Made by a program: the position numbers and the translations under genes. Under the pieces are notes generated by a model. It searched no databases. It was given only the letters and a program-made list of their open reading frames with translations, and had not been told where the DNA came from. From an uncultured Chlorobiota bacterium (GTDB lineage Bacteria; Bacteroidota; Ignavibacteria; UBA10030; UBA6906): DNA of 64,000 nucleotides. This document shows positions 1 to 64,000 of the stretch, one piece after another; the first letter of the stretch is position 1, and every line of letters begins with the position of its first letter. The stretch is taken from positions 310,001 to 374,000 of the forward strand of contig CAADGV010000033.1 of NCBI GenBank assembly GCA_900696645.1. Direction: 5' to 3'.

Positions 1-1
1 A

Positions 2-994
2 GAAGAATTCTACCCGGCAGGAATGAAGGTGAGAGCATTGGCAGATTGGCCTAACACGATCTATCAGGAGGTCGTTTCCGAAGGGAAGGGGTATCTCGGG
101 AGCACAACCCCCGACAATACGGACTCCATTCTCGCTGTTCCGCTCAAGTCAGATCAGAAGGTAATAGGGATTATATCGATCATCTCATCCAAGCCTAACT
201 TCTATAAACCCAATCACTTGCGTCTCTTGGAAAGTATAGCTAATTTGACCGGTGTTGCAATTGGCAAGGCGTTGTTGTACGAGGATACTCTGAAGAAATC
301 TTCTGAGATCGAGAACAGGAACAAAGAACTGGACGATTTCACGTATGTTGTTTCGCATGACTTGAAGGAACCCCTTATCAGTATTGAAGGGTACAGCAAG
401 ATCGTGATGAAGGACTACAAGGAGAAACTTGATGAGGAAGGAAAGGAGTATCTTGGCGCAATTGTCCAATCGACGTCAAGGATGAAGAACCTCATCGATG
501 ATCTCTTGACACTGTCGCGGCTGGGTCGGATGACAGATGAAATCGAAGTCGTGTCCGTCCGAACCATCATCGACGAAATCCTCTACGATCTCCAATTCTC
601 CCTGCGCGAAAAGAAGCTTGCCGTGCATGTCGCAGAGAACATGCCCGTGGTTCGTTACAGCGGCACGCGGCTGAGCATGGTGTTCAGAAACTTGATTTCA
701 AACGCGATGAAGTTCTGTGACAAACCTCTTCCGAAAATCGATATAGGTGTCCGCGAGGCTGACGACGAATTTGTATTTTCGGTTGCAGACAACGGCATTG
801 GAATTGAACCCCAGTATTTTGAGCGCATTTTCACCATATTCCAACGCCTGAAGCGAAGCGAAGAATTTCGCGGAACGGGGGCAGGCCTCACGATAGCGAA
901 GAGAATTGTCGAGCGTGAGGGTGGCCGTATCTGGCTTGATTCAACCCCGGGTGTCGGGTCGACGTTTTACTTTACCGTGAAGAAACCAGCCTAA
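2..994 (+). CDS. GAF-domain sensor histidine kinase (5' end outside window)
   Basis: Cytoplasmic two-component sensor kinase, partial. The frame is open to the window edge, so the N-terminus is missing; the ATG at 23 is probably internal. Counting from that ATG, residues 1-85 look like the end of a GAF domain. A HisKA region has the H-box SHDLKEPL with phospho-acceptor His112. An HATPase domain follows, with N-box Asn227 (RNLISNA), G1 box DNGIG at 256-260 and G2 box GTGAGL at 285-290. It ends like phytochrome-type kinases. No transmembrane segment is visible. The response regulator begins 11 bases after its stop, so the two probably form a pair. The signal sensed is not predictable from the fragment. 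Confidence 0.9.
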   Translation, partial: EEFYPAGMKVRALADWPNTIYQEVVSEGKGYLGSTTPDNTDSILAVPLKSDQKVIGIISIISSKPNFYKPNHLRLLESIANLTGVAIGKALLYEDTLKKSSEIENRNKELDDFTYVVSHDLKEPLISIEGYSKIVMKDYKEKLDEEGKEYLGAIVQSTSRMKNLIDDLLTLSRLGRMTDEIEVVSVRTIIDEILYDLQFSLREKKLAVHVAENMPVVRYSGTRLSMVFRNLISNAMKFCDKPLPKIDIGVREADDEFVFSVADNGIGIEPQYFERIFTIFQRLKRSEEFRGTGAGLTIAKRIVEREGGRIWLDSTPGVGSTFYFTVKKPA

Positions 995-1005
995 GAACTC
1001 TTCAG

Positions 1006-1689
1006 ATGGAAAAACAGACGGCCATACACGTACTTCTGATTGAAGACAATCCGGATTTTGCCAAACTTGTTGATGTGTTCTTGCGAAAACATGAGCCCGA
1101 CCAGTTTCTTGTCACGTGGAAGGAGAACGGTGTCAGTGCGTTGACCGAACTCGAGCGGAACCCTGCGTATGATGTGATTCTGATGGACTATTTTCTGCCG
1201 GGTCAGAACGGTCTCGAAATCACACGGCAACTGCATGACAAATACATCAGAACGCCAATCGTCTTTCTGACTGTGAACAAGGATTTTGATCTTGCCGTTG
1301 AAGTGATGAAGCTCGGTATAGAAGATTACTTGGTGAAGGAAGAAATATCGACACCGGTTCTTCCCAAAACAATTCTCAATGTTATCGAACGTCAGAAACT
1401 TCGCGAGCAGCTTACGGCTTTGGAGATTTCGCAGAAACGTCTCGAAGCAATCAGAGAACTTGTTCTGCAGATCACCGACGAACTCCGCCTGCCGCTTGAC
1501 GAAATGGGCACGCTTATCACGGACCTCTACAGAAAGCACGAAGAAGATAACCTGAAAACCTATCTTACAATTATTCGCGACAATCTCCAGCGTATCGAAA
1601 AGAAAATCGAGAAGCTGAAACATCTGAAAACCGACAAGACCATCCCGTATATCAAAGACATAAGGATGTTCGACTTGTCCGATGGTTGA
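1006..1689 (+). CDS. Response regulator with receiver domain and DHp-like C-terminus
   Basis: Receiver protein of a two-component system. Residues 1-120 form a standard receiver: acidic pair Glu13-Asp14, phospho-acceptor Asp61 (LMDYFLPG), Thr89 and Lys111. There is no DNA-binding domain. Residues 121-227 are predicted almost fully helical. They contain ITDELRLPL at 156-164, which resembles a kinase H-box (SHELRTPL) but has Asp158 where the phospho-His should be, and no ATPase domain follows. The likely partner is the kinase directly upstream. I infer a single-domain signalling or phosphorelay protein with a kinase-like dimerisation helix pair; the receiver call is certain, the C-terminal interpretation is not. 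Confidence 0.88.
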   Translation: MEKQTAIHVLLIEDNPDFAKLVDVFLRKHEPDQFLVTWKENGVSALTELERNPAYDVILMDYFLPGQNGLEITRQLHDKYIRTPIVFLTVNKDFDLAVEVMKLGIEDYLVKEEISTPVLPKTILNVIERQKLREQLTALEISQKRLEAIRELVLQITDELRLPLDEMGTLITDLYRKHEEDNLKTYLTIIRDNLQRIEKKIEKLKHLKTDKTIPYIKDIRMFDLSDG

Positions 1690-1724
1690 AACGTGAATAC
1701 CTTCCACCACCTCTTGTCCTCGTT

Positions 1725-2576
1725 ATGACATTCAAGCTGGCGCTGGCGCAGATAGACCCTGTTCTCGGAGATATCAAAAAGAACGTTGAGAAACATCTTG
1801 AGTACTGTCAACGCGCAAAAGATGCCGGAGCCTCCCTTGTCGTCTTTCCCGAGTTAAGTCTGACGGGTTACACAATCAAAGACATGAATTGGGAACTGGC
1901 CATCAATCCTGCGCGTAGCAGTTCCGTCCTCGCCCCGCTACTGGAAATGAGCAAATCCATTTCGATCATTGCGGGCGGAGTTGAGGAGAGCGCCTCGTTT
2001 GCAATCTATAATTCGGCTTTTCTGTTTGAGGATGGAGCCATCCAATCTGTTCATCGGAAAACGTATCCACCAACATACGGGATGTTCGAGGAGATGCGTT
2101 ACTTCAACCGCGGCGGGTCCGTGCGTGCATTCGATTCGAAGAATGGGCGCATCGGAGTTTTGATTTGCGAGGATCTCTGGCATCCTGCGTTGCCTTACAT
2201 TCTTGCACAGGATGGGGCAAATCTGATTGCTGCCCTCGTTGCAAGTCCGACGCGTCTTAGCGGAGATGAACATGGACTTCAAACAGCACGCGTGAATTCT
2301 GAAAATCACAAAGCATATGCCCGACTCCTTACAGCGTACCTTGCTTTTTGCAATAGAACCGGATATGAAGATGGAATCAATTTCTGGGGCGGATCTTCGG
2401 TAATCGGACCCGACGGAGAGGTTCATGTACAGGCAAAATTGTTTGATGAAGACTTGATCGTTGCTACGATTGACGAAGCCGAGATCCGGCGTGCACGACG
2501 CTTTTCCCGCCATTTTCTTGATGAGGATGTTGACCTTGCCATGAGGGAGCTGACACGCATTCGTTCAAAGTCCTGA
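1725..2576 (+). CDS. Carbon-nitrogen hydrolase (nitrilase superfamily)
   Basis: Cytosolic amidase/nitrilase-fold enzyme of about 283 residues that would hydrolyse a carbon-nitrogen bond; the substrate is unknown. Counting from the ATG at 1725, the catalytic triad is visible: Glu43 (VVFPELSLTGY), Lys112 (VHRKTYPP) and Cys148 (VLICEDLW). The ICEDLW context resembles the glutaminase-type domain of NAD+ synthetases, but no synthetase domain follows. The frame continues upstream to a TTG at 1686 that overlaps the regulator stop; neither start has a clear ribosome-binding site. I chose 1725 because homologous proteins usually begin just before the LALAQ strand. It is co-directional with the two-component pair. 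Confidence 0.88.
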   Translation: MTFKLALAQIDPVLGDIKKNVEKHLEYCQRAKDAGASLVVFPELSLTGYTIKDMNWELAINPARSSSVLAPLLEMSKSISIIAGGVEESASFAIYNSAFLFEDGAIQSVHRKTYPPTYGMFEEMRYFNRGGSVRAFDSKNGRIGVLICEDLWHPALPYILAQDGANLIAALVASPTRLSGDEHGLQTARVNSENHKAYARLLTAYLAFCNRTGYEDGINFWGGSSVIGPDGEVHVQAKLFDEDLIVATIDEAEIRRARRFSRHFLDEDVDLAMRELTRIRSKS

Positions 2577-2607
2577 CGTGGTTTAGAGTCAGGATTTGAC
2601 ACTCTTC

Positions 2608-2638
2608 TTGAAACTCCGACCGATTTTCAGTACCTTGG
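2608..2638 (+). promoter_or_regulatory. Bacteroidota-type promoter (TTG-N20-TACCTTGG)
   Basis: TTG at 2608-2610, 20 bases, then TACCTTGG at 2631-2638. The -7 element deviates in one base from TANNTTTG, and the spacing equals that of the other promoters in this window. Transcription would start near 2645 and serve the secreted protein at 2732 and perhaps the BamD-like gene behind it. Confidence 0.45.
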
Positions 2639-2731
2639 TATCACATTTGAATCAAATCAGGCCCCGTATTGTGTTTCTTGACTCAGAGAGTCATCGTACA
2701 AACTGCCATGCTTACACTCTTGAGGGCAGGT

Positions 2732-3361
2732 ATGCGACCGAGTGAGGTGCTTCTTATTGCAGCGATAGCTGTTTTTTCGTTCTGCACCATGCATGCCCAA
2801 GATCGGACAGAAGAAAAGGGGATCATAACCAATCTTGACATTATGAGGGGCTTGGCCGGTAACATAGCGGGGCGTGTCTTTCGGGATTCCGATCTGCGGG
2901 ACGTGACTGAAATCGAAATCTCTGTTCTTCCGAAAGAATCATCGTGGTACATTGAGGGAAGTATTCTTGAGAATCTAAAGAACAGTTCAATTGTACCGAG
3001 CGTTAGTGGGGCGGCACCTTTGTTGTTCGAGTTCGGTTTATCTGATGCGAGCGTGGAGTATTCGAATGTACGTAGAGATTGGTTCTTCGGGTCGCGAATT
3101 GTTGACAGAACAATCCGGTTGCGACTTGCAACACGGATTGTTGACCGGCGCTCGGGATCTATCGTCTTGACAAACGAGTTTGCAGATTCGAGAACGGATA
3201 CGATCGGGTTGTCGGAAATTCGTTTGGTGGAAAATCCAAACATCCCGATCACAAGGGGAACGTTGCCTCAACAGAGTTTTTTTTCAAATGTTGCAGAGCC
3301 GCTTGTAGTAATCGGTTCGATTGCTGTGGCTGTGCTTTTGTTATTTAACGTACGGAGCTAG
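2732..3361 (+). CDS. Secreted protein of unknown function with C-terminal membrane segment
   Basis: I do not recognise the family. From the ATG at 2732 the protein has about 209 residues. It starts with a clear signal peptide (MRPSEVLLIAAIAVFSFC...HAQ, cleavage likely after Gln23), followed by a hydrophilic domain rich in strands and Arg/Asp, and ends with one hydrophobic helix (VVIGSIAVAVLLLF) and a short basic tail. It may therefore be anchored in the inner membrane with its main domain in the periplasm. The start is supported by GAGGG at 2722-2726, five bases upstream; the frame extends further up but without such a site. It stops 4 bases before the GTG start of the BamD-like gene, suggesting a common role at the envelope. 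Confidence 0.75.
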   Translation: MRPSEVLLIAAIAVFSFCTMHAQDRTEEKGIITNLDIMRGLAGNIAGRVFRDSDLRDVTEIEISVLPKESSWYIEGSILENLKNSSIVPSVSGAAPLLFEFGLSDASVEYSNVRRDWFFGSRIVDRTIRLRLATRIVDRRSGSIVLTNEFADSRTDTIGLSEIRLVENPNIPITRGTLPQQSFFSNVAEPLVVIGSIAVAVLLLFNVRS

Positions 3362-3365
3362 ACGC

Positions 3366-4223
3366 GTGAAGGAATATTGGGTTAGACATGTTGCCGCTGG
3401 GATCATTTGGGTCTTGCTGCTTTCAGCAAGCATTCTTGCAGGTTGCGGCTCGAAAGATGTGCTGCAGGACGTTTCGCCTGAAACCAGATTCGAGCATGCA
3501 AAGGCATTGTTCGACAACGAAGATTATCTGCAAGCGATCAATGAATTCACTGTGCTGACCTTGCAATATCAGGGGAGTGCTGTTGCAGGAGATGCACAGT
3601 ACTATCTGGCGGAAAGCCGCTTCAAGCGGGGAGAGTTTCTTCTGGCATCGTATGAGTATCAAACACTGCGTCGGAACATGCCGGCAAGTCCGCGGGTATC
3701 AGAGGCTCAATACAAGCTGGGACTTTGTTTTTATAATCTCTCTCCCCGATCGCGCCTCGATCAACAGTACACCAAACGGGCAATAGATGAACTACAGGCA
3801 TTTGTTGAGTACTATCCGCAAAGTGAATTTGTACCCGACGCATCAGAGAAAATACAGGAACTTACACTCCGGCTTGCCAAGAAGGACTTCGACACTGCCG
3901 AGCTCTACTCAAAGATGGAGTACAACAAAGCCGCACTGTTGTACTACGACATTGTTATCGAAAAGTATCACGACACCGAATACGCCCCGCTTGCATATTT
4001 GGGAAAAACCGAACTCCTTATCAAGCGAAAGCGATTTCCGGAGGCGAAGGCAACAATTACAAAGTTCCTCCAGCTCTATCCCAACAGTATACTGCGCGGA
4101 AGGGCGGAACGTCTGAATGAACAGGTTGAGGCCGGATTGAAGGATGTTCCGGCTGCAGGCGGAAACGAAAGTGGCACGGCTGGCGGTACAGCAGCCGGTG
4201 CCGCGCTTCTCCAAAAGCGCTAA
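3366..4223 (+). CDS. bamD: BamD-like outer membrane protein assembly lipoprotein
   Basis: Probable component of the BAM machinery that inserts beta-barrel proteins into the outer membrane, or a close relative. The GTG start at 3366 has GGAG at 3354-3357. The signal peptide ends in the lipobox LAGC (Cys27 lipidated). The mature part is a series of TPR units: the first around ALFDNEDYLQAINEF, the next around YLAESRFKRGEFLLASYEY, then the BamD-typical segment SPRSRLDQQYTKRAIDEL and EYYPQSEF, and one more near ALLYYDIVIEKY. Length (285 residues) suits BamD. The last 20 residues are a low-complexity Gly/Ala/Thr tail. Its stop overlaps the thioesterase start (TAATG), so the two are translationally coupled. 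Confidence 0.88.
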   Translation: MKEYWVRHVAAGIIWVLLLSASILAGCGSKDVLQDVSPETRFEHAKALFDNEDYLQAINEFTVLTLQYQGSAVAGDAQYYLAESRFKRGEFLLASYEYQTLRRNMPASPRVSEAQYKLGLCFYNLSPRSRLDQQYTKRAIDELQAFVEYYPQSEFVPDASEKIQELTLRLAKKDFDTAELYSKMEYNKAALLYYDIVIEKYHDTEYAPLAYLGKTELLIKRKRFPEAKATITKFLQLYPNSILRGRAERLNEQVEAGLKDVPAAGGNESGTAGGTAAGAALLQKR

Positions 4224-4693
4224 TGAAAGCAAGGGCTGTAAAAGACTCGCAAGTCTACATGACGGAACTTGTGTTGCCCAACGATACAAACCAGTTGGGC
4301 AATTTGTTAGGTGGGCGGCTGATGCATTGGATTGATATCGCGGCTGCCATTGCTGCTGCCCGACACTCGAGCCGGGTTTGTGTGACCGCGTCGGTTGACG
4401 AACTGAACTTTCACACTCCGATTAAACTCGGTGAAATCGTTGTGCTGCAAGCTTCGGTAAATCGAGCGTTCAAAACTTCTATGGAAGTTGGAGTTGTAGT
4501 AACGGCACAAAATCTAAGGCAGGGAACCGTTCGGCGGGCAAACAACGCATATCTTACATTTGTTGCCATTGATGATACCGGCTTGCCTGTTGCGGTGCCG
4601 CCTGTTCTGGCGGAGACACCGGACGAGATACGCCGCTTTAATGAAGCACAGACGCGTCGGGAAGCCCGCTTGGCTCGCAGGAATGTTGGGTAA
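4223..4693 (+). CDS. Acyl-CoA thioesterase, hotdog fold (YciA/BACH type)
   Basis: Hydrolyses acyl-CoA to free acid and CoA in the cytosol. The 156-residue single hotdog domain has the family signature LPNDTNQLGNLLGGRLMHWID, with Asn20 and catalytic-position Asp38, followed by the helix AAAIAAARHS and the strand VTASVDELNFHTPI. The C-terminus is a basic, Arg-rich helix (AQTRREARLARRN). It starts in the TAATG overlap with the BamD-like gene. The exact chain-length preference cannot be read. Association with envelope genes may reflect lipid turnover, but this is only inference. Confidence 0.9.
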   Translation: MKARAVKDSQVYMTELVLPNDTNQLGNLLGGRLMHWIDIAAAIAAARHSSRVCVTASVDELNFHTPIKLGEIVVLQASVNRAFKTSMEVGVVVTAQNLRQGTVRRANNAYLTFVAIDDTGLPVAVPPVLAETPDEIRRFNEAQTRREARLARRNVG

Positions 4694-4707
4694 CTTCTGG
4701 AATTCGC

Positions 4708-6939
4708 TTGTTGAACTTCTTCACAGGAAACACTTCTCACCAGGTCGTGCAATGGACACGGCACCATTTTGCATGGAGCTTGTTTTCGTGCCATCTTCTG
4801 TGGACTTCATCCGGTTTTTCCCAGCGTTCCATGACTTCGTTTGGCCCGCTGTCGGACATCAATCTTGGCTATCGTCCTGCGGCATTGGCTGTCGGTCTTC
4901 GCGAATCCGGTAAACCTGAACTTGCGGTGATTGCCCCGGAACAACAAGCTGTGTATTTCTATGAGGTACACCCAACGGGAGGGATTACACACACGCAGTT
5001 TGTTCGAACACAAAGCATCCTTCGTTCTGTTACTGCATTCAGTTCCATTGACGGCGGGAAATCAGGTTATGTATCCATTGCAGCAGGGGGGAGTTCCATC
5101 TCGATTTTGACTCAGCGTGCGATTGATTCCTTCGATGAATTGGAGATTCCCCTATCTACCCAAGTCCAGAAATGTGCCGTTGCCGACCTGAACAACAACC
5201 GGCAAGATGACATTCTGCTATACGGCAAAACGACCGCCGGTGTTGTGACGTTGCTTGCTCAAGAGGATGGCACATTCAAATCCGGGCCCGTTCTTTTTCC
5301 CGACATCTCCATCAGCGATTTGCGAACGGCAGATATTAATGGAGACGGCATCACCGACATTCTTGCCCTCAATTGGTTGTCCAACCAGTTAACAATCTTC
5401 TACGGTATGGGGAAACTCGTATTCACCGAGCAGGTCGCTGTTCAACTTCCCGCAGAACCGTATGAGCTTGCAATGACACCTGTGAGCAAAGAGCGGACTT
5501 TCAGCGTCGCAATCTCCTTTCAGGATGCACAACAAATCCGTGTCTATTCGGGAAATTCTCTGGGCGATTACCGGGTAACAGCCACCCTACCAGTAGATGG
5601 CAGGGCTTCCGGGTTGGAATTCTCCTGTTTGAACAATGATGACATCCCTGACCTCGTCAGCTCGACGAACAAAGGCATTCTCGTCTGGCTTGGAACGTCT
5701 GTTACCTCGTTCTCCCCTCGAACAGTGTTCGGTGCCGGTCGTTCGATAGGCAGTTGGCAGTTGGCAGACGTTGACGGCGACGGCAAGCTCGATTGCGTTT
5801 TGCTTGACAGAACAACGCAGCGGCTGTTGTGTATGTTGAACGCGGACTACTCGGGCAGGGTAGAGGCGACAGAATATGCAGTGGGCGTCTCGCCGATGGG
5901 TTTGGCAGTGGCAGACTTCAACGGTAACGGCCGTATGGATATCGCTGTCGCAAACTCACAGTCTTCATCCCTCTCATTCCTCTTCAATCGCGGCAGGGGA
6001 CGGTTTGCAGGGCAGGTTGCAGTTCACATGTCCGACAATCCGACATTTATTCGACGAGCTTCATCGTCAACTCCGGGGCAACATACAGTGTTGGCGTCAC
6101 ACGCAAAAGACGACAAGGTTACGGTACTCATCTTTGCAGACAATGCTCAGCAACCGAAGGCCTTTTCTGTTCCCACCGGAAACATGCCATTCGTTGTTTC
6201 TGCAAACCATGAATCCGACAAGTTGAACTTTCTTGTACGCTCACGTCGCACAAACGAGAAGACATTTTCACTATCGTTGTTCGAGCAATTAAGCCCGCGT
6301 CAGTTTGTGGAGCGAAGCTTGCGCCCGACTCTGCCGACAACCATGGTAGCAGTGAATATCACAGAGGAACAATCGCAAGGTGCGTTCCGGCTTCTTTTTG
6401 CTACGAACGATCGGAATACGAGACGCACAACAGTGTGGGCTGGCAGATCGGACAACACATTTGAGGTGACGACAACGTCGCCGTTGTTTTCGTACTCCGA
6501 TTCTCTGTCTGTTACCCGATATATTGCAGGCAGATATCTGAATAGTGATTCGTTAGAGGATGTTCTTTTCTCTCTCGGCCCTCCTCGCAACGAACTTGGA
6601 GTATGGTACGGGAAGACGCAATCGGGCGGCCGTGATTCGATTGAATGGATTCGGAATGTTCAGCCTGTAGTCGACGACGCCATTATTGTCCGTGATGTCA
6701 ATGGCGACAACCTTGCTGATCTTGTCTTTGTTGATGCACTGCGGCGTGCTGTTGTTGTATGCTATGGTACTGAAAAGCGGGGCTTCAGACCTCCTCAAGC
6801 AGTCGTTCCGGCAGAAGGAGTGTACTCCATACGTGTGGCGCCATTGGGCGACGCGGGAGTACATGATTTGATTTTTTCAAATAGTGAGCGGGGAACAGTT
6901 TCGATTTTTTTTAATCCATTCAGTCATAGGGGAGATTGA
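4708..6939 (+). CDS. Secreted FG-GAP/VCBS repeat protein
   Basis: Exported protein of roughly 730-743 residues built from beta-propeller-like FG-GAP/VCBS repeats. Five repeats keep the calcium-binding loop: VADLNNNRQDDIL, TADINGDGITDIL, LADVDGDGKLDCV, VADFNGNGRMDIA and VRDVNGDNLADLV; other copies are degenerate. The N-terminus holds a signal-peptide-like stretch (RHHFAWSLFSCHLLWTSSGFSQ). The start is uncertain: TTG at 4708 (weak CTGGA upstream) gives a long polar leader, while GTG at 4747 gives a more normal signal peptide. No sorting domain is visible at the C-terminus. It is followed without a gap by the metalloprotease, so both surface proteins are probably made together. Such repeats usually mediate binding; no enzyme domain is seen. 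Confidence 0.85.
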   Translation: MLNFFTGNTSHQVVQWTRHHFAWSLFSCHLLWTSSGFSQRSMTSFGPLSDINLGYRPAALAVGLRESGKPELAVIAPEQQAVYFYEVHPTGGITHTQFVRTQSILRSVTAFSSIDGGKSGYVSIAAGGSSISILTQRAIDSFDELEIPLSTQVQKCAVADLNNNRQDDILLYGKTTAGVVTLLAQEDGTFKSGPVLFPDISISDLRTADINGDGITDILALNWLSNQLTIFYGMGKLVFTEQVAVQLPAEPYELAMTPVSKERTFSVAISFQDAQQIRVYSGNSLGDYRVTATLPVDGRASGLEFSCLNNDDIPDLVSSTNKGILVWLGTSVTSFSPRTVFGAGRSIGSWQLADVDGDGKLDCVLLDRTTQRLLCMLNADYSGRVEATEYAVGVSPMGLAVADFNGNGRMDIAVANSQSSSLSFLFNRGRGRFAGQVAVHMSDNPTFIRRASSSTPGQHTVLASHAKDDKVTVLIFADNAQQPKAFSVPTGNMPFVVSANHESDKLNFLVRSRRTNEKTFSLSLFEQLSPRQFVERSLRPTLPTTMVAVNITEEQSQGAFRLLFATNDRNTRRTTVWAGRSDNTFEVTTTSPLFSYSDSLSVTRYIAGRYLNSDSLEDVLFSLGPPRNELGVWYGKTQSGGRDSIEWIRNVQPVVDDAIIVRDVNGDNLADLVFVDALRRAVVVCYGTEKRGFRPPQAVVPAEGVYSIRVAPLGDAGVHDLIFSNSERGTVSIFFNPFSHRGD

Positions 6940-8628
6940 ATGAAGTACATGCTGTTGGTTTTGATTGGTATCAGTCTTTCACCGCTTGAGATGCTACGTG
7001 CTCAAGGGTTTGAGGGGAGGGAAGGTGCTTCAGGCGGTTATCAGGCCCTGGTCGAGAAATGGATGTCCGGCGGAAGAAGTGATGTACCCAACAAATGCGG
7101 ATTGCCTGTCATTGCCCATTTCCTGGAACATGAGGATCTCGACCAACAGACTTCGGCGGCCATGACGAACGTTCTGGCGCGTCCCTCGACGCAAACAAGC
7201 ATTCTTGCGGGGCCATTTCGTATACACTTCGATACGTCCGGGATTCACGAGCCTGCCATATTAGACGGGAACTATGTGAGAATTCCCGGAACGGCACGGC
7301 GCTTTGCTGATTCTGTTGCCGCCATTGTTAATTACGTGCTTCGTTTCGAAACCGACTCGCTTGGTTTTCTCGCCCCTCCACAGGATAACGGAGGCGGAGG
7401 CGGACCTGAATACGACATCTACATTCGAGCCTTGGGTGGTTCGATGTACGGGAGCACAACCCCTGAAACACCGATCAACAACAAGCCCGAAGGAGGAACA
7501 TTTACAACATTCATGGTAATCGACAGTGATTTCAGTTTTGTTACTCCCGATAGTATCAAAGGACTTCCGGCGCTGCGAGTAACCCTTGCACATGAGTTGC
7601 ACCATGCCATTCAGATCGGCAACTACGGCTTCTGGACGAGCGACGTGTACTTCTACGAACTGACATCTGTGTGGATTGAAGAGGCTGTATATACTGAGGT
7701 CAATGATTACTACTCGTATCTTCGCTCGTCGCAGGGTCACTTCCGCAATCCGGGTGTTCCATTCAGTTCAAACTCATTCATCATGTACAGTCGCGGCATC
7801 TGGGGTATTTTTGTCGAAAAGCGCTATGGCTCCGGCACGATGCTTCGAGCGTGGGAGAACATCCGAACGTACCGTCCGTTGGAAGCAATGGATAATGCGC
7901 TGCAAACTGCCGGCGCCGGTTTGCGACAGGCATTTGGAGAATGGAGTGTATGGAACTTCTTCACAGGCACCAGAAGCAATCCGGCAAAATACTATCTCGA
8001 AGGGGAATTGTATCCTTTGATTCTTGAAACCGCTGTGGGCTTTTCGCAACCATCGCGAACAATCACTGACTCACTTCGTGCTTTATCAACACGATATTAC
8101 GATGTTGTGGGAGGACAAACGCCGCTCAAGTTGATTACATCGAACATCAACATCCCCGTAGCGCTGACAGGAAGTGCGGCGCATTTTCCATATACATATC
8201 TGCTGAATACAACAAAGGTCGATGAGAGATACGTTGCAACGGGGTCCGGGATCTATGTCAAATTCGATGTGGCTGATAGCTTCAATTGGATAAGTGTTGT
8301 TGACACGTCGAGCGTTGTTGTTGCTCCCGTTGTGGCGAGGGATATCGCGTTTCCGAACCCGTTCATCCCGAACGGAACAAATTCACTGAAAGTACCAATT
8401 CGCAATTTTGGCGTAACGCAAGGGACATTTACCATTTTCACAACAAGCATGGATTTGGTGTTTTCAGCTTATAAATCATCGACTTACACCACAGCACTTG
8501 GCCAGCAAGTATTTGAATGGAATGGCCGCACAACTGCCGGTGACGTTGCCTCGTCGGGAATTTACCTGTACATACTCACTCTGCCAAGCGAAACCATTTT
8601 CGGCAAGTTTGCTTTGATACGGAGATGA
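6940..8628 (+). CDS. Secreted zinc metalloprotease (MXAN_6640-like) with T9SS-type sorting domain
   Basis: Probable extracellular or surface metallopeptidase of 562 residues. A signal peptide ends at ...RAQ (about residue 22). The zinc motif HELHH lies at 218-222 (TLAHELHHAIQ), and the downstream SVWIEEAVYTEV at 244-254 supplies acidic candidates for the third ligand, as in the MXAN_6640 family. The last ~90 residues match a type A sorting domain: FPNPFIPNG, then FEWNGRTTAGDVASSGIYLYIL, ending FALIRR, a layout typical of type IX secretion cargo. The ATG follows the previous stop directly and has GGGAGA upstream. Its stop overlaps the ccmA start (ATGA). The substrate is unknown. Confidence 0.88.
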   Translation: MKYMLLVLIGISLSPLEMLRAQGFEGREGASGGYQALVEKWMSGGRSDVPNKCGLPVIAHFLEHEDLDQQTSAAMTNVLARPSTQTSILAGPFRIHFDTSGIHEPAILDGNYVRIPGTARRFADSVAAIVNYVLRFETDSLGFLAPPQDNGGGGGPEYDIYIRALGGSMYGSTTPETPINNKPEGGTFTTFMVIDSDFSFVTPDSIKGLPALRVTLAHELHHAIQIGNYGFWTSDVYFYELTSVWIEEAVYTEVNDYYSYLRSSQGHFRNPGVPFSSNSFIMYSRGIWGIFVEKRYGSGTMLRAWENIRTYRPLEAMDNALQTAGAGLRQAFGEWSVWNFFTGTRSNPAKYYLEGELYPLILETAVGFSQPSRTITDSLRALSTRYYDVVGGQTPLKLITSNINIPVALTGSAAHFPYTYLLNTTKVDERYVATGSGIYVKFDVADSFNWISVVDTSSVVVAPVVARDIAFPNPFIPNGTNSLKVPIRNFGVTQGTFTIFTTSMDLVFSAYKSSTYTTALGQQVFEWNGRTTAGDVASSGIYLYILTLPSETIFGKFALIRR

Positions 8629-9254
8629 ACACACACCTGCGCATTTCCGCCACAAATCTTAAGAAGGTGTTCAACCGGCGGACGATCTTCCGGAACATCT
8701 CTTTTTCAGTGAGATTTGGAGAAGTACTACTCGTTACGGGAAAGAACGGCTCAGGCAAATCAACGCTTGTTAAGATCATTAGCGACGTCTTGTCGCCGTC
8801 AGAAGGGGAGATCGAATTTTCCGGTTCAGACAATGTGAAGACGATAGCCCGAGCCAATCTTATCGGCCTTGTTTCACCCTATCTTCAGATGTATGATGAA
8901 TTTTCCGCGGAAGAGAATCTTCAGTATGCTCTCTCGATTCGTGGCAGAACTCCAGACATCAGCCATATTCACGAATTGCTCGGAAAAGTATTTCTGTTCC
9001 ACCGCAAGAGTGACCCCGTCCGTACATACTCTTCCGGAATGAAGCAACGAATGAAGTATGCCTTCGCACTGGCGCACAACCCGCCTGTTCTTCTCCTTGA
9101 TGAGCCGACGTCAAATCTCGACACCGACGGCATTGCGATGGTAAAACAGATCATGGAAGAACAAACACAAATTGGAATTCTGATCGTCGCGACGAACGAT
9201 CTCTCTGATGTTGACAGGTTCAATGCACAGGTGGACTTAAATGCGCAAACCTGA
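8625..9254 (+). CDS. ccmA: Haem exporter ATP-binding protein CcmA
   Basis: ATPase of the CcmABCD complex that releases holo-CcmE during cytochrome c maturation. Walker A is GKNGSGKST at 39-47, the ABC signature is YSSGMKQR at 135-142, and Walker B is VLLLDEPTSNLD from 155. The H-loop position reads IVATND, so Asn replaces the usual His. The 209-residue length fits CcmA. It overlaps the protease gene by 4 bases and ccmB by 14, and ccmBCDEF follow in order, which makes the assignment much safer than the ATPase alone. The H-loop substitution may lower ATP turnover, or it may be a lineage trait. Confidence 0.9.
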   Translation: MNTHLRISATNLKKVFNRRTIFRNISFSVRFGEVLLVTGKNGSGKSTLVKIISDVLSPSEGEIEFSGSDNVKTIARANLIGLVSPYLQMYDEFSAEENLQYALSIRGRTPDISHIHELLGKVFLFHRKSDPVRTYSSGMKQRMKYAFALAHNPPVLLLDEPTSNLDTDGIAMVKQIMEEQTQIGILIVATNDLSDVDRFNAQVDLNAQT

Positions 9255-9936
9255 AGCGGCCTGGCAGCAATGGCTGCGCTCGTCAATCAGCATATTTCGG
9301 AAGGATTGGCATTCCGAGTTGCGTACCCGTTACGCCATCAGCGCGCTTGTGATGTTTGTGGTGACGACTATCTCGATCATGGTTTTTGCTCTCGGCAGCG
9401 AAAGCGCCCCGGTTGATGTTCTTTCCGGTATGCTGTGGGTTGTGATATTCTTTGCGGCAATGTCAGGGCTGTCGAGAACATTCGTGGCAGAAGAGGAGAG
9501 GGGTACGGCGATGACGCTGCAATTGCTGACATCCCCTTCGGCGATCTATTTCGGGAAACTCTTCTTCAATCTTGTGCTGATGATTGGGGTTAACACATTT
9601 ACCGTTTTGCTTTATGCAATTTTCCTTAACGGCTTCATTGTAAAAACATCGTCCATTTTCATCATTACAATTGCGCTGGGAAGCATCGGACTTGCAGCAT
9701 CGTCAACCATCATTGCTGCCATCATTGCAAAAGCGAATACCAAGGGAACTTTATATCCTGTTTTATCATTCCCAATATTGTTACCGTTGCTGCTCACATG
9801 TATCAACGCCACACGGCTCGCTACGGAAGGCGCCTTTCTGAATGAGGCAACAGGTGAATTTCAGTTCCTCGTTTCATATATTGTTGTGGTCGTAACAGCC
9901 TCGTCTGTTCTCTTCGAGTACATATGGAAAGATTGA
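9241..9936 (+). CDS. ccmB: Haem exporter membrane subunit CcmB
   Basis: Inner-membrane permease partner of CcmA. The 231 residues show about six hydrophobic helices (for example ISALVMFVVTTISIMVFAL and SYIVVVVTASSVLFEYIW) and the family-typical early segment IFRKDWHSELRTRYA followed by FAAMSGLSRTFVAEEERGT. The start lies inside ccmA, with AGGTGG eight or so bases upstream. The stop is followed immediately by the ccmC start. The call is supported equally by sequence and by position between ccmA and ccmC. Confidence 0.92.
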   Translation: MRKPEAAWQQWLRSSISIFRKDWHSELRTRYAISALVMFVVTTISIMVFALGSESAPVDVLSGMLWVVIFFAAMSGLSRTFVAEEERGTAMTLQLLTSPSAIYFGKLFFNLVLMIGVNTFTVLLYAIFLNGFIVKTSSIFIITIALGSIGLAASSTIIAAIIAKANTKGTLYPVLSFPILLPLLLTCINATRLATEGAFLNEATGEFQFLVSYIVVVVTASSVLFEYIWKD

Positions 9937-10617
9937 ATGAACGTGTTTAAGACAGTTCTGTTTGTGTGGATGACGGCAGTGATCGTACTTGCTCTCGGCT
10001 TGCCGATGGTTGCGCAACCAAGCACGTGGTACCAATTTCCCATAATCCCGGCGCTTGAAGAGAAGGCACGGATAATGTTCTTTCACGTTCCGATGGCCTG
10101 GCTCAGTGTTGTTGCCTTCGTCTCCAGCATGGTCTACGGAATCAAATACCTGCGGAAGAAGAACCTGGACGACGATGTGCGGTCGGCCTCGGCTGCCGGG
10201 CTCGGTTTTCTTTTCTGCTTTCTTGCGACCGCTACGGGGGCCATCTGGGCAAAGTTCAGCTGGGGAACGTACTGGAACTGGGATCCGCGACAAACGTCGA
10301 TCTTTGTCCTTCTGCTGATCTACGGCGCATACTTCGCCCTTCGATCGGCTATTGAAGTTGAAGAAAAACGGGCCTCGCTTGCAGCAGTATATTCAATCAT
10401 TGCAGCAGTGACGATGCCGTTCTTCATGTTCATTATGCCACGCATTCTATCGAGTTTGCATCCTGAGCCGATTCTGAATACCGAGGGGAAAGTACATATG
10501 AACACGACAATGCTTATCGTTTTTCTCTCGTCACTCGCAGGCTTTACAGGCCTGTATTTTTGGATGTGGAGACTGCAGGTCAGAATACAAACATCGCATT
10601 TGAACCGAATAAACTAA
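9937..10617 (+). CDS. ccmC: Haem exporter / haem-handling protein CcmC
   Basis: Integral membrane haem-handling protein that loads haem onto CcmE. It has 226 residues with six predicted helices. The first conserved His lies in FHVPMAWLSVVAF, and the tryptophan-rich WWD segment is WGTYWNWDPRQTSI, which binds haem at the periplasmic face. A second conserved His is in the SLHPEPI loop. The ATG abuts the ccmB stop and the small ccmD follows after 10 bases. The assignment is unambiguous by motif and context. Confidence 0.93.
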   Translation: MNVFKTVLFVWMTAVIVLALGLPMVAQPSTWYQFPIIPALEEKARIMFFHVPMAWLSVVAFVSSMVYGIKYLRKKNLDDDVRSASAAGLGFLFCFLATATGAIWAKFSWGTYWNWDPRQTSIFVLLLIYGAYFALRSAIEVEEKRASLAAVYSIIAAVTMPFFMFIMPRILSSLHPEPILNTEGKVHMNTTMLIVFLSSLAGFTGLYFWMWRLQVRIQTSHLNRIN

Positions 10618-10627
10618 CGGAGATCAC

Positions 10628-10762
10628 TTGACAGAATTTCTCTCGCAGAATTCACTCTACATAGTGTTGATTGTCGTGCTTGTTGTTTGGCTGGGAATTT
10701 TTGTGTACCTGAACCGGCTTGACGCACGACTGAAGAATCTGGAATCGTCATCATCTAAATGA
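10628..10762 (+). CDS. ccmD: CcmD-like small membrane protein
   Basis: A 44-residue protein, too short for many gene-calling cut-offs. It starts at TTG 10628 with GGAG at 10619-10622. It has a short polar N-terminus (MTEFLSQNS), one transmembrane helix (LYIVLIVVLVVWLGIFVYL) and the CcmD-typical charged coiled tail NRLDARLKNLE. CcmD links CcmE to the CcmABC transporter. Location exactly between ccmC and ccmE, co-directional and closely spaced, supports the call. Confidence 0.88.
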   Translation: MTEFLSQNSLYIVLIVVLVVWLGIFVYLNRLDARLKNLESSSSK

Positions 10763-10778
10763 ACGGAGGGTTTGAGTA

Positions 10779-11174
10779 ATGAAACCAAAGGTTATTGTGG
10801 CATCGGTTATTGTTGTAGCCTTCATCATTTTCGGCTCGTATTCATTTCTCGAAAGCAATGTCGAATACACCGATGTTGCCGGAGCAATGAAAAGCCAGAA
10901 GAAAGTCCAGCTGAAAGGCGAGTGGATCAAGGAAAAGGAATCAGGGTTTGATGTGAAAACATCGACGTTCACGTTCTATCTGAAAGATGAAAGCGGACGT
11001 GAATGCAAAGTTGTGCTTGACGGGGCAGCCCCCAACAATTTCGAGCTTGCGCTCAGTGTTGTCGCAAAGGGCAGATACATGTCGGACGAGAACTACTTTC
11101 ACGCAACGGAAGTGTTGACAAAGTGCCCGTCGAAGTATGAGGCTCAGGCTGACGAAGTAAAGAAGAACGTTTAA
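10779..11174 (+). CDS. ccmE: Cytochrome c maturation haem chaperone CcmE, CxxxY type
   Basis: Periplasmic haem chaperone anchored by one N-terminal helix (VIVASVIVVAFIIFGSYSFL), followed by an OB-fold domain. The haem-attachment site is CPSKY at 116-120: Cys116 stands where the classical His of HxxxY occurs, and Tyr120 is retained. This CxxxY variant is known from some sulfate reducers and archaea, where haem attaches through Cys. GGAGGG at 10764-10769 precedes the ATG. Length is 131 residues, with a short charged tail. The neighbours ccmD and ccmF confirm the role. Confidence 0.93.
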   Translation: MKPKVIVASVIVVAFIIFGSYSFLESNVEYTDVAGAMKSQKKVQLKGEWIKEKESGFDVKTSTFTFYLKDESGRECKVVLDGAAPNNFELALSVVAKGRYMSDENYFHATEVLTKCPSKYEAQADEVKKNV

Positions 11175-11210
11175 CCCTCTGTTTTCCGCTCTTTAACATA
11201 AAAGGATTCT

Positions 11211-13505
11211 ATGCTTGGCGGCATCTTAGTGAAGTTGGCGTTTGTTGCGTGCCTTGTTTCCGTACTTGCGTTTCTTGAAAACCACAGATCCGGTAATTCT
11301 CGAGCGCTATCGTTGGGACGGGCGGCGTTTCATGCTTCTGTTGTTACTATCCTAATATTTTCCGCACTTCAACTGTATTACATTCTCACGCACCAATTCC
11401 AGTATACGTACATCTGGAGCTACAGCTCCCGCGACCTTTCGACACCCCTGCTGATTTCAACTTTTTATGCAGGGCAGGAGGGAAGCTTCATGTTGTGGAC
11501 ATTGTTCACAGCCCTCATCGGCGTGTTTCTTCTTCAGGATTCGTCACGGAAAGGGTACGAGCCCCAAGTGATGAGTGTGTATGGAACAATTCAGCTTGCG
11601 TTGTTATTAATGATGGTGGTAAAGAACCCGTTCGCCTATGTATGGGAATCCTGGCCGGGACAGGTTGAAGTAGGCTTCGTGCCACAAGACGGACGAGGTT
11701 TGAATCCGTTGCTGCAAAATTACTGGATGGTAATCCACCCGCAGGTGTTATTCAGCGGGTTTTCAGCCATGGGTGTGCCGTATGCGTACGCCATTGCGGC
11801 ATTAATGAAGCGTGACTACACAAACTGGATCCGCCCCGCGACACCTTGGATTGTGTATGGCGCAACCGTGCTCGGCTGCGGCATTATGATGGGCGGGTTC
11901 TGGGCGTACGAGACATTGGGATGGGGTGGATATTGGGCATGGGATCCTGTAGAAAACTCGTCACTTGTTCCGTGGCTCTTTTCGGTTGCAACCATTCATA
12001 CAATACTCTCGCAAAGGAAAAGCGGCGCATTTGTCCGCACAAACATTGTTCTTGCGATTCTCTGTTTTGTCACGGTTTTGTATTCCACGTTTCTGACACG
12101 CAGCGGAGTTCTTGGTGACACCTCCGTACATTCCTTTGTGGCACCCGGCATGTGGGTGTACTGGCTTCTTATTGCCATCATTACGCTGTTCACGGGAATC
12201 GGAATTCTCATGCTTGTTCTGAGAAGCAAGGAAATGCCTCGAATTCCGCCGAAACATTCTTACTTCTCACGCGAGTTTGCGCTGTTTCTCGGCTCCGCAA
12301 CGTTGGTTTCTGCTGCCGTGTTTGTGACAGTCGGGACTTCCGCACCGATCATCACTCAAATTCTGCAAGGGAAAACAACCGCAGTCGACATCTCCTACTA
12401 CGTCACAACAACTCTCCCTCTCGGAATAGCTATTGGTATTCTGGCGGGTGTGGGTCAGTTGCTTTGGTGGAACAGAACGGATTCCACGGGTATGCTCAGG
12501 ATTCTCTTGCCTTCTGTCGGCATTGCGGCTGTTTCGAGTCTTGCAATGGTGATCTTCTTCGACCTTAACAACTTCCAGGTCGCACTGTTTGTCTTTGGCG
12601 CTGTGTTTGCTCTTATCGCCAACCTTCAGGTTGGATGGCGTATTGTGAAAGGAAATCCGAAGTACGCAGGCGGGTCAGTTGCTCATGTGGGACTTGCAAT
12701 AATGTTTCTCGGTTTTGTCGGTTCCTCGACGTACGATGAGCGCCAAACCTTATCTCTGACCGAGGGTGAGCCAGTTCAGGCTCTCGGATACACGCTCACC
12801 TACACCGGGCATAAACCGATTGACCATGAAAAGTTTGCATTCTCTGTCGATGTTGAAAGGAACGGCAAAGCCTACACGATTGCTCCAATCATGTACTACA
12901 GCAAGTTCAACGAAGGGTTGATGCGAAACCCCGATATCCTGAATCTCATAACAAAGGACTTCTATGTAGCTCCGCTCTCGTTGGAGCAAGGAGGGAAGAA
13001 TGAAGCAACTTCAGGAAAGAGTATGAGTTTCAGAAAAGGAGAAACAAAGAAGCTTGGCGATCTTGAAGTAACCTTTGTAGGATTTGATGTTCCGATGGCC
13101 GAAAAAGCTTCGATGCTTGAAGGCGGCGGTGCAAAGATAGGGGCGACTCTTCTCGTCAAGGAATACGGCAAGAAACCGGTCGAAATCGTCCCGGCAAAGT
13201 TGATTGCCGGCGATCAGGTTTCGGACAGGCCCGCGAAATACGAAAGCAAGTATGAATTCCGTATTGCGAACATGAACGCCGACCGGACTGATTCCGATGC
13301 GCCGGCGGTCGAAATTGCCTATTCCGACCTTGCTGCTCCCGATCGAACAGAGAAGGATATTCTTGTGGTTGAAGCAAGTATAAAACCGTACATCAACCTT
13401 GTTTGGTCAGGGGTGATAATTCTCCTTGTAGGCTTTACTGTGACGATTGTGCGACGGGCACAGGAGGCGCGGGCACTAACCTCTCATGCTTCGGAATTGC
13501 TCTGA
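11211..13505 (+). CDS. ccmF: Cytochrome c haem lyase subunit CcmF
   Basis: Large inner-membrane protein that, with CcmH-type partners, attaches haem to apocytochrome c. It has 764 residues, about 14-15 hydrophobic helices and the WWD haem-binding segment GGYWAWDPVENSSLVPW near residue 240. Conserved His residues occur in the ALMKRD-flanking and THQFQYTYIWSYSS loops, and a long periplasmic domain lies near the C-terminus (about residues 520-725). AAGGA lies nine bases upstream of the ATG. No ccmG or ccmH follows; the run ends here at a convergent junction, so those functions must lie elsewhere or be done by other proteins. Confidence 0.94.
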   Translation: MLGGILVKLAFVACLVSVLAFLENHRSGNSRALSLGRAAFHASVVTILIFSALQLYYILTHQFQYTYIWSYSSRDLSTPLLISTFYAGQEGSFMLWTLFTALIGVFLLQDSSRKGYEPQVMSVYGTIQLALLLMMVVKNPFAYVWESWPGQVEVGFVPQDGRGLNPLLQNYWMVIHPQVLFSGFSAMGVPYAYAIAALMKRDYTNWIRPATPWIVYGATVLGCGIMMGGFWAYETLGWGGYWAWDPVENSSLVPWLFSVATIHTILSQRKSGAFVRTNIVLAILCFVTVLYSTFLTRSGVLGDTSVHSFVAPGMWVYWLLIAIITLFTGIGILMLVLRSKEMPRIPPKHSYFSREFALFLGSATLVSAAVFVTVGTSAPIITQILQGKTTAVDISYYVTTTLPLGIAIGILAGVGQLLWWNRTDSTGMLRILLPSVGIAAVSSLAMVIFFDLNNFQVALFVFGAVFALIANLQVGWRIVKGNPKYAGGSVAHVGLAIMFLGFVGSSTYDERQTLSLTEGEPVQALGYTLTYTGHKPIDHEKFAFSVDVERNGKAYTIAPIMYYSKFNEGLMRNPDILNLITKDFYVAPLSLEQGGKNEATSGKSMSFRKGETKKLGDLEVTFVGFDVPMAEKASMLEGGGAKIGATLLVKEYGKKPVEIVPAKLIAGDQVSDRPAKYESKYEFRIANMNADRTDSDAPAVEIAYSDLAAPDRTEKDILVVEASIKPYINLVWSGVIILLVGFTVTIVRRAQEARALTSHASELL

Positions 13506-13509
13506 AGAG

Positions 13510-13539
13510 TCCAAAGTAGCTGCCCTTATACGCTTTGGA
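13510..13539. terminator. Weak hairpin at the ccmF/DUF2231 convergent junction
   Basis: TCCAAAG at 13510-13516 pairs with CTTTGGA at 13533-13539 across a 16-base loop. No T tract follows on either strand. It sits 4 bases after the ccmF stop and may help end the ccm transcript, but it is not a convincing intrinsic terminator. Confidence 0.3.
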
Positions 13540-13615
13540 TGGTTGGCTGTAACTTATTGCCATTCGATGTGTTAGGCGAAATGAGATTAGGTAGATTGAA
13601 GCATGCAAACAAGAA

Positions 13616-14041
13616 CTACGGGATGCTCACTCCAACGCCAAATCTGTAAACCAGTTCACCGCCGTACCATGCGGTCGTCCAGATCAGAATCACTCCCAAA
13701 AATGACAAGGTGACAAAGGCTTTCTGCTTCGACAAGGGAAGTTTTGTCCTACTTGCCACTCTCCAGAACAAGAGGAACGAGTAGAGTCCGGTAACGGCAA
13801 ATGCCAATTGCTGGTGCGAATCGAAATGCTCCCGTGCTGCATCGCTTATGATGGTACTGCTTTCAGCCGAGAGACCGGTCGCCACGCTGAGCAAGAGCCC
13901 GATGGTTCCAGCAAGAAATCCCCACCACGCCGTCCGCTCAAATTGCTCTTTCTTTGCCAGAAGTCCCAGAAAATCGAACAAAAAGCTGAACGTAAGCAAC
14001 GCAATGGGCAGATGAACGATAAGGGGATGAATATTCGGCAT
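13616..14041 (-). CDS. DUF2231-family membrane protein
   Basis: Inner-membrane protein of 141 residues with four predicted helices. The N-terminus IHPLIVHLPIALLTFSFLFDFLGL carries the His-Pro-x-x-x-His pattern typical of DUF2231 proteins, followed by a helix with GFLAGTIGLLLSVATG, a HFDSHQQLAF loop and two more helices. The conserved His residues could bind haem or metal, but the family has no settled function. It starts 17 bases after the bshB1 stop and is likely co-transcribed with it. Confidence 0.8.
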   Translation of the reverse strand: MPNIHPLIVHLPIALLTFSFLFDFLGLLAKKEQFERTAWWGFLAGTIGLLLSVATGLSAESSTIISDAAREHFDSHQQLAFAVTGLYSFLLFWRVASRTKLPLSKQKAFVTLSFLGVILIWTTAWYGGELVYRFGVGVSIP

Positions 14042-14058
14042 TGGACGGATGACTGAGG

Positions 14059-14778
14059 CTATAGTGTGAGAAGGAACGGATCTTCTATCCCGATCATATT
14101 TACCGAAAAGAATGGCTCGCCGTATTTGCGGCCAATCCTGTCTCCGTAGTATGAAAAGCGTGTGATCAGAAATTCGATAAACTCAGGCGTGCTGAGAAAC
14201 GTCTCCCGTTCATTGCTTGATGGATCATAGAACTGGGAAGCAAAAGCACGAGTTGCCTGCATTCGCTGCTCAAATTCGCTGCTAATATCGACAATGAACG
14301 AAGGAGCAAATTCGTATGTTTGCATGAAGTGGTAGTAACTTCGCGGGCGATGGGGTTCCTGCTTGATGCCACCCATCGTGGTTTCGATCTTCTCAAGTCC
14401 GGCGTAGAACCATGCCTCCCGGCATAGAGCGTGAGCATGCTCGTGGTCGGGATGACGTTCAAGCCAGTGTGGAAAAAAGAGAATTTCAGGCTTGTATTTT
14501 CTAATAATTTCAATCACTTTGATCTTGTTAGCTCGATTGACTTCTATGCTACCGTCTTGCAATTCAAGATTCTCCCGGACGTGTACTCCGAGCAAACGGG
14601 CTGCTTCAGCCGCTTCAGCTTCCCGGATTTCGAGAGTACCACGAGTCGATAGTTCGCCCCTCGTAAGATCGAGCAAGCCGACTTTCTTTCCACGTTTCAC
14701 CAACTTGGCAATAGTTCCGCCACACGACAGCTCGACATCATCAGGGTGGGCTGCAATGGCAAGGAGATCAAGTTTCAT
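14059..14778 (-). CDS. bshB1: Bacillithiol biosynthesis deacetylase BshB1
   Basis: Zinc-dependent N-acetylglucosaminyl-malate deacetylase, second step of bacillithiol synthesis, in the cytosol. The 239-residue protein begins MKLDLLAIAAHPDDVELSCGG, with the metal motif His11-Pro-Asp-Asp14, and has the second metal segment HPDHEHAH from His109. The frame stays open 53 codons further upstream, but the promoter at 14806-14836 lies in that extension and the family consensus begins at the chosen ATG. A DUF2231 gene follows. No bshA or bshC is visible in this window, so the thiol product is inferred from family membership. Confidence 0.9.
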   Translation of the reverse strand: MKLDLLAIAAHPDDVELSCGGTIAKLVKRGKKVGLLDLTRGELSTRGTLEIREAEAAEAARLLGVHVRENLELQDGSIEVNRANKIKVIEIIRKYKPEILFFPHWLERHPDHEHAHALCREAWFYAGLEKIETTMGGIKQEPHRPRSYYHFMQTYEFAPSFIVDISSEFEQRMQATRAFASQFYDPSSNERETFLSTPEFIEFLITRFSYYGDRIGRKYGEPFFSVNMIGIEDPFLLTL

Positions 14779-14805
14779 TCGGAGGTTTTCTGAACTTTGT
14801 TCCTG

Positions 14806-14836
14806 CAAATATACTGATTTCCCGCCGGGAAGGCAA
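14806..14836 (-). promoter_or_regulatory. Bacteroidota-type promoter for bshB1 (TTG-N20-TATATTTG)
   Basis: Read on the minus strand: TTG at 14836-14834, 20 bases, TATATTTG at 14813-14806, a perfect match to TTG/TANNTTTG. The start point would be near 14799, giving a leader of about 20 bases before the bshB1 ATG at 14778. This also decides the bshB1 start. Confidence 0.7.
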
Positions 14837-14953
14837 AGTACCTGCTGAAAGGATTGTGAATTCTGACGCTGTCGGGTATATGTCATATGGCATCTCAATG
14901 GGATATTTACCATTATTCGCGTAGGTATAAGTTTCAATGATTCTGGTTCTTAT

Positions 14954-16486
14954 ATGAACTTCGCTTATCTAAAGACTATCATTTTTGCCATTTGGATTTT
15001 CTGTTCAAGTACAGCAAAATCGGACTCACCCGACTGGAACCGTGTTCATGAACTTACGGTTCACGGGCTGAACCGGCTGTACGCACTCGAAGTCGACGAG
15101 GCGTTGAGTGTGTTCGATTCCGTCAGTAGGCTTGCTCCGCGTGATCCAAGGGGGCATTTCTTCCAAAGCATGGTGTATTTCTACATTTACGGACTTGAGA
15201 GAGATGAACCGGCGCTTGACGCTTTCCTGGAGAAATCCGAACGAGTAATAGAGATCTGTGAATACCTCCTTGACCGCAACGGGAAAGACGCTCTAACGAA
15301 ATTCTATCTTGGCGGGATCTACGGATACCGTGGCCTCGCCCATCACACCAATGGCTCCCTGCTCAAGGCCGCAAGGGATGGTAGAAAGGGCTACCTCTTG
15401 CTGGAAGAGGCGGTAAGTGATAACCCTTCCCTGTATGATGCTCAGATGGGTTTCGGCCTGTTTCAATACCTTATTGCAAAGGTGCCGCGATCCATGCGGT
15501 GGATTCTTTCGGTTCTCGGATTCAGCGGAAATTTGGAAGGCGGACTGAACGGGCTGCGACTTGCGGCAGAGAAGGGCACGTACACCCGCACAGAGGCAAA
15601 GCTATTTCTCGCGCAATTTCTTTTTTCAGAAGGACGCAGGGACACGGCATTGATGTATCTCAACCAGCTCCGAACTGAATACCCGGAAAACACGCTCTTC
15701 ATGGTGTTGTACGCATTCTGGCAACATCGTCTTAATAACTACGAAGAGGCAATGGCTGCGGCAAAGACGGCAATTGAGCTCAACAATCGGAAAAAAATTC
15801 GCTACGGCGATGAACTCGCGTATAGTACACTCGGAAGCATTTATTTTACGCTGAATGATTTTGCAAATTCAAGTTCGTACTACCGCCGCTATAAAGAAAT
15901 GACCCACAAAGATGAACGCGTTCCTAACTGGACGTACTACAGGGCAGGCCTTGCATGTGAGATTTCGGGAGATCGGTCAACCGCGCTTGAATTCTACCGA
16001 AGAATGCGTGACGTGAATGATCGTGACCGCGTTTGGGAAACGCAAATGTACCGGCGGGTTCAACAATTGATTCAACTCCCGATGACGGATGCCGAGATGT
16101 TGATCATTCAAGCCGAGAATGCATTTGCGCGGAAGCAATACGATGAGGCGCTGCGACTGTACACGCTTGGCCTTGAGAAAGCGGCGGCCAACTCCGACGA
16201 TGAGGGGCGTGCCCTGTATGGGCTGTTACAGATCAGCTATGAAGAGAGCCGGCTTGACAGCGCTGTTGCGATAGCGAAAAGGGTGGTAGCTCTCAATCCT
16301 CGAAACGAAACCTGGGTTGTGCCACACGCCTGGTATAAATTGGGGCAGGTATATGTCAGGCAGCGAAACGCCGGTCAGGCACGAATGGCCTTTGAACGGG
16401 CCCTGAAATTCAAGGACTATGACTTCGAAATGCGACTCGAATCGAATGCCAGGGAGGAACTCAAAAAGCTCGATCAGATACGGTAA
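14954..16486 (+). CDS. Periplasmic TPR repeat protein
   Basis: Exported protein of 510 residues with an N-terminal signal peptide (about residues 1-22, ending near TAKSD). At least six TPR-like units follow, such as HELTVHGLNRLYALEVDEALSVF, AFWQHRLNNYEEAMAAAKTAIEL, STLGSIYFTLNDFANSSSYY, AGLACEISGDRSTALEFY, ENAFARKQYDEALRLY and YKLGQVYVRQRNAGQARMAFERAL. TPR arrays bind other proteins; no enzymatic domain is seen and the partner is unknown. The ATG at 14954 lacks a clear ribosome-binding site. It is divergent from bshB1 and stands 119 bases before xseA. Confidence 0.8.
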   Translation: MNFAYLKTIIFAIWIFCSSTAKSDSPDWNRVHELTVHGLNRLYALEVDEALSVFDSVSRLAPRDPRGHFFQSMVYFYIYGLERDEPALDAFLEKSERVIEICEYLLDRNGKDALTKFYLGGIYGYRGLAHHTNGSLLKAARDGRKGYLLLEEAVSDNPSLYDAQMGFGLFQYLIAKVPRSMRWILSVLGFSGNLEGGLNGLRLAAEKGTYTRTEAKLFLAQFLFSEGRRDTALMYLNQLRTEYPENTLFMVLYAFWQHRLNNYEEAMAAAKTAIELNNRKKIRYGDELAYSTLGSIYFTLNDFANSSSYYRRYKEMTHKDERVPNWTYYRAGLACEISGDRSTALEFYRRMRDVNDRDRVWETQMYRRVQQLIQLPMTDAEMLIIQAENAFARKQYDEALRLYTLGLEKAAANSDDEGRALYGLLQISYEESRLDSAVAIAKRVVALNPRNETWVVPHAWYKLGQVYVRQRNAGQARMAFERALKFKDYDFEMRLESNAREELKKLDQIR

Positions 16487-16605
16487 ATCATTTTATTCTT
16501 TTGCAGAATGAACTATCCGGCTTGCCGGGGTGTTGTGTTGACGATGTCGGAATTGGAAACCAGCACTTTGGTTCTGAGGGCGGATTTTAAGATATTAGGC
16601 ACACG

Positions 16606-17829
16606 ATGAGCACGCAGCTTTCGCTACTTTCAGACAATTCCGATGAGGTTGACCGCAAGGTCCTCACGGTTACCGAACTGACTCGCCGCATTAAAGAGAG
16701 TCTTGAGCGGGGATTTTCAACAGTACGCATCGAAGGCGAGATTTCGAATTTCAAGTTCCATTCCTCCGGTCACATGTACTTTTCCCTGAAAGATTCCGGA
16801 GCAGCGATCTCGGCGGTTGTGTGGAGAAGCCGTGTTGCGGCTTTGTCATTCGTACCAGAGGATGGAATGAAAGTCGTAGCAACCGGACGGATAACCGTGT
16901 ACGAAATCCGTGGCAGCTATCAACTTGACATCACATCCATGCGTCGGGTTGGCGAGGGAGAGTTGCAGGCTGCATTTGAAAGACTCAAGAAGAAGCTTGC
17001 TGCTGAAGGACTATTCGATGCCGAGCGTAAGAAACCACTGCCTGAATATCCGGATCGCATCGGCATCGTTACTTCCGAGACGGGCGCTGCATTGCAGGAT
17101 GTGTTGCATATTCTCAGGCGAAGACTTCCCGCGATAGAAGTTGTTCTCTTGCCTGTCAAAGTTCAAGGCGTAGGGGCAGCCGTGGAAATAGCGAGAGCTA
17201 TTGCAGATTTCAACAAATACCGCAATGTGGATGTAGTGATTCTTGCGAGGGGAGGGGGCTCACTGGAAGACCTGTGGGCGTTCAATGAGGAAATTGTTGC
17301 GCGGGCAATCTACAGATCAAAAATCCCTATCGTCAGCGCCGTCGGGCATGAGATTGATTACACGATAGCTGATTTTGTTGCCGATCTCCGTGCGCCGACA
17401 CCCTCTGCGGCAGCAGAAATCGTTGTTCGGGACAGATTCGTGCTCCTTGAAACTCTTAGAAATTATTGGTATACTATGCACGAAAGTGTTGAAAATCTCG
17501 TACAGCAACAGAAGGATCGCATCGAACATTTTCTCAAAAGCTATTCGTTCAACAAACCTGTCGACCTCCTCAGGCAACACAGTCAACGGGTGGACGAACT
17601 TGAGCGAAGCATCCATACTGCCATGAGACACAAGCTTTCGATGCACCACGCCCGTACCGAATCCCTCCGGCAGCAACTCAAAGCACTGAATCCCGATATG
17701 GTCCTGCGCAGGGGATTTGCGATTGTGCGTAAGGATGGACGCGTGGTTGATTCCCGCAAGGTGTTAAAGACAAGCGATGAAGTAGCGATGACGTTTCATG
17801 ACGGATCGGTTCAATCAAAGATTCTCTGA
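16606..17829 (+). CDS. xseA: Exodeoxyribonuclease VII large subunit
   Basis: Catalytic subunit of exonuclease VII, which degrades single-stranded DNA in both directions. Residues about 18-115 form the OB-fold (LTRRIKESLERGFSTVRIEGEISNFK...GHMYFSLKD). The catalytic domain follows, with IGIVTSETGAALQD, ILARGGGSLEDLWAFNEE and GHEIDYTIADFVADLRAPTPSAAAE. The C-terminus is a long coiled coil that binds the small subunit. The length of 407 residues is normal. The stop overlaps xseB (TGATG), so the two subunits are translationally coupled. Confidence 0.96.
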   Translation: MSTQLSLLSDNSDEVDRKVLTVTELTRRIKESLERGFSTVRIEGEISNFKFHSSGHMYFSLKDSGAAISAVVWRSRVAALSFVPEDGMKVVATGRITVYEIRGSYQLDITSMRRVGEGELQAAFERLKKKLAAEGLFDAERKKPLPEYPDRIGIVTSETGAALQDVLHILRRRLPAIEVVLLPVKVQGVGAAVEIARAIADFNKYRNVDVVILARGGGSLEDLWAFNEEIVARAIYRSKIPIVSAVGHEIDYTIADFVADLRAPTPSAAAEIVVRDRFVLLETLRNYWYTMHESVENLVQQQKDRIEHFLKSYSFNKPVDLLRQHSQRVDELERSIHTAMRHKLSMHHARTESLRQQLKALNPDMVLRRGFAIVRKDGRVVDSRKVLKTSDEVAMTFHDGSVQSKIL

Positions 17830-18092
17830 TGCCTTCATCAAAATCAAAAGCTGAAAGCAAGCAAACGTTCGAGCAGTCCGTGATACGACTTGAACGTATT
17901 GTGGGTGAGTTGGAACGTGGTGACGTGCCGCTTGATGATGCGCTGAAATTGTACGAGGAAGGAATTCAACTCTCGAAAGCCTGCATCGAAAAACTGACAC
18001 GAGCCGAATTGCGGCTGAAGAAACTATCGAAGGATATAGAAGGTAATTTTCATCTGGTGGACGAGGATGAAGGGCCTGAGCCGGAAGAATAA
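17829..18092 (+). CDS. xseB: Exodeoxyribonuclease VII small subunit
   Basis: Helical partner of XseA. The 87-residue protein contains the family signature FEQSVIRLERIVGELERGDVPLDDALKLYEEG (residues 14-45) and LIKLSKACI/KLTRAELRLKKL-type helices, then an acidic tail. Its ATG overlaps the xseA stop. dxs follows 18 bases later, an arrangement (xseB-dxs) also seen in many other bacteria through the xseB-ispA-dxs cluster; ispA is absent here. Confidence 0.95.
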   Translation: MPSSKSKAESKQTFEQSVIRLERIVGELERGDVPLDDALKLYEEGIQLSKACIEKLTRAELRLKKLSKDIEGNFHLVDEDEGPEPEE

Positions 18093-18110
18093 TCGCATGC
18101 AAGAAATGAA

Positions 18111-20045
18111 ATGACTGAACACACGTATCCCATCCTTGACAAAGTTAATGTGCCGTCGGACTTCCGGGCGTTTTCCATCCCCGAACTCAAGGCGCTGGCA
18201 GACGACGTTCGCACGTTCCTGATTGACGTAATCTCAACAACGGGCGGGCATCTCGGCGCCGGACTCGGTTCGGTAGAGTTGACTGTCGCGTTGCATCATG
18301 TCTTCAACACCCCTCATGACAAGCTTGTGTGGGATGTCGGCCATCAGGCATATCCTCATAAAATTCTGACCGGACGCAAAGACCGACTCAATACAATACG
18401 CCAATACAAAGGGTTGAGCGGCTTCCTGAAGCGCACAGAAAGCGAGTATGATACGTTTGGAGCCGGACATGCAAGCACTGCAATCTCGGCAGCGCTTGGG
18501 ATGGTTGCGGCTCGTGACTTCAACCATGAGGATTACAAAGTTGTCGCCATTGTCGGTGACGGCTCGATGACTGGCGGAATGGTATATGAGGGGATGAACA
18601 ATGCAGGCATCTTGAAGAAAAACTTGATTGTCGTTCTCAACGACAACAACATGTCGATAGCCCCGAACGTCTGGGCATTGTCGAATTACTTCACGCAGTT
18701 GATCGCCAACCCTTCTTACAACAGGTTCAAGGCAAACATGTATGAGTTGACCGGCAAGCTCGATGCTTGGGGCGACCGGTTGCGCCGGGTTGCTGCCCGG
18801 CTGGAAGAAGGCGTTAAGGTCGTTATCACGCCGGGAATGCTGTTCGAGGCACTTGGGTTCCGGTATTTTGGCCCGATTAACGGCCACAACATGTCGCAAC
18901 TTGTTTCTATCTTCTCGGATGTTAAGAATTATCCCGGCCCTATTCTTGTACACGTCACAACGCAGAAGGGGAAGGGCTACAAGCCGGCCGAAGCAGATGT
19001 TCAGCGCCTGCACGGTGTGACTCCGTTTGACAAGGTCACGGGGAGATCCCCCAAGAAGGCAGATGGCCCTCCTGCGTACACGAAGGTGTTTGGCAAAGCG
19101 GTCGTCGAACTCGCAAAGCAAAACCCCCGGCTCGTGGGAATTACAGCAGCAATGCCCGACGGGACGGGACTCGATCAACTCCAGAAAGAATTGCCCGATC
19201 GATTCTACGACGTCGGCATAGCAGAGCAACACGGAATTACATTTGCCGCTGGCCTCGCAACACAAGGTTGTGTTCCGGTTGCTGCCATCTACTCCACATT
19301 CCTTCAGCGGGCGTTCGACCAGATTATCCATGACGTTGCGTTGCAACATCTCCATGTCGTGTTTGCTCTTGATCGTGGCGGACTTGTGGGCGCCGACGGG
19401 CCGACGCATCACGGGGTGTTCGACCTTTCGTACCTCCGTCTTATCCCCGAAATGGTAATCATGGCGCCAAAGGACGAAAGCGAATTGCGGGACATGCTGT
19501 ACACGGCGGTCGAATACAAGCAGGGCCCGATTGCACTTCGCTATCCTCGCGGCAATGGGATCGGGGTACCTCTTAAACAAGGTTTCGACCTAATTCCCAT
19601 CGGAAAAGGAGAGGTGCTGCGTTCGGGAAAAGATGTGGCGATAGTTTGTATTGGAGCCATAGTGCAAAATGCCTTGAAAGCTGCAGAATATCTGGAAAAA
19701 TCAGGAATCCGGGCCGAAGTGGTAAATATGCGGTTTGTCAAACCCGTTGATGCGGACCTGCTGAAAGATGTTGCCAGCCGCTTTGATCACATTGTGACCA
19801 TTGAAGATAATTCAATTGTCGGGGGATTCGGAAGCGCTGTTGTCGAGTGTTATGCCCAGCTTGGGATTACCAACATCAAGATCAAGGTGCACGGTATTCC
19901 CGATCATTTCATTGATCACGGGACGCCTGATGAATTACATCGCGACGTGATGCTTGACGCCCAGGGCATTGCACACGTGGTGAACGAATTCCTTCAGCAG
20001 CACGCGACAGTTCTACGGCAACCACTCAGAGCAAGTGTCAATTAG
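18111..20045 (+). CDS. dxs: 1-deoxy-D-xylulose-5-phosphate synthase
   Basis: Thiamine-diphosphate enzyme that condenses pyruvate and glyceraldehyde 3-phosphate, the first step of the MEP isoprenoid pathway. The 644-residue protein shows GHLGAGLGSVELTVALH, the ThDP-binding motif GDGSMTGGMVYEGMNNAG, the catalytic Glu region DVGIAEQHGITFAAGLA, DRGGLVGADGPTHHGVFDLSYL, and a C-terminal transketolase domain with EDNSIVGGFGSAV. The length is normal. It ends the xseA-xseB-dxs run, and a strong terminator follows 18 bases downstream. Confidence 0.97.
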   Translation: MTEHTYPILDKVNVPSDFRAFSIPELKALADDVRTFLIDVISTTGGHLGAGLGSVELTVALHHVFNTPHDKLVWDVGHQAYPHKILTGRKDRLNTIRQYKGLSGFLKRTESEYDTFGAGHASTAISAALGMVAARDFNHEDYKVVAIVGDGSMTGGMVYEGMNNAGILKKNLIVVLNDNNMSIAPNVWALSNYFTQLIANPSYNRFKANMYELTGKLDAWGDRLRRVAARLEEGVKVVITPGMLFEALGFRYFGPINGHNMSQLVSIFSDVKNYPGPILVHVTTQKGKGYKPAEADVQRLHGVTPFDKVTGRSPKKADGPPAYTKVFGKAVVELAKQNPRLVGITAAMPDGTGLDQLQKELPDRFYDVGIAEQHGITFAAGLATQGCVPVAAIYSTFLQRAFDQIIHDVALQHLHVVFALDRGGLVGADGPTHHGVFDLSYLRLIPEMVIMAPKDESELRDMLYTAVEYKQGPIALRYPRGNGIGVPLKQGFDLIPIGKGEVLRSGKDVAIVCIGAIVQNALKAAEYLEKSGIRAEVVNMRFVKPVDADLLKDVASRFDHIVTIEDNSIVGGFGSAVVECYAQLGITNIKIKVHGIPDHFIDHGTPDELHRDVMLDAQGIAHVVNEFLQQHATVLRQPLRASVN

Positions 20046-20063
20046 TTCATAGTCGGAGTCTTC

Positions 20064-20112
20064 AACGGGCACCGGCGGCACATGGCGTGCAGCCGCTGCC
20101 CGTTTTCTCTTT
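20064..20112 (+). terminator. Strong intrinsic terminator after dxs
   Basis: AACGGGCA (20064-20071) pairs with TGCCCGTT (20097-20104), enclosing further pairs CGGC/GCCG and GCAC/GTGC around a short ATGGC loop, and is followed by TTCTCTTT. It ends the xseAB-dxs transcript and implies that ribD needs its own promoter or read-through. Confidence 0.85.
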
Positions 20113-20154
20113 CTGATGCCAAGATTTGTTTCCAGTAACCACGGAAATAGCCTG

Positions 20155-21249
20155 ATGCATGAACAATTCATGCGCGAGTGTTTTCAGCTTGCGGAAAAAG
20201 GCAGGGGGTATGTAAGTCCGAATCCGCTGGTCGGGGCCGTTCTGGTCGAAGAAGGAAGATGCGTTGCGCGTGGTTTTCACAAGCGTTTCGGAGGGGTACA
20301 TGCAGAAGTCCATTGTTTGCGGAACTACACGGGCGACCTTTCGAACGCTGTTCTCTATGTGAATCTTGAACCGTGTTCACACCATGGCAAAACGCCGCCT
20401 TGTACGGATCTGCTCATACAACGGGGAGTTCGCAAGGTTGTCATTGCAATGAAAGATCCCAACCCGCTTGTTACCGGCAAGGGGATCACACAACTTCGGC
20501 GCGCGGGCATTCACGTCACAGTTGGTGTCTTGGAAAAGGAAGCGAGACATTTGAACCGGTTCTTCGTTAAGCATATCGCCAATTCCCTTCCGTACGTGCT
20601 TCTCAAGATAGCCCAAACCGCCGATGGTTTTATCGGGCGAAAGAACGGATCGCTCGAATATATCACATCTCCCGAATCAAGAAGGCTTGTACACAAGTGG
20701 AGGAGTGAGTATGATGCGGTGTTGGTTGGTGCAGGAACAATCCAAGCCGACAATCCGAGGCTGACTGTTCGCCTTTGGACAGGAAGAGATCCGGCTGCTG
20801 TTATTCTTGATGGAAAATTTCGCCTGACGGGAAGGGAGAGAGTGTTTGCATCAGCCCGGCATAGGAGGGTGTATTTCTGTGTCAGTAAGCAGGCGATGAA
20901 AGCCCGGCCGTCAATGGCTAAGTATTTCAAATCTATCGGTGTTAATCTCATTGCATTAGCGGGACGGAATGGTGATCTGAACCTAAAGAGTGTCTTGTAC
21001 GAGTTGTCTGCAAGGCAAATCGGTTCTATTCTCGTAGAAGGCGGGAGCAACGTGTTCAGCAGCTTCATTAGGCAAAGGTATGTTGACGAACTGAGCGTGT
21101 TTTGTTCTCCCGTGGTTTTCGGCAACGGGATTCCGAGATTCTCTGAAGCTGATCGTTCCAATGCGATGTTGAGAGAAATGATACTCTCCTCCGGTTTTTC
21201 TGCCCGCAAATCAGGAACAGATATCCTCTTTACAGGAACAATAGCGTAG
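20155..21249 (+). CDS. ribD: Bifunctional riboflavin deaminase/reductase
   Basis: Catalyses two successive steps of riboflavin synthesis: deamination of the pyrimidine ring and reduction of the ribosyl side chain. The N-terminal deaminase has SPNPLVGAVLV, the zinc site HAEVHCL and EPCSHHGKTPPC. The C-terminal reductase shows LLKIAQTADGFIGR, DAVLVGAGTIQADNPRLTVR and SILVEGGSNVFSSF. I prefer the ATG at 20155 (MHEQFMRECFQLAEKGRG, about 364 residues), which matches where RibD proteins begin; an in-frame ATG at 20116 lies only four bases past the dxs terminator. ribE follows after nine bases. Confidence 0.95.
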   Translation: MHEQFMRECFQLAEKGRGYVSPNPLVGAVLVEEGRCVARGFHKRFGGVHAEVHCLRNYTGDLSNAVLYVNLEPCSHHGKTPPCTDLLIQRGVRKVVIAMKDPNPLVTGKGITQLRRAGIHVTVGVLEKEARHLNRFFVKHIANSLPYVLLKIAQTADGFIGRKNGSLEYITSPESRRLVHKWRSEYDAVLVGAGTIQADNPRLTVRLWTGRDPAAVILDGKFRLTGRERVFASARHRRVYFCVSKQAMKARPSMAKYFKSIGVNLIALAGRNGDLNLKSVLYELSARQIGSILVEGGSNVFSSFIRQRYVDELSVFCSPVVFGNGIPRFSEADRSNAMLREMILSSGFSARKSGTDILFTGTIA

Positions 21250-21258
21250 GCAACAAGA

Positions 21259-21915
21259 ATGTTTACCGGAATTATTCAGGAAGTCGGGCGCATCGAGAAC
21301 ATACAACGTCTTGGTGGCGGGATCCGACTTTCGGTTGCCGGCCCGAAATCGGCATCCGAACTCTCGATTGACGACAGTGTTTCAATCAATGGAGTCTGTC
21401 AGACTGTTGTTTCCAAAAGCGGGAATGTGTTCAGCGTTGAAGCAGTAGAGGAGACCCTTCTGAAAACAACTCTTGGTCATCTCTCGCATGAATCACCCGT
21501 GAATCTTGAACTGGCGATGAAACTCAATGACAGACTTGGAGGACATCTCGTGCTTGGTCACGTTGATGGTGTTGGAACAGTGTCCTCTGTTGAGAAGAAA
21601 GAAACAAGTTGGCTGTTCACCATTGAGATTCCCGCTCATTTTTTGCGCTACATCATCCCGGCAGGCTCAATAGCCATCGACGGCGTGAGCCTTACCGTTG
21701 CACGACTCAACCGGAATCTCGTGACGGTTTCCATCATTCCGCACACGTTCGAGAATACGACGTTTAGAATTCTGACTCCGGGTATGTCGGTTAACCTTGA
21801 GTTTGACCTCATAGGAAAATACATCGAGCGCTTCATGGTTGTCGGAAAGCAAGAGCAAAGCTTCTCAGACCCGATAACACCATCAAAACTGAGCGAATGG
21901 GGATATTCGACGTAG
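21259..21915 (+). CDS. ribE: Riboflavin synthase alpha chain
   Basis: Dismutates two lumazine molecules to riboflavin. The 218-residue protein has two homologous lumazine-binding halves: the first begins MFTGIIQEVGRIENI with SVSINGVCQTV, the second has GGHLVLGHVDGVGTVSSVEK and GSIAIDGVSLTVARL. It lies nine bases after ribD and is surely co-transcribed. No ribA/B or ribH follows within the window. Confidence 0.95.
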   Translation: MFTGIIQEVGRIENIQRLGGGIRLSVAGPKSASELSIDDSVSINGVCQTVVSKSGNVFSVEAVEETLLKTTLGHLSHESPVNLELAMKLNDRLGGHLVLGHVDGVGTVSSVEKKETSWLFTIEIPAHFLRYIIPAGSIAIDGVSLTVARLNRNLVTVSIIPHTFENTTFRILTPGMSVNLEFDLIGKYIERFMVVGKQEQSFSDPITPSKLSEWGYST

Positions 21916-21936
21916 TAATAAGGCGGAGATTAGTTC

Positions 21937-21966
21937 TTGATTTCTGAAGCTCAAATCCTTATTTTG
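21937..21966 (+). promoter_or_regulatory. Possible promoter for secG (TTG-N20-TATTTTG)
   Basis: TTG at 21937-21939, 20 bases, then TATTTTG at 21960-21966, one base shorter than TANNTTTG. It would start transcription near 21973, about 30 bases before secG. The match is imperfect, so this is a candidate only. Confidence 0.35.
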
Positions 21967-22003
21967 TTCAATGATTATTCATGAATTTCTTGCAGGTGAC
22001 TGA

Positions 22004-22366
22004 ATGTTCGCGTTTCTCATCGGAGTTGAGGTTGTTATCAGCATACTACTGATTATTGCTGTTTTGATGCAGGCTAGCAAAGGTGGAGGTTTGGCCGGCA
22101 CATTCGGGGGCGGAAATGTCGGCATGATGTTTGGCGTCCGCCGCACGTCGGATTTTCTCATGAAAGCAACACAAGGGCTGGCACTGGCATTCGGCATTCT
22201 CGCACTTCTTATCAACATGGTTTTCCTGCCGCGTGAGAGTGCGGAGAATATCGAAAGCATCCTCCAGCGTAGTGCTCAAACGCAGCAGCAGACGCCGCCG
22301 GCACCATCCTTGCCGCAGTTGCCACCGGCATCGCAACCGGAAAACACGCCTCCACAGGGGCAATAG
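22004..22366 (+). CDS. secG: Preprotein translocase subunit SecG
   Basis: Small subunit of the SecYEG channel. It has 120 residues with two membrane helices (FLIGVEVVISILLIIAVLMQ and GLALAFGILALLINMVFL) joined by the SecG signature loop ASKGGGLAGTFGGGNVGMMFG. The C-terminus is a Gln/Pro-rich tail (about 30 residues), as is common in FCB bacteria. AGGTGA lies about seven bases before the ATG. A tRNA-Lys follows 19 bases after the stop; secG next to a tRNA is a common arrangement. Confidence 0.95.
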   Translation: MFAFLIGVEVVISILLIIAVLMQASKGGGLAGTFGGGNVGMMFGVRRTSDFLMKATQGLALAFGILALLINMVFLPRESAENIESILQRSAQTQQQTPPAPSLPQLPPASQPENTPPQGQ

Positions 22367-22385
22367 ACTTTTGTCGTACATTACA

Positions 22386-22458
22386 GCACCCATGGCTCAA
22401 TTGGTAGAGCAACTGACTCTTAATCAGTGGGTTCCAGGTTCGAGTCCTGGTGGGTGCA
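22386..22458 (+). tRNA. tRNA-Lys (anticodon CTT)
   Basis: A 73-base cloverleaf: acceptor GCACCCA/TGGGTGC, D arm GCTC/GAGC, anticodon stem ACTGA/TCAGT with loop CTCTTAA (anticodon CTT, reading AAG), variable GGGTT, T arm CCAGG-TTCGAGT-CCTGG, and discriminator A. The CCA end is not encoded (the next bases are CGA). A terminator follows. Confidence 0.97.
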
Positions 22459-22467
22459 CGATACAAT

Positions 22468-22508
22468 AAATGCCAAGGAATTTACCCCCTTGGCATTTGC
22501 ATTCTTTT
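22468..22508 (+). terminator. Intrinsic terminator after tRNA-Lys
   Basis: A perfect 11-base-pair stem: AAATGCCAAGG at 22468-22478 and CCTTGGCATTT at 22488-22498, loop of 9, followed by GCATTCTTTT. It ends the secG/tRNA-Lys transcript. Confidence 0.85.
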
Positions 22509-22527
22509 CCGAAGGGCAGATTATTTC

Positions 22528-23592
22528 GTGCAGACTTCGCTCCTTGAGATACACCGGAAAGTCGCAACCGACATCAGCGAATACCGCGGGTATGCCGTTC
22601 CATCATCATACGGAACAATCGAGGAGGAATACGACGCGGCGGTGAACGATATCGCGTTGATTGACAGGTCATGGGTCGGCAGAATCGAAGTAACCGGCGC
22701 CGACCGACTCGACCTCCTTCATCGATTATCAACGAATGATTTGCTGAAGGCTAAGTCGGGACAGGCTGTCGGGACAGTGTTTACTACCGACAAAGGCAGG
22801 ATTATCGACTTCGTTCACATCTTGATAAGAAATTCTTCCGTTCTTCTTCTTATTTCCCCCAAAAATGAAGAGACGTTTTCAGCGTGGATCGACAAGTATA
22901 CAATCTTGGAAGATTTGCAATTGAAAACAGTCACGAATTCCACAGCGATGTTCAGCCTAATCGGCCCGAGGGCAGTATCTTTTGCTTCAAGCTTGACAGG
23001 TCAATCCCTTTTTCCTAATACGTTTACAGAAATCTCTTCACGACCATTTTCGGCCACACTACTCTACCGCACGGAATTCAATACGGATATCGTTGATGTC
23101 ATTGTTGATTCCTCAGACGCAGCCTGCGCATGGAGTCATCTTCTTTCATTCAGGGCTGAATCAAAGCCCACGACCATCGGTATTCGAGCATATCAGGTGT
23201 TTCGTGTATCCCGTGGAATACCCGAAATGGGGGCCGAGTTATCCGATCAGTACAACCCATATGAAGCCGGCTTGTATCAAGCAATCAGCTTCACAAAGGG
23301 CTGTTATATCGGTCAGGAGGTTATTGCACGTCTCGATACCTACAATAAGGTCAAGAAGGGACTATGGGGAGTGGTCTATTCAGGGGAGATTATTCAAGCT
23401 GGGGCAGAAGTATTGAAGAACGGCGACCCAATCGGGCAAATAACCAGTTCAGCCCCTGATTCGATAAGGGGCAAAAGGATCGGTCTCGCGATACTGAAGA
23501 CTAAAGGCTTACACACCGATGACCATGTTAGTATACAATCTAACGGAACAACTATAGCGGGTTCACTTTCTCCCTTTCCCGTTGTGATATGA
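22528..23592 (+). CDS. ygfZ: YgfZ/GcvT-like folate-binding protein
   Basis: Folate-dependent protein of the YgfZ/IBA57 group that helps assemble or repair iron-sulfur clusters. Its defining motif KGCYIGQEV, with the conserved Cys, is present, and the N-terminal half has the GcvT-like fold (IALIDRSWVGRIEVTGADRLDLLHRLSTND). The frame is open back into the tRNA, so I place the start at GTG 22528 (VQTSLLEIHRK), with GAAGGG about 11 bases upstream, giving 354 residues. It stands alone, between the tRNA terminator and the AlkZ-related gene. The 5' end is the least certain part. Confidence 0.87.
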   Translation: MQTSLLEIHRKVATDISEYRGYAVPSSYGTIEEEYDAAVNDIALIDRSWVGRIEVTGADRLDLLHRLSTNDLLKAKSGQAVGTVFTTDKGRIIDFVHILIRNSSVLLLISPKNEETFSAWIDKYTILEDLQLKTVTNSTAMFSLIGPRAVSFASSLTGQSLFPNTFTEISSRPFSATLLYRTEFNTDIVDVIVDSSDAACAWSHLLSFRAESKPTTIGIRAYQVFRVSRGIPEMGAELSDQYNPYEAGLYQAISFTKGCYIGQEVIARLDTYNKVKKGLWGVVYSGEIIQAGAEVLKNGDPIGQITSSAPDSIRGKRIGLAILKTKGLHTDDHVSIQSNGTTIAGSLSPFPVVI

Positions 23593-23645
23593 TAGTCTAT
23601 GTACTTTGGCAATGAAGCGGACAGTTTGCAGTATGAGGTATTAAG

Positions 23646-24509
23646 ATGAAGTTGGCGTATTCATTGGAAGATATCGAACGATGGCGAGAGAAGACATATC
23701 GCCGCGCTCCGAAATTTCAGATTATCAACCAACGACAGGCGTTAGCGTTTATTAATCGTGTCGGCTTCTGCCTTGCTGCGAAGACTGAGGGACTCGATTT
23801 GCCTAATCTCTGGGATGCCGTAACGGACACACCCGAGCCCCGGCACAACGGCACGAACGGCCATTTAAAGCGAAGCTACTACCTCTCATACGCATGGGAA
23901 ATCCAGAGCATCATACCGAACCACAACAGTATCTACTATGGGAAGATATTCAAGCGTCGGCCGAGCATAGTTTCACGGCAGTACTTTCCGTATTTCTATG
24001 TTTTATCGGAGCGTTCCGGGGAGCCTGACGAATATGAGACAGAGTATGCATCCGGCAATATCTCGATCCTCGCTAAGAGAATTATGGATGCTCTCATGAA
24101 TAAGTCTCCGCAAACCTCAAAGGAGCTTCGGGTTGTGCTGACGGGGAAGCGAGGAACCTCTGCACAGGGACTTGATAGGGCTCTCGACGAACTTCAAAGG
24201 AAGATGTATATTAGCAGAGTCGTCGGCAATGGCAGCCAGTTTGGTGCTGAGTGGGCACCCGTTGTCAAGAGTTTTCGCACGGAAGTACGCAAAGCCCGGA
24301 AAATTTCTGCAGAAGAGGCGCGGGCAGTTCTTGTGGAGAAGTACTTCCAAAACCAACTCATCAGTTCCGTTGAAGCAATTCACGCAGTATTCGGCTGGTC
24401 ACGACAGTTGATTTATCACACCATCGGGCAACTTGTAAACAAAGGCGTGATAACACCGGTTCATTCATACGATGGGAAGAAAGGCCAATTCTATTGTTTT
24501 GTCCCCTAA
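23646..24509 (+). CDS. AlkZ-related winged-helix protein
   Basis: A 287-residue cytosolic protein that I place in the AlkZ/YcaQ-related group (winged-helix proteins related to a DNA glycosylase that unhooks interstrand crosslinks). Seen: ALAFINRVGFCLA near the N-terminus, LPNLWDAV, YYGKIFKRRPSIVSRQYFPYFYVLS, and tandem winged-helix-like stretches (ILAKRIMDALMNKSPQTSKELRVVL and LDRALDELQRKMYISRVV; AIHAVFGWSRQLIYHTIGQLVNKGVI). The catalytic QxQ/QxD motif of true AlkZ is not evident, so enzymatic activity is doubtful. It ends 31 bases before the preferred start of the LOG-family gene. Confidence 0.65.
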   Translation: MKLAYSLEDIERWREKTYRRAPKFQIINQRQALAFINRVGFCLAAKTEGLDLPNLWDAVTDTPEPRHNGTNGHLKRSYYLSYAWEIQSIIPNHNSIYYGKIFKRRPSIVSRQYFPYFYVLSERSGEPDEYETEYASGNISILAKRIMDALMNKSPQTSKELRVVLTGKRGTSAQGLDRALDELQRKMYISRVVGNGSQFGAEWAPVVKSFRTEVRKARKISAEEARAVLVEKYFQNQLISSVEAIHAVFGWSRQLIYHTIGQLVNKGVITPVHSYDGKKGQFYCFVP

Positions 24510-24540
24510 GAAAAACGATGCAAACAGTAAAGGCATGCAG

Positions 24541-25371
24541 ATGAACAAGAAGCAAGCAAAGCCGGAAAAAGCATACAAGAATTCAAGATTTCTGAATAGT
24601 TCCGATGCCCGAATCATCCGTATTATGTCGGAATTTGTTGAGCCATTGGCACGATTTCGTCGAGAGAATATCAGAGACACGATTGTGTTTTTCGGGTCGG
24701 CACGAATCAAGGATAGAAAGACTGCACGCGCTCAGTTGCTCGAAGTCGAGAAATCGATAGCAAAAGCGAAACGTCCCACGAAGCAGTTGTTGCTGAATTA
24801 TCGCTCGGCGCAAACGGCAGTGGATATGTCCGCATACTACGAGGATTGTGTTGAATTGGCGCGACTTCTGACACAATGGTCAAAGAAACTGAATCACTCC
24901 AACAGGTTCGTCGTGTGTTCGGGGGGTGGGCCGGGAATTATGGAAGCGGCCAACAGGGGAGCAGCTCTTGCAAAGGGCAAATCCATCGGGCTCAATATCA
25001 GTCTTCCGTTTGAACAATTCTCAAATGGTTACATCAGCAAAGGCCTGAATTTCGAGTTTCACTACTTCTTCATGAGGAAGTTCTGGTTCGCGTATCTCGC
25101 AAAGGCCCTCGTTGTTTTCCCGGGCGGCTTCGGCACGCTCGACGAACTCCTTGAGTTGCTGACATTGCTGCAAACCGACAAAATCAGGAAGAAAATGACT
25201 GTTGTTGTGTATGGTACGGAGTATTGGAAACGAGTGATCAATTTCGAGGAAATTGTCCGGATGGGAATGGCGTCCCCCGAGGATCTCTCCCTATTCAAAT
25301 TCTGCGATGATCCGAAGGAGGCGTTCGAGTACCTCAGAGATTCTTTGCTTCAGAATTACCCGACTGACTGA
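24541..25371 (+). CDS. LOG-family nucleotide-binding protein (TIGR00730 Rossmann fold)
   Basis: Rossmann-fold protein of the LOG/lysine-decarboxylase-like family; relatives cleave nucleotide 5'-monophosphates such as cytokinin ribotides. The two signature segments are CSGGGPGIMEAANRGA and FPGGFGTLDELLEL (PGGxGTxxE). An extended N-terminal helix region of about 75 residues precedes the fold (FVEPLARFRREN...IVFFGSARI). I choose ATG 24541, which has AAAGG seven bases upstream; the frame extends to 24472, overlapping the previous gene. The tmRNA follows 43 bases later. The natural substrate is unknown. Confidence 0.85.
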   Translation: MNKKQAKPEKAYKNSRFLNSSDARIIRIMSEFVEPLARFRRENIRDTIVFFGSARIKDRKTARAQLLEVEKSIAKAKRPTKQLLLNYRSAQTAVDMSAYYEDCVELARLLTQWSKKLNHSNRFVVCSGGGPGIMEAANRGAALAKGKSIGLNISLPFEQFSNGYISKGLNFEFHYFFMRKFWFAYLAKALVVFPGGFGTLDELLELLTLLQTDKIRKKMTVVVYGTEYWKRVINFEEIVRMGMASPEDLSLFKFCDDPKEAFEYLRDSLLQNYPTD

Positions 25372-25377
25372 CGCTGG

Positions 25378-25408
25378 TTGCCTTTGCGTCGTGAAACGTG
25401 TACCTTTG
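25378..25408 (+). promoter_or_regulatory. Bacteroidota-type promoter for tmRNA (TTG-N20-TACCTTTG)
   Basis: TTG at 25378-25380, 20 bases, TACCTTTG at 25401-25408, then six bases to the first G of mature tmRNA at 25415. A perfect match to the TTG/TANNTTTG pattern at exactly the distance expected for a start at, or just before, the mature 5' end. Confidence 0.75.
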
Positions 25409-25414
25409 TACAGC

Positions 25415-25787
25415 GGGGATGACTTGGTTTCGACGGTGAGTGAGATGGTCAGGAACGCATACCGTGCTCTCCGAGTTGCACGATAATAAAGCGGAAAACC
25501 ATAAGTGCTAACTACGATTACGCACTCGCTGCTTAACTAAACCTTAAGTAGCGCGTCTCGCAAAGTCTTTTCTGCCGGACTTTGTTGAGGCGACGACTCA
25601 GGCAGAATAGCGTCACTCGTTCCTCAAGCGGAGGGCGCGAAGTCCGCCGCAAGCGGGCCTACTTGAGGTTGCTTCATCAACGTCCTGTTTGTCGGATGTG
25701 ATGCGGCGAGGTGTAAAAGACAAACTATGTATGTAGTGGTCCTGATGGTCTTCTCTTCGGACGCGGGTTCGACTCCCGCCATCTCCA
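25415..25787 (+). ncRNA. ssrA: Transfer-messenger RNA (tmRNA)
   Basis: Rescues stalled ribosomes by adding a degradation tag. The 5' end GGGGATGACTTGGTTTCGACGG is the conserved tmRNA start; the 3' end has the T arm GCGGG-TTCGACT-CCCGC and ATCTCC, which pairs with GGGGAT at the 5' end. The discriminator is A25787 and CCA is not encoded. The tag reading frame runs from GCT 25507 to TAA 25536 and encodes ANYDYALAA. It has its own promoter and terminator. The length of about 373 bases is normal. Confidence 0.96.
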
Positions 25788-25792
25788 CTTGA

Positions 25793-25828
25793 AACGCTCT
25801 CAGCCGGGTTGGTGAGAGCGTTCTTTTT
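25793..25828 (+). terminator. Intrinsic terminator after tmRNA
   Basis: A ten-base-pair stem AACGCTCTCA (25793-25802) / TGAGAGCGTT (25813-25822), loop of 10, followed by CTTTTT. It ends the tmRNA transcript; dapF starts about 22 bases further. Confidence 0.9.
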
Positions 25829-25850
25829 GCTTTGTCACCTCCTAAAAAGT

Positions 25851-26705
25851 ATGAGAACTACCATTCATTTCACGAAAATGTCGGGTGCGGGCAATGATTT
25901 TATCGTTGTAGACAACATGACCCGACGATTGAGCGTGGATTACGCCCGGATGGCGAAAGCTGTGTGCTCCCGACATTTCGGCATAGGCGCGGACGGGTTA
26001 CTTATTCTAGAGCCCGGTCAGGATTGTGACTTCTTCATGCGATACTACAACGCGGATGGAAGCTATGGCGGCATGTGTGGAAACGGAGGGAGGTGCATTG
26101 CCAGGTACGCCTTTCTTGCAGGAATATCCGGAAGGAAACCACGGTTTGCTGCCCTTGATCACGTGTATGAGGCAGATGTTTTAGAAGCCTCGGTTAAGCT
26201 TTGTATGAAAGCTCCTAAGGTGCTAAAAGATAAGGTATTAGCACATGACACATCCGGTGTATTCGTTGACACTGGTTCTCCACATTTTGTATGTGAAATT
26301 GCAGATGTGAATACAGTTGATGTAACGTCTGTTGGTCGGGCTATTCGTATGCATAGAGCCTTCGCCCCGGATGGTTGCAATGTGAATTTCATCGAGCGTA
26401 TCGGACAGAATCAGTTATCCCTCCGAACATACGAACGTGGCGTGGAAGCCGAGACGCTGGCCTGTGGGACCGGCTCTGTTGCTGCAGCCATTTCAGCGGC
26501 TGTTTGGCATCAGATGCCATCACCGATTGAGGTCAGAGTACGCAGCGGAGAAAGTGTTCATGTTTCCTTCGATCGTAAGGATGATGTTTTCTCGAACGTC
26601 ATACTCGAAGGCAGTGCTCACGTTCTGTTCAGTGGCGTTTTCGAGTATGAGACTGAAAGCAACGTGATTCTTGATCCCAAATCTATCCAGAGGATAGGTC
26701 AGTGA
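25851..26705 (+). CDS. dapF: Diaminopimelate epimerase
   Basis: Converts LL- to meso-diaminopimelate for lysine and peptidoglycan synthesis. The 284-residue protein has both halves of the pseudo-symmetric fold, with catalytic Cys in MCGNGGRC and in ETLACGTGSVAA, and begins with the typical FTKMSGAGNDFIVVD. The ATG at 25851 is chosen because that is where DapF proteins begin; the open frame extends 14 codons up into the tmRNA terminator. Its stop overlaps the next start (GTGA). Confidence 0.96.
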   Translation: MRTTIHFTKMSGAGNDFIVVDNMTRRLSVDYARMAKAVCSRHFGIGADGLLILEPGQDCDFFMRYYNADGSYGGMCGNGGRCIARYAFLAGISGRKPRFAALDHVYEADVLEASVKLCMKAPKVLKDKVLAHDTSGVFVDTGSPHFVCEIADVNTVDVTSVGRAIRMHRAFAPDGCNVNFIERIGQNQLSLRTYERGVEAETLACGTGSVAAAISAAVWHQMPSPIEVRVRSGESVHVSFDRKDDVFSNVILEGSAHVLFSGVFEYETESNVILDPKSIQRIGQ

Positions 26706-27601
26706 ACGAAGGGAAAGAGATTCTTGTCATCATAAACCCTTATGCAGGAAAGCGAAACGGGAAGGGGGCAGTTCAAGAGATTAGAACAGGGATCGTACGT
26801 CACGGGCTCGACGCACGAGTTTCAATCACAGAGAGCCCTGGACATGCAACGCTCTTAGCTCAAGAAGCAACGGCGCCCGTGGTTGTTGCGGCCGGTGGTG
26901 ACGGGACAGTTAATGAAGTCGTCAATGGTTTGATTGGAACAAGCAAGACGCTTGGCGTGCTCCCGATAGGCTCAGGCAACGATCTCATAAAATCAATAGG
27001 TGTACCACGCGAAATCGACGCTGCGCTTAAAACAATCGCAGGAGGTAAGAGTATGCGAATTGACTGTGGCACGGTGAAATGTGGTGGGTCAAGCCGATAT
27101 TTTGCTAACGGCGTCGGGATTGGATTCGATGCCGCAGTTGCATACCGGACGCAGCAGATAACATTCCTGCGTGGAACGGCTGTGTATATCATGGCAGTAT
27201 TTCAGACTCTGGGAAAGTATATTGCGCCCGAGTTTACTATCTCAGTCGATTCACGTTCAACAACATCGCATAACCTCTTGATAGCTATTGGAAATGGACG
27301 CTGTGCCGGTGGCGGGTTCTACCTAACGCCCGATGCAAAGACCAGTGATGGACTCTTGGACATATGTATGATAGCTGATTTGCCGGTACGGAGGATATTG
27401 TCCATCATGCCTAAGGTCATGAAAGGCAGGCACACAGATTCGCCCGATGTTACCATGAGACTGGGGCGAAGAATCTCAGTCAAGGCAGAAGATCCGTTCT
27501 TCGTACATGCAGACGGAGAGATTGTTGGACAGAATGTTCATAATGTTGAAGTTGGGATTGTAGAGAAGGCGATTTCTGTGCTGGTTGGAGCCGAGGAGTA
27601 G
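26702..27601 (+). CDS. Diacylglycerol/lipid kinase family protein (YegS/DagK-like)
   Basis: Lipid kinase-like enzyme that phosphorylates diacylglycerol or a related lipid. The 299-residue protein has the nucleotide-binding start ILVIINPYAGKRNG, the catalytic-loop motif AAGGDGTVNEVVNGL, LGVLPIGSGNDL and, in the second domain, NGRCAGGGFYLTPDAKTSDGLLD. The GTG start overlaps the dapF stop by 4 bases, so it is translationally coupled to dapF. The exact lipid substrate is not readable. The C-terminus ends convergently with purL. Confidence 0.9.
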   Translation: MNEGKEILVIINPYAGKRNGKGAVQEIRTGIVRHGLDARVSITESPGHATLLAQEATAPVVVAAGGDGTVNEVVNGLIGTSKTLGVLPIGSGNDLIKSIGVPREIDAALKTIAGGKSMRIDCGTVKCGGSSRYFANGVGIGFDAAVAYRTQQITFLRGTAVYIMAVFQTLGKYIAPEFTISVDSRSTTSHNLLIAIGNGRCAGGGFYLTPDAKTSDGLLDICMIADLPVRRILSIMPKVMKGRHTDSPDVTMRLGRRISVKAEDPFFVHADGEIVGQNVHNVEVGIVEKAISVLVGAEE

Positions 27602-27629
27602 CGCTGCAAATAATATGTATTATGTAAAG

Positions 27630-29885
27630 TTAAGCTCCCATTGTGTGCGTGATTGAATTGTACGCATCTGCAATAGCACTGACCTTCAATTCGATAAGCC
27701 CTCCTATCCGCAAAATCTGGCCACCGACCGTGCCAAGAACAGTTGCCTTGATATTGTACTTCTTCGCAATCGCCATCACGTTACTTACATCCTCCGGAGC
27801 AGTTGTCACAATCACTCTTGACTGATCCTCTCCAAACAACATGAAGTCATGCCGGGCGCCTGCAGTATGACCTTCAAGATCAATAGTTGCACCGATCCGT
27901 TTCGTTGCATTCGCTATGCAACTTTCTGCTATTGAAACCGCAAGGCCGCCATCTGAGCAATCGTGAGCAGATTTCACTATGCCTGTGTTAATCGCCTCAA
28001 GGCACGTGTTGTGAAGGCTTTTCTCTTCACTCAAGCTTAGCTCAGGTGCATCGCTGGCAACCATGCCATGGCAAACGGAGAGATATTCACTCCCGCCAAT
28101 ATGGCCGTGTGTCTCCCCGAGGAGCACGACAATATCTCCTTCATCCTTGAAAGCTGATGACGTGACATTTCGTAAGTCGTCAATAAGGCCCAACATACCG
28201 ATGACTGGCGTTGGATAAACCGCCGCAGTCGGACTCTCATTGTAAAAGCTAACATTACCGCCGGTTACTGGAGTGTTGAACGCCCGACACGCTTCACCGA
28301 TACCAGCCACAGCTTCTTTGAACTGCCAAAAAACCTCAGGCTTGTAGGGATTACCAAAATTAAGACAATTTGTTATTGCGACTGGTGTCGCGCCGGTACA
28401 GACCACGTTCCGAGCCGACTCCGCTACTGCTATCATACCCCCACGGCGAGGGTTCAGATATACATACCTGCTGTTGCAGTCTGTTTTGATAGCAAGTGCT
28501 TTAAGAGACTCTTTTAGAAGGACTACTGCCGCATCAGATGAATCTAATAGTACGTTATTTGTTCGTACCATTGAATCGTACTGCTCGTATGCCCAGCGCT
28601 TACTGGCAACATTCGGGCTTGCAAGAAGCTGTAAAAGAACTTTGTTGTAGTCCTTGGGCTCTGGCAGATCGTGCGTGTTGAATGAACGGGTCTCCTTCAA
28701 GTACTCAGGCTCACTGGATTCACGAAAATAGACGGGAGCACCACCCCCAAGAACGAGCGAATCAGCCGGTACGTCAGCTACAATACCTCCCTTGTACGAA
28801 ATCAAGAGTCTATCCTCGTCTATGACCTCGCCGATGATCTCTGCATGCAGATCCCACTTTGAGAATATCTTCTTGATATCCTCCTCACACCCCTTTTTCA
28901 CCACAACGAGCATACGTTCCTGGGATTCAGAGAGCATGAGCTCGTAGGCTGTCATGTGTTCTTCGCGGGCAGGAACTCTGTCGAGGTTGATCTTCATCCC
29001 CGACTTCCCTTTTGCGCTCATCTCAGAAGTCGAACACGTGATGCCTGCCGCGCCCATGTCCTGAATACCGACAAGAAATCCGGAACGAATTGCCTCGAGT
29101 GAGGCTTCAAGCAAAAGTTTTTCCGTAAAGGGATCCCCAACTTGTACAGAAGGTCGCTTTGCTTCCGATGCCTCAGAAATCTCCTCTGATGCAAACGTTG
29201 CGCCATGAATTCCGTCCCTGCCTGTTGCCGAACCGACAATCATCACCGGGTTTCCTGCACCTCTTGCTATTGCGCTGGCCCACTCCTTGTGTTTGACCAC
29301 GCCGACTGCCATTGCATTCACGAGTGGATTCTCATGATAACATTTATCAAAGTATATCTCGCCGGCAACCGTCGGAACGCCGAAACTGTTTCCGTAGTCA
29401 CCAATTCCCTTCACAACACCTTTGAAGAGGTACTTTGTCCGGTCATTGTCGAGCGACCCGAACCGCAATGAGTCTAGTGCCGCTATCGGTCGGGCCCCCA
29501 TCGTGAAGATATCACGCATAATACCTCCGACGCCGGTTGCAGCTGCCTGATACGGTTCAACTGCCGAAGGATGATTATGGCTTTCAATTTTGAATGCAAC
29601 TGCAAGGCCATCTCCCACATCAACGAGGCCTGCGTTTTCCTCGCCGGCTCCCACAAGAAGTCGGCCGCCACTTCTCGGCAAAGTTTTCAAGACGGCAATT
29701 GAGTTCTTGTAGCTGCAATGTTCACTCCACATCACACTATAAATTCCGAGCTCGGTGTACGTGGGAATGCGTCCGAGAATTTTCAGAATTCTTCCGTATT
29801 CCTCCTCCGTCAAACCATGTTGGAGGGCGAGGTTTACGTCAACTGTAGGTTCGTTTTTCGTGTACTGCTCTTGCATCATACTCAT
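27630..29885 (-). CDS. purL: Phosphoribosylformylglycinamidine synthase subunit PurL
   Basis: ATP-dependent synthetase of purine biosynthesis (FGAR to FGAM), working with separate PurQ and PurS. The 751-residue length marks the short PurL type. Seen: [37 protein letters not shown], the [22 protein letters not shown] segment, and the second half with [16 protein letters not shown]. The start overlaps the stop of the biotin-carrier gene (ATGA on the minus strand). It is last in the yqeY-mutS2-accC-BCCP-purL run; no purQ or purS is seen here. Confidence 0.96.
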
Positions 29886-30379
29886 TCCAGAACCATCAGA
29901 AGTTCACCTTTTTCAACGGCCTTTCCCTTCGTTACTCGGATTTCGATTACTTTCCCCGGCCGATGTGCTTTAATTTCATTCTCCATTTTCATTGCTTCGA
30001 GAACCACGAGTCCCTGCCCCTGCGATACGTCATCTCCGACGTTTACTTCAACTTTCACAACTAATGCAGGCATCGGGGCGTGAATGATCGTGCGACTATG
30101 CTCCGATTCAGATGCCGTTGCAAACTTCTTCAGCAAACGCATCCGCTCAGATTCAACATGAGCGTCTATTTGTTTTCCGTGCAACAGCATCCGATACGCG
30201 GCTTCATCCTTCTCAACCACTACTCTGGTTGATAATCCGTCGCTCAGTACTGAGAATGTTCTGATGTCGACTTGTTGAGCAGAAACCGGAGTCTTATTCC
30301 CGTCAACGAGAATTGACCCGTCTGTTCTAAGTTCGACTGTATGCTCGTTGCCGCCTATTGTCACATAGTACAGACTCAA
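29882..30379 (-). CDS. Biotin carboxyl carrier protein of an acyl-CoA carboxylase
   Basis: Carries the biotin that accepts CO2 from the biotin carboxylase. The 165-residue protein ends in a biotinyl domain with [20 protein letters not shown] and the biotinylation motif EAMKMEN (the Lys is the acceptor); residues 1-95 form a strand-rich N-terminal domain. It starts 3 bases after the accC stop and overlaps purL. The layout resembles propionyl-/methylcrotonyl-type carboxylases rather than AccB, but the carboxyltransferase is not in the window, so the substrate is open. Confidence 0.92.
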
Positions 30380-30382
30380 GAT

Positions 30383-31894
30383 TTACCTCCAGTGTTCAAA
30401 CCGGGACGCCTTCCATTTACCGGGGGATACTGTGTGATTCTCCCCTGCGGCCGTCGTTATGTCCTCAAGGAAATCATGTTCAAGAAGTGCAGCAACAACT
30501 GCAGCAACTGTCTGTTCGGAGGGATTAAGCCCATCCAGCAACTCCGGTCGATAGTAGTTGTTCACGAAATGCGTATCAAAATCTCCCTCTACAAATTTCG
30601 GATGATTCAAGACAAACAGATTGAAGGGGATGTTCACACGAACGCCCATGATTTCATACTCACGCAATGCACGCTTCATCTTTGCGATTGCCTCGTTGCG
30701 GGTTTCACCGTGAGCGACAAGTTTGGAAATGATCGGATCGTAGTAGACAGAAATGGCGCCCCCCACTTCAACACCCCTGTCTTCACGAATACCGAATCCC
30801 TGGCTCGGTTTCAAATGTGTAATCGTTCCGGTTGAAGGGAGAAAATTGTTCACAGGGTCTTCAGCATAGATGCGACACTCTATCGCATGTCCTCTGAAAG
30901 TTACTTCCTCTTGAGTGAACGAAAGTTTCCCGCCCATTGCAATTCGGATTTGTTCATGAACGATGTCTCTTCCGGTACGCATCTCGGTTATCGGATGTTC
31001 CACTTGGAGACGGGTGTTCATTTCCAAAAAATAGTAGTTCTTTTCTTTGTCAACGAGGCACTCGATCGTTCCCGCATTCTCGTAACTACACGCTCGGGCT
31101 GCAGCAACAGCCATCTCCCCCATTTGTCGTCTCATTGCATCATCAACAATAACTGACGGCGTTTCTTCGATGACTTTCTGGTGGCGGCGTTGAATTGAAC
31201 ATTCCCGCTCGCCGAGATGGACGATGTTGCCGTATTTGTCAGCAAGGATCTGAAACTCAATATGGCGTGGATTGTCGAGGTACTTTTCAACGTATACTCT
31301 TCCATCACCGAATGCAGAACGTGCTTCGGATTGGGCTGCGGAAAAGGAAGTAGAGAGTTCATCGCTCGAACGTACAATCCGCATTCCTTTTCCGCCACCG
31401 CCTGCGGCCGCCTTGATCAGAATTGGAAATCCATGTTGTCGCGCGAAATCCCGTACTACCGATTCATCGGAGACGGCGTCCGGAGTTCCCGGAACTGTCG
31501 GCACGCCCGCACTTCGGACGAGCTTACGCGCCTCGGTTTTATCACCCATTGCCCGAATCGATTCAGGCTTGGGGCCGATAAAGATAAGTCCCGCATCAAT
31601 AACCTTCTGTGCAAATTCCGCATTCTCCGATAAGAAGCCGTAGCCGGGGTGAATTGCGTCAGCGCCGCATCTCCGTGCCGTGTCGATAATCTTCTCCATT
31701 ACAAGATAGCTTTCGCGCGATGGCGGTGGCCCAATGCAATACGCTTCATCGGCACTCAACACATGCGGACTATTTCTGTCGGCTTCGGAATACACTGCAA
31801 CAGCGGCAATCTCCATTTCTCTGCACGCACGGATAATGCGTACGGCAATCTCGCCGCGGTTTGCAATCAGAACTTTGTTGATCTTGCGAATCAC
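30383..31894 (-). CDS. accC: Biotin carboxylase
   Basis: ATP-grasp enzyme that carboxylates biotin on the carrier protein encoded next. The 503 residues include INKVLIANRGEIAVRIIRACREM, the Gly-rich loop AAGGGGKGMRIV, the ECSIQRRHQKVIEE segment, EMNTRLQVEHPITEM and the C-terminal domain with IECRIYAEDP. About 50 extra residues at the C-terminus extend past the usual end of AccC (roughly 450) and may bridge to the carrier. It lies 45 bases after mutS2. The start MIRKINKVLIANRGE is the expected one. Confidence 0.95.
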   Translation of the reverse strand: MIRKINKVLIANRGEIAVRIIRACREMEIAAVAVYSEADRNSPHVLSADEAYCIGPPPSRESYLVMEKIIDTARRCGADAIHPGYGFLSENAEFAQKVIDAGLIFIGPKPESIRAMGDKTEARKLVRSAGVPTVPGTPDAVSDESVVRDFARQHGFPILIKAAAGGGGKGMRIVRSSDELSTSFSAAQSEARSAFGDGRVYVEKYLDNPRHIEFQILADKYGNIVHLGERECSIQRRHQKVIEETPSVIVDDAMRRQMGEMAVAAARACSYENAGTIECLVDKEKNYYFLEMNTRLQVEHPITEMRTGRDIVHEQIRIAMGGKLSFTQEEVTFRGHAIECRIYAEDPVNNFLPSTGTITHLKPSQGFGIREDRGVEVGGAISVYYDPIISKLVAHGETRNEAIAKMKRALREYEIMGVRVNIPFNLFVLNHPKFVEGDFDTHFVNNYYRPELLDGLNPSEQTVAAVVAALLEHDFLEDITTAAGENHTVSPGKWKASRFEHWR

Positions 31895-31939
31895 AGGTAG
31901 ATCATTTGCAGAGTTGTTGATTTCACGAAACCGGCATCG

Positions 31940-34303
31940 TCATGCATCGGCTAATTCCACCACGGTTGCCCCCGATCCGCCTTCGTTCCACTCGGCCAAC
32001 CGGTATGATTTCACACGGGGATCGTGTGAAAGAAATTCCGTCACCTTCTTCCGCAATGCCCCCGTTCCCTTCCCGTGAATAATGTCAACCCGGTGCAGTC
32101 CGGTAAGAATCGCCGTGTCAATAAACTTGTCAACAAGCGGTACCGCTTCTTCACTCGTCATTCCTCGCAGGTCGATATCTCGCATAACCTCTACAGGTTT
32201 CTCCGATTCGACGGTAGTTGGACGCAATGAGGTTGAACGAGTCTTCTTTGCCCTGACAAGATCTTTTGTGCCTACCTTCATCTTCAAGCTTCCAAAAAGA
32301 ACGATGGCGCTTCTGCCGTCAGGACTAAAGCCGACAACCTCGCCTGTCTCTACTCCGCCGGGCAATTTCACAGCACAGCCGACTTCGAGAACATCCGACT
32401 CCGCAACAGGCTCCTCGAGATGAGGTGTGGCCAGTTCGATTTCGTTTCGTACTTTCTTAACCTCCTCCCGAACCGCCCTCACCGAATCCTTGTCTGCAGA
32501 GCGTTCCTTAATTTCTCGGATGCTCCGCTCAATGAGGGCGTTTGCATTCTCGACGATCCCTTTGGCCTCTTCTACAGCTCTGCGCTTCAGTTTCTTCAAT
32601 TCGGATGCCTGAGACGACAGCTTCGATTCATATTCTCGGACGAGTGTGTCGAGGCGTGATTTTTCGGCCTGAACCTCTTCCAGTTGGTTTCTGTATTTTT
32701 GAGCTGAGAGTTCCAGGTTGCCGATCAACTGCTCGAGCCGAACCTGATGATGACCCATGAATTCACGTGAGCGGGAGAGAATATCCTCTTTGAAACCTAG
32801 TCGTTGGGCCATTTCAAGTGCATAGCTACTTCCGGGTATTGCCGGCTTGAACCGATACGTCGGGGTCAGATTCTCTTGGTCGAATTCCATCGCCCCATTC
32901 TCAACTCCCTCGGTGTTATGAGCGAAGACCTTAAGCGAACTGTGGTGCGTTGTCGCTATAGTATAGGCGCCGCGCTTCGTTAGTGACTCAAGAATTGCAG
33001 CGGCAATTGCGCCTCCCTCTGCAGGATCTGTGCCTGAGCCAATTTCATCTATCAACACAAGGGAGTTCGGTCCCGCCTTCTCGTCAATTGCCTTCAAATT
33101 TCGAAGATGAGAGCTGAAGGTGCTGAGGTCGTTTTCTATTGATTGCTCATCTCCAATATCAACAAACACATCCTCGAAAATGCGGAGCACGGACTGGTCT
33201 GATGCAGGAATATGAAGGCCGCACTGAGCCATCAGTGTTAGCAAACCAACAGATTTCATTGCAACACTCTTGCCACCTGCATTCGGACCGCTGATGACAA
33301 GCGTGTTGTAGGAATTTCCGAGTTCCAGATTGAGTGGAACTGTCCCATCCCGACCGTGTGATTGCAGGAGGATGGGATGTCGGGCTTCGATAAACTTGAC
33401 AGGGCCTGTAAGAGTAACTTCGGGAGCTACGCCCAAGACTTCAAGGGAGTATTTTGCCTTTGCGTTAATCAAGTCCAACTCCGCAAGAATAGAGGAGTTA
33501 GTCAGTAAGTGATCATGTAATTCCCCTACCTGCTTTGTCAGATCACGAAGGATTCGCTCGATCTCTCGTTGTTCCTGAAACTGCAAATTTCGGATTTCGT
33601 TGTTCAGATCCAGCGTCTCAGACGGCTCAATGAATACCGTCGCGCCGCTGGAGGAAGCGCTGTGAATGAACCCGTGAACGCGGTTCTTGTGCTCCGCCTT
33701 TACAGGAATCACCATCCTCCCTTCTCTTGTTGTGATGATCTCATCCTGTGCAAAACCAAGGTCTGCAACATTTCTCAGAATGCTTGCAAGCCGCTTCTCC
33801 GTTTCGTCATACTTATCTGCCAAAGCCCTGCGAATCGTAAGCAATTCCTTGGAGGCGTTTCCTTTTACGTTACCGTTTTCGTCTATGGCTTGGTCTAGAT
33901 TGTATTCGAGTACGCGATCCGCGTTGAGTTGCTGCGCCAGTTCCCAAAGCAATGGGTACGCCTCTTGACGTTTGGCAATGAACTGTCGCAAAATGCGGGC
34001 TGCACGGAGCGTAGAGAGCGTGTGCCAGAGTTCTTTTGACGTAAGGACAGTTCCTTGAATAGATGCTTTTTGTACCGACCCTTTTGTTGGATAGATTCCG
34101 TCGAGGGGCAAGCTGGATTCCTGTTCAAGTAGATTCTTTAACTCGTTGACTCGTTGTAACTCACATCGAATCGTCTCAAGTGAAGTCAACACAGTAATCT
34201 TGGCAACCAAGTCTCGCCCCGGCTCGGATGAAGCGTATCGGACAATCCTCTTGAGAATCTTGTCGAACTCCAACTTCTCTAATGCCTGATCAAACCGTCC
34301 CAT
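31940..34303 (-). CDS. mutS2: MutS2 family ATPase/endonuclease
   Basis: MutS paralogue that acts on recombination intermediates or collided ribosomes rather than mismatches. The 787-residue protein begins with the MutS2 core (ALEKLEFDKILKRIVRYASSEPGRDL), a clamp region with TREGRMVIPVKAEHKNRVHGFIHSASSSGATVFIEP, Walker A GPNAGGKSVAMKS, Walker B-region LVLIDEIGSGTDPAEG, a long coiled coil, and a C-terminal Smr nuclease domain with IDLRGMTSEEA and DIIHGKGTGALRK. The length is normal. It follows yqeY by 11 bases. Confidence 0.96.
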   Translation of the reverse strand: MGRFDQALEKLEFDKILKRIVRYASSEPGRDLVAKITVLTSLETIRCELQRVNELKNLLEQESSLPLDGIYPTKGSVQKASIQGTVLTSKELWHTLSTLRAARILRQFIAKRQEAYPLLWELAQQLNADRVLEYNLDQAIDENGNVKGNASKELLTIRRALADKYDETEKRLASILRNVADLGFAQDEIITTREGRMVIPVKAEHKNRVHGFIHSASSSGATVFIEPSETLDLNNEIRNLQFQEQREIERILRDLTKQVGELHDHLLTNSSILAELDLINAKAKYSLEVLGVAPEVTLTGPVKFIEARHPILLQSHGRDGTVPLNLELGNSYNTLVISGPNAGGKSVAMKSVGLLTLMAQCGLHIPASDQSVLRIFEDVFVDIGDEQSIENDLSTFSSHLRNLKAIDEKAGPNSLVLIDEIGSGTDPAEGGAIAAAILESLTKRGAYTIATTHHSSLKVFAHNTEGVENGAMEFDQENLTPTYRFKPAIPGSSYALEMAQRLGFKEDILSRSREFMGHHQVRLEQLIGNLELSAQKYRNQLEEVQAEKSRLDTLVREYESKLSSQASELKKLKRRAVEEAKGIVENANALIERSIREIKERSADKDSVRAVREEVKKVRNEIELATPHLEEPVAESDVLEVGCAVKLPGGVETGEVVGFSPDGRSAIVLFGSLKMKVGTKDLVRAKKTRSTSLRPTTVESEKPVEVMRDIDLRGMTSEEAVPLVDKFIDTAILTGLHRVDIIHGKGTGALRKKVTEFLSHDPRVKSYRLAEWNEGGSGATVVELADA

Positions 34304-34314
34304 ATTTGTTTCTG

Positions 34315-34776
34315 CTAAAACCCCTTAGCAAGCATGTTCTTAACGAGTTGCTGAATTAGCCTGCCGGCAGCCTTTCCTTTAAGTTCTTTCATAACCAAGG
34401 GCATTACCTTTCCAAAATCGTCGGTCGATGATACTCCGGTGGCGGCAATGATTTCCTCGACCACTCGCTTGACTTCTTCCTCGGACATTTGCTTAGGAAG
34501 ATATTCTGCGATGATGTTCAGTTCCGCAGTTTCCTGCTGGACAAGGTCTGTACGACCGGCGGCGCCGAATTGCTCAATTGATTCTTTTCGCTTCTTGGCA
34601 GCACTTGTCAATGTCGAGATTTCATCGTCCGGTGTCATTGTCTTTCCACTTCCTCTAAGCTCAATCTCCTTCTCCATTAGCACAGCGCGAAGCGTTCGAA
34701 GCGTCTCAAGGCGAAGTTTGTCTCCACTCTTCATAGCAGCCTTAATGTCTTCGCTGATCTTCTCTTTCAGCCCCAT
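34315..34776 (-). CDS. yqeY: GatB/YqeY domain protein
   Basis: A 153-residue, all-helical protein related to the tRNA-binding tail domain of GatB amidotransferase; its free-standing role is not settled. Seen: LKEKISEDIKAAMKSGDKLRLETLRTLRAVL, the LIEQFGAAGRTDLV-like SIEQFGAAGRTDLVQQE, IAEYLPKQMSEEEV and the terminal GKAAGRLIQQLVKNML. An excellent AGGAGG lies at 34785-34790, eight bases before the ATG. It is the first gene of a five-gene minus-strand run and lies behind a promoter and hairpin. Confidence 0.93.
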   Translation of the reverse strand: MGLKEKISEDIKAAMKSGDKLRLETLRTLRAVLMEKEIELRGSGKTMTPDDEISTLTSAAKKRKESIEQFGAAGRTDLVQQETAELNIIAEYLPKQMSEEEVKRVVEEIIAATGVSSTDDFGKVMPLVMKELKGKAAGRLIQQLVKNMLAKGF

Positions 34777-34796
34777 AAATCAATCCTCCTGAAATG

Positions 34797-34824
34797 AAAA
34801 AGGCAGGTATCTGCGGCCCTGCCT
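34797..34824 (-). terminator. Intrinsic terminator hairpin upstream of yqeY
   Basis: On the minus strand AGGCAGG (34824-34818) pairs with CCTGCCT (34807-34801) across a 10-base loop and is followed by TTTT. It may end the Rieske transcript. Because a perfect promoter match lies between the Rieske stop and this hairpin, it may instead act as an attenuator in the yqeY-mutS2 leader. Confidence 0.75.
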
Positions 34825-34911
34825 AACCTATTCGTTGTTGTGGTGTTTGTTCACGAAGTTATCCCGGACGACCCCATGTGGTGTTCGAAGAACCTGTGCA
34901 GGAATCTGAAG

Positions 34912-34942
34912 CAAAATTACTTGATTTGGGTGTGAGATGCAA
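34912..34942 (-). promoter_or_regulatory. Bacteroidota-type promoter upstream of yqeY (TTG-N20-TAATTTTG)
   Basis: On the minus strand TTG at 34942-34940, 20 bases, TAATTTTG at 34919-34912, a perfect match. The start would be near 34905, giving a leader of about 129 bases that includes the hairpin at 34797-34824. Confidence 0.65.
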
Positions 34943-34976
34943 CCAAGCGCCAACGGCTTCTGAGAAAGGATTGCCG

Positions 34977-35462
34977 CTAAAGGATTATCGTGAGTTCTTC
35001 GTTTGCGAATTGAGTTACGAACGTGCGGAGTGCTGTTGATGCAGGACCCTGCGCTACTTGTCCGTTGGTGCGAAACCGGGAACCGTGGCAAGGACAGACA
35101 TACGTTTGTTCCCGAAATCCTGTGATCGTGCATCCCTCATGAGTACAGGTAGCTGTCAGCGCCACAAATGAACCTTGGGATGTGTGAGCTACAAGCAACG
35201 CGCCGCCCGTAAACTGCACCAGTGCAGCGTTTCCCGCCGCGGCAAGGTGGGAGTTTGCAGGAACCGCTACAGTTACAGTGCCACCCGTCAGCGTACCTTG
35301 AACTACCGTCAACGCGGGCGCATTCGGATTGTCATCGCTTTTGCAGGAAACGAGCAATGGCGCAAGCGATCCGTGCAGGGCGAGTAAAGACCCCAACTTA
35401 CATGCACGTATGACAAACCCCCTGCGTGTTTGAATGTTTCCCGTTTCATCGATTCTTGCCAT
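34977..35462 (-). CDS. Exported Rieske [2Fe-2S] protein
   Basis: Periplasmic iron-sulfur electron-transfer protein of 161 residues. Cluster ligands are Cys106 and His108 in CTHEGC and Cys123 and His126 in CPCHGS; Cys111 and Cys125 form the usual disulfide. The N-terminus has RRGF followed by a hydrophobic stretch ending LLVSC (Cys40), so it may be a Tat substrate, a lipoprotein, or both. A Thr/Val-rich strand region lies between. The ATG has AAGGGAG about eight bases upstream. No cytochrome b partner is adjacent, so a bc-complex role cannot be assumed. Confidence 0.9.
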   Translation of the reverse strand: MARIDETGNIQTRRGFVIRACKLGSLLALHGSLAPLLVSCKSDDNPNAPALTVVQGTLTGGTVTVAVPANSHLAAAGNAALVQFTGGALLVAHTSQGSFVALTATCTHEGCTITGFREQTYVCPCHGSRFRTNGQVAQGPASTALRTFVTQFANEELTIIL

Positions 35463-35563
35463 GAGTCAATCTCCCTTCAAGGTTCCTGTGTGATAAACAC
35501 GGGCGCTGTTGTTAGAGTTTCACTGCAATTGAGATTGTGGAGAGAACACTTACCATTCCGGTG

Positions 35564-36289
35564 CTACATTCCACCGAACATCTTGATTGTATTTCCGTTG
35601 ATAGAACGCGCAGACTCCGAGCACAGAAACAGAATCATCTCTGCAACATCTTCCGGCGTAACCCATCGCGACAAATCCGCATCGGGCATTGATCGTCGAT
35701 TCTCCTCTGTGAGGATTATGCTTGGCGCAATGGCGTTTGCCGTGATGCCTTTTCCTTTCACTTCTGCTGCTATTGTCTCTGTCAAGGTTATCACCCCTCT
35801 CTTCGAAACAGCATAGGGTCCTTTGTTCGCTCCGCCCGTCATTGCCGGCATTGCTGCGATGTTCACAATTCTCCCGGCATTTTGCGGTATCATCACCTTC
35901 AAAACCTCGCGGCTCATGAGAAACGCCGTCTTCAAGTTCAGGTTCATCATCCGCTCCCATTCGTCCAACGTCACGTTTGCTATTGCGTTCCCTCCTGCAT
36001 AACCTCCTGCTATGTTTGCAAGAAAATCAATTGAATGAAATCTCGACTTCACATCCGTTACAAACTTGATGATTTGTTGTTCAACGGAAATATCAGCTTC
36101 GCCCATCAAAACCCGGTCAGGTGAGTGACGGATTTCATCGGGAAGAAGATTGGTCGACGATGCTTTGCGGAAAGGGATTGCGACATTCGCGCCCGCGTTA
36201 AAAAAGTGTGCAGCCACAACACTTCCAAGCGCTCCGGTTCCTCCGGTAATGATTGCAGTTTTGTTTCGAAGATCCATCCCTACTGACAT
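35564..36289 (-). CDS. Short-chain dehydrogenase/reductase with atypical catalytic site
   Basis: NAD(P)-dependent oxidoreductase of the SDR family, 241 residues. The cofactor loop is TGGTGALG (from residue 15), the structural NIAG motif is present, and the catalytic YAVSK is clear. The residue 13 positions before the Tyr, normally the catalytic Ser, is Ala (NIAAMPAMTGGANKGPY). That is also so in quinoid dihydropteridine-reductase-like members, so the substrate may differ from usual alcohols. A promoter with a ~20-base leader lies just upstream. The first of two in-frame ATGs (36289 and 36277) is used. The Rieske gene follows 101 bases downstream. Confidence 0.88.
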   Translation of the reverse strand: MSVGMDLRNKTAIITGGTGALGSVVAAHFFNAGANVAIPFRKASSTNLLPDEIRHSPDRVLMGEADISVEQQIIKFVTDVKSRFHSIDFLANIAGGYAGGNAIANVTLDEWERMMNLNLKTAFLMSREVLKVMIPQNAGRIVNIAAMPAMTGGANKGPYAVSKRGVITLTETIAAEVKGKGITANAIAPSIILTEENRRSMPDADLSRWVTPEDVAEMILFLCSESARSINGNTIKMFGGM

Positions 36290-36316
36290 AAAAAATGAAT
36301 GAGTCGCGTTGCCCAG

Positions 36317-36347
36317 CCAATATATCTACGCGCTGCCCGAATTGCAA
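36317..36347 (-). promoter_or_regulatory. Bacteroidota-type promoter for the SDR gene (TTG-N20-TATATTGG)
   Basis: On the minus strand TTG at 36347-36345, 20 bases, TATATTGG at 36324-36317 (one mismatch to TANNTTTG, the same TTGG variant as at 2631). The start would be near 36310, about 20 bases before the SDR ATG. The remaining bases up to the divergent peroxiredoxin gene hold no other clear signal. Confidence 0.55.
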
Positions 36348-36470
36348 TACAGGAGTCTTCCTGACGAGGGGGCGTGATACTGCTTCAGCTTATGTCTCGA
36401 TTCGCATTTCAATCATCTTGCATTTACATCGGAGTTGCGGTAAATTGTTGTATGTAATATTGGAGATTTG

Positions 36471-37001
36471 ATGAGGCTGTTTACTCTTCTCATAGCTATA
36501 GTCCTAACCGCGCCCGCATTTGCTGGAGGTCCCCCGCAGGTCGGCAGCAACGCGCCTGACTTCACGCTATCGTATGCAACGAAAGATACAATCGTGAGCA
36601 AGGGGTTCACTCTTTCGACGAGTCTTGGTACGAACACGATCATCCTTGCCTTCTACCCCGGGAATTGGAGCGGCGGATGCACAAAGGAAATGTGTACAAT
36701 GCGGGACAATTTCGCCTCACTGTCGGAACTTGGAGCCACCGTGTACGGCATAAGCGGTGACTACGTCTGGTCACATCGCGAATGGGCGAAGCAACTCGAC
36801 CTTCAATTTGCGCTTCTGAGCGACCATGATCATGCTGTCGCAAAGGCGTATTCCAGCTACAATCCCGAAACGGGGTATAACAAACGGACTGTGTATGTCA
36901 TTGACAGATCAGGAAAAGTCGCCTACATCGATCCCGACTACAGAGTTGCAACAGACGATTCGTTCAACAAACTGAAGTCAGCACTCAAGGCGATACAATG
37001 A
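36471..37001 (+). CDS. Exported peroxiredoxin (AhpC/TSA, BCP-like)
   Basis: Thiol peroxidase directed to the periplasm: a signal peptide (MRLFTLLIAIVLTAPAFA) precedes a 2-Cys thioredoxin-fold domain. The active site is YPGNWSGGCTKEMC, with peroxidatic Cys70 and, five residues on, Cys75 in the BCP-type resolving position; Ser replaces the common Thr in PxxxTxxC. The ATG at 36471 has GGAG five bases upstream (a TTG at 36468 is too close). The stop overlaps the Rof-like gene (ATGA). It probably defends envelope components against peroxides. Confidence 0.88.
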   Translation: MRLFTLLIAIVLTAPAFAGGPPQVGSNAPDFTLSYATKDTIVSKGFTLSTSLGTNTIILAFYPGNWSGGCTKEMCTMRDNFASLSELGATVYGISGDYVWSHREWAKQLDLQFALLSDHDHAVAKAYSSYNPETGYNKRTVYVIDRSGKVAYIDPDYRVATDDSFNKLKSALKAIQ

Positions 37002-37285
37002 GCGGAGGCAACCAAATCGGAACGTACAAGCCTATTGCATGTTCGGTGTACGATGTCCTTGAAGCATCAGCAGTGAAAAGACAATTGCTCAGGCTCGAAA
37101 TGCAGTCACACAACGGCATTATCGTGAGGAATGCGTCTGTGCTCGACTTGTTCTCCAAAGACAAAACAGAGTTCCTGAAGGGCAAAGATTCTTCAACGGG
37201 GGAAGAGTTTACGGTACGTCTTGATCAGATTTTGCTCATAACCGACCTTACTACAAACACGGTGTATTCTCCAACAACCTGTTGA
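36998..37285 (+). CDS. Rof-like (Rho-binding antiterminator family) protein
   Basis: A 95-residue protein that I place in the Rof/YaeO family by the layout YKPIACSVYDVLEASAVKRQ, an acidic-basic strand region (VLDLFSKDKTEFLKGKD) and the closing VRLDQILLI. In enterobacteria Rof binds Rho and blocks termination. Here it is translationally coupled to a secreted peroxiredoxin, which is an unusual neighbour. Sequence identity to proteobacterial Rof looks low, so Rho binding is inferred from family layout only. Confidence 0.6.
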   Translation: MSGGNQIGTYKPIACSVYDVLEASAVKRQLLRLEMQSHNGIIVRNASVLDLFSKDKTEFLKGKDSSTGEEFTVRLDQILLITDLTTNTVYSPTTC

Positions 37286-37338
37286 CGAAACAACAGCCTC
37301 TCAATCACAGTATCTCCAATAAATCTATACTCCACGAA

Positions 37339-38388
37339 ATGAAAATACTCTCCCCCCTCATCTGCATGTCACTCTTCTTCATGACATGCGGCTCAGGCAA
37401 CCGGTTTCAATCCAGTGCAACGATCTATCTCGGTGAAAAGCATCTTTCTAATATTCGTCAATTGACGTTTGGTGGTGAGAATGCTGAAGGGTATTTTTCT
37501 TTCGATGAATCAATGATAATCTTTCAATCCACTCGCGATACGTTCCGTTGTGACCAACAATTCGTAATGAATCTGGCGTCAGGTAAAACTCATCTCGTCA
37601 GTACGGGAAAAGGACGGACTACATGCGGATATTTCCTTCCGGACAACCGGACCGTTCTCTTCTCCTCTACCCATCATCGGATGAATGGATGCCCTCCCCC
37701 GCCCGATTACTCCAGAGGTTATGTGTGGCAAGTCTCACCTGAGTATGACATTTTCACTTCGGATATCGATGGATCGAATCTTCGTCAACTTACCAATACG
37801 CCACGCTATGATGCTGAAGCCACTGTCTCTCCGGCAGGTGACAAAATTGTGTTTACTTCCCTCCGCAACGGCGATCTCGACCTGTACAGTATGACTCTTG
37901 ACGGATCTGATGTCCGGCAATTGACTCACGAATTAGGCTATGACGGTGGGGCGTTCTTTTCGTGGGATGGGAAGAGAATTGTGTACCGTGCGTGGCATTA
38001 CACAGACTCTGCATCCGCAAACAACTACAAGGAAACTCTTGCCCGTAATCTGGTTCGACCTTCGCAAATGGAGATTTTTGTGATGGATGCAGATGGGTCG
38101 AATAAGCGCCAGTTGACCCGCAACGGAGCCGCCAATTTCGCCCCGTTCTTCCATCCTGACAACAAACGGATCATTTTTGCATCTAACTTGGCAGATACAA
38201 AAGGGCGGAATTTCGACTTGTATATCATGAATGACGACGGCACCGGCCTTGAGCAAGTGACATTCAATCCAACGTTTGACAGCTTTCCGATGTTCACACG
38301 AGATGGAAAGCGACTCATCTTTGCATCGAATCGCAATGCAGAAGTTGAGGGTGAAACGAATTTATTCATTGCAGATTGGAACGACTAA
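37339..38388 (+). CDS. TolB-like (PD40 beta-propeller) lipoprotein
   Basis: Exported protein of about 349 residues made of WD40-like PD40 repeats. A lipobox-like FFMTCGSG ends the signal peptide. Repeats read YFSFDESMIIFQSTRD, AEATVSPAGDKIVFTSLRNGDLDLYSM, GAFFSWDGKRIVYRAW, FAPFFHPDNKRIIFASN and SFPMFTRDGKRLIFASNRN. They form a six- or seven-bladed propeller like the TolB C-terminal domain, without its N-terminal domain. The frame opens at a TTG at 37282 next to the Rof stop; I prefer the ATG at 37339, which begins the signal peptide. It stands 11 bases before the M28 peptidase. Confidence 0.83.
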   Translation: MKILSPLICMSLFFMTCGSGNRFQSSATIYLGEKHLSNIRQLTFGGENAEGYFSFDESMIIFQSTRDTFRCDQQFVMNLASGKTHLVSTGKGRTTCGYFLPDNRTVLFSSTHHRMNGCPPPPDYSRGYVWQVSPEYDIFTSDIDGSNLRQLTNTPRYDAEATVSPAGDKIVFTSLRNGDLDLYSMTLDGSDVRQLTHELGYDGGAFFSWDGKRIVYRAWHYTDSASANNYKETLARNLVRPSQMEIFVMDADGSNKRQLTRNGAANFAPFFHPDNKRIIFASNLADTKGRNFDLYIMNDDGTGLEQVTFNPTFDSFPMFTRDGKRLIFASNRNAEVEGETNLFIADWND

Positions 38389-38399
38389 AAGGACACAAC

Positions 38400-40190
38400 A
38401 TGAAAAGAATTGCGTTTTTGCTGGCCGCCACCGTTACGCTTATCTCTACTTCATTCTCCCAATCACCGGAAATCACAGTCAACGAGCTGAAGACTCACGT
38501 ACAATATCTCGCTTCAGATGAACTGGAAGGTCGAGGCTCGGGTACCGAGGGAAATCGCAAAGCGGCTGAATACTTGCAGCAGCAGTTTGCTTCATACGGA
38601 TTGAAGCCTGCCGGAAAGGATGGCTCGTTTCTTCAGGAGTTCGAGTTCGTTTCTGCCGTAAAGCTTGGCTCGAAGAATGCGTTGTCGATCAGTCCGGCAC
38701 AAGGTGCCAAGCGACAATATGTCGTTGACAGGGATTTCAGGCCCCTTGGGTTTTCATCGAATGCGGCAGTGACAGGTTCTGTTGTCTTTGCCGGTTACGG
38801 CATTTCTGCGCCCGAAAAGGAATACGACGATTACAAGGATATTGACGTTACAGGAAAGATCGTGGTTGCTCTCCGTTACGGTCCCGACGGTAATGATATC
38901 CACAGCGAGTTATATCGGTTCACATCCTTCCGGAACAAAGCCCGGTACGCACGTGAGAAGGGCGCCGCTGCGCTGATTATTGTTGATCAGTTGAGTGAAG
39001 ATCCCGTGAAACTCTCGTATGACCAATCACACTCAACATCCGGAATTCCTTGCATCTCGGTTAGGAAAAGTGTGCTGGAAGAACTTCTCGCACCTCTCAA
39101 GAAGGACTTGGGAGGAATTCAGGAGAGCATCAAAGCCGACCGCAAGCCGGTCACATTTGAAATTCCCGGTGTAATGATTTCGCTCGAAACTGAAGTCATT
39201 CAGGTCATGTCGCGTACAGCGAACGTATTGGGGTATGTTGAGGGAACAACGCACAAAGACGAGGTCGTCGTGATCGGCGCCCACTTCGACCATCTGGGAT
39301 ATGGGGGCGAAAGTTCAGGCTCCCTTCAGCCTGACGCTATTGCTATTCACAATGGTGCCGATGATAACGCGTCGGGCACTGCTGCACTATTGGAAATTGC
39401 ACAGAAGTTCGCGGCATCCAAGAATTCGCTCACACGTACGGTTCTCTTTATCGGATTTTCTGGAGAAGAGTTGGGCACTCTCGGCTCGCAATACTATACA
39501 AACAATCCCTACTTCGCTCTCAATCAGACAGTTGCAATGCTTAATATGGATATGATCGGGAGAATGAAGGAAAACACGCTCACGGTTCACGGCGTCGGCA
39601 CATCGCCTGTCTGGAATGACATTGTCAAGAAGTGGAATACCGCACCGGATACGATGTCGATTCGCACAGTAGCGGACGGCTTCGGGCCGAGTGACCATGC
39701 ATCGTTCTACACAAAGGACATTCCTGTTCTGTTCTTCTTCACGGGAACGCACAACGACTACCACAAGCCATCTGACGATTGGGACAAGATCAACTATGAA
39801 GATAAGCAGCGTATTGCCCGCTACGTTTACAATATCGCCAATGATGTGCAGAGCATGACGCCGCGGCCGCAATTCACAAAGTCGCAACCAACAGCATCGG
39901 CGATGGGTGGCGGCGACGGGCGCGGGTTCAGCGTTACGCTTGGTGTTGTTCCTGATTATGCAGCCGACGTGAAAGGAATGAAAATCGATGGTACGCGCGC
40001 CGGAGGTCCGGGTGAAAAGGCAGGTTTGCAGGCCGGCGACATCATAACAATGCTTGGCGGGAAGAAGATTCTCAATATCTACGACTACATGGGCATTCTC
40101 GGTGAACTGAAGGTTGGCCAAGTCGTTGAGATTGAAATTATGCGTGACGGGAAGCCGATGACGGTCTCCGCCACGATGACGAAACGATAG
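38400..40190 (+). CDS. Exported M28-family aminopeptidase with PA and PDZ domains
   Basis: Zinc aminopeptidase of 596 residues acting outside the cytoplasm. A signal peptide ends near TSFSQ. A PA insert (VVFAGYGISAPEKEYDDY, GAAALIIVDQ) is followed by the M28 core with zinc ligands in GAHFDHLGYG, NGADDNASGTAALLEIA, GFSGEELGTLGSQYY, NMDMIGR and SDHASFY; the C-terminal 90 residues are a PDZ domain (GPGEKAGLQAGDIITMLGGKKI). AAGGA precedes the ATG at 38400. It is the last of a plus-strand run with the PD40 lipoprotein; together they may process peptides at the cell surface. Confidence 0.93.
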   Translation: MKRIAFLLAATVTLISTSFSQSPEITVNELKTHVQYLASDELEGRGSGTEGNRKAAEYLQQQFASYGLKPAGKDGSFLQEFEFVSAVKLGSKNALSISPAQGAKRQYVVDRDFRPLGFSSNAAVTGSVVFAGYGISAPEKEYDDYKDIDVTGKIVVALRYGPDGNDIHSELYRFTSFRNKARYAREKGAAALIIVDQLSEDPVKLSYDQSHSTSGIPCISVRKSVLEELLAPLKKDLGGIQESIKADRKPVTFEIPGVMISLETEVIQVMSRTANVLGYVEGTTHKDEVVVIGAHFDHLGYGGESSGSLQPDAIAIHNGADDNASGTAALLEIAQKFAASKNSLTRTVLFIGFSGEELGTLGSQYYTNNPYFALNQTVAMLNMDMIGRMKENTLTVHGVGTSPVWNDIVKKWNTAPDTMSIRTVADGFGPSDHASFYTKDIPVLFFFTGTHNDYHKPSDDWDKINYEDKQRIARYVYNIANDVQSMTPRPQFTKSQPTASAMGGGDGRGFSVTLGVVPDYAADVKGMKIDGTRAGGPGEKAGLQAGDIITMLGGKKILNIYDYMGILGELKVGQVVEIEIMRDGKPMTVSATMTKR

Positions 40191-40214
40191 TGCCCTGCAA
40201 TCAGTAGTACGCAG

Positions 40215-40397
40215 CTATGATTTCTTCAATCGATCATGTGCCTCGGCAATGAAGTTATGGGCGATCCGTACGCGCGCCTCTTCGCTTCTTGCCGCTAGCA
40301 TCTGTTCACGCTGCGACTTGATGAATTCATTCAACTTCTCTCTGTCTGCAGGAGGAAGTTCACTGAGAAAACTCTCGAATGTATCGATTGCAGCCAT
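40215..40397 (-). CDS. Small helical protein of unknown function
   Basis: A 60-residue polar, helix-forming protein (FLSELPPADREKLNEFIKSQREQML...RIAHNFIAEAHDRLKK). I do not recognise a family. It lies 35 bases downstream of the flavin-reductase gene on the same strand and may be its co-transcribed partner. The composition and phase look like a real gene, but the short length limits certainty. Confidence 0.5.
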   Translation of the reverse strand: MAAIDTFESFLSELPPADREKLNEFIKSQREQMLAARSEEARVRIAHNFIAEAHDRLKKS

Positions 40398-40432
40398 TAG
40401 TGCTGTAGAACTCCTGATTTCTTAAACTGTAG

Positions 40433-40909
40433 TTATCGACTGTATTTCCATCCGGTTTCTTTCATCGTCAGGATACCGTGCTCCCGCTTGAATAGACCGT
40501 CCGTAATCTCTCCGACAAAGAACACGTGATCGCCAGTTTGCATTGATTGAGTAACTCTGCATTCAAATGAATCAACGGCGACTTCGAGAAATGGGGCTCC
40601 TTGGTTGGAAAGTGTGAAATTCATATTGTTGAGCTTGAAGCCTTCCTGTTTTGACTTCTTCAGAAATGGCTTTGCTAATTCCACTGAACCTGACGGTAAG
40701 AAATTGAGGGAAAAGAACTTAGACCTGTTGATGTGAACCCGCATGTTGGAATCAGATTCGATGGCGACACCAATAAGCGGAGGACTAAATGACACTTGTG
40801 TCATCCAGTTGGCAATGATTGCTGCTACCCCTCCTTCTGTCTTCGAGCCAACAATATATAGCCCGTAAGGAATTTTCCTCAGTACTTTGTTCAGAGTAGC
40901 CTTTTCCAA
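40433..40909 (-). CDS. Flavin reductase family protein (FMN-binding)
   Basis: Flavin-binding split-barrel protein of 158 residues that would reduce FMN with NAD(P)H or act as a flavoredoxin-type enzyme. Seen: LRKIPYGLYIVGSKTEGGVAAIIANWMTQVSFSPPLIGVAI, typical of the family, then SKFFSLNFLP and the TGDHVFFVGEI strand near the end. It lies 19 bases after DUF971 in a minus-strand run. The physiological electron acceptor is unknown. Confidence 0.9.
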   Translation of the reverse strand: MEKATLNKVLRKIPYGLYIVGSKTEGGVAAIIANWMTQVSFSPPLIGVAIESDSNMRVHINRSKFFSLNFLPSGSVELAKPFLKKSKQEGFKLNNMNFTLSNQGAPFLEVAVDSFECRVTQSMQTGDHVFFVGEITDGLFKREHGILTMKETGWKYSR

Positions 40910-40928
40910 AGCAGATGCCTTCGAGAAT

Positions 40929-41255
40929 CTACGTCATGCGGGCGACGCATTCGTCGCATTGACAAAGGGATCGCAAATGCTCCCACGTGTACATTCCCAT
41001 GTCATGACCATCCCCCCATACGGGTTTAATTGCATAATTACCTACGGTTGTAATGTTCGTCAACGTGTACCGCCCCGCAATCGTCTTGTCGGCGGCCGGC
41101 GGCACGTAGGTACGAAATAGAATTGTTTCGCCCTGACAGCCTGCGCATGGACAAGCATCACGGAATAATGTAAGTGGAATACGGCTCGAATGGCCATCGC
41201 TCCAAGTCACCGCAATCTCAGTCGGACTAGTCTGCTTCAGGCTTGTAATATGCAC
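40929..41255 (-). CDS. DUF971-domain protein with Cys-rich motifs
   Basis: A 108-residue protein of the DUF971 (gamma-butyrobetaine hydroxylase N-terminal-like) group. It starts with VTWSDGHSSRIPLTLFRDACPCAGC and ends with LCQCDECVARM; the two clusters (CPCAGC and CQCDEC) could bind zinc or an iron-sulfur cluster. The central Trp/Gly segment (VWGDGHDMGMYTWEHLR) is typical. It stands one base after the dienelactone-hydrolase gene. Function is not settled; roles in iron-sulfur or metal handling are proposed for some members. Confidence 0.82.
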   Translation of the reverse strand: MHITSLKQTSPTEIAVTWSDGHSSRIPLTLFRDACPCAGCQGETILFRTYVPPAADKTIAGRYTLTNITTVGNYAIKPVWGDGHDMGMYTWEHLRSLCQCDECVARMT

Positions 41256-41256
41256 G

Positions 41257-42030
41257 CTATTTACCCTTCAATCTCAATTTAAGGAAAGCATGAATGCGTT
41301 GCCATGCTTCGAGCGTTGTTGCTTCGTCGTATCCATTTTTGTTGTTGGGATTCATAAATGCATGTCCTACATTGGGATAGACTACAGTTCGTACATTCTT
41401 TTCGAGCTTTTGAGCGGTGCGTTCGAATATCTTAACGCTGGCTGCCGGAATCCCGCGATCCGTTTCGCCAAAGATGCCAAGTATGGGGCAGGCTATTTTC
41501 TTCAACTCGTCTTCCTCTGTGACTAATCGTCCATAGCAAATCACTGAAGCAGCCAGCGACGGTAGCACTTGGGAAGCTTTCAGCGAATAACTCCCTCCCA
41601 TACACCAACCGATTGAGCCTATTCGTTCCGAGTCAACCAATTTCTTTTTGGTCAGAAAACGGAATGCTGACTTGAGATCCTTTGTGACACGATCCTCCGG
41701 CAATCCCCTCATCAACTCATGTGCTTCCTCAGCGGAACCCGCGATGCTCCCCCGGTAAAGGTCTATCGCCAAGGAAACATATCCATTGCGGGCAAGATCG
41801 TCCGTAGTGGATTTGATCCAGTCATTCAATCCCCACCACTCATGAATCACTATGAGTGCGGGAAAAGGCCCCTCCCCCTCAGGCATCGCAATGTACGCTG
41901 CTACAGAATCCTTACCGCTCATGTACTGGACTGTCTGAGTGGTGATGGCACCTTCTGCTGCCGAGAGTTTTGGGTGTAGCAATGCCGTCGCAAAGATTAA
42001 GCAAAATGGCGCTAACGTTTTTCTTTTCAA
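41257..42030 (-). CDS. Exported dienelactone hydrolase family protein
   Basis: Alpha/beta hydrolase of 257 residues with a signal peptide (ending near LSAAEG). The nucleophile is Cys in GWCMGG, as in true dienelactone hydrolase; the Asp is in GETDRGIP and the His in VGHAFMN. It would cleave an ester or lactone; the substrate is unknown. The start codon is TTG, decided by a strong GGGAG eight bases upstream. It lies 41 bases after the M29-like peptidase gene. Confidence 0.9.
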   Translation of the reverse strand: MKRKTLAPFCLIFATALLHPKLSAAEGAITTQTVQYMSGKDSVAAYIAMPEGEGPFPALIVIHEWWGLNDWIKSTTDDLARNGYVSLAIDLYRGSIAGSAEEAHELMRGLPEDRVTKDLKSAFRFLTKKKLVDSERIGSIGWCMGGSYSLKASQVLPSLAASVICYGRLVTEEDELKKIACPILGIFGETDRGIPAASVKIFERTAQKLEKNVRTVVYPNVGHAFMNPNNKNGYDEATTLEAWQRIHAFLKLRLKGK

Positions 42031-42071
42031 TAGATTATCTCCCTCTATGATTGCTTAGTCTATGCATTTTT

Positions 42072-43208
42072 TTACACTACAAACTTCCCTTTTTTCATGA
42101 TCGTCTCAGTGCTTTCAGGATACACAAACGTCACCTCCTCAACATCTATCAAGGGTTGTACGGAAGGCACGTACACCCTGTCGATATGGATGACATTCTT
42201 GGGACTGCGGAAGGATGCCGGGCTTGTAACTCCGCCAAAATGCTCGCTCCTGCCAAACGCGATATGCAGACCGAGCTTCTCATCAAGCAGCGTGCTCCCG
42301 ATAGCCTTAACTCCCCATTCTCCGAGAACCCCTATGCCAACTTCTGCAATGTTTCCGTATGCCGGTTCTTCCTTCAGCTTCTCCCGTTCCCTGTCAGACA
42401 ATTTACCCTTGGAAGTAACCTCGACAGCGCGGTTCTTTTCAATTCTGTAGATTACAATTTCGTCTTCAAACTGAACCGGCAACACTCCGGCCGTTCTTGA
42501 TGGCTCGTTTTTCTTCTCTCCCTCGTACGGAGTGATATAAGCCTCGCCTGAAGGCAGGTTGCCAACCATGCCCGGTTCCCGCATCAAGCCACCACTTGCG
42601 TGCGCGGGCCTGAACCGCAGGTCATACACAGACTTGTATTTCTTTCCGGCAACACTCAGGACTACCTCAACGCTTTCTGCCCGCTCCATTCGTTCCTGAA
42701 ACTCGACCACTCGCTCGTGAACCTTCTCGTAATCAATTGCCAACGTGGGTATCATGCCACGAAGGAATCCCGGCATTGAAGCACCGCGAAACTGAAATTT
42801 CTTTGCGAGCATCTTAAGCGGGGCAGTTGCGGAAAGCTCCGAGAGTGAGACGACTATGCTGGAAGCGGCAAGGACTTCATCCAAGGAAACAAGCATGCCG
42901 CTGCCAAGCGAAGCATCGCCGAGAAATTCGTTCACTTTCTTTACGAACGGAGGCAGATCGTTGTTGTTGCTTCCGACATTCTTGTATGTGCAGAGATTGA
43001 TATCGGCGAAGGGCGTTTTTCTGCTGTTCAGCAACATCAGCCCGTACCACTCCCCTCCTATTCTTCTTCTATCGTGCCACGCATCGTTGTCCGGTACCTT
43101 TTCATCAGGAAGATCGAGGAGGATCGTGAGTTCGTCTTCGGATGCCTTCAACCCGAATACCGAACGGAACAGACTGTTTAGTTCTTCAAAAGTGAGATTT
43201 TTTATCAT
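42072..43208 (-). CDS. M29-like (thermophilic) aminopeptidase family protein
   Basis: A 378-residue protein whose C-terminal half matches M29 metallo-aminopeptidases: NLPSGEAYITP (Glu222), GNIAEVGIG (Glu289), LLDEKLGLHIAFG (His315) and HIDRVYV (His341, Asp343), the residues that hold the two metal ions. The N-terminal half is divergent, lacks clear motifs and is shorter or different from typical AmpS-like enzymes, so activity and specificity are uncertain. It is cytosolic (no signal peptide). It heads the run M29-DLH-DUF971-flavin reductase-small protein. Confidence 0.75.
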   Translation of the reverse strand: MIKNLTFEELNSLFRSVFGLKASEDELTILLDLPDEKVPDNDAWHDRRRIGGEWYGLMLLNSRKTPFADINLCTYKNVGSNNNDLPPFVKKVNEFLGDASLGSGMLVSLDEVLAASSIVVSLSELSATAPLKMLAKKFQFRGASMPGFLRGMIPTLAIDYEKVHERVVEFQERMERAESVEVVLSVAGKKYKSVYDLRFRPAHASGGLMREPGMVGNLPSGEAYITPYEGEKKNEPSRTAGVLPVQFEDEIVIYRIEKNRAVEVTSKGKLSDREREKLKEEPAYGNIAEVGIGVLGEWGVKAIGSTLLDEKLGLHIAFGRSEHFGGVTSPASFRSPKNVIHIDRVYVPSVQPLIDVEEVTFVYPESTETIMKKGKFVV

Positions 43209-43326
43209 TGATTTTCATTTAGGAAGATTCAGGCAAGTCGTTTAATGATAACGGGTTAGCAGTTCGACGCCGGTCAGGACAAAAAATGCGTATCAACCTC
43301 AAAGTTTTCATACGGATTCTTGACGG

Positions 43327-43815
43327 TCAGACCATTCGGCGGGCAACTTCGCGAAGAGCGTCTTTCGTAAGGAACTTCTGAACCAACGGGAAGAGGATGT
43401 GATTTTCTTTGTGAATGTGATTCACAAAAAGCTGGATTATCTGCTGGGAAGTGGAATACAGATCTTTGGCAGCGACTCGATCGGAGTTCTTTTTCCCAAC
43501 TTTTCGTACCGCCCTCCTGAGACGGACGAATTCTTTCTTCAAAATTTGATGATCCTTACGCATGAGTTCCGTCGGGCCCTCGACGTAACGCTCAAGTACC
43601 GGAAACAAAGCTTCCTCTTCGCTTTTGTTGTGAACGGTCACTTCTTCATCAATAAACTCCATAGCCGAAAGAATCTTCGCATATGCATCGTCTGAGAAGC
43701 CGTTTTCGGCAATCGACCGCGTGGCCTTGTTCAGCATGGAGAGTTTCAGCAGGGCCTCGTCATGCTCCTGCATCAACTGCGCAATCGGATCGATACGTCG
43801 CTTGTCCAACATCAT
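43327..43815 (-). CDS. Hemerythrin HHE-domain protein
   Basis: Four-helix bundle protein of 162 residues that would bind a di-iron centre. Conserved His/Glu lie in IAQLMQEHDEAL, FIDEEVTVHNKSEEEALFP, MRKDHQILKKEF and FVNHIHKENHILFPLV, in family order. Such proteins sense or carry O2 or NO, or repair iron-sulfur clusters. It follows the alpha/beta-barrel protein by 19 bases. No extra domain is attached. Confidence 0.9.
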   Translation of the reverse strand: MMLDKRRIDPIAQLMQEHDEALLKLSMLNKATRSIAENGFSDDAYAKILSAMEFIDEEVTVHNKSEEEALFPVLERYVEGPTELMRKDHQILKKEFVRLRRAVRKVGKKNSDRVAAKDLYSTSQQIIQLFVNHIHKENHILFPLVQKFLTKDALREVARRMV

Positions 43816-43834
43816 CGGAACACTCTTGCGAAAA

Positions 43835-44131
43835 TCAAATCTCGATGGCCGTTGAGTATTTCATTCCCTCGTCATCAACGCAGGCTTCGAGCTTGCCGAG
43901 AAGATCCTGCGTGTGCTCATCCTGGCTTTCATCCAGCGCATCATATTCATCCTCGCTGCCAAAGACGTAAATTTCGGTGAATTGGTTTTTCTTCCCCTTC
44001 ACCTCGAACACGGAGTAATTCTTCTTTCCTACATTCACCAGATGTGCCTTCATATCTGAAATCAATGTCAGGTAATTACTCCGTTGTTCGGGTTTGATGC
44101 CATAGGAAATGGTAAACAAGACTCTTGGCAT
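43835..44131 (-). CDS. Small protein, probable dimeric alpha/beta-barrel (NIPSNAP/ABM-like)
   Basis: I do not firmly recognise it. The 98-residue sequence alternates strands and helices (VLFTISYGIKPEQRSNYLTLISDMKAHL, NYSVFEVKGKKNQFTEIYVFGSEDEYDAL) as in ferredoxin-like alpha/beta-barrel proteins, with an acidic stretch near the end. The ATG at 44131 has AAGGA about nine bases upstream; a TTG at 44170 overlapping the metallopeptidase stop would add 13 residues. It lies between a metallopeptidase and hemerythrin gene. Confidence 0.65.
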   Translation of the reverse strand: MPRVLFTISYGIKPEQRSNYLTLISDMKAHLVNVGKKNYSVFEVKGKKNQFTEIYVFGSEDEYDALDESQDEHTQDLLGKLEACVDDEGMKYSTAIEI

Positions 44132-44166
44132 AGAGGTGGTTCCTTTCTCTTGACTGAATGATAAAC

Positions 44167-44541
44167 TCAATAACCTGAGGCCCGAACTTCTTCTTCGTTC
44201 ATGCCGTAATAGTGTGCAATCTCGTGAATCAGAACATCACGGATCCGCTGCCGTACTTCTTCGACTGTACGGGTGCCGCGTTGAATATTAGCCCGGTACA
44301 ATGTAATCTTATCCGGAACAACGGGATACATTCCGTACCACGTGCCCCGTTTGTTCAGGGGGATTCCCTCGTATAGCCCGAACAAATCGGACGGAGACCT
44401 GAGCCTCATTTTTTCCGATGTCTCCCGTGAAGGGATTTCCTCAACAACGATTTGAACGTTGTCGAGATGATGCCGGAACTGTTCCGGCAACGCATCAAAC
44501 ATCTCTTGAACAACCTCCTCAAACTCTTCGGCCGAGAGCAT
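44167..44541 (-). CDS. Small zinicin-like metallopeptidase family protein
   Basis: A 124-residue protein of the metallopeptidase-family/DUF1025 group. It has the zinc motif HEIAHYYGMNEEEV near the C-terminus (HExxHxxGxxE-like) and the family start FEEVVQEMFDALPEQFRHHLDNV with LFGLYEGIPLNKRGTWYG. The protein is cytosolic and its substrate unknown. It starts 3 bases after the YIP1-like gene. Small size is normal for the group. Confidence 0.85.
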   Translation of the reverse strand: MLSAEEFEEVVQEMFDALPEQFRHHLDNVQIVVEEIPSRETSEKMRLRSPSDLFGLYEGIPLNKRGTWYGMYPVVPDKITLYRANIQRGTRTVEEVRQRIRDVLIHEIAHYYGMNEEEVRASGY

Positions 44542-44543
44542 TG

Positions 44544-45242
44544 TTACACCTTCACGTAATGCAACGCCAGGACGCCTGCTCCCGCCATCCCGGATACCAA
44601 TAGAAGCACGGTCAAGAAACGTCTCCGTGCAAATGCATTTGCGGCAAGTGTTGCCTCAACAACGAGATACAAACTGTACAACACCACGATCCCCTTCAGC
44701 ACCATCAATACTTGGTACTCAAACGGCTTTATTAGCATCGGGGGCGGATTCACCCCGAAGAAATCACTTCCGAAAACTGCCAACTCTATCGGCACAAGGA
44801 AGAAGAGGCTCAGTACCATTGGCATTGTTGCGTATGCCAGGGCCGCAAATAGATTCTTGTAGCTGGCAATACCACGTAACGGCACAGTCGCTTTTTTCAG
44901 TAAAACTGTGGCAATGGATACAACGACGATTCCCAAAATCGGCCCTAGCAACAGGGCACCGCCCAGAATTACTTCTGTTCTTGAGATAGTCTGCGCCAGA
45001 CTCTTGTACCAGGCGATCTCAAGCGCAAGGCTTATGCCGAACAGCGCGCTCAATATGAGCGAATAGTTCTTGTGCTTTGCCAAAACAATCTGCCGGAATG
45101 TACCGCGCGGCGATTCAAGCAGACCCCACATTGTTGAAAACAAATTGAGTGCATCCGGTCTCCCCTGAAGAAACCCTTTGCATGAGGAGCACACTACGCT
45201 CAGATCATTGTTTTGGGATCCACAAATGCTGCATCGTATCAT
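44544..45242 (-). CDS. YIP1-family membrane protein with zinc ribbon
   Basis: A 232-residue protein with an N-terminal zinc ribbon (CSICG...CSSC, residues 4-21) followed by a short amphipathic part typical of YIP1 (LFSTMWGLLESPRGTFRQIV) and about five hydrophobic helices. YIP1-like bacterial proteins are of unknown function. It is the first gene of the run to hemerythrin, with metallopeptidase 3 bases behind. It stands 118 bases after the tryptophanase stop; that gap is AT-rich and holds only a weak inverted repeat AATTGT/ACAATT. Confidence 0.8.
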   Translation of the reverse strand: MIRCSICGSQNNDLSVVCSSCKGFLQGRPDALNLFSTMWGLLESPRGTFRQIVLAKHKNYSLILSALFGISLALEIAWYKSLAQTISRTEVILGGALLLGPILGIVVVSIATVLLKKATVPLRGIASYKNLFAALAYATMPMVLSLFFLVPIELAVFGSDFFGVNPPPMLIKPFEYQVLMVLKGIVVLYSLYLVVEATLAANAFARRRFLTVLLLVSGMAGAGVLALHYVKV

Positions 45243-45360
45243 TCGTTCGGCTAATTTGCTTGGGCAAGCTTCTTTATGCTATTGCTACAAACTGAATTAA
45301 ATCAATTGTTTACATATTAGACAATTTGCGATTCTTTAGCAACGGAAAAGTCCGGGAAGT

Positions 45361-46734
45361 TCACGCTATCGGCTCAAACTTTGCGGTGAAATGCCGCAAC
45401 ATTGGCGCTTCTTCAATGATGCGATATCCCTTCAATACATTCTGTCGTTGGTGAGCCTCGATGACAACTTCAATCACGTAGTCAATGTGGCTTTGAGTGT
45501 AGACGCGGCGAGGAATTGCAAGCCTGACCAATTCCATACGTGCGGGAATCAGTTTGCCCTGTTGGTCATACTTTCCGAACATGACACTGCCAATCTCCAC
45601 CGAACGGATACCACCAAGCCTGTACAACTCCACAACGACTGATTGCCCCGGATACTCCTCCACCGGAACATGAGGCAAGAACTTCTTTGCGTTGAGATAG
45701 ATCGCATGTCCGCCGGGTGGTTGAAGAATAGGAACACCGGCCGTAGAAAGCCGCTCGCCCAGATATTCCACCGAACGGATTCGATAGTGCAGATAGTGTT
45801 CGTCAAGAACTTCTTCGAGTCCTTGCGCTATTGCCTCAAGGTCGCGACCCGCGAGTCCGCCGTAGGTCGGAAACCCCTCAGTGACAATGAGCAGATTTCG
45901 TGCCTGTGTTGCGAGTGCTTCATCATTCAGTGCCAGAAATCCGCCCATGTTAACAATGGCATCCTTCTTTGCGCTCATAGTCGAGCCGTCTGCGTACGAG
46001 AACATTTCCTTCACAATATCCTTCACCGGAACATCGGCGTATCCCTTTTCTCTTTTCTTGATGAAGTACGCGTTCTCTGCAAACCTGCAGGCATCAAGGA
46101 ACAGCGGTATGCCGTGTTTCGTACACACAGCCTTCGTCTCCCGGATATTCTGCATTGACACGGGTTGCCCGCCGCCGGAGTTGTTCGTTACAGTCATCAT
46201 ACAAAGCGGAATGTTTGTTGCCCCGACACGGACGATGAACTCCTCCAAGCCGGTGACATCCATATTCCCCTTGAAATCGGCAATCACATCAGGGTCTCTC
46301 CCCTCTTGTGTCGGGAAGTCAACTGCTTCCGCTCCTGAGAATTCGATGTTCGCCCGCGTTGTGTCGAAATGGGAATTGTTGGGAATGTACTTTCCCTTCC
46401 CGCCGACAATCGTAAAAAGAATCTTCTCGGCCGCGCGACCTTGATGTGTGGGAATGATATATCGAAGTCCGGTCAACTGCCGGACTTTGTGTTCAAAACG
46501 GAAGAAACTCTTCGCTCCGGCATACGCTTCGTCGCCCTCCATCATTCCGGCCCATTGCCGTGCACTCATTGCCGAGGTACCGCTATCTGTCAGCAAGTCA
46601 ATCAATACTTCTTCGGCAGGGAGCAAGAACATGTTGTAAAATGCCCGACGCAGGTACGCTTCACGCTCACGTTCTGTAGTAAAGTTGATGGGCTCAATGG
46701 ATTTGATCTTGAAAGGTTCAATGATAGTTTTCAT
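45361..46734 (-). CDS. tnaA: Tryptophanase (L-tryptophan indole-lyase)
   Basis: PLP enzyme that splits tryptophan to indole, pyruvate and ammonia. The 457-residue protein aligns with the beta-eliminating lyases: PTHQGRAAE, NNSGGGQPVS, the PLP lysine in TMSAKKDAIVNMGG, and EGFPTYGGLAGRD. Residues that separate it from tyrosine phenol-lyase favour tryptophanase: IRSVEIGS (Ile where TPL has the substrate-binding Arg in MERG) and LRHFTAKF (His where TPL has Phe). Several other stretches look TPL-like, so specificity should be tested. ATG 46734 is preferred over 46761. No tnaC leader or permease is seen. Confidence 0.85.
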   Translation of the reverse strand: MKTIIEPFKIKSIEPINFTTEREREAYLRRAFYNMFLLPAEEVLIDLLTDSGTSAMSARQWAGMMEGDEAYAGAKSFFRFEHKVRQLTGLRYIIPTHQGRAAEKILFTIVGGKGKYIPNNSHFDTTRANIEFSGAEAVDFPTQEGRDPDVIADFKGNMDVTGLEEFIVRVGATNIPLCMMTVTNNSGGGQPVSMQNIRETKAVCTKHGIPLFLDACRFAENAYFIKKREKGYADVPVKDIVKEMFSYADGSTMSAKKDAIVNMGGFLALNDEALATQARNLLIVTEGFPTYGGLAGRDLEAIAQGLEEVLDEHYLHYRIRSVEYLGERLSTAGVPILQPPGGHAIYLNAKKFLPHVPVEEYPGQSVVVELYRLGGIRSVEIGSVMFGKYDQQGKLIPARMELVRLAIPRRVYTQSHIDYVIEVVIEAHQRQNVLKGYRIIEEAPMLRHFTAKFEPIA

Positions 46735-46978
46735 ATTGATGGCAGTTCTTCGTGGATGCATCCGGATACGCTCGTGTCTGAGAATCCGGCGATGTTTTGG
46801 AATTGTCGGATGTGGTCAGGAGATCGGTACAGTACTCGTGCCACCCATTAGCGCGCATGCTGAATAAATGTACATCTGAACAGTTGATTTTGCAAGAATT
46901 CTGTGAGATTGCCGTTAGCCTCCTTTGTCATTTTCCAATTTTCCCATATCTTGTAGCAACACATGAAGGAAACGCAGC

Positions 46979-47527
46979 GTGCGCATTTTTCAGAAGAATC
47001 TCCGTCCGGCTGATCTCGGAACGGCAATCTATGAGCGCCTCCGCAAGGGGATGCAATCCACTGACGATCTTTCGATGAACGGATTATTATCGGGGCTTGA
47101 GGTGCTTCCTGAAGAACTCGACTCGCAGTACATCGGCGAAATAATGATAGGTCTTATGTTCGGTGCAACCCTCGCAATCGAGAGCCACGCCGGTCAACGC
47201 GCAGCGCAGCAAGTGATTGCATCAATGAAGGCTGAATTTCTCAGCCACTTGGATGAGCAAGGAGCAACGTCGATCCAGCGGGCAGAATGGGAATCCGTGC
47301 TTGCCGACCGGTTTCTGGCATACCGCAGAAGCCTTGATGGATACTCCGGATTCGAGCCGCCCTGGAAGTTGGGTCGAACGTTTTTCTGGCGGATTATTGG
47401 AAGGGAAGTTCACATTGCCATGTGTGTAAAGATCTGCACACTCTACCTTCTCGCAGCACGCGACCTTTGCGAACAGATGCTGAAGGAATACGGGCCGCGC
47501 CTCCAGATGGAACCGCAATCTGACTAA
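46979..47527 (+). CDS. Protein of unknown function
   Basis: A 182-residue, mostly helical, soluble protein that I do not recognise (LGTAIYERLRKGMQSTDD, YIGEIMIGLMFGATLAIES, WRIIGREVHIAMCVKICTLYLLAARDL). It has no signal peptide and one or two moderately hydrophobic segments. GTG 46979 has AAGGA about eight bases upstream. It is divergent from tnaA across a 244-base gap, in which a weak TTG-N19-TATCTTGT at about 46923-46952 may drive it. It ends convergently with the peroxiredoxin, 3 bases apart. Confidence 0.65.
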   Translation: MRIFQKNLRPADLGTAIYERLRKGMQSTDDLSMNGLLSGLEVLPEELDSQYIGEIMIGLMFGATLAIESHAGQRAAQQVIASMKAEFLSHLDEQGATSIQRAEWESVLADRFLAYRRSLDGYSGFEPPWKLGRTFFWRIIGREVHIAMCVKICTLYLLAARDLCEQMLKEYGPRLQMEPQSD

Positions 47528-47530
47528 CGG

Positions 47531-48115
47531 CTACCGCGACTTCAAGCCTATCCCCTTTTCTATTTCCCCCAGTGATTCAAGAACGCCTTCTACGTGTTTT
47601 TGAATCAGAATTTCGTGATGCAGTACTCTTCGGATAATCCCCTCTTTGTCAATCACATACGTGGCACGCTTTGCCCCGGAGATTAGTCCGCCCAGCCGGT
47701 CAGCAGTTCCGTACATTCGACTGATGGACATATCCTTGTCGCTAATCAGTGGAAACGGAAGGCGATGCTTCTCAACAAACGCCTGATGCGTTTCTTCCGT
47801 GTCATAGCTCACTCCGACAACCATGGCTTCGTGATGCAGAATATCGTCGTAGTTGTCACGGAATGAACAGACTTGAGCCGTACACCCTGATGTGAAATCC
47901 TTCGGATAGAAGAAGAGTACAACGATCTTCTTTCCGGAATAATCGCGGAGTCTGAATTCCTCGCCGGTGCTGAGTGTGGCTGAAAAATCAGGCGCAACAC
48001 TGCCGACAGGAAGGAGTGATTCACTTTCAGAAGCCACGAATATTCCTGTGAGTATGCTGAGTAGTACCCCAAACGATAAGACCACAGCCGTCTTCCACGA
48101 GAAAACACGCTTCAT
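47531..48115 (-). CDS. Membrane-anchored or exported peroxiredoxin (BCP type)
   Basis: Thiol peroxidase of 194 residues. The N-terminus has a hydrophobic segment (TAVVLSFGVLLSILTGIFVASES) that acts as signal or anchor, followed by a BCP-type domain with the active site FFYPKDFTSGCTAQVC: peroxidatic Cys and a Cys five residues on. Ends with an acidic helix. It lies 36 bases downstream of the RND permease on the same strand and is probably distinct in function. Together with the peroxiredoxin at 36471 it suggests strong peroxide defence in the envelope. Confidence 0.88.
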   Translation of the reverse strand: MKRVFSWKTAVVLSFGVLLSILTGIFVASESESLLPVGSVAPDFSATLSTGEEFRLRDYSGKKIVVLFFYPKDFTSGCTAQVCSFRDNYDDILHHEAMVVGVSYDTEETHQAFVEKHRLPFPLISDKDMSISRMYGTADRLGGLISGAKRATYVIDKEGIIRRVLHHEILIQKHVEGVLESLGEIEKGIGLKSR

Positions 48116-48151
48116 GTTGAGCCGATTCCGTTTCTATCGAAGGACACTTTC

Positions 48152-51100
48152 CTAATTCTGCGTGGTGGCCGCAAGTTCCTTCCGGTTCGCGAACCGTAGC
48201 GCAAATTTCTTGACGGCCGCGATCCAATCGTCCAGTAACGAATAGAATGTTGGCACGATAACAAGCGTCAGAAACGTCGAGACAGATAACCCGAAAATGA
48301 TGGCAACACCCAAGGGTCGCCAAAAATCGGCGCTTTCAGCACCGATCACGAAATGACCGGTACGCCAATCAAAATCAAAACCCGTAGCCAAAGGCAAGAT
48401 GCCGAGTACAGTTGTTGCGGCTGTCAGAATCACCGGACGGAGACGAGTTCTTCCGGCTTCCAACAACGCTTCGTCAAGCGTGAGTCCAGAACGCAACAGT
48501 TGCTTCGTGAAATCAAGCAACACAATGGCATTCTTCACCACAATACCGGCAAGAGAAACAACGCCAACTCCCGTCATGATGATACTGAACGGCGTTAAGG
48601 TAACCAGCATTCCTATGAATACTCCTATCAACGACAACGGAATGGAAAGCATGATAACAATCGGTACTTTGACTGAATTGAATTCACTCACGATAACGAA
48701 GAACACCAGCAGCAACGTTATCATGAATGCGCCTCCAAGAAATGCCTGCGCCTCTTCCTTCTCTTCATCTTCCCCGGAGTACGTAATGGAGTAACCTTCA
48801 GGCAGATCGAACCGGGCAAGCCACGACTTCACATCATTCAGCACCTCGGATGCAAGCCTGCCCTGTGCATCGCCGGTGATCGTAATAACCCGCTTCTGAT
48901 CCTTCCTGAAGATATCCGCAATACCGGTAGTCTTGTTAACAGTGGCAACGGAAACAAGCGGCACGGAGAGAAGTTTTCCCTGTTTGTTCATGAACGTGAT
49001 GTTCAGATTCTCAATGTCTGAGACTGAAGAACGCTGATCTTCACGCAACCGGACTCTGATCTTGTACTCGTCTTCTCCGACCCGAAACTTCGAGGCCTCC
49101 GCTCCGTTGATTGCAGAGCGTACCGTGCCCGCAATCTGCCCCGTACTCATCCAAAGAAGTCCGGCTTTCTCACGATCGACTTCTACTTCGATTTCGGGTT
49201 TACCCGGATTGTAATTATCCTTCAGTTCAACGAGGTTCGGTACACTTTTCAATGTCTGCTGAATGCGGGTAGAAAGCGATGCAAGTGTTGCATAGTCGTC
49301 TCCAGCTATTTCGATGCTGACCGGTGCGCCAACCGGCGGACCCATTTCCTGTTTTGACACTTTGAGCTTTGCGCCCGGAATGCCGGTTGAATTGTCACGA
49401 ACATCCTCAAGTGATCTCAGACTGCTTTGAATCCGGTTCGCCTTTTCGACAAAGTTGATGGCAATCTGTCCCTTGTTCGACGTTCCTTGTCCGCCGAAAT
49501 CGAAAACGTTATCCGACGTTCCTACTTTCGTCACAACAAACTCCATGTCAGGAGTACCGGGTAGATCTCTGAATCGTTTTTCAAGAACCGTGGCGATTCC
49601 GTTTGTCACATCCAATGATGTTCCCGCAGGCGCTTCGATGTTCACGGTAATTTGATTCGGCTGTGTCTCAGGAAAGAATACGATACCTTTGTTGAACAAT
49701 GCGAACACGACAGTGACAAAGACAAGCAACACGAACGCCCCGCCGATTGTTTTTCCCTTATGCTTCAGCGACCATTCAAGTGCATTCGTGTAGTGCTTCA
49801 CTGCAGTCGGGAAAAAGCGTTCATCGACTTTGTGGTAGATGATCGTTATGGGATTATATTTCTTGTACCACTTCGGGTGTTCGATATTCTCTTTTGCCTT
49901 CTTGATTTCTTTCTTGTAGTCGATCCACCGGGCCCCTTGTACCGGACTGATGACAAACGCAACGAGCAGTGAAGCCCCGAGTGTGATTATAAGCGTGAGA
50001 GGAAGGTACTTCATAAAATCACCGACAATGCCCGGCCAGAACAGCAACGGGATAAACGCCGAAACAGTTGTGATCGTCGCGGTGATGACAGGCACGGCCA
50101 CTTCCGACGTCCCTTCCTTTGCCGCCACGTCAGGTGTTTTGTCATAGATTTGCTGATGGCGGTAGATGTTCTCAATAACAACAACAGCATCATCCACCAA
50201 TATACCCAGCACAAGTACAAGCGAGAACAACACCACAATATTCAGGGTAATGTCGTACGTGGAAAGAACTGTGAATCCGATGAACATCGAAAAGGGTATT
50301 GCCGTTGCAATGAGCAGTGAATTCTTGAATCCGAAAAACATAAAGAGGCAGAGAACGACTAAGAACATACCCGTCATAATACTGTTCTCAAGCTCCCGTA
50401 CCATGCGGTTAATGAAGATGGACTGATCGTTTGTGATTTCCAATTTAATGCCCGAAGGCAGGCGTGCTTCAGTCTTTCCAACAATCTCCTTCACTTGTTC
50501 TGCGATGCGGACAAGATTCTCTCCGGCACGTTTTCGCACTGCAACGGTAACAACTTCGTTGCCGTTGAGTCGCGCATACGTCTTTCTATCCTCAAATGAT
50601 GAATGAACCTCGGCAACATCACGGACATAGATCGGCTTCCCTCCCTGAAGCTTGATGATGATATCCTCGATAGGCTTCACGTCCTTGTATTCACCGGGAA
50701 CGCGAACGGAGTAGTTGATTTCTTTCGTATCAACAGAGCCGCCCGGCAGCGAGACATTCTCATTCTTGATTGCGTTCACGACATCATCAAAGCCGATCTT
50801 GTAGGCATTCAGAAGATTGACATCACAGTTCACCTGCACCTCGGGTTCAAGGCCGCCGGTAACATCCGCACGTAATACTCCTGGTATAATCTCAATCTTC
50901 TCTTTCAAATCGTCAGCAACTTTCTTCAGTCGGGCAACGCCATAGGGTCCGCCGACATTCACAAACATGATTGGAAATTCGCTGATGTTGATTTCCGTTA
51001 CAACAGGATCGAGAATATCAGCGGGCAGTTCGTTGCGGGTGGAATTCACTTTATCACGAACGCGTCGCAGCGCCTCGTCAATATCCACGCCTATTTCAAA

Positions 51101-51382
51101 TTCCACGCTAACTGTGGAGAGCCCCTCCTTCGAGGCAGAGGTAATAGTCTTAACATCCTTTATACCCTTGAGTGCCCGTTCAACAGGCTGCGTAACAAGC
51201 CCCTCTATGTCGGCCGTCGCTACACCGATGTACGGTACGGTGACGATGATATATGGGATTTTCACGTCAGGAGCGGCTTCCCGCGGAAGTCCCTGGTATG
51301 CATTCCATCCTATCATCACAATCAAAAGAATGAAAATGTAAACGGCGACTTTGTTGTCAACTGCTATGTTTGAAAGACGCAT
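48152..51382 (-). CDS. RND-family efflux transporter permease (AcrB/HAE1-like)
   Basis: Inner-membrane proton-driven exporter of 1076 residues. It starts MRLSNIAVDNKVAVYIFILLIVMIGWNAYQG, has the large periplasmic loops and twelve helices, the LGILVDDAVVVIENIYRH segment in TM4 carrying the paired Asp of the proton relay, and FSIIMTGVGVVSLAGIVVKNAIVLLDF in TM10/11. The family also includes heavy-metal and lipid exporters; motifs here fit the HAE1 group. It follows the adaptor by 70 bases. The exported substrate is unknown. Confidence 0.95.
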   Translation of the reverse strand: MRLSNIAVDNKVAVYIFILLIVMIGWNAYQGLPREAAPDVKIPYIIVTVPYIGVATADIEGLVTQPVERALKGIKDVKTITSASKEGLSTVSVEFEIGVDIDEALRRVRDKVNSTRNELPADILDPVVTEINISEFPIMFVNVGGPYGVARLKKVADDLKEKIEIIPGVLRADVTGGLEPEVQVNCDVNLLNAYKIGFDDVVNAIKNENVSLPGGSVDTKEINYSVRVPGEYKDVKPIEDIIIKLQGGKPIYVRDVAEVHSSFEDRKTYARLNGNEVVTVAVRKRAGENLVRIAEQVKEIVGKTEARLPSGIKLEITNDQSIFINRMVRELENSIMTGMFLVVLCLFMFFGFKNSLLIATAIPFSMFIGFTVLSTYDITLNIVVLFSLVLVLGILVDDAVVVIENIYRHQQIYDKTPDVAAKEGTSEVAVPVITATITTVSAFIPLLFWPGIVGDFMKYLPLTLIITLGASLLVAFVISPVQGARWIDYKKEIKKAKENIEHPKWYKKYNPITIIYHKVDERFFPTAVKHYTNALEWSLKHKGKTIGGAFVLLVFVTVVFALFNKGIVFFPETQPNQITVNIEAPAGTSLDVTNGIATVLEKRFRDLPGTPDMEFVVTKVGTSDNVFDFGGQGTSNKGQIAINFVEKANRIQSSLRSLEDVRDNSTGIPGAKLKVSKQEMGPPVGAPVSIEIAGDDYATLASLSTRIQQTLKSVPNLVELKDNYNPGKPEIEVEVDREKAGLLWMSTGQIAGTVRSAINGAEASKFRVGEDEYKIRVRLREDQRSSVSDIENLNITFMNKQGKLLSVPLVSVATVNKTTGIADIFRKDQKRVITITGDAQGRLASEVLNDVKSWLARFDLPEGYSITYSGEDEEKEEAQAFLGGAFMITLLLVFFVIVSEFNSVKVPIVIMLSIPLSLIGVFIGMLVTLTPFSIIMTGVGVVSLAGIVVKNAIVLLDFTKQLLRSGLTLDEALLEAGRTRLRPVILTAATTVLGILPLATGFDFDWRTGHFVIGAESADFWRPLGVAIIFGLSVSTFLTLVIVPTFYSLLDDWIAAVKKFALRFANRKELAATTQN

Positions 51383-51452
51383 CGTTTTCTTTCAGTGAGA
51401 ATTGTCGGAAGTATGTATCAGTCTGGTTGTTTGCCGGGACGAAGCCTGCTGT

Positions 51453-52526
51453 TTACTTCGCATCAGTTTCCGTTGCCACGACATGCTGTCCGTCTATGAT
51501 GTCGGTGTACCCGACAGTAATGATCCGCTCTCCCGCTTCCAGGCCGGAAAGAATCTCAACGAAACCATCCTGGCGCCCCCCCAACTGCACTATGCGTTCC
51601 TTCGCTTTGCCGTCCTGCTCGACAAACACAACCATCTTGTTGCGGTCAAGTTGCTGGATGATACTTTCTTCTACCAGCAGTGCCTCTTTCCGTACTGAGA
51701 GAGAGAGTTTTGTTTTCGCAATCATCTCCGGCTTGAGCATGAAGTTTGGATTTGCAATCACAGCTTCGACAGGAAACGTACGATTGTCGGGCGAAATAGC
51801 CGCGCCAACAAATGAGATCGTGCCGGTAAAGGTGTTTCCCGGAAACGCCAGTACCGACAAGCTAATCTGTGTACCCGACTTGATGCTTCCCGCGTACCGT
51901 TCCGGCACGTTAACAAGAATTTTCACCCGGTTAATATTTACCACTCGCGCAATGGGAACCCCGGGCGGAGCCATTTCACCAACGTCGGCGTATCGTTCAT
52001 CAAGAATTCCGCTGACTGGAGTCTTGATGCGAGTCCGTTCCCACCGGCTCCGCGCAAGTTCGGCTTGGGCCTTGGCTGCATCGCGGCCGTATTCTGTTGT
52101 GCGGAGCTGCCATTCGCTTACTGCCTGCTCGGTGTACACTTGCTGTTGCTTCTGCAACGTCAATTCCGCCGATTTGTATTGCGCAAGGGCGGCGTCATAG
52201 GCCGGCTTTATGACATCATCAGTGAGAAGTACGATCACGGCGTCTTTCGGAACAAATTGTCCTTTGGCATACTTCCACTCCTTCACGACGCCTCCCTCTT
52301 CAGGAGAAATTGAAATGTCGTCGTATGCCTTAATAGTGCCGCTAAGTTGCAAAGTTTCCGAAAACGGCCGCGGCTTCAGTTCTTGAACCTGCACCGGAAC
52401 ATTACTTGCGGCGTTCTTTACCTTGCTCTCGTCGGAGGTATCGGCATTGCTATCGCCACACCCGGCGCCCAGCATCCACATTGCGATAGTCAATATTCCG
52501 TACGAAAAGATACGTATCGTGTTCAT
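51453..52526 (-). CDS. Efflux RND periplasmic adaptor subunit
   Basis: Membrane fusion protein linking the RND pump to the TolC channel. The 357-residue lipoprotein has signal peptide and lipobox LGAGC (Cys23), a barrel-sandwich half (LSGTIKAYDDISISPEEGGVVKEWKYAKGQFV), a helical hairpin (about residues 115-165) and the second half with GILDERYADVGEMAPPGVPIARVVN. It begins 3 bases after the TolC gene and precedes the pump, so the operon order is channel-adaptor-pump. Confidence 0.93.
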   Translation of the reverse strand: MNTIRIFSYGILTIAMWMLGAGCGDSNADTSDESKVKNAASNVPVQVQELKPRPFSETLQLSGTIKAYDDISISPEEGGVVKEWKYAKGQFVPKDAVIVLLTDDVIKPAYDAALAQYKSAELTLQKQQQVYTEQAVSEWQLRTTEYGRDAAKAQAELARSRWERTRIKTPVSGILDERYADVGEMAPPGVPIARVVNINRVKILVNVPERYAGSIKSGTQISLSVLAFPGNTFTGTISFVGAAISPDNRTFPVEAVIANPNFMLKPEMIAKTKLSLSVRKEALLVEESIIQQLDRNKMVVFVEQDGKAKERIVQLGGRQDGFVEILSGLEAGERIITVGYTDIIDGQHVVATETDAK

Positions 52527-52529
52527 CGG

Positions 52530-53915
52530 TCAATCCTCATATTCAGATGAAATATACCCCGGAGCTCTGCCGAGCAACTGGTCAAGCTCCATCGAGGCAA
52601 CATGGTAGTCGTATATAGCCTGCATCCGATTGGTTTTTGCGGTTGTCAACGCCAGTTGTGCATCCGTCACTTCGAGTTGTGTTCCGCTACCGCTTCTGAA
52701 TCGTGTGCTGGCAATGCGGTATCCCTGTTCAGCCAGTTCAACTGTCCGGCCCTGCGCTTCAACGCGTTCACGGGCTCGCTTCAGTGACATCAACGTTGAC
52801 TGTACGGCAGTTTGCAAAGTCATTTCCGTTCTCTTGATGCTCTCTTGTGTCTTCCGCGTTTCAAGCTCGGCCTGTTCAACTCTGGCCCCTGTTCGTAATC
52901 CGTTGAAAATACTCAGTGAGAGAGAAAGTCCAACGACGGAACTTCTCACAAAATCATGAGCGGAAATTCGCAGATCATTCTTTTGAGCTTGAAATTGATA
53001 GTTGCCGAACGCCGCGAGACTTGGAAGATAGTTTGATCGTTCGATTGCCGTATATGCATCATTCACATCTTCCTGATAGCGCAGCGCGATGAGACCCGGG
53101 TTTTGCTTCAACACGGTGCTGGGCGCTTCCTCAAGAACTCCATCATCCACGGGTTTGAATTCAAGCATTCCTTCGACTTCGATCGGTTGACCAAACGGAA
53201 TACCCAAGGCAAGCTTCAGGCCGTTGATTGCAAGCTCCAGGTTGCTTTCAGCCCTGATGACTTCCGGACGTACATTGGCCAACCCGACCTCGGCACGGAG
53301 TTTATCATACTCTGAGATGAGTCCTTGTGCTGCAAGCACGCTTGCATTTCTGAAATTATCCTCGGCATTCTTCAGGTTGGCGATGAGCATTGTCCTCACC
53401 TCAGCGGCAAGCAGAACGCCGTAGAATGCCTTGCGAACTGTAGTGACCGTCTCAAGGAGTTTCGAGCGATATACTTGACGCGCTGCTTGTGAGTAGATTC
53501 TCGCCGTTCCGACTCCGGTAAACACAGCCGAGTTGAACAGGACTTGAGACACCGTCATTGTCAGATCGAACGAATTGTCTGAGCCGATTTCGATTGCCGT
53601 TACTTCACCGCGTTTACTCGCAGCCGAATCGAAAATGTTCGGAAAAAAGAACACCGGCTTTTTGATTGCCCGTGTGTACCTGCCCGAAAGGTCAATACTC
53701 GGCAGGGCGTACCCCCACGCCTCACGGACCTGGGCGTCAGCTTTTCCGACTTCATGCCTTGCCGCTGCAAGTTCATGATTATTCTTGACCGCAAGGCGAA
53801 CCGCTTCCTCGATGGAAAAGCGTTGCGGTTCTCCCGTCTGTGCCGCGCCGGAACCCGATAAGATTATCGTCATCATCAATACAGGCAAGCAGTATTTCAA
53901 CAGGAACATTCTCAT
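52530..53915 (-). CDS. TolC-family outer membrane efflux protein
   Basis: Outer-membrane channel of 461 residues. A signal peptide ends at GAAQ. Two TolC-type repeats follow with long helices (FSIEEAVRLAVKNNHELAAARHEVGKADAQVREAWGYALPSIDLSG; later YRIASTRFRSGSGTQLEVTDAQLALTTAKTNRMQAIYDY). It starts the tolC-adaptor-pump set; 172 bases separate it from the TetR gene, with no promoter match of the window's usual type. Confidence 0.93.
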   Translation of the reverse strand: MRMFLLKYCLPVLMMTIILSGSGAAQTGEPQRFSIEEAVRLAVKNNHELAAARHEVGKADAQVREAWGYALPSIDLSGRYTRAIKKPVFFFPNIFDSAASKRGEVTAIEIGSDNSFDLTMTVSQVLFNSAVFTGVGTARIYSQAARQVYRSKLLETVTTVRKAFYGVLLAAEVRTMLIANLKNAEDNFRNASVLAAQGLISEYDKLRAEVGLANVRPEVIRAESNLELAINGLKLALGIPFGQPIEVEGMLEFKPVDDGVLEEAPSTVLKQNPGLIALRYQEDVNDAYTAIERSNYLPSLAAFGNYQFQAQKNDLRISAHDFVRSSVVGLSLSLSIFNGLRTGARVEQAELETRKTQESIKRTEMTLQTAVQSTLMSLKRARERVEAQGRTVELAEQGYRIASTRFRSGSGTQLEVTDAQLALTTAKTNRMQAIYDYHVASMELDQLLGRAPGYISSEYED

Positions 53916-54087
53916 GGCTTTTGTTTCAAAATATCAGAAGTACTTGAAGTTGTAATACGTAGCGATGGAACATCACATGCAAAGCAGATTTGTGATTCTG
54001 CCAAATGCAGTAAAGAACAGTTGCGGTACTTTGCGGGTTGCGCAGGAAGCAACAGATTATACGTCGCTATTCCCGAATTGGTTGCCG

Positions 54088-54720
54088 TCATGCAACTTCA
54101 CAGCCCTGAAAGAACAATTGAACGAGAAAGTGGGCCTCGCGCTCAGGCTCGAATTCCGAAAGTCCCTTTCCTTCAAACGACCTGCGCAACGTTCTGTTAT
54201 GAACCATTCCCAGAAACACAAATGCCAGCTCGGTAGGTTCTTCGCGAACAATCGTCCGCTTGTTTATTTCCTTTTTAAGAGCCGAGCCGAGAATGTCGGC
54301 TATCCCGCGAAGCCGCTGCATAATCGGTACAAGGCCCACCTCGAGTTGCATCCGGTTCAACTCGCGAGCGAGGATTCGTTGCAGGTCTTCATTCTTCTTG
54401 TGATACTCCATCGTTTGGGTTGCATATCGCAGAAACCGTTCACGCAACGATCCCCCGCCCTCCATAGCCACTTCCGCGATCCGTGCGAGATCGTCAAGCA
54501 TTGCCGATACAATCTCCCGAAACAGGGTTTCTTTGCTGTCGAAGTAATTGTACAATGTCCCCTTCGCGAATTCTGCTTTTGCAGCGATCTCATCTAATGT
54601 TGCATGATCGTAGCCTTTTTGGGCAAATACTTGGCGGGCAGCGTTGACAATCTCTTGACGCTTCGCCAGACGTTCACGCTCTTTTCTCAGCAATGGCTGT
54701 TGGGCTAAACTCATCATCAC
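54088..54720 (-). CDS. TetR/AcrR family transcriptional regulator
   Basis: A 210-residue repressor-type regulator. The N-terminal HTH reads FAQKGYDHATLDEIAAKAEFAKGTLYNYFDSKETLF (residues 35-70); the C-terminal part is a helical ligand domain, TetR-like but family unassigned. It is first in the minus-strand series that continues with tolC-adaptor-pump, so it very likely controls efflux expression and itself in response to an exported compound. No clear palindromic operator was found in the 172-base gap or upstream. Confidence 0.9.
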   Translation of the reverse strand: MMMSLAQQPLLRKERERLAKRQEIVNAARQVFAQKGYDHATLDEIAAKAEFAKGTLYNYFDSKETLFREIVSAMLDDLARIAEVAMEGGGSLRERFLRYATQTMEYHKKNEDLQRILARELNRMQLEVGLVPIMQRLRGIADILGSALKKEINKRTIVREEPTELAFVFLGMVHNRTLRRSFEGKGLSEFEPEREAHFLVQLFFQGCEVA

Positions 54721-54828
54721 TTACCCTTGATGTCGTAATGAGGAAGTCATGCAGTGAATCGACGGTACACTAATTGGACTCATTGGTCATAAGTTATACT
54801 GAATCGTCACGGGAAGCAAGTAGATGTC

Positions 54829-54855
54829 AAAAAAAAGTCACGCCTCGGCGTGACT
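54829..54855 (-). terminator. Intrinsic terminator after apt
   Basis: On the minus strand AGTCACGC pairs with GCGTGACT (54855-54836), loop CGAG, followed by eight T (54836-54829). A typical strong terminator about 32 bases after the apt stop. Confidence 0.9.
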
Positions 54856-54887
54856 GTTGAAGGATTCTACAGCTACGTTACACGACG

Positions 54888-55421
54888 CTATTCGCTATCA
54901 TACTTGATTACTGAAAATACGTCGTATGCCTGAAGTCGTTCACGGGCATTGAGAAACGACAACTCGATCAGGAAGCCGAGACTCACAATCGTTGCTCCAA
55001 GCCGTTCCACCAATTTTGCTGTAGCCAGTATCGTCCCCCCCGTTGCAAGCAAATCATCAACAATAAGAACACGATCCTCGGAGGAAATTCCATCCTTATG
55101 AATTTCGACGGCATCGGTTCCGTATTCCAGTTTGTATTCCTCACGGATTATCTCTGCCGGCAGTTTTTTCGGTTTGCGGACGGGGACGAAACCTGCGCCA
55201 AGGGTGTACGCAAGCGGTGCCCCGAAAATGAAGCCTCGTGATTCAACGCTAACGACTTTGGAGATTTCCTTTGAGCGATAGTGTTCGTGCAGAATATCAA
55301 TTGCCCGGTTGAAGGCAACGCGATCCTTGAGCAGAGTTGTGATGTCACGAAAGACAATCCCCTTCTTCGGAAAGTCAGGGATGCTTCTGATGGATGCGAT
55401 GAGATCCGGATTCCTTACCAT
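54888..55421 (-). CDS. apt: Adenine phosphoribosyltransferase
   Basis: Salvages adenine to AMP with PRPP. The 177-residue protein begins IASIRSIPDFPKKGIVFRDITTLLKD, has KVVSVESRGFIFGAPLAYTLGAGFVPVRKPKKLP and the PRPP loop RVLIVDDLLATGGTILATAKL. Standard length. The start overlaps the stop of the enoyl-CoA hydratase gene by 7 bases, so it is likely coupled to that gene; a terminator follows. Confidence 0.97.
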   Translation of the reverse strand: MVRNPDLIASIRSIPDFPKKGIVFRDITTLLKDRVAFNRAIDILHEHYRSKEISKVVSVESRGFIFGAPLAYTLGAGFVPVRKPKKLPAEIIREEYKLEYGTDAVEIHKDGISSEDRVLIVDDLLATGGTILATAKLVERLGATIVSLGFLIELSFLNARERLQAYDVFSVIKYDSE

Positions 55422-56197
55422 TGTAATTTTTCCTTATTGAGAAAAGCCGCAATCCCCTCTTTGCAATCAGGAGTCATGCGGGCGGCAGCGTTCATGTTTG
55501 CAGCGAAATCAAGGGCTTCCATGAGGTTCAATCCATGCAGCTTTGACAGCATCTCCTTGCATAATCCCATTGCAAGAAGGCTGTTGTTCTGCAAAAGGTC
55601 ACTCACTAATTTCTCTATCGTTTGTTCAAAAACAGCAGCCGGAACAACGATGTTTACCAGACCGATTGTTGCTGCTTCATTTGCAGAAATCATGTTTCCG
55701 CGCAGAACCAATTCTCGTGCCTTCCCCTCGCCTACGCGCTTGATGAGAAAAATCATCACAACCGCAGGTATAAACCCGATTCGCACTTCCGTATAACCGA
55801 ACGATGCATTTTCCTCAGTTGCTATCACGATGTCGCAGACGCTCGCGAGTCCGCAGCCTCCTGCAAGTGCCGGTCCGTGAACGGCGGCAATCACAGGCTT
55901 TCTGAGTTCGTAGATTGTTTTGAAGAGATGCGTAAGTTTGTTCGAGTCTGCGCGGTTTTCTTCGAGATCATACTTTGCTATCCTGCTGAGGTACTCAAGG
56001 TCAGCCCCGGCGCAGAATGCGGGTCCCGCCCCACGCACAATGATCACCTTCACGTTCTGGTCGCGTGCAGCATGCTGAAAAGCAGTGCCAAGCTCGCCAA
56101 CCATCGCATCGTCCAACGCGTTCCGTTTCTCCGGACGGTTCAACGTGATTGTTGCTTTTCGATTGGATGTTTCGTAGAGAAGTCGGGAGAATTGCAT
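55415..56197 (-). CDS. Enoyl-CoA hydratase/isomerase family protein
   Basis: Crotonase-fold enzyme of 260 residues acting on an enoyl-CoA. Oxyanion-hole segments GPAFCAGADLEYL and AAVHGPALAGGCGLASVCDIVIA are present, as is the catalytic-region FGYTEVRIGFIPAVV (Glu in the GYTEVRIG position). It looks close to methylglutaconyl-CoA or general short-chain hydratases. It overlaps apt by 7 bases. TATTTTG preceded by TTG at 20 bases lies just before the ATG (56202-56231, minus strand); if used, transcription would start at or next to the ATG, i.e. a leaderless message. Confidence 0.9.
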   Translation of the reverse strand: MQFSRLLYETSNRKATITLNRPEKRNALDDAMVGELGTAFQHAARDQNVKVIIVRGAGPAFCAGADLEYLSRIAKYDLEENRADSNKLTHLFKTIYELRKPVIAAVHGPALAGGCGLASVCDIVIATEENASFGYTEVRIGFIPAVVMIFLIKRVGEGKARELVLRGNMISANEAATIGLVNIVVPAAVFEQTIEKLVSDLLQNNSLLAMGLCKEMLSKLHGLNLMEALDFAANMNAAARMTPDCKEGIAAFLNKEKLQW

Positions 56198-56276
56198 GGC
56201 TCAAAATAGGAAGAAGCCGTTGCAAAAACAAGAAATTGGCGACTCTCCGCTCTCCCTTTTGATTTGCCGCACTCGT

Positions 56277-56567
56277 CTATCCAAACAGCGTATGGAAGAA
56301 TCCCGCCAGAAATATGAAGAAGAAGATTGAAATCCCGAGCCCGAACGCATACATGATGAGCATAGCGCGAGCCCAATTCTGCTTGTTCACATTTGTGTTA
56401 TTGTCAACCGCCCACACAATCAGGAATATGAATCCGACACGTGGAATGATCTGGATTGGTAGATTGACCACCCACGCCTTCAGCGACATAGGAGATGTAT
56501 CGGACTGGTTGGTGAGCGGCGAGAACGAATTGGCCGACGGAACGGAACTATGATGTTCCGGATTCAT
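56277..56567 (-). CDS. Small membrane protein of unknown function
   Basis: A 96-residue protein with a polar, Ser-rich N-terminus and two hydrophobic helices (IQIIPRVGFIFLIVWAV and LIMYAFGLGISIFFFIFLAGFFHTLF). I do not recognise the family. AGGAGA about five bases before the ATG supports expression. It is upstream of enoyl-CoA hydratase on the same strand and divergent from the HD-type gene. Confidence 0.65.
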   Translation of the reverse strand: MNPEHHSSVPSANSFSPLTNQSDTSPMSLKAWVVNLPIQIIPRVGFIFLIVWAVDNNTNVNKQNWARAMLIMYAFGLGISIFFFIFLAGFFHTLFG

Positions 56568-56674
56568 GACTTCTCCTGATTGTTAAACAATTCTCTAACT
56601 CTAACGATGGAAAGGAGTTGCCGGAGAAGCTATCATTCTAAAAACTAAAAATGAAAATTGACACATTTCTGCAC

Positions 56675-56704
56675 TTGCATTCAACACATGTTCCGATGTA
56701 TAAT
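56675..56704 (+). promoter_or_regulatory. Possible promoter for the HD-type gene
   Basis: TATAAT at 56699-56704 with TTGCAT at 56675-56680, spacing 18. This is sigma70-like and does not follow the TTG-N20-TANNTTTG pattern used elsewhere in the window, so it is only a candidate. GGAG at 56722-56725 then leads the ATG at 56732. Confidence 0.35.
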
Positions 56705-56731
56705 GAGAATAGCAACAATGTGGAGCTTTGA

Positions 56732-57946
56732 ATGAGATACAATGCGGGCATTTCCCGTCTTCAGAAAGACCCCCGATACCACGACGCAAAGGATGCGCTG
56801 TGGAGTATTCTTCACCATCGGGTTCCGTCAGACGCAACGCTTGCGCGGGTGTTCGGGACGGAGAAATCGCGATACGTGAGGCATCTGGTTGGAGATTTTA
56901 TTACGAAGAATCCGCATACGGGAAAGAAACCGCGGGCACATGACAATGCAGCGCCGACTGAGATCGGCGACAAGCGATTCGACCTTGAGAAGAAAGAATC
57001 ATACCAACGCAGTCAACTGCGACTGCTGCAATGGCAGGTTCCCGATCTGTCGGATCTCACGGACTTGTACGGCACGTACGCGCAAACCGTCCGGAAGGTT
57101 TTTCAACTGTTCCTCGATACCGGACTCAAGCGAAAATGCGGTATTTCAACGGCTGCGCATCTTAACAGAGTAGGCGCGTTAACCGGTGCGATGGGAATTG
57201 ATGATGATACCACCCGGCGCTACAGCGCCATCGGCGCATTGCATGATTGTATTGAGGATCTTCTCAACCGCGTACGGAACGCGAAAGGCAGAGTTTACGG
57301 TCTCTCGGGATATGACAAGTTTGTTGATGTGCATCTTCCGGCAGAACTACAAACCTCCGTTGTTCAGCTCACGAATCACTACGATCTGATCCTCGAGCAT
57401 ATCCACACCGACCTTACACGTAACGAGCGGCTGTTTTCCCAGAAGACAGTTCTTCTGTTTCTCGAGAAAATGATGCGACGCGGCTTGCCTGAGTTGGTCA
57501 GCTACGTATCACGCATGCACGACGTTCTTTCAAAGGTTGATCCGGACAAGAGCTTTGCGGAATCGGCAAAATGGGTTCTGTACAAGGAGTTGTATATTCA
57601 CGACATGGCGCAAACGACACATCAAATTAGCAACTACCGGACGTACGAGATAAAGGCGATTGACCTTTCGGACAACGCCCACGGCAGGGACGCCCTGGCA
57701 ATGTCGGGCAGGATCAAAAACCTGATCAAGATGGATATGTGGGCCCGGGAAGGCTATGCTCTCAAGTCCTCCTGGCGGCCACTGAATAATCACATCGCCG
57801 AACTTGAAGAAGATGCCCTTGTTCACGCGGAACATCTTCTGATTCGTGATTTTCTCGAAGGTGCCTCAACCCTGGACTTCGTCAGCTCCGCACTCATCAA
57901 AATCAACGACCTCTCCCCTGTGTTCTATGTTGACGACATTCCTTAG
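56732..57946 (+). CDS. HD-domain protein resembling the (p)ppGpp hydrolase of RelA/SpoT
   Basis: A 404-residue cytosolic protein with no family I can name. The central part carries the metal and catalytic layout of the RSH hydrolase: His143, His171-Asp172 with HDCIED (Glu175, Asp176), and a late K308xxD311xxxN315, matching K-x-x-D-x-x-x-N of RelA/SpoT. Between HDxxED and that last motif lie about 135 residues instead of about 65, so an insertion is present. No synthetase or TGS domain follows. The N-terminal 130 residues and the last 80 are helical and unassigned. GGAG precedes the ATG. It may cleave (p)ppGpp or another nucleotide; this is inferred. Confidence 0.6.
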   Translation: MRYNAGISRLQKDPRYHDAKDALWSILHHRVPSDATLARVFGTEKSRYVRHLVGDFITKNPHTGKKPRAHDNAAPTEIGDKRFDLEKKESYQRSQLRLLQWQVPDLSDLTDLYGTYAQTVRKVFQLFLDTGLKRKCGISTAAHLNRVGALTGAMGIDDDTTRRYSAIGALHDCIEDLLNRVRNAKGRVYGLSGYDKFVDVHLPAELQTSVVQLTNHYDLILEHIHTDLTRNERLFSQKTVLLFLEKMMRRGLPELVSYVSRMHDVLSKVDPDKSFAESAKWVLYKELYIHDMAQTTHQISNYRTYEIKAIDLSDNAHGRDALAMSGRIKNLIKMDMWAREGYALKSSWRPLNNHIAELEEDALVHAEHLLIRDFLEGASTLDFVSSALIKINDLSPVFYVDDIP

Positions 57947-57954
57947 TCGTCAAG

Positions 57955-57992
57955 CAAAAGAAAGCCGTCATGCAGGTACTATGCATGACGGC
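57955..57992 (-). terminator. Intrinsic terminator after glnA
   Basis: A perfect 11-base-pair stem (GCCGTCATGCA at 57964-57974, TGCATGACGGC at 57982-57992), loop 7. On the minus strand it is followed by TTTCTTTTG, so it ends glnA; the hairpin can also slow transcripts arriving from the HD-type gene on the plus strand. Confidence 0.85.
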
Positions 57993-58022
57993 AAGATTTA
58001 ACGAAGGTGCTCTTCCAGACAA

Positions 58023-59453
58023 TCAACAATCAAAATACAGCCCGAATTCGTAGGGATGTGGCCGCAGCGCCATTGCTTTGACCTCCTTCTCCATCTTGTA
58101 CGTTATCCACGTTTCGATAACGTCATTCGTAAACACGTCGCCACGAAGCAGAAAATCGTGATCACGTTCAAGGGCCTTGATAGCCTGTTCAAGGGAGCCC
58201 GGCGTTGATGGCACATTCTTCAATTCTTCCGGTGCAAGGTCGTAGATATCCTTGTCAAGAGGCTCTCCCGGATCTATCTTGTTGATAATGCCGTCAAGTC
58301 CCGCCAGCAACATTGCGGCAAATTGCAGGTACGGATTTCCCGACGCATCCGGACACCGGAACTCAATTCGCTTCGATTTCGGGCTTGAGGAATACATCGG
58401 GATACGAACTGAAGCGCTGCGGTTGCGCTGGGAATACGCAAGGTTCACCGGCGCCTCAAATCCCGGCACAAGACGCTTGTACGAATTGGTTGTCGGGTTG
58501 GTGAATGCACACAATGCCGGCGCATGTTTCAATAGGCCGCCAATATAGTACAAGGCCATTTCGCTGAGGTTTGCATACCCGTTTCCGTAGAACAACGGCT
58601 TGCCGCCTTTCCACAAACTCTGATGCACGTGCATTCCCGATCCGTTGTCTCCAAAAATCGGCTTTGGCATGAACGTAGCAGTTTTGCCTCGTGCTACGGC
58701 CGTATTCTTGATGATGTACTTGAACATCATCATATCATCGGCATGTTTCAAAAGTGAGGCAAACTTCAAATCAATCTCCGCTTGTCCGCCGCTTGCCACT
58801 TCGTGATGCTGTGTTTCGACATCAAGCCCCACCCCCATCATGTTCAATACCATTTCATTGCGAAGATCCATCAGATGATCTGTAGGCGGGGCGGGATAGT
58901 ATCCTTCCTTGTGACGCGGTTTGTAGCCGAGGTTGGGCATTTCGTCACGACCAGAGTTCCAACGTCCCTCAATCGAATCCACATGGTAGTAACTGCTGTG
59001 TCCTTGTGTGTCGAAGCGGATATCATCAAAGATGAAGAACTCGGCCTCAGCACCCATGAATGCCGTGTCAGCAATACCTGTTGACTGCAAATACTGCTCT
59101 GCTTTGTGTGCAATACCTCGGGCGCAACGGCTGAAGCGCTCTTTCGTCAGCGGATCGAAAATCTCGCAAATGAAACTGACTGTCTTCACCTGTACAAACG
59201 GATCGATGATGGCAGTTTTCGGGTCCGGCATCATCAACATATCGCTTTCGTTGATTGCTTTGAAGCCGCGGATCGACGAGCCGTCAAATCCGAATCCGTC
59301 CTGAAACGATGATTCTTCCAGCCGATGAACAGGCACTGTCACGTGCTGCCATACCCCGAGAAGATCAACGAATTTGAGATCGACCATTTGCACGTCATTG
59401 TCCTTGATCATCTTGAAGACGTTGGCAGTTGCCGATGCACCTTTCTTAGCCAT
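58023..59453 (-). CDS. glnA: Glutamine synthetase, type I
   Basis: Makes glutamine from glutamate, ammonia and ATP; dodecamer in the cytosol. The 476 residues begin with the beta-grasp part ([33 protein letters not shown]), have [12 protein letters not shown], the ATP site [41 protein letters not shown] and [10 protein letters not shown]. The Tyr of the adenylylation loop is kept (Y404 in DIYDLAPEE), so covalent regulation by an adenylyltransferase is possible. It is 81 bases after lrp and ends at a terminator. Confidence 0.97.
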
Positions 59454-59534
59454 GAGTTTCCCCGCTTGTTAGTAAATGATTGAATGGTTATGAAGCTACT
59501 GTTATAAGTAATCTCGGATCATCGTACCTGAATG

Positions 59535-60011
59535 CTATTTGCCGGCTTCGGCCTTCACGTAGAATGTCTCTTTTGCAGTCGAAAGAACGAGGCTTGTCCG
59601 CGTGCTGACGACTCCGTTCCATGCCTGAATCTTCGCAAGAAGTTTTTCAAGAGACTCAGTGTTCTTTGTTCTGATTTTCAGAAGATGCGATCCTTCTCCT
59701 GTTATGGCATGACACTCCAGAATGTCATCCACGTGTCGCGCATGATCAAGAAAAGCATTGAAATGCTTTGATGAATCGACTCGCACAAAAATGAAGGCGG
59801 TAATATCCCTCCCCAACTTCTTATGATCGACAGTCGCGACATATCCGGTAATAACGCCGTTTTCCTCGAGTTTCTTCAGTCTGTCGCTGACGGCGGGAAG
59901 CGAGAGCCCGACAGCCTCGGCGAGATCGTTTCGCTTTGTTCTCCCGTTCTTCTGAAGAATATCAATCAGCCTGGCATCAATATCATCACAAATGAAGGTT
60001 GACAAACGCAA
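59535..60011 (-). CDS. Lrp/AsnC family transcriptional regulator
   Basis: Amino-acid-responsive DNA-binding protein of 158 residues. The HTH reads LIDILQKNGRTKRNDLAEAVGLSLPAVSDRLKKLEENGVI; the RAM domain follows, with DRIFIFVRVDSS-type strands and CHAITGEGSHLLKI, then LLAKIQAWNGVVSTRTSLVLST. A perfect TTG-N20-TANNTTTG promoter lies upstream. Directly upstream of glnA on the same strand, it likely controls nitrogen assimilation genes including glnA. Confidence 0.93.
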   Translation of the reverse strand: MRLSTFICDDIDARLIDILQKNGRTKRNDLAEAVGLSLPAVSDRLKKLEENGVITGYVATVDHKKLGRDITAFIFVRVDSSKHFNAFLDHARHVDDILECHAITGEGSHLLKIRTKNTESLEKLLAKIQAWNGVVSTRTSLVLSTAKETFYVKAEAGK

Positions 60012-60049
60012 TTACCTCAGTTTCTAAGGTCTGATACAATTGATGGCTT

Positions 60050-60080
60050 CAAATATAAGGCGTGAATACCTCTTTGTCAA
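60050..60080 (-). promoter_or_regulatory. Bacteroidota-type promoter for lrp (TTG-N20-TATATTTG)
   Basis: On the minus strand TTG (start of TTGACA) at 60080-60078, 20 bases, TATATTTG at 60057-60050, a perfect match. The start would be near 60043, about 30 bases before the lrp ATG. Beyond it, 60081-60244 holds nothing I can assign. Confidence 0.7.
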
Positions 60081-60244
60081 GTCTTTTCTTAGACTCGTGA
60101 CGCAGAATAACGGAATTAGAGCTGTAACCGCGAAAATGCAATGCGGAAGGGATTATAGGGGGAAGTGCGGATGGGTCGGAGCGAAGCTACCTCAAAAGTT
60201 GTCCGTAGATGCACCAAACTCGGCAAGCATCGGGCGGCGGACTT

Positions 60245-60754
60245 TCATCCTTCCTTTTCCTTTGAGGATGCATTCCTACCGAGCAGATAGCCTGCAATTG
60301 TTCCGAACAAACCCATTGCGGGAGCAATTTGGTCATTGCTGTAACCTGCAGTAATCAAGAACAACGTTGACCCGATAATGATCGTGACGAGGATCCCACG
60401 ATACGACATATCAGGGTTGAGAACTTTCGTGCGAATCAACCACACCTGGCCTATCATCATGATCAGCGTGAATCCCAGAACTATCACCGACAGCCAGAAC
60501 TCGAAACTCGACATCGGGTCGGGACCCTCGCGTACGGGAACCTGCTTGCTTGTCGGCGGCGACAATATCTCTCCTCCACTGCTGTCGTTGCCTGTGTCTT
60601 TCAATACAGAGCTTGTCTGCCCGGCAACTGTTTCTGTCGGGGATTGTCGTTTCGGCGACATTGTGACTGTGTCCGTTCGCGCCAGCCGCTCCGGCATCAT
60701 TTGCGCCGACGTTACGACCGGCAAGAACAGCGCGTACAAAAGAATACTTCGCAT
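60245..60754 (-). CDS. Secreted or membrane protein of unknown function
   Basis: A 169-residue protein, unrecognised. It begins with a signal peptide (MRSILLYALFLPVVTSAQ), has a disordered Ser/Thr/Pro-rich middle (residues 20-80), then two membrane helices (FEFWLSVIVLGFTLIMMIGQVWLI and GILVTIIIGSTLFLITAG) and ends in a Gly-Leu stretch and charged tail. AAGGAG lies nine bases before the ATG. It is separate from its neighbours by 84 and 233 bases. Confidence 0.7.
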   Translation of the reverse strand: MRSILLYALFLPVVTSAQMMPERLARTDTVTMSPKRQSPTETVAGQTSSVLKDTGNDSSGGEILSPPTSKQVPVREGPDPMSSFEFWLSVIVLGFTLIMMIGQVWLIRTKVLNPDMSYRGILVTIIIGSTLFLITAGYSNDQIAPAMGLFGTIAGYLLGRNASSKEKEG

Positions 60755-60838
60755 CGCAGTTACTCCTTAAGTGGCACATGGGCGAGTATGCTTCTCACGT
60801 GCGGTTATCTAAGGATTTTTCCCTTTACCTACAAACAT

Positions 60839-61423
60839 CTATTGGGGAATAGGCCTGACCGCGTCATGTTGATTCTTCCTTGCCTCCCATTCCCTCTTGA
60901 GCATGGCGAATTGGAGTTCACTTCCCCATTTCCCTTTGAAGAAGATATTCTCGACAAAATGGCCTTCCTGCCTGAACCCCAGGCTTTGCAGGAGTCGGAT
61001 TGATGCAGCGTTCTCTGCGTCCACTGTTTCAACTACGCGATGAATCTGTTGTGTGCCAAACAAAAAGGAGAGGATGCCGTTCAGAGCCTCTTTGGCGTGT
61101 CCCTTTCGTTGCTCGCGGTGGGAGATTGTGATCCCGATTTCAGCGATTCTTGTATCCTGTTCATTGAGTCGGATTGCGCAATCGCCAACGAGCTTGCCCG
61201 TTTCCTTGTTCTCAATCCCGTATTGAACCCAGTCACCTGCAACACCGAATTGTTTGTCACGCTGGCCCTCGATGAACTCAGCGGCCTGTGCAAGAGTCAT
61301 TACATCGAAGGTTTGATACTTTGTTACTTCGGGATTTGAACGGTAGCTGTGAAAATCGGCCAGATCTCCGGGTCTGAGATTTCTTATGCTGAGTCTTGAA
61401 GTGGTAATGTTCATCGTCTGCAT
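60839..61423 (-). CDS. GNAT-family N-acetyltransferase (RimJ/RimL-like)
   Basis: Acetyltransferase of 194 residues that moves an acetyl group from acetyl-CoA to an amine. Seen: TTSRLSIRNLRPGDLADFHSYRSNPEV, motif A region AEIGITISHREQRKGHAKEALNGI (pyrophosphate-binding QRKGHA), and VDAENAASIRLLQSLGFRQEGHF. The fold and order match RimJ/L enzymes, which act on ribosomal proteins or antibiotics. The substrate is unknown. Confidence 0.92.
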   Translation of the reverse strand: MQTMNITTSRLSIRNLRPGDLADFHSYRSNPEVTKYQTFDVMTLAQAAEFIEGQRDKQFGVAGDWVQYGIENKETGKLVGDCAIRLNEQDTRIAEIGITISHREQRKGHAKEALNGILSFLFGTQQIHRVVETVDAENAASIRLLQSLGFRQEGHFVENIFFKGKWGSELQFAMLKREWEARKNQHDAVRPIPQ

Positions 61424-61462
61424 CAGGGTGAAAGTGGATATCGAAACATAATAGCAGGCTAA

Positions 61463-62287
61463 TCAATTCTTGAAATCAAGCCTGCCGATAAGATATTGTG
61501 AATACCAATCCTTCTGCTCGATTTGGTGATTCGCCTGTAGCACAAAACAGACGTACTGGTTGCCATTCACCTCGAAGAATATATGCTTCTTCTTGACAAC
61601 CTCCCGGTCAGTGCAATCGTCGCACGCAGGTTCATTCGTAGCCACGGTGCGGATATGAAAAGAGCCCCCTTCAACAACCACCTTGAACGGATATTTGCCC
61701 GTCCTGAACTCGCGAGGATTTCCGTACGGATACAACATGACAATGTCAGGTTCATGAATTTGTGTCGGCTTCCTGCTCAGTGCGGTGTCTACGAAACCCA
61801 AAACAAAGTTCCCTTTCTTGATAAGAAACCTGCTCCCTCTCTCCAGCTCCAGGCTGTATTCGTTGTTTCGTAGAGTCTCGTAATCGCCCGGCGAAATCTG
61901 GAACGAATCCCGCATTCCGGTGCTGCTCATAATGGTCACTGTATCGGGATTGCCGTTGTCCATCCTGACCGGATACCAGCGCGTCCGCTGCGGCATCGAA
62001 ACAACAACACTCTCCTGCTGGACAAACACTTGTGTATTCAGAAACCAAATCGATGCAATAATGAATGCAGCCGATCCGCCAAGCTTCAGGAACCCCATGC
62101 GAAAACTTGTTTCTTGTGCAATGCCACCGAGGAATCTGTAGACAATGCATGAAAGGGCAAATGCGGCAAAGAAGGCGCTCAGAGGTTTACCGCCATCCTG
62201 AAAGAAAAAAATCGAGCATCCGATTAGTCCGACCGTAATCAAGGTGACGAGGACTATGTCCTCGAGGTTCTTTTTGTCAACCGGCAT
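61463..62287 (-). CDS. Membrane protein with large extracytoplasmic domain, unknown function
   Basis: A 274-residue protein, not recognised. Three helices occupy the N-terminal third (IVLVTLITVGLIGCSIFFF, PLSAFFAAFALSCIVYRFL and LGGSAAFIIASIWFL); the rest is a strand-rich domain outside the cytoplasm with a CDDC pair (residues about 226-229) that may bind metal or form a disulfide. It starts 1 base after the upstream unknown and is probably made with it. Confidence 0.7.
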   Translation of the reverse strand: MPVDKKNLEDIVLVTLITVGLIGCSIFFFQDGGKPLSAFFAAFALSCIVYRFLGGIAQETSFRMGFLKLGGSAAFIIASIWFLNTQVFVQQESVVVSMPQRTRWYPVRMDNGNPDTVTIMSSTGMRDSFQISPGDYETLRNNEYSLELERGSRFLIKKGNFVLGFVDTALSRKPTQIHEPDIVMLYPYGNPREFRTGKYPFKVVVEGGSFHIRTVATNEPACDDCTDREVVKKKHIFFEVNGNQYVCFVLQANHQIEQKDWYSQYLIGRLDFKN

Positions 62288-62288
62288 G

Positions 62289-63155
62289 TCAGTTGCTGTT
62301 CCGGAATGTGAATGATAGAAAGCTTAGGCTTGTTTGAGGGCTCATAAGGCTCTTGAATACGGTGCAAATGAGACAAAAACCCGACGCAGAGTCAAGTGGT
62401 AGGTCATCATTTGGGTATTTGAACGAGTATAGTGGATCGCCGGGAGTTGGAGATGGTGTGTAGGAACGAGCGAATTCATGCTCCAAATATTCGTGGATAC
62501 TCCAACGCACATTGTTGAGCAATTCAGCCATCGTTGTACTGTGATATTCAAAAATGTCGTGTTGAAATCGTCCTTGGAAGTCTTCAAGAGCCTGCAATCC
62601 ATCCAACCGAGAGACTTCAATGCCGTTTTCAGCGAGGAGTTCTGTGAGACTCTTCGCAACTCTGGTCAGGCGAGAAAGATTGTGTTTCGAGATATTGCCA
62701 CAAATTGTGGTGAACCGCCCTCGCTGTAACTTTAGTGTTGTGTTGATCTCAATGCTCGGGAACCATACTTCCACTTGAATGATTGATTCCAGCCAGTCTT
62801 TGAGTCTTGTGACATCCGGGAGAAGTTTATTTTGATTCTTGGAGCTATTGAGCTTGGGTGCCTGAGCCGTCTTGTGCAATGCGTCGATCAGTGATCCGTT
62901 GACGCCGAGAAGGGATGAATCGACGCGTTCAAGAAGGTCGGCAAATAGCACGTTGAAAAGCTCCCGTCGTGCGGGAGAAACCAACGTTGCTTGGATCTGA
63001 ACGTTCCCTTCAGACAATTTCAGCATTTCGCGATTGACCATCGATTGAAGAGACTGAACAACGAACTGCAAGATGATAGCTTCTCTTTCAATCTCGTTGA
63101 AACCAGATGAATCGGGCGCTGGAAGCATGTCAAGATCGATAAACTCCGAATGCAA
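62289..63155 (-). CDS. Protein of unknown function
   Basis: A 288-residue soluble, helical protein without a family I can name. The N-terminal half has FNEIEREAIILQFVVQSLQSMVNREMLKL and FNVLFADLLERVDSSLLG; the middle, VTRLKDWLESIIQVEVWFPSIEIN. The start is TTG at 63155, or ATG at 63128; neither has a strong ribosome site. It overlaps the upstream gene by 26 bases and abuts the next, so the three look like one operon. Confidence 0.6.
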   Translation of the reverse strand: MHSEFIDLDMLPAPDSSGFNEIEREAIILQFVVQSLQSMVNREMLKLSEGNVQIQATLVSPARRELFNVLFADLLERVDSSLLGVNGSLIDALHKTAQAPKLNSSKNQNKLLPDVTRLKDWLESIIQVEVWFPSIEINTTLKLQRGRFTTICGNISKHNLSRLTRVAKSLTELLAENGIEVSRLDGLQALEDFQGRFQHDIFEYHSTTMAELLNNVRWSIHEYLEHEFARSYTPSPTPGDPLYSFKYPNDDLPLDSASGFCLICTVFKSLMSPQTSLSFLSFTFRNSN

Positions 63156-64000
63156 TGATCGTCAAGGTGTGCCGCAAAGCGCATGTCAAACAGAATCTTT
63201 GCTTTCGCCTAACGGCTCGGCAAACAACGCCGCCGTTTTGCGAACTATCAAATGACAAATTTCTCGTGAGCAAAACGGTGGAACGAGCAAAACGTGCGAA
63301 TCGTTCATAGGAAGCAGTGACTGAACCGGCACGAGGGTTATCATGCCCCAGCGTGTCCTTGATCAGGTTGGCAACGTAGTTGAAGGCAAGGTGCGCGCTC
63401 ATGAAGGGCTCATCCGTAAGATAGAAATTCTCGTGCAGGGGATATTCTGCATCTGCGCCAAATGTTGCCGCTTCCTGCTTAATGGAGCTGTCAAGCAGAC
63501 CGGCAAATAAATAGTGGCGTGCGAGCGAATCCTCTACAATGACTTTGTCCAGATATGTGGTAACATGCCCATACCAGTACACTTGCAAATCAATGCCGCC
63601 GCATGGGGCGGCATTTGAACTTAGGACACCACCAGAAAGGAATGGAGATGGAGGCTCCGCTCCCGGATTTTGAACCGGGTATGAAACGTTGAACGGCAGA
63701 GTGAACTCCTTGTAAACTCCCGCACTGTCAAAATCGCCGGCAAGGAGTATCTGGTCAGCCAGTATCTGGGCGTTGCCTTTGCATTGCACAATACAATGCG
63801 CGACCGTATCGCCCGCCGAAAATGGTTGATCTATTTTGGGCCTGAATGTTGCCCACCAATCGGTTTGTTTGTAATGATACTCGTTGTCCGGCACTGCAGA
63901 TTTGACCATGAAACCCGCGGAATCAGGTGGAGTTAGAAAACGTGCTGAGTCTCCGTCTGGGTGCAAAGTGGGATGTTTGTATTTGAAGTACTCTCTAATC
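63130..64000 (-). CDS. Probable secreted protein of unknown function (5' end outside window)
   Basis: The frame is open to the right window edge (reading IREYFKYKHPTL before the TTG at 63966), so the N-terminus is missing. The visible ~289 residues are strand-rich and polar, with segments such as FSAGDTVAHCIVQCKG and GGIDLQVYWYGHVTTYLDKVIVED that resemble carbohydrate-binding-like beta-sandwich parts of surface proteins in this phylum, followed by a helical segment. The last 25 residues overlap the next gene. The family is not recognised. Confidence 0.6.
   Translation of the reverse strand, partial: IREYFKYKHPTLHPDGDSARFLTPPDSAGFMVKSAVPDNEYHYKQTDWWATFRPKIDQPFSAGDTVAHCIVQCKGNAQILADQILLAGDFDSAGVYKEFTLPFNVSYPVQNPGAEPPSPFLSGGVLSSNAAPCGGIDLQVYWYGHVTTYLDKVIVEDSLARHYLFAGLLDSSIKQEAATFGADAEYPLHENFYLTDEPFMSAHLAFNYVANLIKDTLGHDNPRAGSVTASYERFARFARSTVLLTRNLSFDSSQNGGVVCRAVRRKQRFCLTCALRHTLTIIAFGVYRS

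Follow-up and report, generated by a model that had tools for sequence, protein, structure and literature searches.

A 404-amino-acid protein encoded in the window, by which we mean the whole 64,000-nucleotide stretch analysed here, represents a branch of the RSH hydrolases that has gone unrecognised and forms an unnamed family; it is twice the size of the small alarmone hydrolases (SAHs), which break down the bacterial stress signal ppGpp. It is the same kind of enzyme as the RSH hydrolases, in a new architecture. We are close to certain of the RSH fold and of the type of chemistry; the explanation that best covers the data as a whole, an enlarged stand-alone RSH-type 3′-(pyro)phosphohydrolase with alarmones as its likeliest substrate, is one that we favour at somewhat better than even chances. 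The gene and the element that follows it are located as follows.

56732..57946, + strand: coding sequence of 404 amino acids, RSH-like HD hydrolase, with an ATG start common to the orthologs (the family begins MRY)
57964..57992, no strand: perfect 11-bp inverted repeat, terminator-like, read from the sequence, between the 404-amino-acid gene and the glutamine synthetase gene

The open reading frame is a real gene, and its protein is under strong purifying selection. A syntenic ortholog encoding a 94% identical protein is found in an unchanged gene order in a sister species (G001), and the two genes differ at 18, 11 and 114 sites in codon positions 1, 2 and 3, respectively (dN of 0.029, dS of 0.44-0.61, dN/dS of approximately 0.05-0.07). 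The 404-amino-acid gene stands by itself. The glutamine synthetase gene (58023-59453, − strand), itself neighboured by an Lrp/AsnC gene, is convergent with it, and the inverted repeat lying between them may, judging from its form, act as a terminator. The other flank carries an enoyl-CoA hydratase gene and a phosphoribosyltransferase gene (apt-like by eye). Further along the window, gene order relative to the sister species is broken at 62289-63966, where the corresponding segment (L003:407-3111) carries instead transposase-like, ParA-like and beta-lactamase-like ORFs (names assigned by eye).

Single-sequence searches with the window protein gave no match to E 10 in Pfam and NCBIfam and none in PADLOC or the PDB; a PHROG metal-dependent phosphohydrolase was matched weakly (E of 0.18 over residues 133-176). 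Profile comparison confirms homology to the HD domain of RSH proteins at the level of sequence. Aligned with RSH HD profiles using hhalign, the family scored 69 (probability of 96.2, P of 2.1e-9), against 20 at most in 100 column shuffles and 10.9 for the reversed control. A family profile to which archaeal rows had been added (A6) detects two archaeal long RSH genes through their HD domain (E of 2.9e-5 and 9.1e-4) and also finds intermediate archaeal stand-alone proteins of 328-392 amino acids (L152, L153 and L154, from genomes G770, G767 and G719, respectively), in which RSH-like HD motifs occur together with an insert. These intermediates have LTN (L152 and L154) or ITN (L153), and the K..D..DN elements are present in L152 and L154. 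The 392-residue L152, matched by A6 with an E-value of 9e-17, is the only one of the three to exceed the curated Pfam HD_4 cut-off (27.6 bits for a cut-off of 27.2), and it is the link through which the window protein is connected, on sequence grounds, to the known HD_4 domain. The window protein itself is unmatched at the 27.2-bit cut-off of HD_4 (PF13328), the best of 20 family members reaching an E-value of 0.095, and for this reason we do not assign it to HD_4. The original prediction, that the protein has the catalytic layout of a (p)ppGpp hydrolase, had proposed a profile search against HD families as a check, and this search yields a specific link to the RSH HD domain.

The predicted structure is that of an RSH hydrolase. 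The full AlphaFold2 model, built from a 25-row alignment, has a pLDDT of 92.3 and a pTM of 0.89. Plain Foldseek returned weak matches only for this model, as expected because a helical domain is inserted. Structural re-ranking, in which the Foldseek candidates were re-aligned, placed MESH1 (3nr1) first (Z of 12.3, 168 of 178 residues, 3.1 Å), and the top 13 rows were all RSH proteins, followed by PDE9 at a Z of 7.2. For the HD core folded separately (residues 104-376, pLDDT of 90.4), the first entries were RelH (7qod, Z of 13.2), MESH1 (13.1), SAHs (12.7-11.7) and SpoT (12.3), the top 24 PDB entries were all RSH proteins (MESH1, SAH, Rel, SpoT and RelA; Z of 13.2-8.2), and the first non-RSH entries were YpgQ at 8.1 and then PDE6 at 6.4; plain Foldseek on the core alone also ranked MESH1 first (E of 0.26, probability of 0.96). 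Since the re-ranking tool warns that helical models may often give Z-scores of up to about 13, our argument rests on the unbroken run of RSH proteins together with the sequence evidence. A phosphodiesterase catalytic domain is not the best structural match (Z of 7.2 versus 12.3 for the full model, 6.4 versus 13.2 for the core), nor was a best match to any unrelated family seen, one of the two outcomes that the original prediction had named against itself; its proposal of a large and possibly new alarmone or nucleotide hydrolase class remains the best reading. The structural alignment also pairs MESH1 residue 177 with model residue 367, and counting back from there puts MESH1 N126 one position away from N315, which supports our assignment of the last of the following motifs.

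57131..57160, + strand: RKCGISTAAH, residues 134-143, counterpart of the RSH loop R44-K45-S46...H53, aligned by hhalign
57242..57259, + strand: HDCIED, residues 171-176, metal and catalytic motif (RelSeq H77, D78, E81, D82)
57368..57376, + strand: LTN, residues 213-215, at the RSH VTK site, N215 replacing K
57653..57676, + strand: KAIDLSDN, residues 308-315, counterpart of RSH KxADRxHN (metal ligand D144; base/phosphate ligand N148)

In RelSeq, R44, K45 and S46 hold the guanine (S46 through its main chain), H53, H77, D78 and D144 are the Mn2+ ligands, N148 contacts base and phosphate, and hydrolysis is abolished in the R44Q and D78A mutants (PMC13299517). Both of these essential residues have counterparts in the window protein. 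In the family alignment (39 rows, 38 of them different), R134, H143, H171, D172, E175, N215, Y284, K308, D311, N315 and K333 are found in every row. The metal-ligand equivalents H143, H171, D172 and D311 are therefore all among the fixed positions, as is E175, equivalent to the first residue of the RelSeq catalytic pair E81-D82; D176, equivalent to the second, is present in 38 rows and replaced by T in the remaining one. Residues 134-143 would, by their counterpart, form the base-binding loop and provide the first metal ligand: R134 is invariant, residue 135 is K or R in 34 rows, residue 136 is C (37 rows) or S (2 rows), and the spacing from R134 to H143 is nine, as between RelSeq R44 and H53. 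The loop is kept apart from the replacement of RSH S46 by Cys in the window protein, and N315 stands for N148. At the VTK site, N215 is fixed and T214 occurs in 36 rows, with S in the other 3, and the residue following the metal Asp is L in the family.

Pairing of D311 with D144 is based on motif spacing to N315, which is four as between RelSeq D144 and N148, and on the ends of the structural alignment. The hhalign alignment itself places RSH KxADRxHN on residues 258-264 (YVSRMHD); we rejected this placement because the stretch is unconserved, while K308, D311 and N315 are fixed and fit the structural-alignment ends. A second alignment of 20 rows, which takes in the most diverged archaeal proteins, has only 12 invariant columns, and 7 of these are the RSH hydrolase residues R134, H143, H171, D172, E175, D311 and N315. 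His143, HDCIED at 171-176 and KxxDxxxN at 308-315 thus lie where the original prediction had read them, fixed in the family except for D176 (38 of 39). Its count of about 70 extra residues is correct as well, since H171 and D311 are 140 residues apart versus 67 for RelSeq H77 and D144, and so is the absence of a synthetase domain, a Pfam search giving no RelA_SpoT match in the protein and none following the ORF. As a separate observation, small HD_4 proteins from the same class (L095, L097, L099 and L102) have K/R-LAARLDN where RSH proteins have KLADRLHN, with Ala in place of the metal Asp and a new Asp three residues on; from their sequences, these proteins could be inactive or have another metal geometry.

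Outside the catalytic set, the protein carries several added parts.

56756..56914, + strand: N-terminal helical module copy 1, residues 9-61, profile match to residues 84-132
56981..57127, + strand: N-terminal helical module copy 2, residues 84-132, from profile comparison, running into the first HD-core helix
57377..57643, + strand: helical insert region, residues 216-304, about 59 more residues than RSH, from spacing versus Rel and SAH
57689..57943, + strand: C-terminal helices, residues 320-404, with invariant K333 and conserved W.P.N, E..ED, DLL..S..DF and FY

Comparison of the two N-terminal segments gave a score of 34.4 (probability of 93, P of 2.9e-7), with 17.7 at most in 200 column shuffles, and indicates that residues 9-61 and 84-132 are an internal duplication of one helical module, of which copy 1 has the consensus A..iL..il...P...LL..LYG...a.ii...i..F; in the AlphaFold2 model, the second copy forms helices 89-99 and 106-130. 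Neither this duplication nor the R134-K-C-G loop had been picked up in the original prediction. Of the approximately 73 residues in excess of RelSeq, about 14 lie between the HD motif and T214, and the other 59 or so separate T214 from K308. The insert is modelled as helices 216-230, 237-250, 253-266 and 275-299 and includes a conserved KW.CYKELY segment (W281 in 36 of 39 rows, Y284 in all 39). A PDB match of profile A6 to influenza haemagglutinin HA2 over the helical insert (E of 0.03) was taken as chance helix similarity. The last part of residues 320-404 falls outside the MESH1-like core. The insert and the doubled module may control access or bind a larger partner.

The protein resembles several known systems and differs from each. 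Atkinson 2011 defined seven SAH subgroups (paSpo, pbcSpo, pbcSpo2, Mesh1, Mesh1-L, rickSpo and divSpo; PMC3153485). With SAH and MESH1 proteins (3nr1, 7qod, 7qoe, 6yvc) it shares the core fold (Z of 12-13 over about 170 aligned residues), the metal and catalytic residues in the same order and identity, the R-K-[SC]-G loop nine residues ahead of the first His, and the lack of a synthetase domain. Unlike them, the family has a longer stretch, by about 73 residues, from the HD motif to the last metal Asp, the doubled N-terminal module and the C-terminal helices, has LTN for VTK and xDL for ADR, and scores below the HD_4 cut-off. Small size marks SAHs, whose solved chains measure 171-193 amino acids, and because of its 404 residues the window protein is not filed as a typical SAH. 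The hydrolase fold (Z of 12.3-8.2) and catalytic residues are likewise those of the HD domain of long RSH proteins (Rel, SpoT and RelA; 6s2u, 1vj7, 7qpr), and the family profile detects archaeal long RSH HD domains, whereas the window protein is without SYNTH, TGS and RIS, and its genome encodes a long Rel as a distinct gene at another place. The Bacteroides caccae (p)ppApp hydrolase 7smg is also a stand-alone core (Z of 10.4-10.6 over 138-139 residues) but consists of 141 residues without insert or N-terminal module. YpgQ, HD pyrophosphatases and phosphodiesterase catalytic domains have in common with the protein the general HD/PDEase helical fold and the HD motif.

A protein search of the phylum (395 genomes) recovered full-length relatives with 37-44% identity, and a six-sequence profile detected the family in 31 of the 391 genomes examined for the class. 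Most named records with family members are Ignavibacteria, which assigns the window to that class. The original description of the protein as an orphan therefore holds with respect to named families and fails with respect to relatives, which exist in Ignavibacteria and in archaea. Distribution is patchy, since in the window's own taxonomic family only two of the sampled species, both of the window's genus, carry the gene. By title and abstract, no such enzyme is described in the openly available literature on ppGpp in Ignavibacteria, subscription papers lying outside the scope of this search. No relatives were found in phages, plasmids or viral contigs, which led us to discard the idea of a mobile element or defence function. 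The gene neighbourhoods show nothing conserved from lineage to lineage that would point to the stringent response; MscS channels lie beside several of the genes in one lineage, and Por_Secre_tail, WD40 and CoA-ligase-like proteins occur in some lineages, none of them across the family.

Five clear carriers, with more diverged members, were found among 279 genomes searched in an archaeal phylum. One of them, Candidatus Woesearchaeota KatS3mg002 (L059), has two family copies in tandem (L059:6592-9206), the first with DLFFNGIG where most members have DLSDN.HG and with all metal residues kept. Contamination was rejected as an explanation for this contig, which carries aRF1-like and other archaeal-type genes (by eye), and in further archaeal genomes diverged members recur in similar gene surroundings. 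In the four other carriers (L141-L144), the member adjoins or lies near a helicase-like ORF; three of the four are also near an argS-like ORF, and some have an eS6- or uS7-like ORF (all by eye). This repeated setting suggests that the family is an old resident gene in its archaeal carriers.

In the function that we propose, the protein would be an RSH-type nucleotide 3′-(pyro)phosphohydrolase that stands alone and depends on a metal, with an SAH/MESH1 core at twice the usual size. The metal ion, by analogy Mn2+, would be held by H143, H171, D172 and D311, the substrate would place its purine base in the R134-K135-C136 loop and against N315, and a water activated by E175 and D176 would attack the 3′-diphosphate. 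The likeliest substrates in Ignavibacteria would be (p)ppGpp and its relatives, such as pGpp and (p)ppApp, and the protein would serve as an extra, separately controlled hydrolase alongside the bifunctional Rel, with the insert and the doubled N-terminal module tuning access or regulation. We consider alarmone hydrolysis its probable main role. Alarmones should be present in this cell, since its genome encodes a small synthetase as well as a long Rel (with HD_4, RelA_SpoT and TGS domains). Co-occurrence with synthetases, taken as a test of function, gives no support. A RelA_SpoT gene is present in 30 of the 31 bacterial carriers (a second synthetase in only three), but this says little since all 61 sampled genomes of the phylum keep the Rel hydrolase domain. 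In the archaeal phylum, 2 of the 5 clear carriers have a RelA_SpoT synthetase versus 121 of 279 genomes overall, and the family is therefore not enriched with, or associated with, the synthetase. These 121 genomes have the domain mostly in long RSH proteins, and their share is close to the 41.7% given for Woesearchaeota (PMC8407392).

The fold does not fix the substrate, since NADPH, (p)ppApp and further nucleotides are also hydrolysed by MESH1 and by SAHs of bacteria (PMC9765508; PMC7644958). A tentative alternative, which we hold as possible but clearly below the alarmone reading, is that of a separate enlarged RSH hydrolase class of Bacteria and DPANN archaea acting on a 3′-(pyro)phosphorylated substrate other than an alarmone, possibly a cofactor or an RNA end, which the doubled module and helical insert would help recognise. 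The cofactor version taken on its own, in which the same fold and chemistry serve as a 2′- or 3′-phosphatase of a cofactor or nucleotide (NADPH, CoA, PAPS or pAp) with alarmones as a side reaction at most, appears to us rather unlikely. MESH1 acts on NADPH, a CoA activity has been reported (PMC13221220), a complex with PAPS has been solved (9chy), and a Xanthomonas SAH also hydrolyses NADPH (PMC9765508). Three of the five archaeal carriers are without a detected alarmone synthetase, in genomes that may be incomplete, and the family has LTN and DLSDN where RSH proteins have VTK and DRLHN; the departures at S46, at the VTK lysine and after D144 (C/S, N and L, respectively) count against alarmones. 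This version has to accommodate the conservation of the RSH base-binding loop described above and, for what the bacterial co-occurrence is worth, the retention of RelA_SpoT by nearly all bacterial carriers.

The RNA version, in which the enzyme removes a 3′ (pyro)phosphate from RNA or tRNA ends and the added helical parts bind nucleic acid, is improbable. Known SAHs remove the tRNA 3′-CCA pyrophosphate placed by toxic synthetases (PMC11559606), and both the doubled helical module in a protein of twice the SAH size and the helicase-like and argS-like neighbours in archaea fit this proposal. However, neither the window nor the mapped loci showed a recognisable toxic synthetase close to the gene, and the archaeal neighbours look housekeeping, such that their proximity could be mere position. 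That the protein belongs to a different class of HD enzyme (cyclic-nucleotide phosphodiesterase, YpgQ-like pyrophosphatase or dNTPase) and only resembles RSH is highly improbable and already largely refuted: PDE9/10 and YpgQ are indeed among the structural matches, but at Z-scores of 8.1 and less versus 13.2-8.2 for RSH proteins, and the sequence profiles link specifically to the RSH HD domain, no sequence link having been found to YpgQ or the phosphodiesterases. We give similarly little credence to a catalytically dead regulatory or binding protein using its pocket as a sensor: RelA keeps an inactive HD domain (PMC3153485), so that loss of activity does occur in the superfamily, but the metal and catalytic residues here are fixed even in the most diverged archaeal rows, save for the one D176 to T replacement.

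Identification of this enlarged RSH-type hydrolase bears on how alarmone metabolism is inventoried. Genome surveys of stringent-response enzymes use Pfam HD_4 and similar models, and the family, which keeps the hydrolase active site while scoring below the HD_4 cut-off, has therefore probably been missed in them. If the protein degrades alarmones, it would constitute an uncounted control point for ppGpp in some Ignavibacteria and in archaea of the Woesearchaeota group; if it does not, it would reveal a new substrate for the MESH1 fold.
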